40,182 nucleotides of DNA from Bacteroidota bacterium (GTDB lineage Bacteria; Bacteroidota; Bacteroidia; B-17B0; Aurantibacillaceae). The position numbers and the translations under genes were made by a program. The stretch spans positions 1-40,182 of the forward strand of contig JAOQAF010000085.1 in NCBI GenBank assembly GCA_025963735.1. Reading direction: 5' to 3'. The notes under the pieces are model-generated. The model was not told the origin of the DNA and did not search any database. It worked only from the letters and a program-made list of their open reading frames with translations. Positions within the stretch are counted from its first letter, which is position 1, and each line of letters begins with the position of its first letter. Below, one piece after another: positions 1 through 40,182 of this stretch.

Positions 1-748
1 AGCTTTTATTTTTAATTTCTGCGGGAATCAAATTATTGTTAATTACTAATGCATGGTACATTTCGTTATCTGCTACAAGTGTTTTGGAAATTAAATGTGA
101 CATACTATGCCCGTGCACTCTGTATAACAGCGGTGAGCACGTATTGATAAATTCCGTTTTACCCTTAACTGCGCACCGCAATAAAAAATATTTATCGGCT
201 GTACTGGCCAGGGCGACATTAAAACAAAGATCGTTTCTTGTAAGAAATGAAGTCTTAAACATGTAGTTAGAAGGACAAGTAGTAACGATAGGATTGTATA
301 ATAATATTTCCGGAACAATGGAAGAAGAAGTTCCCCTGTAATACTCATTGGTTTTAATTAGCTCCCTGTTGTTTTGTTGCGACTGAAATTTTATTACTCT
401 TCCACAGATAAAGTCAAAGTTCGAATTTTTTAAACCCTGTAGTCTACTGCTGATATAATCAGCGGTCATTAAATCGTCGGCGTCAAAAAAAATTATGTAT
501 TGGCCTTTGCTTTGTGAAAACCCGAAATTTCTGGCTGAAGAAACACCACTATTAGGTTGATAGAAATAAGTAATTCGCGGATCAGTATAGGCAAGAATAA
601 TTTGCGCACTTGTATCGGTGCTTCCGTCGTTTACGATAATGATTTCAAAATTAGAATCTTTTTGGATCAAGATACTATCTAAAGTTTCTGAAATAAATTC
701 AGCACTATTGTAGCAGGGAATAATTATAGAAACCAGATCTTTAATCAT
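1..748 (-). CDS. Glycosyltransferase family 2 (3'-truncated by window edge)
   Basis: This open frame starts at ATG 748 and stays open to the left edge, so about 249 residues are visible and the C-terminus is missing. The N-terminus reads MIKDLVSIIIPCYNSAEF, the classic GT-A nucleotide-sugar-binding start. IIIVNDGSTD follows near residue 36–45, GVSSARN near 68–74, and the metal-binding FFDADD around 87–92. These are family 2 hallmarks: transfer of a sugar from a nucleotide-activated donor onto a growing glycan at the inner face of the cytoplasmic membrane. The start overlaps the 3' end of the upstream GT4 gene by 8 bases, so the two are probably translationally coupled. Donor and acceptor cannot be told from sequence. 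The family call is firm; the specific reaction is unknown. Confidence 0.9.
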   Translation of the reverse strand, partial: MIKDLVSIIIPCYNSAEFISETLDSILIQKDSNFEIIIVNDGSTDTSAQIILAYTDPRITYFYQPNSGVSSARNFGFSQSKGQYIIFFDADDLMTADYISSRLQGLKNSNFDFICGRVIKFQSQQNNRELIKTNEYYRGTSSSIVPEILLYNPIVTTCPSNYMFKTSFLTRNDLCFNVALASTADKYFLLRCAVKGKTEFINTCSPLLYRVHGHSMSHLISKTLVADNEMYHALVINNNLIPAEIKNKS

Positions 749-1868
749 AATTGGCTTGTAAGTATAATTGTTCTAATTCTTTCAACATTTTTGATAAGGG
801 AAACTTTTTATTAACATCTGAAAGTCCGGCATTCACTAATTTCGATTTTAGTTCGGAGTTAGTTAATAAAGTACGAATCGCTTCTAATATTTCATCTGAG
901 TTTTGATGAGGCACAACCAAAGCGTTTTTGCCGGGCTCAATAAAATCGTTAGCAATCCCGGAGAGTGTAAAAACTGAAGGGACAGAGGATGCCAGTGCTT
1001 CTACATATACCTGGCCAAAAGCTTCGGAGTGGTTATCAATTGGAGTATGTGCAAAAACGTCAAACAGTTTATAGAGTGCGAACAGATTATTTTCAAAGTC
1101 AATCTCCATGTAGTTATTGCGATCGATAGTTTGAAGTTGCTTTGAAACTTCTGCCTTATAATCGCCCTGAGCGTTTGCCAGGATCAGTTTAGCTTTTGGG
1201 TATTGCAAAAGCAGTTTTTTAAATGCAGGAATAATATATTGGATGCCTTTCCATTCTGTATAACGTGAAATTACTCCTATTACCGGGTAGTGATCTAATG
1301 TGCCGTATTTTATCTTCAGGTTATTAATGTCAGTGGACGAAACTTTATCAAATAAGTCAAGTTTAAAGCCGTGGTGAATAAGTACGATTTTTAAATACGG
1401 AACATTTTCTTTTTCATGCAAAATTTCTTTTACGTTGGAAGTAATGGCAATTATTTTTGTAGATAATGTATTAGAGATCCTGTCATATTTAACGGCTTTT
1501 GGAAAATAGGAATGATGATATGAGCTGTGATGCCTTGTGTAAAATCTATTTTTAATGCCACATACATATGCTGCTGATAAGCCAATTAAATTAGCTTCGA
1601 ATAAATGCGTGTGTACTGCGTCTGGTTTTATTTTCAGCAGAAACTTAGCCACCCTCAAAAATGTCAGGGGCAGATCTGATTTGGTTTTATAATGAATCCT
1701 TTTAACAATAAAATGGCGCTTTATTAAATAATTTTCCAAAAAAGAATCTGAACTGTTTAATAAAATAAAACTTAACTCTATTTTCTCTTTATCGATTCCT
1801 TCGGCGATCCATTCAAAGGCAAGTGCTTTATCGATGTTAGAAATTATATATGTTACCTTTGTTTTCAA
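741..1868 (-). CDS. Glycosyltransferase family 4 (GT-B fold)
   Basis: A GT4 retaining glycosyltransferase of about 375 residues. The N-terminus (KVTYIISNIDKALAFEW) is the first Rossmann strand. PDAVHTHLFEANLIG is the typical acceptor-side segment. VIGVISRYTEWKGIQY begins the C-terminal donor-binding domain. SEAFGQVYVEA supplies the E-x7-E pair (about residues 282 and 290). I prefer the TTG start at 1868, which overlaps the TGA stop of the upstream FkbM gene as TTGA, because it puts the first strand directly at the N-terminus and matches two other TTGA junctions in this cluster. The alternative ATG at 1916 would add 16 residues and lie 52 bases inside the upstream gene. It adds a sugar during assembly of the exported polysaccharide; linkage and sugar are not predictable. 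Confidence 0.88.
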   Translation of the reverse strand: MKTKVTYIISNIDKALAFEWIAEGIDKEKIELSFILLNSSDSFLENYLIKRHFIVKRIHYKTKSDLPLTFLRVAKFLLKIKPDAVHTHLFEANLIGLSAAYVCGIKNRFYTRHHSSYHHSYFPKAVKYDRISNTLSTKIIAITSNVKEILHEKENVPYLKIVLIHHGFKLDLFDKVSSTDINNLKIKYGTLDHYPVIGVISRYTEWKGIQYIIPAFKKLLLQYPKAKLILANAQGDYKAEVSKQLQTIDRNNYMEIDFENNLFALYKLFDVFAHTPIDNHSEAFGQVYVEALASSVPSVFTLSGIANDFIEPGKNALVVPHQNSDEILEAIRTLLTNSELKSKLVNAGLSDVNKKFPLSKMLKELEQLYLQANYD

Positions 1869-2743
1869 TGGCCCTGAGGAATTAAATTTAAATTTCTGGC
1901 TATTTGCGGCGAACATATGAGGTAATTGTAAAAACTGCTTTTTTCTATTTTGTTTACTAGTTTTGGAGGGTTAATCTCATCAATATTAAAATACAAATAA
2001 TCAATATCTTTAATAAGCGCCTGAACTTTTTGCCCTATTTCGTCACTTAATATTTCTATTAATAAAGTAGGCCTATACAATTTTAAAAAGTGCTCCATGC
2101 CTTCCAGCACTTCGGGCTCATGTGTTTCAACATCTATTTTTATTAAATCTATTTTTGAAAGACCATGGTCTTTAATAAGGGTGCTTAATTTTTTGGTTTT
2201 AATTTTTGTTGGAATCGAGTTTGGAAGGCCTGAAATATTTTTGTTTACCGCTACTGAATAAACATGAGGTGTTGGCCTGTCATAGATAGTGGCTTCCCCG
2301 TCGCTGTTGGATATTGCATATTCAAAACACTCGATATTAAATGAATTTAATTTGCAGTTGCTACATAGTTTTTCGTAAACCCGCTTCACAGGCTCAAAGG
2401 CCAGTACTTGAGATGAGGGGTTAACAGTCTTTGATATCAAAGAATAAATTCCCGTATTAGCCCCAATATCAACAATTACGTCGGCATTTTTTGAAAGTTG
2501 AATCCATAATTGGATTGATATTTTTTCCCATCCATTCGTTAAACCTTTCCAGAAAATCTCATTTTCTAATTGAAATCCGTAGTGTCTTATTAAAAAACTA
2601 TGAGAATCAAATTTGATCTTCAGTATTCCTTCGAAATATAAATGCTTATAAATTGAATGAGGAAGATGAAAGAACTTTAATACAGAAAACAGTTGTTTTT
2701 TGAGTGGTAAGAGCTGGTATATATATTTGAATAAATTTTTCAA
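1865..2743 (-). CDS. FkbM family SAM-dependent methyltransferase
   Basis: A protein of 292 residues. DVIVDIGANTGIYSLIS (near 88–104) is the glycine-rich SAM-binding motif I. VLAFEPVKRVYEKL is the acidic motif II, and DLIKIDVETHEPEVLEGM near 200–217 is the signature of the FkbM fold. FkbM enzymes O-methylate hydroxyls of sugars or polyketides, so in this cluster the likely substrate is a sugar residue of the glycan or its precursor. The start is TTG at 2743, overlapping the TGA of the preceding glycosyltransferase; no internal ATG would leave the SAM domain intact. This is one of three FkbM genes in the cluster, and they are clearly diverged from one another. Sugar and position of methylation are unknown. 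Confidence 0.88.
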   Translation of the reverse strand: MKNLFKYIYQLLPLKKQLFSVLKFFHLPHSIYKHLYFEGILKIKFDSHSFLIRHYGFQLENEIFWKGLTNGWEKISIQLWIQLSKNADVIVDIGANTGIYSLISKTVNPSSQVLAFEPVKRVYEKLCSNCKLNSFNIECFEYAISNSDGEATIYDRPTPHVYSVAVNKNISGLPNSIPTKIKTKKLSTLIKDHGLSKIDLIKIDVETHEPEVLEGMEHFLKLYRPTLLIEILSDEIGQKVQALIKDIDYLYFNIDEINPPKLVNKIEKSSFYNYLICSPQIARNLNLIPQGH

Positions 2744-3675
2744 GGTTTTTTTATTTTAAAGTAACCCTGGTATAAATATGCAGCCATTAAAATATTTGTT
2801 ATTTTAAAATAAATGACATCAAAACTTTTATGGTTGGGAATAACACGTAGTATTAGAAATAAAACTTCCTTAATGTTATAGATCAAATGAATTATTTTGA
2901 TCTTCAAGGTAGATGATTTTATTTCAAGTGCTGTATGTCCCATATTAACCGCTACTTTGCGTGTTTCGGCTGATCGTTCCTTTCGTTCAAGCCATGGTCG
3001 TAATTCACTCCTGTCTTCTTCATTATGTAAAACTATGCTTTGCGGATCACACAGGCCTGAAATATTGCTTTTTTTTAGTCGTGTTGCAAATTCAAAATCT
3101 TCCGCACCAGCGTGAGGAAAACTTTCGTTGTACCTTCCGATCTCATTAAATTGCTCTTTTTTTATGCAGAGAAAATAACTCGCAATAAAATCCACTTCAA
3201 ATATTTTATCATCATTCCATTTAAGGTTACTGCTCCAGCCTTTCAGGGAAGTAAACCCATTTTTAAACAAGTACCTCCCAAATTGTGTCTCTCGGATTTG
3301 TTCTGTTAAATCTGTTGGATATGTCCAGTTTAAATTGATCGCTGATTGGGGATGTGAAGTAATTATATTTGATAGGTGGGCAATATTATCAGGACTTATT
3401 AAAATATCATCATCCAGAAATAATAAAGTTTGAAAGCGTGAAAATTCTGCGCCGAGATTCCTGGCGGATGCTACACCGCTTTTGGGATTATTGATCAGCG
3501 TTACGCGATCCTTGTAATTGGGGGCAATTACAGGGGTTTTGGTCTTGCTGTCATTTACAATTATTATTTCTGATAAAATATTTTCTGTTGAATGATATGC
3601 CGCGGCCAGAGTTTTTCTAAAAACTTCCCCTCTGTCTTTTGTTGGAATTATTATACTTAAACCTGTTAAGAACAT
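2740..3675 (-). CDS. Glycosyltransferase family 2
   Basis: A GT-A glycosyltransferase of 311 residues from ATG 3675. It begins MFLTGLSIIIPTKDR. SEIIIVNDSKTKTP follows, then SGVASARNLG and the metal-binding FLDDD at about residues 86–90. GAEDFEFATRLKKS further on is the acidic ED motif typical of the catalytic base region. The frame extends upstream to 3714, but that would run into the preceding gene; ATG 3675 lies one base after its TAA and places the first strand correctly. The 3' end overlaps the next gene as TTGA. The C-terminal hydrophobic stretch (IIHLIYNIKEVLFLILRVI) may rest on the membrane. Its role is sugar transfer in polysaccharide assembly; specificity is unknown. Confidence 0.9.
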   Translation of the reverse strand: MFLTGLSIIIPTKDRGEVFRKTLAAAYHSTENILSEIIIVNDSKTKTPVIAPNYKDRVTLINNPKSGVASARNLGAEFSRFQTLLFLDDDILISPDNIAHLSNIITSHPQSAINLNWTYPTDLTEQIRETQFGRYLFKNGFTSLKGWSSNLKWNDDKIFEVDFIASYFLCIKKEQFNEIGRYNESFPHAGAEDFEFATRLKKSNISGLCDPQSIVLHNEEDRSELRPWLERKERSAETRKVAVNMGHTALEIKSSTLKIKIIHLIYNIKEVLFLILRVIPNHKSFDVIYFKITNILMAAYLYQGYFKIKKP

Positions 3676-3676
3676 A

Positions 3677-4501
3677 TTATGCGCTTCTTTGAAACCTGTT
3701 TTTAAAAAAGTCAATTCCCTTACGCATGTTAATGGGTAAAGCGATATAAAATTTGCGCGTTAGAGCTTCCAGGGCTGATTCCACAGGTCGGTTAACAACA
3801 TCTATCTCTATTTTTTCTTTTTTGCAAAGCTTTACTGCGCCCCGCATCCATTTACCAGCCGAAAGCGCAGTGCAGTAATACTGGATTGGGCCGTGAACTA
3901 TTTTTTTACCCGGGTCTGCTATTACACACAAAAAAGGATTAGGTAGCTGATCTGATCTTTTACTTGCTTCTATTTCGAACTGCCACGGATTTTCGGAAGG
4001 ATTTAACAAGGCTGATAAAATATTTTTATTCCACACTGCGGTTTGCAAACAAACCCTGTACTTGCTGCCTTTTTGAATTACGCCAATTTCAGAATTTCCT
4101 TCTAAAGGTGTATGCGGCCATAATTGATCATATTTTGAAGGGAAAGCGCCTAGTTTTATATACGCCGCCTCTTTCTGTTCCATTAATTCCAGGAACGCAA
4201 ACAGCTTTTTATTTTCAACTGCTTCATAAATAAAATAGTCCTCTAAAATAATAATAACATATTTTTCAGGAATTTGTTTTAGAATAATTGCAAATTCGTC
4301 TGACCAGGTGGTGGTGCGGCCTGAAAATAGTTGTTTTACATTATCAAAATAAAATTCTTTAGTGTTAGTGCCTAAATACACCGGGAAAGGGCAGTCGGAC
4401 CAGTATTTTTTAAAAAAGTCAAAAAACGGTGGCCATATATCAGCGTATTTATCGCAGGATAAAACAAGAACACAACAATTATTTATCGGTTTCTGATCCA
4501 T
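3677..4501 (-). CDS. Putative glycosyltransferase-like protein, unassigned family
   Basis: A protein of 274 residues that I cannot place in a named GT family with certainty. It starts CCVLVLSCDKYADIWPPFF, with a hydrophobic strand followed by a run that resembles GT-A donor binding. It continues with FPVYLGTNTKEF. An acidic ILEDYF motif after a hydrophobic strand (about residues 101–106) sits where a DXD-like metal site would be expected. I recall similar proteins, usually left as hypothetical, in O-antigen and capsule clusters. The start ATG shares one base with the stop of the upstream FkbM gene (TAATG) and its TAA is one base before the next start, so it is embedded in the operon. A glycosyltransferase role is inferred from fold-like motifs and context. 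Confidence 0.7.
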   Translation of the reverse strand: MDQKPINNCCVLVLSCDKYADIWPPFFDFFKKYWSDCPFPVYLGTNTKEFYFDNVKQLFSGRTTTWSDEFAIILKQIPEKYVIIILEDYFIYEAVENKKLFAFLELMEQKEAAYIKLGAFPSKYDQLWPHTPLEGNSEIGVIQKGSKYRVCLQTAVWNKNILSALLNPSENPWQFEIEASKRSDQLPNPFLCVIADPGKKIVHGPIQYYCTALSAGKWMRGAVKLCKKEKIEIDVVNRPVESALEALTRKFYIALPINMRKGIDFFKNRFQRSA

Positions 4502-5253
4502 TATAACGAATGTGAAAGATTCATGTAAATAGCATCAAATTCGGATAAAAATAATCCGCTTTTCCTTGTCGTAACAATAATATCTACCAGTTTATAGTTA
4601 TGGTTTCTTAACCATGCGTCCACTTCATAATATTTACAGCCTTCACTATAAATGGTATGATTGCTCATTTCTATCAGAAGATACCGTGCATTTTTTAAAC
4701 TTTCCGGGGCGCCTTCCAATACTTGAATTTCGTGTCCCTGCACATCTATTTTTATAAACAGAATTTGCTGGTCTTTTGAATAATGATCTAAAGGTTTTGT
4801 TTCTATGTTTATTTTGGAAACAGTTGCCAGTTCTTGATTGTAGTTCTTTGTATCTGACGAGGTAGCTGATATTTTATTTAATGAAGAGGAAACTTTGTTT
4901 CTAGTAATATTTAGTTCAGAAATACAGTCCTGACTGGAAATTGCAACATTAAAAAGATGGATATTGGAATGAATGCTACAATTGTTTTGAGCCAGTATAA
5001 ATGATTCAGGATTTGCTTCAAAGGCCAGGATGCGGTTTTTAGGGAATTCCTTCGAAAATTTAATAGATGTGGCTCCATCAAATGCTCCGATGTCGGCAAT
5101 TACGAAATCGTTGTAATCTTTTGTTGTTTTCTTTACTATATTGACGAGCCTGGTAACATTCTCATCAGAATCAGTAAATACATTTTCTTTCAAAAACGCT
5201 TTTTTTTGCTTTAATGAAGTGTTGAAAATGAGGTTTATTATTTTTTTTAGCAT
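4501..5253 (-). CDS. FkbM family SAM-dependent methyltransferase
   Basis: A protein of 250 residues. FVIADIGAFDGATSIKF (about 50–66) is SAM motif I, with the less common GAFDG in place of GANxG. RILAFEANPESF carries the motif II acid. ILFIKIDVQGHEIQVLEGA is the FkbM signature, and ARYLLIEMSN is the following strand. It is predicted to O-methylate a sugar hydroxyl. It lies 14 bases after a second FkbM gene and overlaps the next gene by one base. Its sequence differs enough from the neighbouring FkbM protein that this is not a recent tandem copy; the two probably act on different positions or sugars. The family call is good; the substrate is unknown. Confidence 0.87.
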   Translation of the reverse strand: MLKKIINLIFNTSLKQKKAFLKENVFTDSDENVTRLVNIVKKTTKDYNDFVIADIGAFDGATSIKFSKEFPKNRILAFEANPESFILAQNNCSIHSNIHLFNVAISSQDCISELNITRNKVSSSLNKISATSSDTKNYNQELATVSKINIETKPLDHYSKDQQILFIKIDVQGHEIQVLEGAPESLKNARYLLIEMSNHTIYSEGCKYYEVDAWLRNHNYKLVDIIVTTRKSGLFLSEFDAIYMNLSHSL

Positions 5254-5267
5254 TCCTGTCAGATCAA

Positions 5268-6059
5268 TTACGAATTAATTCTTTTTGCAAATATATCAGC
5301 GGATACGACAGTTTGGTTTTTTGAAAAAAGTTCAATGGTTGAAATTATTTCATCTTTATTTTGCCAGTTAGTTAATTCCGAAAAATGTGACTGATCAGGT
5401 ATAATATACTTGTATTCGCCAATCCTTTCTATTACCTGTATGCATTTAACGGCGTTGTCTTTTAATTCGGGTAAAGTAATTTCAAAAGAAATGATGTTAG
5501 CCGGATAGCTAAGACCTTTTAAAACGCTAAGTTCATACCCTTCCACATCAATTTTTATATAGTCTGGTTTAAAATCATTTTTTATAATCAAATCAAGGGT
5601 GGTTATCGACACGGTTTCGGTTTCATTCCAGTTTTCCTTCGCAAAACGATTGGTCTTTTTTACAGATTCAATCCATTCTGAGTTCATGGAAGCAATAGTA
5701 TGCGATTGTGATTTATTAATCTGACCCGACGAAGTAACTTCACCGCAGGCAGACTTTACCAGTTGAAAATGCAAATTATTTTCAAAGCGGAGTGAAAGTA
5801 TGTTTTGGCAATATTTCTGAGGTTCAACAGCAACTACATCGGCACCCAAATCAATAAATACTTTCGAATAATTTCCCACGTTGGCCCCAATGTCAATCAC
5901 TTTCATTCCTGGTTTTATGAGTCCTTTATAAAAATCTTTTATATTTTGTAAATTCTTTAATTCATTTTTTTTAATCTGCCAGTATTCTATTAAATGTGCC
6001 TTACCAAACAAGCCAAGAAGGGTATTCAGTGTTTTTTTAATTAATAATTTTAATGCCAT
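5268..6059 (-). CDS. FkbM family SAM-dependent methyltransferase
   Basis: A protein of 263 residues. KPGMKVIDIGANVGNYSKVF (about 49–68) is a textbook SAM motif I. DVVAVEPQKYC is motif II and DYIKIDVEGYELSVLKGL is the FkbM signature. The strand NIISFEITLPE follows as expected. It starts at ATG 6059, 33 bases after the GT2 gene. It is predicted to O-methylate a sugar in the glycan made by this cluster. It is the third FkbM enzyme here and the first of an adjacent pair, making methylation a dominant theme of the locus. Confidence 0.88.
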   Translation of the reverse strand: MALKLLIKKTLNTLLGLFGKAHLIEYWQIKKNELKNLQNIKDFYKGLIKPGMKVIDIGANVGNYSKVFIDLGADVVAVEPQKYCQNILSLRFENNLHFQLVKSACGEVTSSGQINKSQSHTIASMNSEWIESVKKTNRFAKENWNETETVSITTLDLIIKNDFKPDYIKIDVEGYELSVLKGLSYPANIISFEITLPELKDNAVKCIQVIERIGEYKYIIPDQSHFSELTNWQNKDEIISTIELFSKNQTVVSADIFAKRINS

Positions 6060-6092
6060 AATACTTGAAGTTAATTAAAAGATTAATACGTT

Positions 6093-6911
6093 TTACGAAT
6101 GAAAATTCTTCTCTCTTTGCTTTAGGATAAAGTATTTTATTGGGTTGTAATTTTTTTTAATAAATAAATTCATGTTTGTTCGTATATTATATTGGGCGTT
6201 TCCTCCGCTTAAACCGCCGTGGTGAATGACTTTTGTGGCCGGTGTATATAAAATTTTAAAACCGGCTGAATGTATTTGCATGCACCATTGCATGTCTTCC
6301 ACATACATAAAGAAATCTTCATCAAGCTTTTTATCAGTTAAATGCAGTAATACTTCCTTCTTAAACATAAAAAAAGTTCCCCACACCCAGTCCGGGAAGC
6401 CGGGCTTCGAATAATCCCAGTAAAATCCCTGGAAGTATTTTGAAGTTTGATTACGACCCATTAATTTATGGATGCGAAGTTTTTCTAAAATAAGTTTTAT
6501 CACAGAAGGAAATGCTTGACAATTATTTTGAATTGATTGGTTTGGGTAAACCAGTTTACATGTAATCACTCCGTACTCCTTGTTAAGTTGTAGTTCCTTA
6601 TAACAAATTGAAACGGAATCTTCTGTAAGCTCAGTGTCGCTATTTAACAGCAATATAACATGTCCTTTAGAATGTTGTACCCCTAAATTATTTCCTTTTG
6701 AAAAACCTAAATTAACCTGGCTTTTGATTAAAGTGACTTCCGGAAATTTTTTCTTGAATTCTCCTGCGTCACATTCCGTGGAGGCATTATCAACCAATAT
6801 AATTTCAAGGGCAACCTCTTTGGTATTTGAATAAATGCTTGTGATACACTTACAGGTAACATCAAAGGTGTTGTAGTTGATTATTATTATAGAAACTTCC
6901 GGCTGTATCAA
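6093..6911 (-). CDS. Glycosyltransferase family 2, rhamnosyltransferase-like
   Basis: A GT2 protein of 272 residues. It shows VSIIIINYNTFDVTCKC, then EIILVDNASTE. NLGFSKGNNLG (about 67–77) is very characteristic of the WbbL/RfbF-like subgroup, and the metal site VILLLNSDTEL has N90-S91-D92. DEDFFMYVEDMQWCMQIH is the downstream acidic motif, followed by the KVIHHGG histidines. Members of this subgroup often transfer rhamnose, but the donor cannot be proven from sequence. The start codon is TTG at 6911, overlapping the TGA of the acyltransferase gene as TTGA. The acceptor would be the lipid-linked glycan at the inner membrane. Confidence 0.9.
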   Translation of the reverse strand: MIQPEVSIIIINYNTFDVTCKCITSIYSNTKEVALEIILVDNASTECDAGEFKKKFPEVTLIKSQVNLGFSKGNNLGVQHSKGHVILLLNSDTELTEDSVSICYKELQLNKEYGVITCKLVYPNQSIQNNCQAFPSVIKLILEKLRIHKLMGRNQTSKYFQGFYWDYSKPGFPDWVWGTFFMFKKEVLLHLTDKKLDEDFFMYVEDMQWCMQIHSAGFKILYTPATKVIHHGGLSGGNAQYNIRTNMNLFIKKNYNPIKYFILKQREKNFHS

Positions 6912-7966
6912 AGGGCTTTTTTGAGTTTTATGAAGGGAGCTTCAATTAGATGCCAGGATAAATATCCTACGGCATAAGAAAGCACGGCCGAAATAATAAA
7001 AAATAAATACGGATTAAAACCTGTACGGTTTATAAAATAAATTAGAGTTTGTTGTATTAAAAAACTGTATAAATAGATTCCATATGAATAATCGCCATTT
7101 TTTGTTAGTTTCCTCAAGTTTATTTTGTTCTGAAAAGCCAGAAAGAATGTGGCGCAAGGCACGAGAAGATAAAAAATGATTTTATTGATCCAGTTTATTT
7201 TAAAAGCACAAACAAACACAAGAACAAGCGAAATAATAAGTAAGGTTTTTTGGTGTTTTTCAGAAATATTTAAAAAGCGAAATATGACTCCGCCAATAAA
7301 ATAATTAAACAGATTAAGTGAATATAATATATTGAGCTGAAAGAAAGGTATGTTGAACTGATAAAGTAATAACTGTTGTTCGAAGTACAGTTGAATGAAA
7401 ATTGATAAAGCCAGCAGTAATAAGGCTATTCGGAGAATGATCTGGTCTTTTTTTATAAAGAAAAGAAAAACGAAGAGGCACATATAAAAAAAGAATTCGT
7501 AAGGTAGCGTCCAGAGTGAAGCATTTACAATTGAAGGCTCAGGGCAGGTTTCAAAACCCCCCGGTAATGTATACTGCGGCCTAAACATAATTACATTTTT
7601 AAAATATGAGTAGGTATGAAAATCGGAAAAGTAATTTTTTACGGGTAAGGTTGTCACCAACGGGCCAATGATAAATACCGAAAACATAATAAGTACTGTA
7701 AGGCCGGGAATCATTCTCAAAATCCTTTTTTTTAAGAAAAAAAGAAATGTTGGATCCTTTTTTAAACTCGTGCTTATTAAAAATCCGCTTATAAATAAAA
7801 AAATGGCCACCCCCAGGTTTCCGAAATCAATTGAGCCGGTAAATAGCCTTAAGGGCTCGTTTAAATAGCTTCTAGACGTTATTTGAAAAGAGTGTGCGAA
7901 CACAACCATCAAGGCAGCAACAAGCCTTATTGCATCAAAATTATTTTCTGAATGTTCAGTTCTCAC
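6908..7966 (-). CDS. Acyltransferase 3 (OafA/YrhL type) membrane protein
   Basis: An integral membrane protein of 352 residues with about ten hydrophobic segments. The N-terminal NNFDAIRLVAALMVVFAHS carries the conserved histidine (H25) of acyltransferase family 3. FISGFLIS and LWTLPYEFFFY are further family motifs, and SYGIYLYSFLIQQ near the C-terminus is typical. These enzymes move acyl groups, usually acetyl, across or at the membrane onto O-antigen, capsule or other sugars. No SGNH domain is attached, so it would act alone. It starts at GTG 7966; its TGA overlaps the next gene. Here it most likely O-acylates the exported glycan. Confidence 0.92.
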   Translation of the reverse strand: MRTEHSENNFDAIRLVAALMVVFAHSFQITSRSYLNEPLRLFTGSIDFGNLGVAIFLFISGFLISTSLKKDPTFLFFLKKRILRMIPGLTVLIMFSVFIIGPLVTTLPVKNYFSDFHTYSYFKNVIMFRPQYTLPGGFETCPEPSIVNASLWTLPYEFFFYMCLFVFLFFIKKDQIILRIALLLLALSIFIQLYFEQQLLLYQFNIPFFQLNILYSLNLFNYFIGGVIFRFLNISEKHQKTLLIISLVLVFVCAFKINWINKIIFYLLVPCATFFLAFQNKINLRKLTKNGDYSYGIYLYSFLIQQTLIYFINRTGFNPYLFFIISAVLSYAVGYLSWHLIEAPFIKLKKAL

Positions 7967-7999
7967 GTTGGCCTAAGTCAAATTCCAGCTCTGGCAATT

Positions 8000-8812
8000 T
8001 TAATTTTTATTTTTCCTTATCTTATATATGACGGCACTAAAAATTGGCGGAATAAATAAACTTAAAAACTTTTTAATTTTTAATTTATATATTATTGGAT
8101 TTGTTTCTTTTTCATTGGTCTTTTGAAATAAGGTTGAATGTGCCATGTTCTTTTCTTCATCCGGTCTTCCATTGGTATAATAGTACAAGGCTATTGATCT
8201 GCGGCTAACTCCTTCCGGAGTCTTAAGAACGGTGGGATGCCCATGATAAGAATTTGAAGTGGTTGAAAAAATCACCATACGGTTAAACTCGGGCAACACG
8301 CTTTGAACTTTTTTTGTCATACCCGTATCCCATAACTCTAATTGTCCATTCCATTCCGATTTCCAGTCTTTATTCAAATATATAAGGACGTTAATTCTCC
8401 TGTCGAGTTTGGTTTTTGGATGTGTATTAAAGTCAGCGTGTACTTTCAACATTCCACCTTTCAATATCTGGTGAAGCCCTCCACCGATAAAATCGGGGTC
8501 TGGTATTAAATTTGGAATTCCAGAAATTTCGCTGACAAAAGAAACGAACTCCTGGCTGTTCAGATATCGTAAAAACGATTGAATATTATCAGGCCAGAAG
8601 GAATCTATATTTGAAGCCATTTTAATCTCATTTTCATCAACTTTTTTATAGTTCCAGCCGTTGTTTTCAATTAAAGAAAAACCTTGGTGTATCTCTGTTA
8701 ATGTTTTGGGATCGAAAACGGAATCTAAAACAATATGTGGAAATGGAATATTGTTTTGATACGTAAGTTTATTATCGAGGGCCAGCTTCTTTATATCCTT
8801 ATTTAAAAACAT
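8000..8812 (-). CDS. 2-oxoglutarate/Fe(II)-dependent oxygenase, prolyl-4-hydroxylase-like
   Basis: A protein of 270 residues with the complete iron site of the double-stranded beta-helix oxygenases. HADFNTH gives H125 and D127, SYHGHP gives the distal H190, and GVSRRSIALYYYT gives the arginine (R205) that binds the 2-oxoglutarate carboxylate. RRINVLIYLNKDW and GQLELWD are family strands. Such proteins occur in polysaccharide loci, where the natural substrate is mostly unknown; hydroxylation of a sugar, an acyl or amino-acid substituent, or a protein is possible. It sits 21 bases after the TylF-type methyltransferase and 33 bases before the acyltransferase, so it is probably co-transcribed. 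The biochemical class is confident; the substrate is open. Confidence 0.88.
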   Translation of the reverse strand: MFLNKDIKKLALDNKLTYQNNIPFPHIVLDSVFDPKTLTEIHQGFSLIENNGWNYKKVDENEIKMASNIDSFWPDNIQSFLRYLNSQEFVSFVSEISGIPNLIPDPDFIGGGLHQILKGGMLKVHADFNTHPKTKLDRRINVLIYLNKDWKSEWNGQLELWDTGMTKKVQSVLPEFNRMVIFSTTSNSYHGHPTVLKTPEGVSRRSIALYYYTNGRPDEEKNMAHSTLFQKTNEKETNPIIYKLKIKKFLSLFIPPIFSAVIYKIRKNKN

Positions 8813-8832
8813 TTTTTTATTTTTTAATTTGT

Positions 8833-9672
8833 CTATTCATAAGTTTTGTTCCAGACAGCTTCCGAGCCTTTATACGTGTATCCTACGCCTTTTGACCGAT
8901 GGTTGTAATATTCGCTTCTTATTTCATGAGGTCCTACATAAAGGTTTAGTAAAGGTATTCCCAGTCCCGTTCCGTATAAACCGGGCGGAGTTGAATTAAA
9001 GTTTTTTTTCCACCATGATTCAGAAAAAAATAAAGCAATATAATTTAAGAACATGCATTCGTCGGTAAAAAGATATGCGCCGTTTGAAAGGTGTGGCCAT
9101 AAACTCTTTACGCAGTCATTAAGGCTGGGCTCAAGATCTACGTCTATAAATAAAAGTGAGATCTTTTCTGAATGAGATGATAAAGTGTCTTTAAACCAAC
9201 CCTTCCTAAATTCACAAACTTCAATGCATCCATAATTTGTGATGTTATTTTTCACTTCTTCTTGCATTCCCCGATACTCACCTCTGTTATATTTGGATGC
9301 CTCTCTGTCGGAAATTTCCATATCAGGTAAGCCTTCAAACGAATCATAAATGATCAGCTTTTTCCCTAATAGTTTAGCTATAATTGATAGATTAGAAGAG
9401 CTTGATCCCTTCCAGCAACCGCATTCTACAATGTCTCCTTCAATATTATCAAGATGCCCTTCAATTATTTTTAACGCCATTGCCAGATGTTCTTTATAAC
9501 TGGTGCCCGAAGTTATCTTTTGGGTGTTCTTATAAAATTTGTAACCGGTTCTGAATCTCCAGAAGGCATTAAAATTTTCTGATGATTTAATCTTCTTAGT
9601 ATTAAATATCCAGTAGGAGAATATAAAAATCTCGATAAAATGAAAAAAACGAATAATAATTTTATAAAACAT
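8833..9672 (-). CDS. TylF/MycF-type O-methyltransferase
   Basis: A protein of 279 residues. GDIVECGCWKGSSSSNLS (about 79–96) is the SAM-binding motif in the form seen in TylF/MycF, macrolide sugar O-methyltransferases that need a metal. KKLIIYDSFEGLPDM holds motif II, ISLLFIDVDLEPS (171–183) carries the metal-binding aspartates, and YLFTDECMF continues the metal site. The N-terminal 25 residues are hydrophobic and may anchor it to the membrane. It follows the ABC ATPase gene by 7 bases. It is predicted to methylate a sugar hydroxyl, and its place next to wzt makes it a candidate chain-end methyltransferase. That last step is inference. Confidence 0.87.
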   Translation of the reverse strand: MFYKIIIRFFHFIEIFIFSYWIFNTKKIKSSENFNAFWRFRTGYKFYKNTQKITSGTSYKEHLAMALKIIEGHLDNIEGDIVECGCWKGSSSSNLSIIAKLLGKKLIIYDSFEGLPDMEISDREASKYNRGEYRGMQEEVKNNITNYGCIEVCEFRKGWFKDTLSSHSEKISLLFIDVDLEPSLNDCVKSLWPHLSNGAYLFTDECMFLNYIALFFSESWWKKNFNSTPPGLYGTGLGIPLLNLYVGPHEIRSEYYNHRSKGVGYTYKGSEAVWNKTYE

Positions 9673-9679
9673 ATTTTAG

Positions 9680-10873
9680 TTATTCAGACCATTTATAATT
9701 GCCAATTACACTGCCATAAAAATAATTTATATTATTATAAACTATAAAATCAGAGCTCGTATCAATAATATTAAAATGATAATCATCATCAATGTAATCT
9801 ACAGTTTTAACGTTTAAAATATGAATTCTGATTCTTAGTGTATAGGCTCCTTGAGTCAAAAAATCTCTGTTTATTTTAAGTGTTAAATGATCTCCCGTAA
9901 TTTTGCTTTCAGCGGAAAAAACCGGGGTTTTTAAAGTATTGAGCACGCAAACCAATAATGTGTAAGCCGCCAGGTTTTTGCCTGAAAAATTAAATGTTAC
10001 ATTAACATCTTCCGAGTGAAAAAAATCTCTTTTTGGTTTATAAACGTTGTCGGTAAAGACTACACTTTTTATGGCCAGTTCCTTATTAGAATACTGAGAA
10101 ATCTCTCTTTGGTATTCCGAAGCCACATCACCGGCCTTGGGATATTCAAGGTACTGCTGAATTGTTTCCTGAATGACGGAGTGATTAACGATAATTCCAT
10201 TATTTAAAAAAATGCCGGTTTTACATAAAACTGAAATGCTTCCGAGTTGGTGACTCACAAATAAAATAGTTCTTCCGCTCTTGCTCACCTCATCCATCTT
10301 GCCCATGCACTTTTTCTGAAATTCTGCATCGCCTACTGCCAAAACTTCATCAATGATCAGTATTTCATTTTCAAGGAAAGCTGCAACGGCAAATGCAAGC
10401 CTTAACTGCATCCCGCTGCTGTAATGTTTTAAAGGTGTGTCAATAAATTTTTCAACGCCGGCAAAATCAACAATAGCGTCAAATTGTTTTTTAATTTCAA
10501 AACGTTTCATGCCTAAAATGCTCCCGTTTAAAAAAACATTTTCCCTGCCGCTTAACTCAGGGTGAAAACCGGTGCCTACTTCAAGTAAACTTGCGATACG
10601 GCCTCTGGATTTAATTTGTCCATTTGTTGGTGGAGTTATTCTTGAAAGAATTTTTAAAAGCGTTGATTTACCGGCACCGTTTTTCCCTATAATGCCAATG
10701 GTATCGCCCGGCATCACGTTAAAACTTACATCTTTTAAGGCCCAAAACTCTTCAATAGAGGTGCGCTTTCTGAATACATGCGAAAGCTTATCCCTTAAAC
10801 TTAAATATGGCTGAAGCTCGTGGTTAATGCGGAACTTTTTAGAAATATTATTAATCTCCAGTATGGGCTTCAT
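9680..10873 (-). CDS. wzt: Polysaccharide ABC exporter ATPase with C-terminal recognition domain (Wzt-like)
   Basis: A protein of 397 residues. The N-terminal ATPase has Walker A GKNGAGKST (63–71), ABC signature SSGMQ (152–156), Walker B ILIIDE (171–176) and H-loop H208. GRIASLLEVGTGFHPELSGREN is the stretch typical of polysaccharide and teichoic-acid exporters. After about residue 265 comes a beta-rich domain of roughly 130 residues, matching the Wzt C-terminal carbohydrate-binding domain. In characterised O-antigen systems that domain recognises the modified non-reducing end before export. It lies one base after the permease gene, so the pair forms one exporter. A C-terminal domain plus several methyltransferases suggests that a chain-end cap is read here. 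Confidence 0.93.
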   Translation of the reverse strand: MKPILEINNISKKFRINHELQPYLSLRDKLSHVFRKRTSIEEFWALKDVSFNVMPGDTIGIIGKNGAGKSTLLKILSRITPPTNGQIKSRGRIASLLEVGTGFHPELSGRENVFLNGSILGMKRFEIKKQFDAIVDFAGVEKFIDTPLKHYSSGMQLRLAFAVAAFLENEILIIDEVLAVGDAEFQKKCMGKMDEVSKSGRTILFVSHQLGSISVLCKTGIFLNNGIIVNHSVIQETIQQYLEYPKAGDVASEYQREISQYSNKELAIKSVVFTDNVYKPKRDFFHSEDVNVTFNFSGKNLAAYTLLVCVLNTLKTPVFSAESKITGDHLTLKINRDFLTQGAYTLRIRIHILNVKTVDYIDDDYHFNIIDTSSDFIVYNNINYFYGSVIGNYKWSE

Positions 10874-10874
10874 T

Positions 10875-11693
10875 TTAGGCTAGATCGGCAAAATAGGCTT
10901 CAGTTCTTCTAAAGTAATAAATTCCACCGATAAATAAAAACAATGAAACAACAACGCTGATGATTATATCCTGGATATTTAAATTGTAGTTAGAAAAAGA
11001 GTTTCTGAATAGTTCTATAGGTGCACTCATCGGATTAAATTGCATGATAAATCCAAACAAAGAATTATCGGATATTTTTACCGGATATATAACCGGTGTT
11101 GCAAATAATAAAGCCTGAATGAAGAACGGAAGGATATACCTGAAATCACGATATTTCACATTTAACGCCGCTAAAAATGTTCCTAATCCAAATGTACAAA
11201 AGCAGGTTAATAATAAACTGAGGGGAATTAATACGAGTGATCTTAGATGAAAACCACAACCATAATAATAGAGCACCGGAATAAATACGAGAAACGAAAT
11301 TACAAAATCAATTAATGAAACCAGAATGGATGAGATAGGAATAATAAGCCTTGGAAAATAAATTTTTTTGATCATGTTTGAATTAGCAATCATGCTGTTG
11401 CCCGCGTTGGATAAACCCGATGAAAAAATATTCCACAAAATAAAACCGCTCAATGCAAAAACAGGATATGGCAAGGAAAGTGCGGTATTGCTGCTAATAA
11501 TCTTGCCAAAGCTTAATGTGAATAAGATTGTCATTACAATTGGCTGAAACAAAGCCCAGGCCATCCCCAAATAGGTTTGTTTGTATTTGATCTTTACATC
11601 ACGCCAGGTAAAGGTGTAAAAAAGCTCACGATATTGCCAGAGTTCTTTAAGGCCCAGGCTGAATTTATTTCGTGGTTTAATTTCGTACTCCAT
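10875..11693 (-). CDS. wzm: Polysaccharide ABC exporter permease (Wzm-like, ABC-2 type)
   Basis: A membrane protein of 272 residues with about six transmembrane segments. It opens with an amphipathic N-terminal region (LGLKELWQYRELFYTFTWRD), the cytoplasmic gate helix common to this family. IKYKQTYLGMAWALFQPI is the conserved family block, and ATPVIYPV and FNPMSAPIELFRN are typical later motifs. It forms the membrane channel through which lipid-linked polysaccharide is moved from cytoplasm to periplasm, powered by the adjacent ATPase. It starts at ATG 11693, four bases after the stop of the DUF4476-like gene. It is the first gene of the polysaccharide block in the transcribed direction. Confidence 0.94.
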   Translation of the reverse strand: MEYEIKPRNKFSLGLKELWQYRELFYTFTWRDVKIKYKQTYLGMAWALFQPIVMTILFTLSFGKIISSNTALSLPYPVFALSGFILWNIFSSGLSNAGNSMIANSNMIKKIYFPRLIIPISSILVSLIDFVISFLVFIPVLYYYGCGFHLRSLVLIPLSLLLTCFCTFGLGTFLAALNVKYRDFRYILPFFIQALLFATPVIYPVKISDNSLFGFIMQFNPMSAPIELFRNSFSNYNLNIQDIIISVVVSLFLFIGGIYYFRRTEAYFADLA

Positions 11694-11697
11694 TTTT

Positions 11698-12789
11698 TTA
11701 ATTTTTCTGCTTACTTACAAAATCTTTTAAATCAGCGGCGGTGGTGTTATACGAAAACACCTCTGTTACACTCATAAAATTATCGTTATCCGTACAATGG
11801 TAATAAAGGAGTTTGGCAACCTCCAGTTTTTCGCGGTCATGAATGAATTGATTTAAAACTAACTTAACCTGAGCGGTAGAATAGCATAACAGCGAATATG
11901 TTTTTTTAAATGTATTAAACCTTTCCGTATCATTTGAATAAACCGAAAGCGTTTCACAAAACTGATTAATTTCTTTGTCGCCTGATGCTACCATGCATTC
12001 AGTTCCTGCCTTTATTTTATGTTCGCTTATGTTTTTAAAGAAAACAGCCAATTCATTTTTGGAAGATTCCAGTTTAAAAGTGCTGTCCAGTTTAGCTTTG
12101 TTTCCTTTATCCACTATATGAGAATACGCCAATCGTATTAGTTTCAATTTTTCTATCTCAAAATTAACCTGCAAAAGCATTTGGTTTAATTGACTCACGG
12201 AGATGCAATTATTTAAACAGGTGTTCTCAAAAATTTTATATTTATCATCTTCAACTTCAGCGCGGGCGGATAAGGCATTCATGTATGAAACATACGTCTG
12301 CGCCATGGGTTTTAGGCATTCTCCTTTCTTCGGAATATTATTAAAATATACAGCTTTCCCTTCTTTTAATTCGCAATAATGGCCCAGCACATTATTTTTT
12401 AATTTATAACTGGTATCAATAACCGGCTTGGGTGGCACAAGGGGCGAAGGAAGCGGAAGAATATCTTCAATGCCCGAATATGAAATTTTTATTTTATTTT
12501 TTTTTAATTCCACAAGGTATTTAAACTCCTTATTTTTAACAGGCTTGCCTTTTTCTAACAGAAATACAGTTTCTTTAGCGGTTAGTTTATTTTCTAAAAC
12601 AATAGTTATTTTAATACTGTCGTCATTTATCTTTTCTAAAAGCACATCCACTTCAGGTTTTTTGTTAACCGCTGAATCTGCAACAGATAAGGTAAATGGA
12701 ATGCCGGTTCCTGTATATAATCTTAAATTATTTTGCGCCGGAGAAACCAACGAAATAAATAAGGCGATTATGAAAAACTTTGCCGGCAT
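11698..12789 (-). CDS. Exported protein with DUF4476-like repeats
   Basis: The protein has 363 residues from ATG 12789, the start I prefer. It begins MPAKFFIIALFISLVSPAQN, a signal peptide ending in 'AQ' as is common in Bacteroidota. The frame continues upstream to 12855, but that would run back into uvrC. The N-terminal half has charged beta-strand-like sequence and a proline-rich linker (LPLPSPLVPPKP). The C-terminal half appears to have two or three alpha-helical units (CISVSQLNQMLLQVNFEIEK, CYSTAQVKLVLNQFIHDREK) resembling DUF4476, found in this phylum and of unknown function. Six or more cysteines in the mature protein suggest disulphides. It lies between uvrC and wzm with about 10 and 4 bases of spacing. 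No link to glycan export is shown. Confidence 0.75.
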   Translation of the reverse strand: MPAKFFIIALFISLVSPAQNNLRLYTGTGIPFTLSVADSAVNKKPEVDVLLEKINDDSIKITIVLENKLTAKETVFLLEKGKPVKNKEFKYLVELKKNKIKISYSGIEDILPLPSPLVPPKPVIDTSYKLKNNVLGHYCELKEGKAVYFNNIPKKGECLKPMAQTYVSYMNALSARAEVEDDKYKIFENTCLNNCISVSQLNQMLLQVNFEIEKLKLIRLAYSHIVDKGNKAKLDSTFKLESSKNELAVFFKNISEHKIKAGTECMVASGDKEINQFCETLSVYSNDTERFNTFKKTYSLLCYSTAQVKLVLNQFIHDREKLEVAKLLYYHCTDNDNFMSVTEVFSYNTTAADLKDFVSKQKN

Positions 12790-12799
12790 GGTTTTAAAG

Positions 12800-14611
12800 T
12801 TAATCTTTATTTTCTTTAAAATAATCGAAAACAAGTGAAGCCTTGCTCTTGCCAACTACTTTTTCCAGTTCTTCAAAACTGGCTTCTTTAATGTTCTTTA
12901 CGCTTTTTAATTCAAGCAGTAATCGCTCAGCGGTTTTATCACTTATTCCTTTTATTTCGCTTAACTCTGTTTTAAATGTTTCCCTGCTTCTTTTATTCCG
13001 GTGATGTGTGATTCCGAAGCGATGCGCCTCATCCCGTATATGTTGTATCACCTTTAACGTTTCACTGCGTTTATCAAGGTATAATGGCAGAGGGTCATTC
13101 GGAAAATAAATTTCCTCCAGTCGTTTAGCTATACCTATTATGGCAACCTTTCCCATCAAACCAAGTTTCTTCAAACTCTCCACCGCCGCGCCCAATTGGC
13201 CTTTTCCACCATCAATTACAATTAACTGCGGTAAAGGAAGATTTTCTTCTATCACCCGCGAATACCTTCTTGTTATTACCTCTTCCATGGTGGCAAAGTC
13301 ATTAGGGCCTTCCACTGTTTTTACGTTATAGTGACGGTATTCTTTTTTAGCAGGTTTGCCGTCAATAAACACCGGCATGGCACTTACGGCATAGGCGCCC
13401 TGTATATTACTGTTGTCAAATCCTTCAATGCGGCGCGGTTGTTCCGTTAGCCGCAAATCCTTCATCATCTGCTTCATGATGCGCTCAGTATGCCGGTCAG
13501 GATCTGTTAAGGCAATTTGTTTTTCACGTTCCTGTTTATAAGCCATTGCATTCCTGAAACATAAATCCATTAAATGTTTTTTGTCTCCAATTTTAGGAAT
13601 AATGTATTCGCAGCCCGGAAGCTCAATGTGCGGCGCGAACGGAACTAAAATATCCTTACTGCTGCTGTTAAACCTTCCCCTGAATTCAAGAATGGCGAAC
13701 AACAATAACTCTTCATCTGTTTCTTCTATTTTTTTTCGCAGCTCTATAGTTTGTGCGTGAATGATAGCACCATTGTTTATTTTAAAATAATGAACATAAG
13801 CATTTTTTTCATCGCTGATAATATTATACACATCGGTATCTGTTACTGATGGATGTACTACGGTTGATTTACCCTGGTAAACACTTAAAATATCAATTCG
13901 TTTTTTTAAGCTTTCCGCAGCTTCAAAATCATAACGGTCGCTGGCCTGGTGCATTTTTTCTTTAAGATCACGCAGCGCGAAACCAAGGTCGCCTTTTAAA
14001 ATTTGTCTGATCTCATGGATGTTTTCATTGTATTCATCAATCCCTTGCTTATTTACACAGGGCGCTTTGCATCTTCCTATGTGAAACTCCAGACAGGGCC
14101 TGAATTTTCCTTTATTAATATTTTCTTCACTTAAATCATAACTGCAGGTTCGTAAAGGATAAATCTGCCTGATGAGATCAAGCAGCGTATGCATTAATTT
14201 TACTGATGCATAAGGGCCGTAATACTCGCTTTTGTCCATTACTTTATTGCGGGTATACATCAGTCTTGGAAATCTTTCCTTTTTCAAAACGATCCACGGA
14301 TATGTTTTATCATCCCTTAAATTAACGTTGTAGCGCGGCTTTAAACTTTTAATTAAATTATTTTCAAGTATAAGTGCATCAAGTTCGGTGTTAACTTTTA
14401 CGGTTTTTATATCCGTAATTTTTCTTACCATCAGGCGTAAACGCGCGTTATCATGCACCTTGCTGAAATAAGAGGAAACCCTTTTTTTCAGGTTCTTGGC
14501 CTTGCCTACATATAAAAGAGTATTTTCCGCATCATAATACTGATAAACCCCCGGTGTTTCAGGCAAGGATCTGATAAGAGACTGGATATGGTCAGAGTAG
14601 GCGTCAATCAC
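12800..14611 (-). CDS. uvrC: Excinuclease ABC subunit C
   Basis: A protein of 603 residues, close to the usual length of about 600. It is the nuclease that cuts on both sides of bulky DNA lesions after UvrAB loading. The N-terminal GIY-YIG domain shows GVYQYYD…LLYVGKAKNLKKRVSSYF. GRCKAPC lies in the cysteine-containing middle. The UVR (UvrB-binding) motif is around residues 200–235 (RYDFEAAESLKKRIDIL). The RNase H-like domain has IEGFDNSNIQG and LPQLIVIDGGKGQL, and the C-terminal helix-hairpin-helix has LSEIKGISDKTAERLL. It starts at GTG 14611. It leads the minus-strand run that continues into the DUF4476-like gene and the polysaccharide cluster. Confidence 0.98.
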   Translation of the reverse strand: MIDAYSDHIQSLIRSLPETPGVYQYYDAENTLLYVGKAKNLKKRVSSYFSKVHDNARLRLMVRKITDIKTVKVNTELDALILENNLIKSLKPRYNVNLRDDKTYPWIVLKKERFPRLMYTRNKVMDKSEYYGPYASVKLMHTLLDLIRQIYPLRTCSYDLSEENINKGKFRPCLEFHIGRCKAPCVNKQGIDEYNENIHEIRQILKGDLGFALRDLKEKMHQASDRYDFEAAESLKKRIDILSVYQGKSTVVHPSVTDTDVYNIISDEKNAYVHYFKINNGAIIHAQTIELRKKIEETDEELLLFAILEFRGRFNSSSKDILVPFAPHIELPGCEYIIPKIGDKKHLMDLCFRNAMAYKQEREKQIALTDPDRHTERIMKQMMKDLRLTEQPRRIEGFDNSNIQGAYAVSAMPVFIDGKPAKKEYRHYNVKTVEGPNDFATMEEVITRRYSRVIEENLPLPQLIVIDGGKGQLGAAVESLKKLGLMGKVAIIGIAKRLEEIYFPNDPLPLYLDKRSETLKVIQHIRDEAHRFGITHHRNKRSRETFKTELSEIKGISDKTAERLLLELKSVKNIKEASFEELEKVVGKSKASLVFDYFKENKD

Positions 14612-14615
14612 GCTG

Positions 14616-14623
14616 CAAAGATA
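14616..14623 (-). promoter_or_regulatory. Possible Bacteroidota -7 promoter box upstream of uvrC
   Basis: On the minus strand these bases read TATCTTTG, a full match to the TAnnTTTG -7 element of the primary sigma factor of this phylum. The box ends only four bases before the GTG start, so the transcript would be nearly leaderless. No good -33 TTG element was seen at the expected spacing. The roughly 240-base gap to maeB is the only substantial upstream region for this whole minus-strand run, so some promoter must lie in it. Which box is used is uncertain. Confidence 0.3.
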
Positions 14624-14848
14624 TTACTAATTTAACTTATAATCCCGGTTTCCGCTTCTTCACAAATTCCTTCTGTGGCAAGCGTTTAGAGGTTAAATTC
14701 TTCTTTAAGGGTTCTCATTTCAAACATCTCCGATATTTAAGGGATATCTTCTAAAACTATTTATTTATTGTACTGACAATCAACAGTTTAACATATTCCT
14801 TTCCACCAAAATTATTCGTATTTTCGAATTCTGTTTTTAAAAAAAACC

Positions 14849-17116
14849 ATGGCCAAATTTAGAAGAGAAGATGCCCTGGATTACCACTCACAAGGTCGTC
14901 CCGGCAAAATTGAAGTGATCCCTTCAAAACCCTACAGTACGCAACGCGATCTTACCCTTGCCTACTCACCTGGCGTAGCTGAGCCGTGTCTTGAAATTGA
15001 AAAAAATCCCGAAGACGCTTATAAATATACTGCCAAAGGAAACCTTGTAGCCGTTATATCCAATGGTACCGCCGTTCTTGGACTCGGAGATATTGGTGCC
15101 CTTGCTTCCAAGCCGGTTATGGAAGGTAAAGGATTGCTTTTTAAAATATTTGCCGATCTGGATGTGTTTGACATTGAAATCGACACTAAAAATATTGATG
15201 AGTTTGTTCAAACAGTTAAGAACATTGCGCCAACATTTGGAGGAATAAACCTGGAGGATATAAAGGCTCCCGAATGTTTTGAAATTGAACGAAGATTAAA
15301 GGAAATTCTGGATATACCCTTAATGCACGACGACCAGCACGGAACAGCCATTATTTCTGCGGCTGGATTACTTAACGCAGTTGAAATTGCCGGTAAAAAA
15401 ATGGGCAATGTAAAGCTCGTGATTAATGGTGCAGGTGCATCAGCCAATTCATGCGCTAAAATGTATATTGCGGTTGGAGTTAAAAAAGAAAATATTTTAA
15501 TGCTTGACAGTAAAGGTGTACTGCATAAAGGCCGTACGGATCTTGATGAGTACAAATCTTTTTTCGCTTCAGATAAAACAAATATCAATACACTTGCAGA
15601 AGCGATAAAAGGTGCCGATGTTTTTGTTGGTCTTTCAAAAGGAAATATTCTTAACCAGGATATGGTTCGAAGCATGAATAAAAAATGCATCGTATTTGCC
15701 CTTGCCAATCCTACTCCCGAAATTTCTTACGAAGATGCTATAGCTGCAAGGCCTGATATCATTATGGCTACAGGCAGAAGCGATCATCCCAACCAGGTTA
15801 ATAATGTTCTTGGCTTTCCCTTTATTTTCCGCGGAGCCATGGATGTGCGCGCAACCTGCATCAACGAGGAGATGAAACTGGCCGCAACCAAAGCTATTGC
15901 AGCCCTTGCAAAAGAAGCTGTTCCTGATTATGTAAACCTTGCTTACGGTTCTAAGAACCTGAGTTTTGGCGAACAATACATCATTCCAAAACCAATGGAT
16001 AACCGTTTAATTACTGCCGTTTCTTCTGCCGTAGCAAAGGCAGCTATCGACAGTGGTGTGGCCAAACGTATTATTAAAGATTGGGACGCGTATAAAACAG
16101 AATTGGATAACCGTCTTGGCAAAGATAACAAGCTTATGAGAAGCCTTGCCAATAAAGCGAAGAGCAATCCAAAACGCGTTGTATTCGCTGAAGCCGATAC
16201 CTATAAAATTCTTAAAGCCGCACAGGTTGTGCGCGATGAAGGAATCGCAAAACCTATCCTTTTAGGAAATAAAGAAAAAATTCAGCGCATGGCTGAAGAA
16301 CATCATATTGAACTTGCCGACATGCCAATTGTGGATCCTGCACTTGCCGAAGAATCACAGCTTCAGGAATTCGGAGATCTTTTATGGCGCAAACGTCAGC
16401 GCCGCGGCCTTACGCAGCACGATGCACGCAAATTGATGCGCGACAGGAATTATTATGGTTCCATGATGGTGGAGTATGGCCTGGGCGATGCAATGATCAG
16501 CGGTTTAACAAGAAAGTACGGGCAGCCTATTAAAACGGCTCTTGAAGTAATAGGCGTTCAAAAGGGTGTAAGCAGGGTGGCCGGTCTTTACATAATGGTT
16601 ACAAAACGTGGTCCGTATTTTTTTGCAGATACAACCATGAACACTGATCCTACAGCGGAAGAGCTTGCAGATATAGCAGTACTTACCGCAAATACGGTTA
16701 AGCAATACAACATTACCCCAAGGATAGCCATGTTGTCTTATACCAACTTCGGTTCTGCTGAAGGTGAGGTTCCGAACAAAGTGGCCAAAGCAGTTAAAAT
16801 ACTCCATTCCAATTATCCCGGATTAGTGGTAGATGGCGACATTCAGGCTAATTTTGCGGTAAATAACGCGCTTTTAAAAGAACAGTTTCCTTTTAGTACT
16901 TTGGTAGATAAAGATGTAAATACATTTATTTTTCCAAACCTAGCTTCAGGAAATATCGCTTATAAATTAATGCAGGAGTTAGGTGGTGCCGAAGCAATTG
17001 GTCCCATCTTAATGGGGCTTAATAAACCACTTCACGTTCTTCAGCTTGGAAGCAGCGTACGTGAAATTGTAAACATGATAATTTTGTCGGTGGTAGACGC
17101 CCAGAACAGAAAATAA
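14849..17116 (+). CDS. maeB: NADP-dependent malic enzyme with phosphotransacetylase-like domain
   Basis: A protein of 755 residues with the two-part MaeB layout. The N-terminal malic enzyme domain has [13 protein letters not shown] near 35–48 and [20 protein letters not shown] with its catalytic lysine near 70–90. DDQHGTAII binds the metal, and [14 protein letters not shown] near 191 is the nucleotide-binding Rossmann motif. From about residue 430 ([18 protein letters not shown]) a phosphate-acetyltransferase-like domain runs to the end. It converts malate to pyruvate and CO2 with NADP reduction. In studied MaeB proteins the PTA-like domain is regulatory (acetyl-CoA response) rather than catalytic. 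It is followed 21 bases later by ruvA in the same direction. Confidence 0.97.
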
Positions 17117-17137
17117 TTTATCGGTAAAAAACTATCT

Positions 17138-17737
17138 ATGTCGCTGATAAATTATATCAAAGGGTATGTTACCTCTAAAAATCCCGCTCACGTTGTGATT
17201 GAAGCCGGTGGGATAGGTTATGGCGTGCTTATTTCTCTTAATACCTTCTCTAAAATAGGCGATCAGAAAGAAATACAACTTTTTATAGAAAGCGTTTATA
17301 TTCGTGATGACAATCCTCGTTTTTATGGTTTTTATGATGACGAAGAGCGCGATCTTTTCCGTAAACTTATCTCCGTTAGCGGGGTAGGCGGCGGAAGTGC
17401 CCTGCTTATGCTTTCAAGCCTGAGTGCTACCGAGATTGCGGGCGCCATTAACACGGCCAATGTTCCTATGCTAAAAAGCATCAAAGGTATTGGCGATAAA
17501 ACGGCGCAACGTATCGTGGTAGACCTTAAAGGAAAAATGGGAAAACATGAGGGCGGAATCAGTCAGATTTTAAGCACTTCGTACAATAAAAACAAAGACG
17601 AGGCGTTAATGGCATTGGTTACACTAGGTTTTCCGAAAGCTTCAGCCGAAAAAGCGCTAGAAAAGGCTACAAAGCAACAGGGAGTTAGTACAGAGAATGT
17701 TGAATTATTAATAAAAGCAGCCTTAAAAAACTTTTAA
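17138..17737 (+). CDS. ruvA: Holliday junction branch migration protein RuvA
   Basis: A protein of 199 residues, the standard RuvA length. The N-terminal OB-fold domain covers about 1–62 (SLINYIKGYVTSKNPAHVVIE). Two helix-hairpin-helix motifs follow, SVSGVGGGSALLML and LKSIKGIGDKTAQRIVVDLKGK, which bind the junction backbone. The C-terminal domain III (ALMALVTLGFPKASAEKAL) contacts RuvB. It binds four-way junctions and directs RuvB to drive branch migration. It sits between maeB and sprA, an arrangement I know from other Bacteroidota. Confidence 0.98.
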   Translation: MSLINYIKGYVTSKNPAHVVIEAGGIGYGVLISLNTFSKIGDQKEIQLFIESVYIRDDNPRFYGFYDDEERDLFRKLISVSGVGGGSALLMLSSLSATEIAGAINTANVPMLKSIKGIGDKTAQRIVVDLKGKMGKHEGGISQILSTSYNKNKDEALMALVTLGFPKASAEKALEKATKQQGVSTENVELLIKAALKNF

Positions 17738-17743
17738 TACGGA

Positions 17744-20700
17744 GTGAGAGCAAGCGGACTGATAAATTTTGTTCTGGTTACCAGTGCCACGGCCTGTTTA
17801 ATGGGGGTGGTTACCAAAACAAAAGATTCACAGCAAGAGGATGTGTTTGCGGCAAGCCGCAATCAGTGGTCTATGCCCCTTGACAGTCCTATTACAGAGC
17901 CATTGCCTTTCGATTTTAAAGATAATAACGGTAAACCGCCTCAGTTGGATCCTAAATCTAAACTTTATCTTGAAAACCCTTCCAATGTAAAAACAGATGT
18001 TGAGTATAATCCCAAGACAGGAAATTACGATGTAAAGCAAAAGATTGGCGATGACATTGATTATCGTCCTGAAACATACATGAACATGAAGGAGTACAAA
18101 GACTACATGTATAAAAAGTCTATGCGCGAATACTGGCGCTCACGTGTGGCCGCTGATGATTTGAACAATAAGCCGCGCAAAAGTATGGTTCCAAAACTTC
18201 AGGTAAACAGTGAGTTATTCGATCGCATCTTTGGAGGAAATACTGTAGACATTAAACCAACCGGCACGGCCGAACTTATCTTTGGTTTGAACCGCAATAA
18301 AAACTTTAATCCTGCCATTCCACAGAAACAACAGAAGATTACCAATTTCGATTTTAACATGCGTATTCAGTTAAATCTTATTGGAAAGATTGGTGATAAA
18401 TTAAAAGTAACAACCAATTATAATACAGAAGCTTCTTTTGATTGGGAGAATCAGGTAAAGCTTGATTACACAGGATATGAAGATGAGATCATTAAAAAAA
18501 TTGAAGCAGGTAACGTAACGCTTCCTTTACAAAGTTCTTTAATCAGCGGAAGTCAAACCCTGTTTGGCTTAAAAACGCAGTTGCAGTTTGGTAAATTAAT
18601 GATGACCACCGTTTTCTCGCAACAGAAAGGTAAGAAACAGGAAGTTACCGTTCAGGGCGGCGCGCAAACGCAACAGTTCAGTGTAAACGCCGATAATTAT
18701 GAAGCTAACCGTCACTATTTCTTAGGTCATTATTTTCGTGATAATTATGATGGATGGATGAGCACGCTTCCTGTGATTAATACGCCCATTGTAGTTACAA
18801 AAGTAGAAGTTTACATTTTAAATATTAACGGAAACGCCGAGCAAACACGTAACGTTGTGGCCTTTGAAGATCTGGGAGAGGATTCATCACATGTATTTCC
18901 CGGGTTGCAACTGGGTGGCGGGGTAGCTCCATCAGGTTACTCCATTAAGGATAGCGCGGGAGTGTTCCCTCATAATGGCGCCAACAGTTTATATTACTTA
19001 ATGGCAAATCCGGTAAATGGTGTTCTGGCATCACGCTCATTTACGGCTGCCTCTTCTTTACTGGCCAGTACTGCCCTTGCAACCAATGCTAATAACTCGG
19101 GAGGAAACTACATGGATCCTTCGCGTGATTATAACGTAATACAAAACGCACGTAAACTAAATTCTTCAGAATTCTTTTTTAACCCACGCACCGGATTCAT
19201 ATCACTTAATCAACAAATAAGTAACGAGCAGGCCGTTGCGGTTTCCTATCAATACACGTACGGAGGAAGAACCTATCAGGTAGGGGAGTTCAGCGACCAG
19301 GTTCCTGACAATACAAAATTACTGATCTGTAAATTATTAAAAACAGTTTCGGTGAGCGTAAAACATCCAATGTGGAAGTTAATGATGAAAAACGTTTATT
19401 CTTTGGGAGCTTATAATTTAAATGCGCAGGATTTTAAACTGGATATTTTTTATAACAATATTGAAACAGGTGTAGATGTGCCTTATCTTCCTTATGGAAG
19501 TATTAACGGACAGCAATTGATTCGTGTTATTGGTTGCGACAGATTAAGTTCCAATGGTGATAAAATTCCGGATGGTGTTTTTGATTTTATAAAAGATTAT
19601 ACGATCCTTCCAAACAATGGCCGCGTCTATCTGCCAACCATAGAGCCTTTCGGACGTAGTCTTGCCGCTAAATTCAGCACAAATGATTTTCCTGGTGCCA
19701 ACAAATATGTTTTTAATGAGTTGTATGATTCAACAAAAACTGCCGCAACATTCATTACAGAAAAAAACAGATATAAAATTAAAGGAAGTTATAAGTCTGC
19801 TTCGGGCTCTGAAATTGCATTGAACGCTTTAAATATTCCGCAGGGCGCGGTAATGGTGACTGCTAACGGGGTGGCTCTTGCCGAAAACACAGATTACACG
19901 GTTGATTATACATTGGGTCGCGTAAAAATTATTAATGAAGGAATCCTGAATTCAGGGGCGCAGATTAAAGTATCACTCGAAAGTAATTCACTGTTTAATG
20001 TTCAGCAGCGAAGTTTATGGGGCACACGTTTAGATTATAACGCAAGCCGTAATCTGAAGCTGGGCGGTACGTTCCTCCGTTTTAATGAAAGACCGGTTAC
20101 TCAAAAAGTAAGTTTTGGAGATGAACCCGTAAGTAACATTGTGGCCGGACTTGATTTCAGTTATAAAACCGACGCACCTTTTCTTACACGGTTATTAGAC
20201 AAACTTCCCTTATACAGCACTAAAGAAATGAGTACAATCAATTTCCGCGGAGAAGCAGCTAAATTATTTCCGGGCAACGCAAAAGCTATTGGTAAAAGTG
20301 GTAATTCATATATTGATGATTTTGAAGGATCTGTTTCGGTAATTGATATCCGTAGTCCGAACGCCTGGTTCCTTGCGAGTATCCCGCAGGGCCAGCCTGC
20401 TTTGTTTCCCGAGGCATCTCTTTCTGATTCAATAGCTACAGGTAAAAACAGGGCAAGGTTTAACTGGTATACGATCGATCCGATGTTTACACGATCACAG
20501 AGTGGTACTACTCCAAGCTATTACAATAATAATATTTTTTCAAATAATATGTGGCGCCAGGTTTTTGAAACCGAATTATTTCCGGGTAAAACACCTCCTA
20601 ACGGTCAGCAGGTTGTTCTGCCCGTTCTTGATCTTGGATTTTATCCTACAGAGCGCGGGCCTTACAATTATGATGTTAAGCCTTCATTGGTTTCGGCCGG

Positions 20701-23700
20701 TATAAATTCAGACGGAACATTAAAAAAACCTTCCGCGCGCTGGGGAGGAATAATGCGCAGATTAGAGACCAATGATTTTCAGGCGGCCAACGTGGAGTAT
20801 ATTCAGTTCTGGTTAATGGATCCGTTTAACGACGACTATAATTCAGATACTCATCCTGATTTTGATAAAAACAAACTTCCGAATGGTGATTTGTATATAA
20901 ATCTTGGAAATATTTCAGAGGATATTGTGAAAGACAGCCGCATGGTTTATGAAAACGGATTACCGGGAAAATCAAGCTTTTCAAATAATCTTCCGATAGA
21001 TTCCAATAACGTTGCTAATTATCCTATTATTCCAGCCACAGTTAACGCCTTCTCACAGGATAACAATGACAGGCCTTATCAGGATGTTGGTTTTGACGGT
21101 TTAGGGGATGATAACGAAAAATCACGTTTCAGAAGAGTTCTGGCCGATGTTCAGTCATCCGCCTACGATCAGAATGCGCCCGCGATTCAGGCTTTAATTA
21201 AGGATCCGTCAACAGATGATTATCATTTTTTCAGGGGTGACGATTGGGATGATAACCAGGTAAGAACATTGCAGCGTTACTCTAAATATAATAATCCGGA
21301 AGGCAATCAGCCAACCGAGCAACAATACAACAGCGCCAATCCTAAAGGAGGAAATTACAATACAAGTCACGCGAATACCCTCCCAAATATTGAAGATGTT
21401 AACCGCGATAATACTTTAAGTGAAACAGAAAATTATTATCAATATCATATTAAAATTTCACCATCAGATGTAAACCCAAGCTCGATAGGAACAAACTTTA
21501 TTGTGGATGCTTTTGATGGTACTGCAGATTTTGGAGGGATAAATAAAAAAGTGAAATGGTACCAGTTTAAAATTCCGATTTCACAATTTGAAAATGTTGT
21601 TGGTGGAATTGAAGGATTTAATTCTATCCGTTTTATGCGCGTTTACATGAAAGGTTTTGATCGCCCGGTATTATTAAGGATGGCGCGCTTTGAACTGGTG
21701 CGGAGTGACTGGAGACGTTATCAATTTGATCTTAAGCAGCCCGGCGAATACATTGCCAACGATGATAACTCCACTACGTTTGACGTATCAGCTGTAAGTT
21801 TACAGGAAAATGGAACCAAAACACCTGTTAATTATATTCTGCCGCCTGATATTCAGCAACAACAAAATGTGCAAACAACAAACCTTGTTTTACAAAATGA
21901 ACAAGCCTTGCAAATGCGCGCCTGTAATTTAAAGGATGGAGACAGCAGGGCAATTTTTAAAAATGTGGACCTTGACACGCGCATGTTTAACAACATCAAA
22001 ATGAACGTGCATGCCGAAAAGCTGAATAATATACCTTTGAATGACGGCGATCTAACTTTGTTTTTCAGGGTTGGAACTGATTACAATAATAATTTTTATG
22101 AATACGAAGTACCTTTAAAGCTAACTCCTAAAGGCGTGTATGATCCTAACAGTACCGATGCCCGCTATGCAGTGTGGCCACAGGATAATGAAATTAATTT
22201 TAAGTTCTCTGATGTTACAAAATTGCGTACTCTGCGAAGCGAGAAGTATGGTTATTATACTAGCCTTAACCAGTTAAGCACACCTTTTTCTTATGACTTC
22301 GGTGGTTATAAAATTACAATTGTAGGTAATCCAAACTTAGGTACTATTAAAAGTGTAATGGTTGGTGTTCGCAATCCTAAAGGAAATGATAATCAGGCGC
22401 ATTGCGTTGAGCTTTGGATAAATGAACTACGGTTAACTGAATTTAATAACCAGGGAGGCTGGGCTACTACGGGGCAGGTTCAGGCAAAGCTGGCCGATCT
22501 GGGAATGGTGTCTTTAGCCGGTACGTATAGCACACCGTTCTGGGGAAGCGTGGAACAAAAAATAAATGACCGGCGAAAAGAAACCAATTTCAATTGGGAT
22601 ATGAGCACAACACTTAATGCCGGAAAATTTTTCCCGAATAACTGGAAGGTGACTCTGCCGGTCTTTTATAATTTCGGACAAACAAAAGTAATTCCTTTGT
22701 TTAACCCGCTCGATCCTGATATCCGTATGAGCGACTTTGATGCCAATAATCAAATTCCACAAGACACAAAAGAAAGGATAAAAAATCAGGTCATAGATTT
22801 CACTGAGCGCAAAGGATTTAATTTAACCAACGTTCGTATTGATGGATTAAAGCGTAAAGAAGCCAAGCCAATGCCGTGGGACGTTAGAAATTTTTCTGCA
22901 ACCTATGCTTACACAGAAATCAATAAGCACAGTATGAGTATTGAATCGAACACGAACAGGCAATACCGCGCTAATATACTATATGCCTTCACCATTCAAA
23001 ATCCGCTTACTATTAAGCCTTTCAGTAAAATGAAGATGTTTGAAAACAAATGGTTTACTCTTATTAAAGATTTTAATTTGCAATTGGTTCCAAACAGCTT
23101 TGGTTCATCCATAGATGTTACCAGAACCTTCTCTGCCCTTAAAAACCGCGACATTACCAGTTTTTATACAACCGCAAGCGACTTTGCAAACCCGGTTCTT
23201 TACAATAAAAACTTTGTTATCGGTCGCTCGTATAACCTGCGCTGGGATCTCAGCAAGTCAGTTAAATTTGATTATTCAGCCAATAATGACGGGCGAATCA
23301 TTGAACCTTTAGGCGAGGTGGGGCCAAAACAAAAAGTAAACAGGGATTCCATTTTAAGCACATTCCTTAATGGCAAAAAAGCCCACGGTCAAAATGATTA
23401 TGGTAAGTATGGCGAAAATACAGTATACCGGCAGGCCATGAACCTGAATGTTACAGTGCCTATTCAAAAAATACCTATTTTGGATTTTGCTACACTAACG
23501 TATCGCTTCGGTGGAACTTATACCTGGAACCGCCGGCCATTTGCAGCCTCCGATAGTATTGGAAATACCATTCAGAATACAAACACGCATAATTACACTG
23601 CCAATTTTTCAATGAATACCCTGTATAATAAGATTCCTTATTTTAAAAGACTGAATACAAATCAACCAAGGCCGGGGAGTTCCAAAAATTCTACGCCCGG

Positions 23701-25225
23701 TAAATCTCCTGTGTTACCTGCCAACGGAAAAAAACCTTTAACCGACAGTACAAATCCTAAAAAGAATGAAAGTATAAAAGACGCTCTTGAATTTTTTGCG
23801 CGTGGAATCATGATGATTAAAAACATTTCCTTCTCTTACCAGCTTTCAGGAGGACAAGGTTTGCCGAACTTTAAGCCAAACTCGCAATACATGGGAATGG
23901 ATTTCCATAATCAGCAGGCTCCCGGCTTTTTATTTACAACAGGATTGTACGATGCGCGCATCCGCGAAAGAAGCGCTGATAATGGTTGGCTGGCAACTAA
24001 CGCCCTTCAGACTACACCATATACGCAGGTAACCAGTAAAGATTTTTCCTACCGGTCAAGCATTGAACCTCATGGTAGTTTGAAAATAGAATTAAACGGA
24101 AATTATAAACTGGCGAAAAACGTAAGTGAATATCTTATTTATGATACAACAAGCGGACGGCCTACGTATAAAGGTTTTGATTTTCATGTAAGTAAAAGCG
24201 AAACCGGAAGTTTTAATATTTCCACCTTTACATTTTTCCGTTCTTTCCGCGACGCTTCTAAAGGTGTGAATTCGCGTTTGTTCAACGAATTTCTGGCCGA
24301 ACGGAGAAATGTTGCTAATGAGTTAGCCGATGCAAACCATTATTCGAGCGGTGTTGTTACTTACACTAATCTTAAAGGAGAAAGGGAAAGTTATATTGAC
24401 GGCTATCAGGATAATCAACAGGATGTTTTGTTCGGCGCTTTTTATAAAACATACACCGGACGTAAAATAAAAAATTATAGTTCTGTTAATCCATTTCCAA
24501 CCATTCCTTTACCTAACTGGACGATCAGCTGGGATGGTTTAGGTAAGATCCCTATATTTAAAAAAACCTTTCGAAGTATTACTGTAAGGCATGGGTATCG
24601 CAGCGGATTAAATGTAAATGGCTTTTCAAACAACCTGTTATTTAACCCGGATGGATCTACACAAAATTACAGAGCGCCGGTGGCCGTTAATTCAGGATCA
24701 GTGGCTCTTAATTCAAACTTTGTCCCTTATTACAACATTAACGCCATTACAATAACAGAAGCTTTTGCCCCCCTGATAAAATTTGACTTTCAGTTTGTGA
24801 AGCAGGGGTGGACGGGTAATCTGGAAACAAAACGTGATAAAACCACGAGTTTAAACATTACAGGTCCGCAGATAATTGAAACTAAAGGTCAGGAATACAT
24901 TGTTGGTTTAGGATATATGTATCCAAAATTAAGGTTCAAAAAAGTTCAGATTCAAGGCAAGGTGCTTGAAAGTAATTTAACCGTAAAAGTGGATCTTAGT
25001 TTCAGAAATAACCTAACAGTTATCAGAAGGGTAACAGATGGTTTAAGTATTCCCACGGGTGGTACAAACATTATTACGCTCCGTTCTTCAGCTGATTATG
25101 CTTTAACGCCAAATATTAATCTGCGTTTATTTTACGATTGGATCCGAACCAAACCGCAAACTTCCGCTTCATTCCCAACTTCTAATGCAACGGGTGGATT
25201 CAGTTTGCGCATTAATTTCCAGTAA
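17744..25225 (+). CDS. sprA: Type IX secretion system outer-membrane translocon SprA (Sov)
   Basis: A protein of 2493 residues, within the usual size of SprA/Sov, the giant 36-strand beta-barrel through which T9SS cargo crosses the outer membrane. It starts at GTG 17744, six bases after ruvA, with an N-terminal hydrophobic stretch (LINFVLVTSATACLMGVV). Recognisable segments include FDFNMRIQLNLIGKIGDKLK, LPLQSSLISGSQTLFGLK, PMWKLMMKNVYSLGAYNLN and NSYIDDFEGSVSVIDIRSPNAW. Other recognisable pieces are AYTEINKHSMSIESN and many alternating strands with a C-terminal GGFSLRINFQ ending in an aromatic/amide pair. A Pro/Ser/Lys-rich linker lies near residues 1980–2010. Its presence implies T9SS-exported cargo; no T9SS cargo C-terminal domain was noticed in this window. 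Confidence 0.97.
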   Translation: MRASGLINFVLVTSATACLMGVVTKTKDSQQEDVFAASRNQWSMPLDSPITEPLPFDFKDNNGKPPQLDPKSKLYLENPSNVKTDVEYNPKTGNYDVKQKIGDDIDYRPETYMNMKEYKDYMYKKSMREYWRSRVAADDLNNKPRKSMVPKLQVNSELFDRIFGGNTVDIKPTGTAELIFGLNRNKNFNPAIPQKQQKITNFDFNMRIQLNLIGKIGDKLKVTTNYNTEASFDWENQVKLDYTGYEDEIIKKIEAGNVTLPLQSSLISGSQTLFGLKTQLQFGKLMMTTVFSQQKGKKQEVTVQGGAQTQQFSVNADNYEANRHYFLGHYFRDNYDGWMSTLPVINTPIVVTKVEVYILNINGNAEQTRNVVAFEDLGEDSSHVFPGLQLGGGVAPSGYSIKDSAGVFPHNGANSLYYLMANPVNGVLASRSFTAASSLLASTALATNANNSGGNYMDPSRDYNVIQNARKLNSSEFFFNPRTGFISLNQQISNEQAVAVSYQYTYGGRTYQVGEFSDQVPDNTKLLICKLLKTVSVSVKHPMWKLMMKNVYSLGAYNLNAQDFKLDIFYNNIETGVDVPYLPYGSINGQQLIRVIGCDRLSSNGDKIPDGVFDFIKDYTILPNNGRVYLPTIEPFGRSLAAKFSTNDFPGANKYVFNELYDSTKTAATFITEKNRYKIKGSYKSASGSEIALNALNIPQGAVMVTANGVALAENTDYTVDYTLGRVKIINEGILNSGAQIKVSLESNSLFNVQQRSLWGTRLDYNASRNLKLGGTFLRFNERPVTQKVSFGDEPVSNIVAGLDFSYKTDAPFLTRLLDKLPLYSTKEMSTINFRGEAAKLFPGNAKAIGKSGNSYIDDFEGSVSVIDIRSPNAWFLASIPQGQPALFPEASLSDSIATGKNRARFNWYTIDPMFTRSQSGTTPSYYNNNIFSNNMWRQVFETELFPGKTPPNGQQVVLPVLDLGFYPTERGPYNYDVKPSLVSAGINSDGTLKKPSARWGGIMRRLETNDFQAANVEYIQFWLMDPFNDDYNSDTHPDFDKNKLPNGDLYINLGNISEDIVKDSRMVYENGLPGKSSFSNNLPIDSNNVANYPIIPATVNAFSQDNNDRPYQDVGFDGLGDDNEKSRFRRVLADVQSSAYDQNAPAIQALIKDPSTDDYHFFRGDDWDDNQVRTLQRYSKYNNPEGNQPTEQQYNSANPKGGNYNTSHANTLPNIEDVNRDNTLSETENYYQYHIKISPSDVNPSSIGTNFIVDAFDGTADFGGINKKVKWYQFKIPISQFENVVGGIEGFNSIRFMRVYMKGFDRPVLLRMARFELVRSDWRRYQFDLKQPGEYIANDDNSTTFDVSAVSLQENGTKTPVNYILPPDIQQQQNVQTTNLVLQNEQALQMRACNLKDGDSRAIFKNVDLDTRMFNNIKMNVHAEKLNNIPLNDGDLTLFFRVGTDYNNNFYEYEVPLKLTPKGVYDPNSTDARYAVWPQDNEINFKFSDVTKLRTLRSEKYGYYTSLNQLSTPFSYDFGGYKITIVGNPNLGTIKSVMVGVRNPKGNDNQAHCVELWINELRLTEFNNQGGWATTGQVQAKLADLGMVSLAGTYSTPFWGSVEQKINDRRKETNFNWDMSTTLNAGKFFPNNWKVTLPVFYNFGQTKVIPLFNPLDPDIRMSDFDANNQIPQDTKERIKNQVIDFTERKGFNLTNVRIDGLKRKEAKPMPWDVRNFSATYAYTEINKHSMSIESNTNRQYRANILYAFTIQNPLTIKPFSKMKMFENKWFTLIKDFNLQLVPNSFGSSIDVTRTFSALKNRDITSFYTTASDFANPVLYNKNFVIGRSYNLRWDLSKSVKFDYSANNDGRIIEPLGEVGPKQKVNRDSILSTFLNGKKAHGQNDYGKYGENTVYRQAMNLNVTVPIQKIPILDFATLTYRFGGTYTWNRRPFAASDSIGNTIQNTNTHNYTANFSMNTLYNKIPYFKRLNTNQPRPGSSKNSTPGKSPVLPANGKKPLTDSTNPKKNESIKDALEFFARGIMMIKNISFSYQLSGGQGLPNFKPNSQYMGMDFHNQQAPGFLFTTGLYDARIRERSADNGWLATNALQTTPYTQVTSKDFSYRSSIEPHGSLKIELNGNYKLAKNVSEYLIYDTTSGRPTYKGFDFHVSKSETGSFNISTFTFFRSFRDASKGVNSRLFNEFLAERRNVANELADANHYSSGVVTYTNLKGERESYIDGYQDNQQDVLFGAFYKTYTGRKIKNYSSVNPFPTIPLPNWTISWDGLGKIPIFKKTFRSITVRHGYRSGLNVNGFSNNLLFNPDGSTQNYRAPVAVNSGSVALNSNFVPYYNINAITITEAFAPLIKFDFQFVKQGWTGNLETKRDKTTSLNITGPQIIETKGQEYIVGLGYMYPKLRFKKVQIQGKVLESNLTVKVDLSFRNNLTVIRRVTDGLSIPTGGTNIITLRSSADYALTPNINLRLFYDWIRTKPQTSASFPTSNATGGFSLRINFQ

Positions 25226-25265
25226 TAATTAGAAGAAAAAGTATTTAAATATTCAAACAAACAAT

Positions 25266-25273
25266 TACATTTG
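25266..25273 (+). promoter_or_regulatory. Putative -7 promoter box for gcvH
   Basis: TACATTTG matches the Bacteroidota TAnnTTTG -7 consensus exactly and ends 18 bases before the gcvH ATG, allowing a short leader. It lies inside a small palindrome, GTTAC-like arms around ATTT (TTACATTTGTAA). No clear TTG -33 element is visible at 17–23 bases upstream. It would let gcvH be transcribed independently of sprA. Confidence 0.45.
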
Positions 25274-25291
25274 TAACACAAAAAATTAACT

Positions 25292-25672
25292 ATGAATTTT
25301 CCTTCGGATTTAAAATATACAAAAGACCACGAGTGGGTAAAAATTAGTGGCGACGTTGCTACTGTGGGAATTACTGATTTTGCGCAGCATGAATTAGGCG
25401 ATATTGTTTATGTGGATGTTAATACCATCGGCGAATCAGTGGAAAAGGAAGCTGTGTTTGGTACAGTGGAGGCAGTAAAAACTGTAAGTGATTTATTTAT
25501 GCCGTTAAGCGGAGAGGTTTTAGAAGTGAATAAGGATATTGATTCTGCTCCCGAAAGCGTTAATACAGATCCTTATGGCAAAGGATGGCTCATTAAAATT
25601 AAATTAAGCGATCCTTCGCAAACAAGCGAATTGCTTAGCGTGGAAGATTATAAAAAATTAATTGGCGTTTAA
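25292..25672 (+). CDS. gcvH: Glycine cleavage system H protein
   Basis: A protein of 126 residues, the normal size. It is the lipoyl carrier of the glycine cleavage system, shuttling the aminomethyl arm between P, T and L proteins. [24 protein letters not shown] is the N-terminal family block. The lipoyl site is [13 protein letters not shown] with K63 as the modified lysine, and GEVLEVN and [11 protein letters not shown] complete the fold. No other gcv gene is nearby, as is usual when gcvH follows sprA in this phylum. A strong terminator follows directly. Confidence 0.98.
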
Positions 25673-25690
25673 TAACCTCATTTTAAATTT

Positions 25691-25722
25691 AAACCCTTTC
25701 TCAAAACAGAAAGGGTTTTTTT
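25691..25722 (+). terminator. Intrinsic terminator after gcvH
   Basis: An 11-bp perfect inverted repeat has arm AAACCCTTTCT at 25691–25701, loop CAAAAC, and arm AGAAAGGGTTT at 25708–25718. It runs directly into a T tract (TTTTTTT over about 25716–25722). This is the clearest rho-independent terminator in the window. It begins 18 bases after the gcvH stop and ends about 10 bases before the vanZ-like start codon. Confidence 0.9.
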
Positions 25723-25732
25723 ATTACCGCTA

Positions 25733-26122
25733 ATGAAATTGTTCATTTATAAAAATTCTGTTGCTCTGGCTGTAATATGGGCTGCGATTATATTTATTCT
25801 GTGTTCCACTCCCGGCAAATACATTCCTTCAGTCTCCTGGCTTGAATTATTAAGTTTTGATAAATGGGTTCATGCTACTATGTTTTTTATCTTGTGTTCC
25901 TTACTGATAACCATTGCCATTAGAAAAAATCAGCAGCTGAGAATGGTATTTTTATATTTTGGAATGTGTGTAGTTTACGGTGGGCTGCTTGAAATAATGC
26001 AGGCTAATTTATTCAGCCACCGGAGTGGAGATTGGCAGGACTTTGCCGCGAATACATTCGGATGCTTGATTGCATTAATATTATTTAAAAAATTTAAATC
26101 TGTTTATTATTCGTTCTCTTAA
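25733..26122 (+). CDS. VanZ-like family membrane protein
   Basis: A protein of 129 residues with about four transmembrane helices. Family features are the N-terminal helix ending in STPG, FDKWVHATMFFILCSLL with the conserved D-K-x-x-H, VVYGGLLEIMQ with the conserved E and Q, and SHRSGDWQDFAANTFGCLI. VanZ proteins are tied to low-level teicoplanin resistance in one case, but most have no known role, and none should be assumed here. It follows gcvH as often seen in Bacteroidota. The last 29 bases overlap the 3' end of the opposing DedA gene. How it is transcribed past the terminator just upstream is unclear. Confidence 0.88.
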   Translation: MKLFIYKNSVALAVIWAAIIFILCSTPGKYIPSVSWLELLSFDKWVHATMFFILCSLLITIAIRKNQQLRMVFLYFGMCVVYGGLLEIMQANLFSHRSGDWQDFAANTFGCLIALILFKKFKSVYYSFS

Positions 26123-26726
26123 ATGCTATTTTTAATATCGGAAGCGCAGTAAGAATGATAAGGGTTATAAAAATGTATCCCATGTAGTTTGTTATCTGTG
26201 GAAAAACCTGTACCAAAAAATATCCGATGCTTGTTAAACTACAGATCCAGGCTATCGCTCCCACAAGATTAAAAAGCATAAATTTTGCAAAGTCTATTTT
26301 TATAACGCCTGCAATAATTGGCGCGAACGTTCTAACCACAGGTAAAAACCGCGCAATAATAAGGGTAAGGTTCCCTCCGTATTTATTATAATAATTCCGT
26401 GTAACCTCTATGTGTTTCTTTTTAAAGATGAGATTATCCTTCTTGCTGTAAAAAGTTTCTCCCATTTTTCTGCCAAAACCGTACCCTACCATATTACCAA
26501 GCACCGCGGCCGCTACCATTAGTGTAATAAGAATAAAAAAATTTACGTTCAGAAGTTCCGGCCTGGCTTTACAAAGTATTCCAGCCAATAGAATGAGGTT
26601 GTCTCCGGGAAGAAAAAATCCAATGAGAAGACCGGTTTCAGCGAATATAACAAATAACAAAAGCCACAAGCCACCATAATGAATGATGCTTTCGGGGTTG
26701 GTTAATTGTTTTAAAAAATCCCACAT
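26094..26726 (-). CDS. DedA family membrane protein
   Basis: A protein of 210 residues with several transmembrane segments. GLLIGFFLPGDNLILLAGIL is the first conserved DedA block. YGFGRKMGETFY and ARFLPVVRTFAPIIAGVIKIDFAKF (with the conserved R-F-x-P-x-x-R) follow, then NLVGAIAW. DedA/SNARE-associated proteins are now linked to recycling of lipid carriers such as undecaprenyl phosphate or phospholipid scrambling; which one applies here is unknown. The ATG shares one base with the stop of the PrsW-like gene (TAATG), suggesting coupling. Confidence 0.93.
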   Translation of the reverse strand: MWDFLKQLTNPESIIHYGGLWLLLFVIFAETGLLIGFFLPGDNLILLAGILCKARPELLNVNFFILITLMVAAAVLGNMVGYGFGRKMGETFYSKKDNLIFKKKHIEVTRNYYNKYGGNLTLIIARFLPVVRTFAPIIAGVIKIDFAKFMLFNLVGAIAWICSLTSIGYFLVQVFPQITNYMGYIFITLIILTALPILKIAFKRTNNKQI

Positions 26727-28036
26727 TATTTTTTACGCTTTAAAACCACCCATTCTCTGAAAATAAGTTTGTTTTTATTTTTCGGGTCTTCACTGTTTAA
26801 TGAAACAATCGGATCATTTTCTTCGGTGTGGCTTATACCGCTTTTTTTACTCTTTAAAAGATAGTGTTTAAAATTTGTTTTTGATTGATTCAAATATAAC
26901 TTTAACACATATATGGAAGTTTCCTTTGCCGAAATTTTACTTTCTATTATACCATCATGCGCTGAATCGAGATGTATTTTTGTATAACTGATCGGTATTA
27001 CCCTTATTTCTTCTTCATATAAAACCGCAATGGCGGCTTCATTATATGACTCGCCGCGAACAGTGAGTAACCCAAAAAATAAATGAAAATCATTTCTGTC
27101 AGGTGTTGATTTATAATAAAAAGGGAATTCGAGCCGTATTTTTTTTCTTAGTTTCGGCACAATGCTAAAGCGGCTAACTCTTACTATTAATACATACAGA
27201 ATGCTGGATTTCCAAAGCATGAGCGGCAGATAAACCGACAAAATGGTGTCAATATTTTTATACAGCGAGGTGAATCCAAGAATAAGAATAATGATAGGAA
27301 TATAAAAAGCCATTAAAAATTTTCTGACTTTTTCCTGGTCTATAACTTTTTTGGGAGTGTAAAAGGGCGAACAGTTGATGTTATTGTTTAATATGGTAAT
27401 AAAAGCGCTGATGATTAAAAAGAAAAAAAGGATGTTAAGAACAACCCCGATGACCACAATTTCAAAGTCTAATAAAAAGTCGTAAATGCCATGGGCAGCC
27501 GACCCTATAAGTACATATTTAAAAACAGAACGTAGCGGACTTCCATCATATTTGTATTTTACTAACCCGTAAATAAAAAGGGTAGAAAAAAACATATGGG
27601 CCGGCACTGTAAGAATGGATCTTCCCAAAAGAACATATTCGCCATACGATAAGGCGTAAAGAATATTTTCTCCGAAAGCAAAACCCAATGCCGAAATGCA
27701 AATGTATTTTACGTAATCCATCGGTTCGTTGATTGCTTTTTTAAATAAGGAAAGAACAACGATCACAGGAAGACATTTTATTGTTTCTTCAATTAAACCT
27801 ACTCCAAAAACATAATACAGCAGGCTGAACGTAGGGTTGTCACTGTCAGTTACACCCAGCGGTTTAAGAATATAATCATCCACCGGAAAAATTAAAAACG
27901 GAGTAAGGATGCCGAGAATAAAGGTGATAATGATGTGTAAGTTTTTTTCCTGTTCAAACAGGTCAATTAACTTAAAATAATAAACCCATGTAAAAGAAAT
28001 GAGAAAACTAATAACTATAATAAAAATAAATTCCAA
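26726..28036 (-). CDS. PrsW-type intramembrane protease with long C-terminal extension
   Basis: A protein of 436 residues. The membrane core has the PrsW glutamic-protease motifs: GLIEETIK (E83, E84, K87), FGENILYAL (E123, N124), VPAHMFF (H147) and AAHGIYDFLLD (H182). PrsW in Bacillus subtilis cuts the anti-sigma factor RsiW; relatives act on other membrane proteins. This protein is about twice the usual length of 200–230. After residue 240 it adds two or more membrane helices and a soluble C-terminal region of around 130 residues. The start is TTG 28036, six bases after the ABC ATPase gene. No anti-sigma factor gene was seen nearby, so the substrate is unknown. Confidence 0.87.
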   Translation of the reverse strand: MEFIFIIVISFLISFTWVYYFKLIDLFEQEKNLHIIITFILGILTPFLIFPVDDYILKPLGVTDSDNPTFSLLYYVFGVGLIEETIKCLPVIVVLSLFKKAINEPMDYVKYICISALGFAFGENILYALSYGEYVLLGRSILTVPAHMFFSTLFIYGLVKYKYDGSPLRSVFKYVLIGSAAHGIYDFLLDFEIVVIGVVLNILFFFLIISAFITILNNNINCSPFYTPKKVIDQEKVRKFLMAFYIPIIILILGFTSLYKNIDTILSVYLPLMLWKSSILYVLIVRVSRFSIVPKLRKKIRLEFPFYYKSTPDRNDFHLFFGLLTVRGESYNEAAIAVLYEEEIRVIPISYTKIHLDSAHDGIIESKISAKETSIYVLKLYLNQSKTNFKHYLLKSKKSGISHTEENDPIVSLNSEDPKNKNKLIFREWVVLKRKK

Positions 28037-28042
28037 GAACGC

Positions 28043-29851
28043 TTACGTTGAAAGTACATTGAGTTCTTTTTTGGAAATACTTGCTTTAATATCTTCGAGA
28101 GTTCCTTTAGGGATGGAATTGATAAGTTTACGTGTGTAATCAGTTTTTGGATTATTGTAAATTTCATCTGCATCGCCCATTTCTTCTATCTTTCCTTTTT
28201 GCATTACCACCATCCGGTCGCTCATGAACTTTACCACACTTAAATCGTGACTTATAAAAATGTAAGTAAACTTAAATTCTTTTTTAAGATCATTTAAAAG
28301 ATTGAGTACCTGAGCCTGCACGCTAACATCCAGAGCGCTCACGCTTTCATCGCAAATGATAAATTCAGGATTTAAAGCAAGGGCGCGGGCTATACATATT
28401 CGCTGACGTTGCCCGCCACTAAACTCATGAGGGTAACGGCTAAAAAATTTATCTTCCATCCCCACTTTTTTCAACAGATCATACACTTTATCCCGTCGCT
28501 CTTTAGCGGTTGGAAGTATGTTGTGAACTTTCATGGGCTCCATAATAGAGTCGCCAATAGTTATGCGGGGATTCAAAGAAGAGTAGGGGTCCTGAAAGAT
28601 AATTTGCATGTGACGACGACGTTCTCTGAAATCACTTTCTTTCATGCGAAGAAGTTCTTCGCGCTTATAAAATATTTTACCATCATGCGCTTCACTGAGT
28701 TTTAAAATAGAACGTCCCAGGGTGGTTTTACCGCAGCCGCTTTCGCCCACCAAACCTAGCGTTTCACCTTCGTACACATCAAAGGTTACGTCGTCAACCG
28801 CTTTGGTATAGGATAAAACCTTTCCAAAAATTGTTTTCTCGGCAGGAAACCAGGTTTTAAGATTTTGAATCTCAAGAATTTTATCGCGTTTATATAATTC
28901 TATATGCTGTTGTTTTCTTTCTTCAACTGTTATGGCAAGACTATTAACCGCGGCCGAAACATTTTTATTTAATTCAACAATTTCGCCATCATCACCACGA
29001 CGCATAAAATCACTTACAACAGGTAACCGGACTAATCTTTTATCAAGAGGGGGACGGCATGCCAGCAAACTGCGGGTATAAGGATGCTGCGGATTTGAAA
29101 ATATTTGAAGAACAGGACCTTGCTCCACAATTTTACCTTTGTACATCACAACTACTTTATCGGCAAGCTCGGCAATAACACCCAGGTCGTGGGTTATAAA
29201 TAAAATGCCCATGTTATGCTGCTGCTGCAGCTTTTGCATCAGGTCGAGAATTGTTTTTTGAACGGTAACATCCAGCGCTGTAGTTGGCTCATCCGCAATA
29301 AGAATGTTTGGATTACAACTCATGGCCATGGCAATCATTACCCTTTGTTTTTGTCCGCCTGATAATTGATGCGGATATCTGTCAAGCATTAACTCAGGAG
29401 TGGGCAGCTGAACTTCGTTAAATAAATGAATGGCCTTTGCCCTCGCTTCTTTTTTCGAAATTTTTTGGTGGATTAAAATGCTCTCCATTACCTGGTTTCC
29501 GCAGGTTATAACCGGATTAAGCGAAGTCATTGGTTCCTGGAAGATCATCGCAATTTCATTACCTCTGTAATTGCGCATCTCATCATTTTTGGTCTTTACC
29601 AGATCAACGGTTTTGCCGGCTTTTGTATGGTAAATAATTTCTCCGTGCGTTATTTTTCCGGGAGGATTTGGAATAAGTTGCATGATGGAAAGGGAAGTAA
29701 CGGACTTGCCCGAACCGCTTTCGCCAACAATACCGATGGTTTCGCCTTTATATAATGTAAAGGAAATATCATTAACCGCCTTAATGTATTCATCTTCGGT
29801 TTTAAATTGAGTAACTAAATTTTTTACTTCCAGTAGAGGACGCTTTTCCAT
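28043..29851 (-). CDS. Fused two-domain peptide-type ABC transporter ATPase (DppD–DppF / YejF-like)
   Basis: A protein of 602 residues carrying two complete ATPase domains. Domain 1 has Walker A GESGSGKS (43–50), signature LSGGQ (163–167) and Walker B ILIADEP (183–189). Domain 2 has GESGCGKT (369–376), FSGGQ (477–481) and IICDES (498–503). HPYTRSLL near 257 is the oligopeptide-transporter tail of the first unit. The D-E-S in place of D-E-P leaves the catalytic glutamate intact. It should power import of di- or oligopeptides or related solutes. No permease or binding protein lies in the window, so partners must be encoded elsewhere. Confidence 0.95.
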   Translation of the reverse strand: MEKRPLLEVKNLVTQFKTEDEYIKAVNDISFTLYKGETIGIVGESGSGKSVTSLSIMQLIPNPPGKITHGEIIYHTKAGKTVDLVKTKNDEMRNYRGNEIAMIFQEPMTSLNPVITCGNQVMESILIHQKISKKEARAKAIHLFNEVQLPTPELMLDRYPHQLSGGQKQRVMIAMAMSCNPNILIADEPTTALDVTVQKTILDLMQKLQQQHNMGILFITHDLGVIAELADKVVVMYKGKIVEQGPVLQIFSNPQHPYTRSLLACRPPLDKRLVRLPVVSDFMRRGDDGEIVELNKNVSAAVNSLAITVEERKQQHIELYKRDKILEIQNLKTWFPAEKTIFGKVLSYTKAVDDVTFDVYEGETLGLVGESGCGKTTLGRSILKLSEAHDGKIFYKREELLRMKESDFRERRRHMQIIFQDPYSSLNPRITIGDSIMEPMKVHNILPTAKERRDKVYDLLKKVGMEDKFFSRYPHEFSGGQRQRICIARALALNPEFIICDESVSALDVSVQAQVLNLLNDLKKEFKFTYIFISHDLSVVKFMSDRMVVMQKGKIEEMGDADEIYNNPKTDYTRKLINSIPKGTLEDIKASISKKELNVLST

Positions 29852-29993
29852 ATAAATACCAAATAAGGCTAAACATTAAAATAAGCGATTTTTTTTGAAT
29901 TTTAAAAGGGAGATTCGATATTTTGGCTTTTGAGCCTTACCAATAAAACCTTTGCGGAAATTTGTAGATACACTGGATCTTCATCCTTTGAGC

Positions 29994-30662
29994 TTAATTA
30001 AGCTTAAAGCAAATGTATTTGATATCCTCACCTTTAGAAGTGAAGAGGGTCTCATAATAGGTTTTAATAGTGATGAGCTCCTGACGGTCTTCAGGACAAT
30101 TTTTGTAAAGATGATTCGTGTGCCAGATTAAGGGCAGATTATTTTCCTTAATAATTTCAAGTGTATATTCATAGAAACCTGTGTTATCGGTTTTTAAATG
30201 AATGATGCCGGAAGGTTTTAAAAACTTTTTATAGCGGTTAAGGAAAAGAGGATTCGTGAGTCTTTTTCTTTCACGGGTTTTTTGAGGTTGAGGGTCAGGA
30301 AAGGTGATCCATATTTCATCGATTTCATTTTCCGCAAAACAATGATCAATAAAATCAATCCGGGTTCTGAGAAAACCAACGTTCTTTAAATTATTTTCCA
30401 AAGCGTGTTTAGCACCCGTCCAGATGCGGTTGCCTTTAACATCTACGCCGATAAAATTTTTTTCAGAATGCTTTTGTGCGAGTCCAATTGTGTATTCGCC
30501 TCGGCCACAGCCAAGTTCGAGCACAATGGGTTGTTTATTTTTAAACAGTTCTGAATTCCATTTACCCTTAAGATCAAAGCCCTGCGGAATAGTATCAAAA
30601 AAGAATTTGAAACAATTGCCAAATGTTTCAAGCTCATCAAATTTCTCAAGTTTACTTGGCAT
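29994..30662 (-). CDS. trmB: tRNA (guanine-N7-)-methyltransferase
   Basis: A protein of 222 residues. IVLELGCGRGEYTIGLAQ is the SAM motif I, NFIGVDVKGNRIW is motif II, and IDEIWITFPDPQPQKTRERKR is the TrmB signature, with Gln in the second position where Trp is common. GIIHLKTDNTGFYEY matches the C-terminal family block. It methylates N7 of G46 in tRNA variable loops. It is 15 bases downstream of purL and likely co-transcribed. A 142-base gap without a visible terminator separates it from the ABC ATPase gene. Confidence 0.97.
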   Translation of the reverse strand: MPSKLEKFDELETFGNCFKFFFDTIPQGFDLKGKWNSELFKNKQPIVLELGCGRGEYTIGLAQKHSEKNFIGVDVKGNRIWTGAKHALENNLKNVGFLRTRIDFIDHCFAENEIDEIWITFPDPQPQKTRERKRLTNPLFLNRYKKFLKPSGIIHLKTDNTGFYEYTLEIIKENNLPLIWHTNHLYKNCPEDRQELITIKTYYETLFTSKGEDIKYICFKLN

Positions 30663-30677
30663 ATAACAGAAACAGAA

Positions 30678-32909
30678 TTAATTTAATTTGTTTTCAATGC
30701 TTGTATTATAAAGGATGCCAAACTCAGAAATAGTGCCGTAGTTGGTTTCATCTATAACGATGCTGTTCCCCATTACACTTCCAATATTTTCAAACGGAAC
30801 TCCGGAATTTTTTAATTCAGATTCAAAAGCCGCCTGATTATCTTTTGATATGCTAATAACGGCACGGCTTTGAGCTTCACCAAATAAAAAGGAATCTTTC
30901 CGGAACGAAGAATTGGATTTAATTTTAAAACCTTTATCGCCAGGCAATCCGCTTTCAAACAAGGTTATAAATAAACCTCCGTCGCTTATATCATGTGCGC
31001 TTTGAACAAGAGCTTTTTTAATGAGTCCCATGATTGTTTTTTGCAAAGCATGTTCTTCATCAAGATTAAAATAAGGAGCAGGAGTATTTTTCATTTTATG
31101 GAAAGAGTACAAGTATTCGGAAGAAGCAATATCGTTTACTAGTTTTCCAAGTACATAAATAAGGTCGCCGTCATTTTTAAAATTTAAAGTGGTTTGATAT
31201 TTTTTGTCTTCCACTATTCCTATCATGCCTATTGTTGGGGTAGGAAATACCGGTCCCTCATAGCTTGACTGGTTGTAAAAACTAACATTACCGCCTGTTA
31301 CCGGAGTTTCCAGTTTTAAACAGGCTGCTCCCATACCTTTAATGGATCCAACAAATTGCCAGTACACTTCAGGATTATAAGGATTGCCGAAATTTAAGCA
31401 ATTGGTTACGGCGCTTGGTGTTCCACCACTGCATACAATGTTACGGGCAGCTTCGCATACGGCAATCGCACAACCAATTTCCGGATCTGCGTTCACGTAC
31501 CGGCTGTTGCAATCAACGCTCATGGCCAGTGCTTTTTTACTTCCCTTAATATTTACAATGGCGGCATCGCTTGGTTTATTGGTACTCATGTTAACTGTAC
31601 CCACCATGCTGTCGTATTGATTATAGATCCAGCGCTTGCTGGCAATGTTTGGATGCGAAACCAAATGCATCATTACCGGCTTTAAATCGGTAACATCTTT
31701 TACCGAATTGATATCAAATTTTTTAGACTCTGCATAATAAGCAGGTTCTTTGTATTCTCTTTTATACACGGGTGCATCACCGCCCAAAACCAATGATACA
31801 GCCGGAACATCGGCAACCATTTCGCCGTGAAAATAATATTTTAACCGATCGCCTTTTGTAACCACGGCAATTTGCACGCAATTAAGATCCCATTTATCAA
31901 ATACTTTTTTAACTTCTTCCTCTCGTCCCTTTTTTACAACCACCAGCATTCTTTCCTGCGATTCGCTTAAAAGAATTTCAAAAGGATGCATGCCCTCCTG
32001 GCGGGTAGGAACCTTGTCCAGCCACACTTCCATTCCGTGTTCACCTTTAGCGCTCATTTCACTGGTGCTGCAGGTTATTCCGGCCGCTCCCATATCTTGC
32101 ATGCCTATAACCGCACCGGTTTTTATAACTTCCAAAGTAGCTTCCAGCAATAGTTTTTCCTGGAAGGGATCGCCCACCTGAACGGCAGGAAGATCTTTGG
32201 AAGACTCTTCAGTTATATCCTTACTCGCAAAAGCCGCGCCGGCAATACCATCCTTGCCTGTCGAAGATCCTACAATAAATACTGGATTTCCTTCTCCGTA
32301 AGAAGTTGCGCTAACGGTTTCACCTTTATTTACAATACCCACGCTCATGGCATTTACCAGGGGGTTCACATTGTAACAATCATCAAAATAAACTTCACCG
32401 CCAACAGTAGGAATGCCAAATGCGTTTCCGTAATCGCCAATGCCTTTTACCACACCTTTAACCAGCCATTTTGTTTTTTCGGAATTGATGTCCCCAAAAC
32501 GTAATGAGTTAAGTTGCGCAATAGGCCTTGCGCCCATAGTAAATATATCGCGGTTAATGCCACCCACTCCGGTTGCCGCACCCTGATAAGGTTCCAGCGC
32601 ACTCGGGTGATTATGACTTTCTATTTTAAAAGCACAAGCTAATCCATCGCCGATATCAACAAGGCCCGCATTTTCTTCACCTGCCTTCGCAAGCATGTGA
32701 GGACCTTCCTTAGGAAGTGTTTTAAGCCATGTAATCGAATTTTTATAAGAACAGTGCTCACTCCACATTACCGAGTAAATAGATAATTCAGTGAAGTTAG
32801 GTATCCGCCCCAAAGTGCTTTTTATTTTTTCAAATTCTTCGGGAAGTAATCCTAGTTTTTTTGCAGTTTCCGTATCGGTTAACTGATCATTATATGTTGT
32901 TGCTGCCAT
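30678..32909 (-). CDS. purL: Phosphoribosylformylglycinamidine synthase subunit PurL (small type)
   Basis: A protein of 743 residues, the small PurL type that works with separate PurQ (glutaminase) and PurS subunits, rather than the ~1300-residue fused form. [11 protein letters not shown] contains the catalytic H52. [58 protein letters not shown] and [12 protein letters not shown] are the expected AIRS/GARS-type blocks of both halves. It converts FGAR to FGAM in purine synthesis using ATP and ammonia. purQ and purS are not in the window. Confidence 0.98.
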
Positions 32910-32925
32910 AGTTAAAATAGAGGGC

Positions 32926-32933
32926 TAAATATA
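32926..32933 (-). promoter_or_regulatory. Weak candidate -7 box for purL
   Basis: On the minus strand the bases read TATATTTA, seven of eight to TAnnTTTG, ending 16 bases before the purL ATG. The intergenic region to the divergent exported-protein gene is 137 bases. No convincing -33 element was found. In such AT-rich DNA a near match is expected by chance. Confidence 0.2.
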
Positions 32934-33022
32934 TTGATTTTATTGAGGATTTACAGTTTCATTAACTAACAATTTATTCAGAACGGTGGGTAATTTTTAA
33001 TCAAAAATAGCGAGGCTATTGT

Positions 33023-33030
33023 TATATTTG
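33023..33030 (+). promoter_or_regulatory. Putative -7 promoter box for the large exported protein
   Basis: TATATTTG is an exact match to the Bacteroidota TAnnTTTG element and ends 16 bases before the ATG at 33047, a spacing that fits a short leader. A -33 TTG element is not evident. A short inverted repeat (ATAGC GAGG CTAT) lies just upstream at about 33007–33019 and could be a protein-binding site or chance. Confidence 0.4.
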
Positions 33031-33046
33031 GTACAATTATTTTAAT

Positions 33047-36000
33047 ATGCGCTTTAAATTCACTACTCCCTTAATACTCCTGTTCCTTCTGCTTTCCTGT
33101 TCGGTTTTACGCGCGCAAAAAATAAATCAGTTTGCCAACGACACTTCGAAATTTGTGAAAGATCTTGGTGCTTATTTTTATGACAATACGGTTAATAAAG
33201 AAGAAGCCGCCGTTTACATGAAAAATTTTGACCGGCTTTGGAAAGAAAATGTAATAGCCGGGTATTATAAAGAAATTGCCATAAAAACCGCCAATGCAAT
33301 GCTCGCCAGGCGAATGAAGCCATATCCTTTTTTCTACGGGTATTTTAATACGCTTATAAATAGCATCGTGAGTAAAAAATCTTCAGATGAATTTGAGAAC
33401 TGGCAGGAATGTGTGGATAAAATAATGAAAGGAAAATCAAATCGTGGCATTCAGGAGTTTTTTGAAATGAGTGAGAACATCTTTAAGAACAATGTGTTTT
33501 ACAAAACTCCTTCTTATAACTATTATAGCCTCGAACCTAATTTTAAATTTGAATACGATTCAATTCCAAAAGTGGTTTTTAATAACATTACACTGGTAGG
33601 GGTTAACCCACGCGGAGACAGCATGGCTATTGAAGCAACAAGCGGTATTTTTTATCCCACCAATGGAAAATTTGCAGGTAAAGGAGGAAAAGTTAACTGG
33701 ACGAGGGCCGGCCTTGAAGATAACGTGTACGCCACTATAAAACGTTATACCATTGATTGTAAGACAGGAAATTATGGCACCGACAGCGCTACATTCATAG
33801 GTAAACAATTTTTTGATAAACCACAGATAGGCAGGGTTACAGACCGGATCATTACCGAAAACCAGGAAAAAACTTATCCGCGGTTTGATTCTTACAGTAA
33901 ACGACTTGTAGTAAAAAATATTTACCCGGATGTGGATTATGACGGAGGCTTTGGTATGCGGGGGGCTAAGTTCGTTGGATCGGGCTCAAGTGCCAATCCT
34001 GCTAAAATTGTATTCAAAAGAAATAACGTCAGGTTTATGGAGGTAAGCGCACGGGCGTTTGGTATGAGTAAGGAAAAAATAGTGGCCAATCCCGGAGCAA
34101 TAAAAATATTTTTAAATAAAGACACGATTTATCATCAGGGATTAGGTTTTACGTATCAGGTAGAAAAAAGACTGGTAACCATTTTACGGGGCGAAGATGG
34201 TTTGCAAAAAGTGCCTTTTACCAACTCTTATCATAAGTACGATATGTACTTCGAACAAATGGTATGGCAGATCGATGAACCCATTATCGCTTTTAATTTT
34301 CTTCCCAATAATTTTCAGGGCGAAGCTTTTTTTGAATCCGCCGATTTTTTTACACAGCAGAAAATAGATGTTATACGAGGTAACGAGAGTGTAAGTCCTA
34401 TTGCTAAAATGATAGAGTATTATACTATCTCAAACAAATTGCAAACCTTTAGCGTAATTGATTTTGCCAAGTATATTAAATTTCTGGCTAACGACTTAAG
34501 GCCAATCATCTTTAAAATGGCTATTTACGGACTTATTTATTTTGATCCGGAAACAGACATGATTACCGTTAAGCAGAGGTTGTTTGATTATGCCGAGAAC
34601 ATAAAACATAAACATGATTATGATATTATTACACTTCACTCGGTTACGGGACAGCTTGTAGATCCTGTGACTGGCAAAAAGGTGGATAATGCCACCATGA
34701 ACCTTTTAAATTATGACATAACGGTTCACGGGGTTAACCAGGTATTATTAAGTGATACGCAAAAAGTTTTTTTGTTCCCGAAATATGGCGATATAAAACT
34801 TAAGAAAAACCGTGAATTAGAATTTAATGGTACCGTAGCTTCAGGTAAGTTTGAGTTTGTAGGAAAGGATTTTGTTTTTGACTACGATCAGTTTAAAATT
34901 AAAATGAAAACCGTTGATTCCATAAAAATTTATGTGGAAGCCAATGAACCCGACATTAACGGAAATGTACCTTTTAAGAAAGTTCAGACCCTCATTGAAA
35001 ATGTAAACGGCGAATTGAGAATTGACGCGCCTAAAAATAAAAGCGGATGGGGCAAAGCGCCAACATTCCCGAGCTTTCAAAGCTTTAAGGAAAGTTATGC
35101 TTTTTATGATAAGCGACAAATATTTAAGGGCGCTTATGGCAGAGATAAATTTTATTTTAAGCTTGATCCCTTTAGCATTGACAGTCTTGATAATTTTAGA
35201 AATGAACGCCTGCGTTTTGACGGCACGTTTGCCTCGGCGGGTATTTTTCCTGATTTCAGAGAGAAGCTGACTTTACAAAAAGATTATTCGCTTGGATTTA
35301 TTCGTCAGACCCCTCCAGGTGGATTTCCGGTATACGGCGGCAAAGCAAATTTTAACCAGGAAATCCGCTTAAGTAATAAAGGATTAAGAGGCGGTGGCGA
35401 CCTTGACTTCAGTGCGAGTCATTCAGTGGTGCCTGACCTAATTTTCTTTCCCGACAGTGCCAACGGGGTAGCTAAAACCTTTGATGTTAAAGAAGGGGAT
35501 AATCCGGAATTTCCAACAGCACACGGTGATACGGTGCGGTTACATTTTATGCCATACAAGGAAGTACTTCAGGCACATGATCTAAAAACACCTTTTGTTT
35601 CCTATAAAGAAAAAGTAAAGTTTAAGGGCAGATACGATCTCACAAATAAAGAACTTACAGGAAGCGGAAGAGTTGATTTTGACAAAGCTGATCTTGTTTC
35701 CGGCAAAATGTTGTTTGTTAAACGCCGTTTCTTCAGCGATACATGTAACTTTCATTTAAAAGCGTTTGATGAGGAAGGATTTACTTTTAGCACCGTGAAT
35801 GTTAATGCAAAAATAGATTTTGATAAACGCGAAGGTGAGTTTGTTACCAACGGAAAAGGATCTTATGTAAAATTTGATAAGAACCAGTACATCGCATATA
35901 TGGATCGTTTTAAATGGTACATGGACCAGGAAGATATTGAACTTGGAGATACACAAAAGAAAATGGATGCCAATCCCGATGAGGTTGGCGTAGATCTGGA

Positions 36001-37558
36001 AGGACCGCAATTTATCAGTGTTCACCCAAGACAGGACTCTTTGAGGTTTTTTGCACCGGGAGCGAAATACAATTTAAGAAAATACATTATCAACTGTAAG
36101 AACGTCCCTTATATTGATGTTGCTGATGCGCGTGTATTTCCAAAGAATGGCGATGTGACCTTGTTTAAAAATGCGGTGATGGATACTTTAAGACAATCAA
36201 CAATACTGGCGAATACCGTAACCAAATTTCACAACATCCGTAATGCCACCACTAATATTTATGGCAGAAGGAGCTACCTTGCGAGTGGTGAATATCAGTA
36301 CCTGGATGAAAACGATAAACCTTACCTCATTAAATTTAATACAATAAAGCCCGATACGGGAGGGCAAACAATTTCTGAGGGTGAAATACCGGAAAAGGAA
36401 AATTTTAAATTTAACGATTACTTTAGTTTTGCCGGTAAAGTATATTTACAGGCTACCCAGCAGTATCTTACTTTTGATGGAGGCACTAAAATTGTACATA
36501 ACTGTTCGCGCATTGGTAAATCTTACCTTAAGTTTAAAGGAGAAATCAATCCTAAGGAAATTCTTATCCCAATTCCTAAAAAAGCGGTTGACATGAACAA
36601 TGCTGCTGTTGGTACAGGTTTGTTTTATAATCAGGATACAAACATGGTGTATTCAACATTTTTATCCCTGCAGGGCGCAAGAAGTTCCAAAGATGTTATT
36701 GAAGCCGATGGCCTTCTTACTTATGACAAAGAGAACGGGCTGTATGAGATTTCAAATAAGGAAAAACTTTCTGAAATGAGTTTGCCGGGTAATTATGTAA
36801 GTTTAAATACTAATAATTGCCTGGTTAATTCTGAAGGAAGTTATAATATTACAAATGATCTTGGTCAGGTAAAATTAAAATGTGTTGGAAACGCACAACA
36901 CAGTTCAGTTAATGACAGTATTAATTTTAATTTAATGATGGTGGTTGATTTCTTTTTTGAAAGCAGCGCTATTAAAAAAATGGCAAAAGATTTTGAATTG
37001 TATCTTGGAAGCTTAAGCCCAACGCCGTTTGAAGGTGATTTGTTTAATCACGGAACTATTGAACTACTCGGAAAAGAACGCGGTGACAGGGCTTTATCAG
37101 AATTAAGTTTGTACGGCAACTACAAAAAATTTCCTGATGAACTTGAAAAAAACCTGGTTCTTAATGATGTTAAGCTCAGTTATAACAAGCAGCTAAAGGC
37201 CTATTTGTCTGAAGGTATGATTGGGGTTGGAAACATTCAGAAAAATGAAATTTTCAGATATGTAAAAGGCAATGTGCAAATAACTAAAAAACGCGGAAAA
37301 GATGTTCTTGATATTTACCTGGAAGCTGATGCAAATACGTGGTATTATTTCAATTATTTTAACGGAACAATGCTTGCCGTGAGCAGCAACAACCAGTTTA
37401 ATACCGAGATAAAAGAAATGAAAAGCAAGAACAAGAAAATGAATATAGAAAAGGGTCCTTCTTATCGGTTTGATATTGGCAATGTTAGAAAAAAGGATGA
37501 CTTTCTTAGAAAAATCAAACAGTTCGGTAGCTTTAAAGAAGAGGATAAAGATGAATAA
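33047..37558 (+). CDS. Very large exported protein of unknown function (1503 aa)
   Basis: I do not recognise a named family. The N-terminus MRFKFTTPLILLFLLLSC then SVLRAQ is a signal peptide. Either signal peptidase I cuts after the AQ, or LLSC acts as an imperfect lipobox. Residues 25–150 look helical (YMKNFDRLWKENVIAGYY). The rest is mostly beta-strand-like with many charged, aromatic strands, for example SGIFYPTNGKFAGKGGKVNW near 200–220, and LRFDGTFASAGIFPDFREK. Two regions around 850–960 and 1190–1290 look like repeated strand blocks. There is no type IX cargo domain at the C-terminus, which ends in lysine- and glutamate-rich sequence. A large periplasmic or outer-membrane-associated scaffold is the best guess. 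Similar giants are, to my memory, conserved hypotheticals in this phylum. Confidence 0.85.
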   Translation: MRFKFTTPLILLFLLLSCSVLRAQKINQFANDTSKFVKDLGAYFYDNTVNKEEAAVYMKNFDRLWKENVIAGYYKEIAIKTANAMLARRMKPYPFFYGYFNTLINSIVSKKSSDEFENWQECVDKIMKGKSNRGIQEFFEMSENIFKNNVFYKTPSYNYYSLEPNFKFEYDSIPKVVFNNITLVGVNPRGDSMAIEATSGIFYPTNGKFAGKGGKVNWTRAGLEDNVYATIKRYTIDCKTGNYGTDSATFIGKQFFDKPQIGRVTDRIITENQEKTYPRFDSYSKRLVVKNIYPDVDYDGGFGMRGAKFVGSGSSANPAKIVFKRNNVRFMEVSARAFGMSKEKIVANPGAIKIFLNKDTIYHQGLGFTYQVEKRLVTILRGEDGLQKVPFTNSYHKYDMYFEQMVWQIDEPIIAFNFLPNNFQGEAFFESADFFTQQKIDVIRGNESVSPIAKMIEYYTISNKLQTFSVIDFAKYIKFLANDLRPIIFKMAIYGLIYFDPETDMITVKQRLFDYAENIKHKHDYDIITLHSVTGQLVDPVTGKKVDNATMNLLNYDITVHGVNQVLLSDTQKVFLFPKYGDIKLKKNRELEFNGTVASGKFEFVGKDFVFDYDQFKIKMKTVDSIKIYVEANEPDINGNVPFKKVQTLIENVNGELRIDAPKNKSGWGKAPTFPSFQSFKESYAFYDKRQIFKGAYGRDKFYFKLDPFSIDSLDNFRNERLRFDGTFASAGIFPDFREKLTLQKDYSLGFIRQTPPGGFPVYGGKANFNQEIRLSNKGLRGGGDLDFSASHSVVPDLIFFPDSANGVAKTFDVKEGDNPEFPTAHGDTVRLHFMPYKEVLQAHDLKTPFVSYKEKVKFKGRYDLTNKELTGSGRVDFDKADLVSGKMLFVKRRFFSDTCNFHLKAFDEEGFTFSTVNVNAKIDFDKREGEFVTNGKGSYVKFDKNQYIAYMDRFKWYMDQEDIELGDTQKKMDANPDEVGVDLEGPQFISVHPRQDSLRFFAPGAKYNLRKYIINCKNVPYIDVADARVFPKNGDVTLFKNAVMDTLRQSTILANTVTKFHNIRNATTNIYGRRSYLASGEYQYLDENDKPYLIKFNTIKPDTGGQTISEGEIPEKENFKFNDYFSFAGKVYLQATQQYLTFDGGTKIVHNCSRIGKSYLKFKGEINPKEILIPIPKKAVDMNNAAVGTGLFYNQDTNMVYSTFLSLQGARSSKDVIEADGLLTYDKENGLYEISNKEKLSEMSLPGNYVSLNTNNCLVNSEGSYNITNDLGQVKLKCVGNAQHSSVNDSINFNLMMVVDFFFESSAIKKMAKDFELYLGSLSPTPFEGDLFNHGTIELLGKERGDRALSELSLYGNYKKFPDELEKNLVLNDVKLSYNKQLKAYLSEGMIGVGNIQKNEIFRYVKGNVQITKKRGKDVLDIYLEADANTWYYFNYFNGTMLAVSSNNQFNTEIKEMKSKNKKMNIEKGPSYRFDIGNVRKKDDFLRKIKQFGSFKEEDKDE

Positions 37559-37563
37559 TAATC

Positions 37564-38283
37564 TTAATAAGCAGTTTTCATTTCAACGTATTTCAAAAAC
37601 TCCAGTCGCGTAGCCTCTTCGTTAAACTTACCGCCATAAAAAGAAGTTACAGTAGCAGAATTATGATCTTGCACCCCGCGCGATGACACGCACATATGCT
37701 TGGCGTCAATTAAAACAGCAACATCATCCGTTTTAAGAATTAACTGTAACTCCTTTGCTATTTGAATAGTTAAACGTTCCTGCACCTGAGGACGTTTAGC
37801 GAAATATTGAACAATGCGGTTCAATTTAGAAAGACCTATTACCTGACCACTTGAAATATAAGCTACATGCGCCTTGCCGAAGATGGGCACGAAATGATGT
37901 TCGCAGTTACTGTAAAAGGTAATGTCTTTTTCAACCAGCATTTGGTTGTACTTGTACTTATTTTCAAAAAGAGCGACTTCGGGTTTATTGGCCGGATTTA
38001 GACCGCTGAAAATTTCTTTCACGTACATTTTAGCCACCCTTTCCGGTGTACCTTTCAGGCTGTCGTCTTTAAGGTCAAGTCCAAGTGTTTCCATGATCTC
38101 ACGAAAATGCGATCCTATTTTTTTAATTTTTTCATCATCGCTAAGCTCAAAGGCGTTCGCTTTCATAGGAGTATCTTCGGTTGTAAATAAATGTTCATTT
38201 CCAATCTCTTCATTACCCAGGTCGCTCAATGAAAGTGTGTTTTCTTTAAGCAGGGAATTCAACAAAGTTTCTTTCGGTTTCAT
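37564..38283 (-). CDS. folE: GTP cyclohydrolase I
   Basis: A protein of 239 residues. The core begins FELSDDEKIKKIGSHFREIMETLGLD. DDSLKGTPERVAKMYVKEIF is the family block. YSNCEHHFVPIFGKAHVAYI gives zinc ligands C127 and H130, and DAKHMCVSSRGVQD gives C198. LSKLNRIVQYFAKRPQVQERLT is the other signature. It converts GTP to 7,8-dihydroneopterin triphosphate, the entry point to folate, tetrahydrobiopterin and queuosine. The ATG at 38283 lies 38 bases inside the upstream PTPS gene. The N-terminal 45 residues resemble those of other Bacteroidota FolE proteins, so I keep this start. Its 3' end faces the giant exported protein gene with a five-base gap. Confidence 0.97.
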   Translation of the reverse strand: MKPKETLLNSLLKENTLSLSDLGNEEIGNEHLFTTEDTPMKANAFELSDDEKIKKIGSHFREIMETLGLDLKDDSLKGTPERVAKMYVKEIFSGLNPANKPEVALFENKYKYNQMLVEKDITFYSNCEHHFVPIFGKAHVAYISSGQVIGLSKLNRIVQYFAKRPQVQERLTIQIAKELQLILKTDDVAVLIDAKHMCVSSRGVQDHNSATVTSFYGGKFNEEATRLEFLKYVEMKTAY

Positions 38284-38659
38284 AAAGTATTATTTTAAGG
38301 TCGTAACGTTTATCAAGTTTGTTACTGAGCAATTGATGGATAACAATGGCAATGTTTTCCGCAGTTGGATTAAGATCTTTAAACTCAAGTGTATCAAGAT
38401 TAAGATTTTTGTGATCGAATCTTTCTATTATTTCTTTTTTTACAATGTCGCCCAGTAATTTTAAATCAATTACATATCCTGTTTTAGGATCAATTTCTCC
38501 GGTAACTTTAACTACCAGTTCATAGTTATGCCCGTGAAAGTTGGGGTAATTGCATTTACCAAATACAGAGGCGTTCTCCTCCGCGTTTAAAAGATTGCTG
38601 TGCAGGCGGTGCGCGGCATTAAAATGTTCTTTCCTATATACGGCAATTCTTTTATTCAT
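38246..38659 (-). CDS. 6-pyruvoyl-tetrahydropterin synthase family protein, copy A
   Basis: A protein of 137 residues. HFNAAHRL gives the first zinc histidine. GKCNYPNFHGHNYEL gives the catalytic cysteine and two more zinc histidines in the spacing C-x5-HGH. RFDHKNLNLD carries the Asp-His catalytic pair and LYETERNFVEF the glutamate that binds the pterin. The C-x5-HGH spacing is that of eukaryotic PTPS rather than QueD, which has C-x3-HGH. It acts on the FolE product, giving 6-pyruvoyl- or 6-carboxy-tetrahydropterin. It overlaps folE by 38 bases, so the two are coupled and act in succession. Biopterin or queuosine precursor synthesis are both possible. Confidence 0.9.
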   Translation of the reverse strand: MNKRIAVYRKEHFNAAHRLHSNLLNAEENASVFGKCNYPNFHGHNYELVVKVTGEIDPKTGYVIDLKLLGDIVKKEIIERFDHKNLNLDTLEFKDLNPTAENIAIVIHQLLSNKLDKRYDLKIILYETERNFVEFPA

Positions 38660-38817
38660 AATTACATAATCATCAAACCAAAAAGTGGAATAGGTTTTAG
38701 ATTTTTAAAAAGCACTGTGTCAGAAGTTTGCTGGTCAAGTGGCTTTTAAAAGAAATAAATTCTTAACAGTAAAAGTAAGATAATTTTAAGGAAACAAGTG
38801 TTAAATTATTAATAGCC

Positions 38818-39225
38818 TTAACCGAAATATTCAACGTAAATGCGAGGGGTTTCATAGAGTTTAACGCAATGCAATTGAACGTTCATAGGTAAATGAGGGG
38901 CAATCTGATCCCAAATGGCAACGGTAAGGTTTTCTGTACTTGCAAGCTTTCCGGTAAGAAAGTCAACATCCATATTCAGGTTTTTATGATCAAGTTTTTC
39001 GCAAACCTCATCCTGCAGTATTTTACTTAAAATTTTTGCGTCCATTAAAAAGCCTGTCTCGGGGTTAACTTCACCTTTAATGGTTACGAGTAATTCATAA
39101 TTATGCCCATGCCAGTTGCTATTGGCGCATTTACCAAATACTTCCTCGTTTTTTTTATCCGACCAGTCGGGGTTATACAATTTGTGCGCGGCGTTAAAAT
39201 GCTCGTGGCGCGTTAAATAAATCAT
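38818..39225 (-). CDS. 6-pyruvoyl-tetrahydropterin synthase family protein, copy B
   Basis: A protein of 135 residues, paralogous to copy A. All key positions are kept: HFNAAHKL, GKCANSNWHGHNYEL (again C-x5-HGH), KLDHKNLNMD and LYETPRIYVEY. Both copies therefore look active, and neither is a pseudogene. It is separated from copy A by 158 bases that show no gene or clear signal. The start ATG at 39225 faces the mqnB gene across about 80 bases. Divergence between the copies is more than expected for a recent duplication, so they may make different products, such as one for biopterin and one for queuosine. That split is inference. Confidence 0.9.
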   Translation of the reverse strand: MIYLTRHEHFNAAHKLYNPDWSDKKNEEVFGKCANSNWHGHNYELLVTIKGEVNPETGFLMDAKILSKILQDEVCEKLDHKNLNMDVDFLTGKLASTENLTVAIWDQIAPHLPMNVQLHCVKLYETPRIYVEYFG

Positions 39226-39304
39226 AAGGTAAATTTACATAAATCATGCTAAATGGCTCCATAATAATATGTGAATCTATGATAAATGTTCTTTAATTTT
39301 GATT

Positions 39305-39970
39305 GTGCCTAATTTTTTAATAGTAAGCGCTACAAAGCAGGAAATTCAACCTTTACTGAATCACTTTTCGGTTCAACTAACCGGCGAAGAAACACTGGCA
39401 GGCTCAGATGTTGTAAAAGACCTATCGGTAATTGTTACCGGGGTTGGAATGGTTAATACCGCTTTTGTTATGGGCAAATTTTTCAATCATAAGTTTGATT
39501 TCATTATTAATCTGGGCATCTGCGGCACACTTCACTCTCATCTTAAAATAGGCGAAGTTGTAAATGTTGTTTCAGATACAATTTGCGAAATGGGCGCCGA
39601 AAGTCCGGTTGGTTTTATTAAATATCCTGATTTAATTGCCGGCGGAATAAATTATTATGAAAATAAAATTAATGATGAGCCGGAATTACTGGCAACAATA
39701 AAAAAGGTAAAAGCACTCACAGTAAATAAGGTTCATGGAATTGAAGAATCTATTGAACAAATTAAATCGTTATACGAAGCGGATGTGGAAAGCATGGAGG
39801 GAGCTGCATTTCTGAGGGCGGCAGATGGTATGGGTATAAATTATCTTCAACTGAGAGCCATCTCCAATTATGTTGAAAATCGCGATAAAAGTAAATGGAA
39901 CATTGCCCTTGCAATTAAAAACCTGAATGAGTTTGCAATCAAGCTCATTACAAATTATAAAAATATTTAA
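39305..39970 (+). CDS. mqnB: Futalosine hydrolase
   Basis: A protein of 221 residues of the nucleoside-phosphorylase/MTAN fold. It starts at GTG 39305 (PNFLIVSATKQEIQPLL); a TTG two codons earlier is an alternative. SVIVTGVGMVNTAFVMGKF, INLGICGTLHSHLKIGEVV and DVESMEGAAFLRAAD (with the purine- and ribose-binding acids) are typical, and QLRAISNYVENRDKSKWN is the MqnB-like end. It splits futalosine to hypoxanthine and dehypoxanthinyl futalosine in the alternative menaquinone pathway. The stop TAA shares its last base with the ATG of mqnD (TAATG), which supports this function over an MTA/SAH nucleosidase. Confidence 0.92.
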   Translation: MPNFLIVSATKQEIQPLLNHFSVQLTGEETLAGSDVVKDLSVIVTGVGMVNTAFVMGKFFNHKFDFIINLGICGTLHSHLKIGEVVNVVSDTICEMGAESPVGFIKYPDLIAGGINYYENKINDEPELLATIKKVKALTVNKVHGIEESIEQIKSLYEADVESMEGAAFLRAADGMGINYLQLRAISNYVENRDKSKWNIALAIKNLNEFAIKLITNYKNI

Positions 39971-40182
39971 TGAAACTTACTCTTGGATTTTCTCCTTGTC
40001 CGAATGACTGTTTTATTTTCGACGCGTTGGTTCATCAGAAAATTGATACGGGCGGCATAGAATTCTCTGTTGAACTGCACGATGTTGAAACATTGAATCA
40101 AAAAGCGTTGAAAAATGATCTCGACATTACAAAACTAAGCTTTCATGCCTATGGTTATGTTTTAAAAAATTATATTCTGTTA
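39970..40182 (+). CDS. mqnD: 1,4-dihydroxy-6-naphthoate synthase (5' part, cut by window edge)
   Basis: The first 71 codons are visible and open to the right edge. The N-terminus reads MKLTLGFSPCPNDCFIFDAL, the MqnD signature (more often CPNDTFIF), followed by LVHQKIDTGG and, at about residues 54–61, DITKLSFHAYG. MqnD turns cyclic dehypoxanthinyl futalosine into 1,4-dihydroxy-6-naphthoate for menaquinone. It overlaps mqnB by one base, so the pair is translationally coupled. Confidence 0.93.
   Translation, partial: MKLTLGFSPCPNDCFIFDALVHQKIDTGGIEFSVELHDVETLNQKALKNDLDITKLSFHAYGYVLKNYILL

Follow-up and report, generated by a model that had tools for sequence, protein, structure and literature searches.

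The gene and its export signal

The window analysed here (the whole stretch of 40,182 nucleotides) contains, at 33047–37558 on the forward strand, an open reading frame (ORF) of 1503 amino acids without internal stops. A first-pass annotation had read it as an intact gene for an exported protein of no recognised family, the second-largest gene of the window after sprA, and this description proved correct: among the listed ORFs only that of SprA (17744–25225, 2493 aa; TIGR04189, E-value 0) is longer. The features of the locus are as follows.

33047..37558, forward strand: gene for an exported protein of 1503 aa, unnamed family (ORF with ATG at 33047 and end at 37558)
33023..33030, forward strand: possible −7 promoter box TATATTTG (match to the Bacteroidota-type consensus TAnnTTTG)
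33047..33115, forward strand: signal peptide, residues 1–23, predicted Sec cleavage A23/Q24 by the Q-rule (sequence pattern, ortholog alignment)
33116..33490, forward strand: helical N-terminal domain, residues 24–148 (AlphaFold model, block pLDDT 65–91)
33563..34918, forward strand: beta module 1, residues 173–624, interrupted by a winged helix (internal repeat map, model)
33878..34297, forward strand: Lpt-type jellyroll, residues 278–417 (superposition on Lpt structures, Foldseek)
34391..34606, forward strand: winged-helix domain, residues 449–520 (fold match and profile match)
35309..35545, forward strand: local repeat unit, residues 755–833, similar to 845–922 (hhalign, 63.9 bits)
35510..36349, forward strand: beta module 2, residues 822–1101, repeats module 1 but lacks the winged helix (internal repeat map)
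36821..37528, forward strand: C-terminal strands with helices, residues 1259–1494 (second model, block pLDDT mostly 60–87)

The box TATATTTG ends 16 bases 5′ of the ATG and agrees with TAnnTTTG, which we take to be the Bacteroidota-type −7 consensus. As this motif occurs in the window at chance frequency (60 occurrences against 60.07 expected), the promoter proposed earlier can be called plausible at most.

A hydrophobic N-terminus followed by small-x-small-Gln was found by pattern in 29 of 30 aligned orthologs; the remaining one, missed by the cleavage-site pattern, reads MQAQ there by eye, and the signal peptide is thus kept throughout the alignment, which makes export well supported. A lipoprotein was ruled out, since the potential lipobox residue Cys18 is not conserved in the ortholog alignment, whereas the A-Q cleavage site is (by eye). 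No membrane anchor other than the signal peptide was seen by eye in the 1503-aa protein.

Family status and distribution

With the protein as query and E-values up to 10, no family was returned from Pfam and no match from PDB sequences. NCBIfam gave a single match (E 0.082) whose 12.4 bits fall far short of the cut-off of 211.8. A search of PDB sequences with a 28-row family profile gave a best E-value of 0.49. By sequence, there was no clear match to LptD, to AsmA-like proteins or to a surface-protein family. (Near-duplicate and partial orthologs were omitted from the family alignments.) No description of the family was found in open-licence PMC literature within the terms used. Viral carriage was likewise dismissed: one pattern from the family alignment produced 192 pattern matches in viral contigs, none of them a relative.

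The gene is more than a chance ORF, since all 41 genomes of a first set (own genome included, 17 genera) had a match, in some cases split over contig ends. Copies within the genus share 63–89% identity; dN was 0.07–0.18 in four pairs, with synonymous sites saturated (dS 5.3 in one pair, not computable in three). In a sample of the class, the family profile matched 324 of 395 genomes (E 0.001 or better, own genome included), representing 159 of 196 genera and 68 family labels, the latter counted by hand from this search, with 20 of the 71 non-carriers among those listed. Among the match positions listed, most genomes had one match, and the second matches inspected in the 41-genome and 247-genome searches were pieces of a single gene. 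An exported protein of some 1500 residues thus occurs in 68 family labels of one class and is without a Pfam or NCBIfam model of any weight.

The idea of a core envelope component of the phylum is too wide, because only 10 of 247 and 13 of 296 genomes matched in two phylum samples (own genome included in each, both leaning to complete, clean genomes). Of the 13, two were brief matches within other proteins; among the 296 genomes, none outside the class showed a full-length match. One short match outside the class, in a 396-aa ORF with the look of a metallo-beta-lactamase fold (by eye), was judged to be chance; another, in a 239-aa ORF, looks like a DtxR-type regulator, which agrees with the winged helix described below. 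The gene is absent from several families, and its absence from those dominating complete genomes could explain why the protein was overlooked. An unfiltered profile search of ORFs of at least 80 aa revealed no relics at 17 prmA loci of non-carriers (17 of 18 chosen genomes, the other having no prmA above the cut-off); the best rows (E 0.0026 with 9.2 bits, and 0.011) fell in other ORFs and were judged to be chance.

A signal peptide and a beta-rich body would also suit a structural or carbohydrate-binding protein of the cell surface or extracellular space. We regard this as very improbable: the protein has no weighty Pfam or NCBIfam domain, and hence showed neither a sorting domain for type IX secretion (T9SS) nor membership of a carbohydrate-binding family, and it is conserved in 68 family labels.

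Domain anatomy

Predicted models bore out the helical N-terminal segment and the beta-rich body suggested earlier, with mean pLDDT values of 58.7 (first model) and 50.7 (second model). For residues 278–417, the top eight rows of the fold comparison were all LptC, LptD, LptA or LptH (Z 9.3–11.9), led by LptC 6mjp_C (Z 11.9, rmsd 2.9 over 124 residues of a predicted model of partly low pLDDT) and including LptD 8h1r_A (Z 10.4), LptA 2r1a_E (Z 10.2) and LptH 4uu4 (Z 9.3). Block pLDDT in this region was 63–83 up to residue 381 and about 40 at 382–401. Foldseek gave probabilities of 0.97–1.00 for LptC and LptH, but with E-values of 0.04–0.2 (best 0.043); with neither model did any match reach 0.001, and the second model had no useful match. 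In the fold comparison of the second, poor model, five of the six best rows were again LptD or LptA (Z 4.7–5.5), mapping to residues of about 593–908 and 1016–1162 and not neatly to module 2.

Two characteristics go beyond the first-pass annotation, an internal duplication and an internal winged helix. The duplication is traced by three hhalign pairs, residues 173–253 with 822–905 (29.8 bits), 332–435 with 882–990 (40.4 bits) and 546–624 with 1003–1101 (42.7 bits), the first two sharing 24 residues within the second copy; all score above the maximum of 24.6 bits in 406 reversed-profile comparisons. Judged from this repeat, module 2 probably folds like module 1. A further pair, 491–511 with 1218–1238 (28.7 bits), is non-collinear and lies outside what the duplication explains.

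The winged helix was recovered by fold and by profile. Residues 449–520 superposed on OhrR 2pex_A (Z 9.0, rmsd 2.6 over 67 residues, predicted model), and a profile of 30 winged-helix segments matched 33 rows of PDB sequences, mostly winged-helix proteins by name, the best being the Lmo0651 protein (E 1.7e-4), followed by TFE (0.0058) and SmtB (0.016). Five of 30 members had a Pfam Fe_dep_repress match in this segment (best E 1.3e-4); the protein itself had none there. The likeness to winged helices of MarR/OhrR and DtxR type is one of fold and weak sequence similarity; unlike in those regulators, the domain is here part of an exported protein with a signal peptide, and DNA binding is therefore unlikely.

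Relation to Lpt proteins

Lpt proteins convey lipopolysaccharide (LPS) across the envelope of the bacterial cell. The protein resembles the Lpt jellyroll proteins (LptC, LptA/LptH and the periplasmic domain of LptD) in being exported and in the superposition of residues 278–417. It differs from them in its 1503 aa, two modules, inserted winged helix and helical N-terminal domain, as well as in having no detected sequence homology and no transmembrane anchor visible by eye. When residues 270–435 of 30 members were compared with Pfam, five families were listed, none of them OstA_2, LptC or LptD_N. An hhalign comparison with 22 proteins of OstA_2 (PF13100), presumably the LptA-like protein of Bacteroidota, was not significant (probability 1–4%; 27.6–28.2 bits against 16.6–18.2 reversed), and of the eight segments compared, two scored higher in reverse than in the true comparison. 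Common descent with the Lpt proteins is therefore unproven, and the fold may have arisen by convergence.

Gene contents were compared in 80 hand-picked genomes. Of these, 56 came from the 324 carriers, in most cases a single genome for each family, and 24 were non-carriers listed in the 247-genome and 395-genome searches; four others were omitted because they shared a genus with carriers, were very small or were incomplete. Since OstA_2 is present as a separate gene, usually an open frame of about 500–600 aa, in 53 of the 56 carriers, the protein is not a replacement for LptA. It might instead serve the LPS transport machinery as, for example, one more LptA/LptC-like link in the LPS bridge, as the jellyroll match to LptC, LptA and LptD and the lack of an OstA_2 match in 3/56 carriers versus 0/24 non-carriers would allow; we consider this improbable in view of the 53 carriers with OstA_2, the own genome with OstA_2 and two LptF/LptG genes, and the non-carriers, which manage without the gene.

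Relation to TamB and AsmA

TamB and AsmA-like proteins are exported, beta-rich envelope proteins of about 1500 aa, and the protein shares this size, export and beta-richness. Identity with TamB, guessed from size and phylum, was ruled out, as PF04357 matches two other genes of the own genome and not 33047–37558. TamB was present in 80/80 genomes (counted at a chosen cut of E <1e-20). Two TamB genes were found in 17/24 non-carriers versus 8/56 carriers (p 1.4e-6, in hand-picked, related genomes), in 7/8 non-carrier versus 7/48 carrier family groups (p 1e-4; two families, f15 and f22, being split into carriers and non-carriers) and, among genomes of at least 4 Mb, in 11/13 versus 6/20 (p 0.004). 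This correlation is confounded by relatedness and genome choice, and the own genome, a carrier, has two TamB genes.

A divergent bridge of AsmA/TamB type, with a repeating beta-groove (RBG), would account for a large, exported, beta-rich protein and for the unlike TamB numbers of carriers and non-carriers. It is nevertheless decidedly improbable, given that PF04357 matches two other genes of the own genome and not this one, that all 80 genomes have TamB as well, that Lpt proteins rank first for the Lpt-like region, and that TamAB appeared only with Z 3.4, in the poor second model. As to AsmA-like RBG proteins other than TamB, none was listed for the Lpt-like region, the second half of the protein being too poorly predicted for such a comparison.

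Gene neighbourhood and proposed function

At 35 loci from distant families (of 36; one was missing owing to ORF calling), prmA lies directly upstream in 14, plsY directly downstream in 7, and both in 5. PlsY is the glycerol-3-phosphate acyltransferase of phospholipid synthesis. The same surroundings also contain the unrelated housekeeping genes tpiA, folP and clpS, and none of the examined loci from the own genus shows the arrangement. A Mantel test of the protein against prmA (14 loci) gave rho 0.45, a value reached in 10 of 2000 permutations.

One alternative, fairly unlikely in our view, makes the protein an accessory or scaffold in outer-membrane biogenesis or in type IX secretion; its jellyrolls would act as a rigid spacer, the winged helix would mediate protein–protein contact, and no lipid would be carried. 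SprA occurs in 56/56 carriers and is encoded within the window, and in some relatives the genes nearby include one for a protein weakly similar to CHU_0125/PorE (below both cut-offs) and one for a BepA/LoiP-related M48 protease (below the cut-off). Against this, 20/24 non-carriers have SprA as well; T9SS can therefore do without the gene, and a T9SS-specific role is weakened. Where the positions of the gene and sprA were compared by eye, the two were distant from each other or on separate contigs, except in two genomes (G000 and G229).

With chances that we put at just under even, the protein works in the periplasm as a soluble handler of lipids or glycolipids and has two tandem Lpt-type beta-jellyroll modules. 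It would be exported by Sec and, from the sequence pattern, cleaved before Gln24; the jellyroll would hold acyl chains in its interior and hand the lipid on towards the outer membrane, be it phospholipid or a glycolipid that is distinct from LPS or carried in addition to it. The winged helix of module 1 may be the contact site for a partner in the envelope, a role proposed because an exported domain is unlikely to bind DNA. The fold of residues 278–417, the winged helix and the duplication are supported; lipid binding, bridging, partners and substrate we infer. Of the earlier suggestion of an envelope scaffold or a lipid- or polysaccharide-handling protein, the lipid-handling character is supported, through the fold of one domain only. 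The proposal is favoured by the signal peptide kept in 30 orthologs, the Lpt proteins among the best rows of both fold comparisons, the duplication above its null, the winged helix found by two routes, the frequent prmA/plsY neighbours in distant families and the second TamB being commoner where the gene is absent. It is weakened by Foldseek E-values never reaching 0.001, low pLDDT (about 40 at 382–401), second-model Lpt rows lying off module 2, the non-significant OstA_2 comparison, the mixed prmA–plsY surroundings and their absence from own-genus loci, the confounded TamB correlation with two TamB genes in the own genome, and the missing anchor (by eye), as opposed to the known bridges LptC and TamB, which are anchored.

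The partial Lpt fold raises the question of whether a further lipid route leads to the Bacteroidota outer membrane besides Lpt and TamB-type proteins. More speculatively, and in our estimate unlikely, this soluble lipid-handling protein might add to Lpt and AsmA/TamB a third type of lipid conduit in the envelope, a single-chain tandem jellyroll with an internal winged-helix dock, ancestral to much of Bacteroidia and lost in several families where a second TamB took over its role.

Gene, export signal and family searches

The gene at 33047–37558 (+) is intact and encodes 1503 amino acids, the second longest open reading frame in the ORF listing of the window, as the first-pass annotation had stated. 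The N-terminal signal peptide proposed there was likewise found, ending at A23/Q24; Gln occupies the cleavage site in 29 of 30 aligned orthologs by a simple pattern, and by eye in the 30th, which fits the Bacteroidetes Q-rule (PMC5837995). The view that the protein belongs to no recognised family also held, since searches against Pfam, NCBIfam and PDB sequences returned nothing of weight, and a 28-row family profile gave no match of weight in PDB sequences. Across all 28 members of the ortholog alignment, Pfam yielded only weak matches (best E 0.025), two of them to helix-turn-helix families by name (Fe_dep_repress and GntR). Membership of the TamB family was excluded by a TamB family search of the own genome. 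We describe an intact envelope protein without a family name, conserved across the class Bacteroidia, that is internally duplicated and carries both an Lpt-like domain and a winged helix. The data establish its export signal, its conservation and its architecture.

Distribution

The own genome holds one copy. A first search gave matches in all 41 genomes (own included) from 17 genera, some split over contig ends. A 30-row profile matched 324 of 395 genomes in a sample of the class (159 of 196 genera; 68 family labels by our own count), and 274 of the 339 with completeness of 90% or more and contamination of 5% or less. Two samples of the phylum leaning towards complete genomes yielded 10/247 and 13/296 matches, two of the latter 13 lying outside the class, each in a short segment of a different protein. 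The gene is therefore widespread in one class and absent from several families rich in complete genomes. The prmA loci of 17 non-carrier genomes contained no relic of it; prmA was followed there by plsY and an M48 protease gene in two, clpS in three, a recJ-like gene in two and an mpl-like gene in two (both of the last named by eye).

Predicted structure

Residues of the protein are referred to as follows:
173–624, beta module 1, interrupted by the winged helix
278–417, Lpt-type jellyroll
449–520, winged helix
822–1101, beta module 2

Two AlphaFold models, from 11 sequences each, covered residues 22–860 and 590–1503. The first had a mean pLDDT of 58.7, with block values of 65–91 in the helical N-terminus, 75–91 at about residues 150–261, 63–83 at about 262–381, near 40 at 382–401 and mostly 71–82 in the winged helix. 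Foldseek gave no match for it at E 0.001; the best row was LptC (E 0.043, probability 1.00), followed by more LptC, LptH, LptDE and many MarR-type winged helices. The top eight rows of a second structural comparison were all LptC, LptD, LptA and LptH (Z 9.3–11.9 over 111–124 residues), and residues 449–520 matched OhrR with Z 9.0. Two folds, a single jellyroll and the winged helix, are supported by prediction. The second model was poor (mean pLDDT 50.7), and its Lpt rows (Z 4.7–5.5, at about residues 593–908 and 1016–1162) are only suggestive.

A profile of the winged-helix segment, built from 30 members and independent of the fold comparison, returned 33 rows in PDB sequences, led by the Lmo0651 protein (E 1.7e-4), transcription factor E (0.0058) and SmtB (0.016), most others being winged-helix proteins by name. 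Pfam Fe_dep_repress was matched by five of the 30 segments (best E 1.3e-4); the window's own segment had no Pfam family match. A winged helix within an exported protein appears unusual, and we regard it as a putative docking module.

Internal duplication

Windows of the family profile were compared with one another in 812 comparisons, with 406 reversed comparisons as the null (maximum 24.6 bits). Three repeats occurred in the same order: 173–253 with 822–905 (29.8 bits), 332–435 with 882–990 (40.4 bits) and 546–624 with 1003–1101 (42.7 bits). The first is the least certain, because it shares 24 residues with the second in the second copy. As the repeats are collinear and the winged helix sits in the first-copy gap between the second and third, the protein contains a duplicated beta module with the winged helix inserted in one copy; module 2 would probably also be a jellyroll. 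An extra local repeat pairs 755–833 with 845–922 (63.9 bits). Separately, residues 491–511 of the winged helix resemble 1218–1238 in the C-terminal third (28.7 bits), a short out-of-order pair above the reversed null and unexplained by the duplication.

Comparison with the Lpt and TamB systems

OstA_2 (PF13100), taken as the LptA-like protein of Bacteroidota, was found in 53/56 carriers and all 24 non-carriers among 80 hand-picked genomes; carriers G296, G302 and G307 had no match, though at least 99% complete. The family profile reached a probability of 1–4% against 22 OstA_2 proteins. The best segment was the LptC-superposing region, which scored above its own reversed control; the control was higher for two of eight segments (430–540 and 980–1260). 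The own genome has two LptF/LptG genes. From these data membership of the Lpt family is not established, and the protein may nevertheless work like an Lpt jellyroll; we infer that it handles lipid.

SprA was present in 56/56 carriers and 20/24 non-carriers, and TamB in all 80 genomes. Two TamB genes occurred in 8/56 carriers versus 17/24 non-carriers (p 1.4e-6), in 7/48 versus 7/8 when grouped by family (p 1e-4), and in 6/20 versus 11/13 among genomes of at least 4 Mb (p 0.004). A second TamB is thus associated with absence of the gene and suggests some relation between the two, which we treat as a lead because the genomes are related and hand-picked. The own genome, a carrier, has two TamB genes (L001 and L002, at G000:C2 and G000:C189; open frames of 1674 and 1496 aa), which sets it apart from 48 of the 56 carriers. 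Flavobacterium johnsoniae possesses TamB, TamB2 and five further AsmA-like proteins, according to an excerpt of PMC12045153.

Genomic neighbourhood

In the window, purL is divergent from the gene. Other features are:
28043–29851, single-chain ABC protein of 602 aa carrying two ATPase domains
37564–38283, opposite strand, folE, after the gene
38246–38659 and 38818–39225, two adjoining 6-pyruvoyl-tetrahydropterin-synthase (PTPS) paralogs beside folE

In distant families, parts of the order folP, DUF1599-like gene, BT_3928, ABC permease, tpiA, prmA, 1503-aa-type gene, plsY and clpS recur, the names being taken from NCBIfam matches on two loci in relatives (L037 and L033), and the DUF1599 label being our presumption. 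Among 35 loci counted, prmA lay directly upstream in 14, plsY directly downstream in 7, and both in 5. This order may reflect an ancestral housekeeping cluster instead of a functional link. Beyond plsY, L033 (1003–6726) and L044 (807–7103), another such locus, encode a 1900–2100-aa protein with weak CHU_0125/PorE similarity, the family match coming from L033 alone. The 602-aa ABC protein is GsiA/OppDF-like, under the equivalog cut-off; a PrsW-like protease and a DedA-like protein are encoded nearby. The PTPS pair beside folE is kept in two close relatives (loci L026 and L028).
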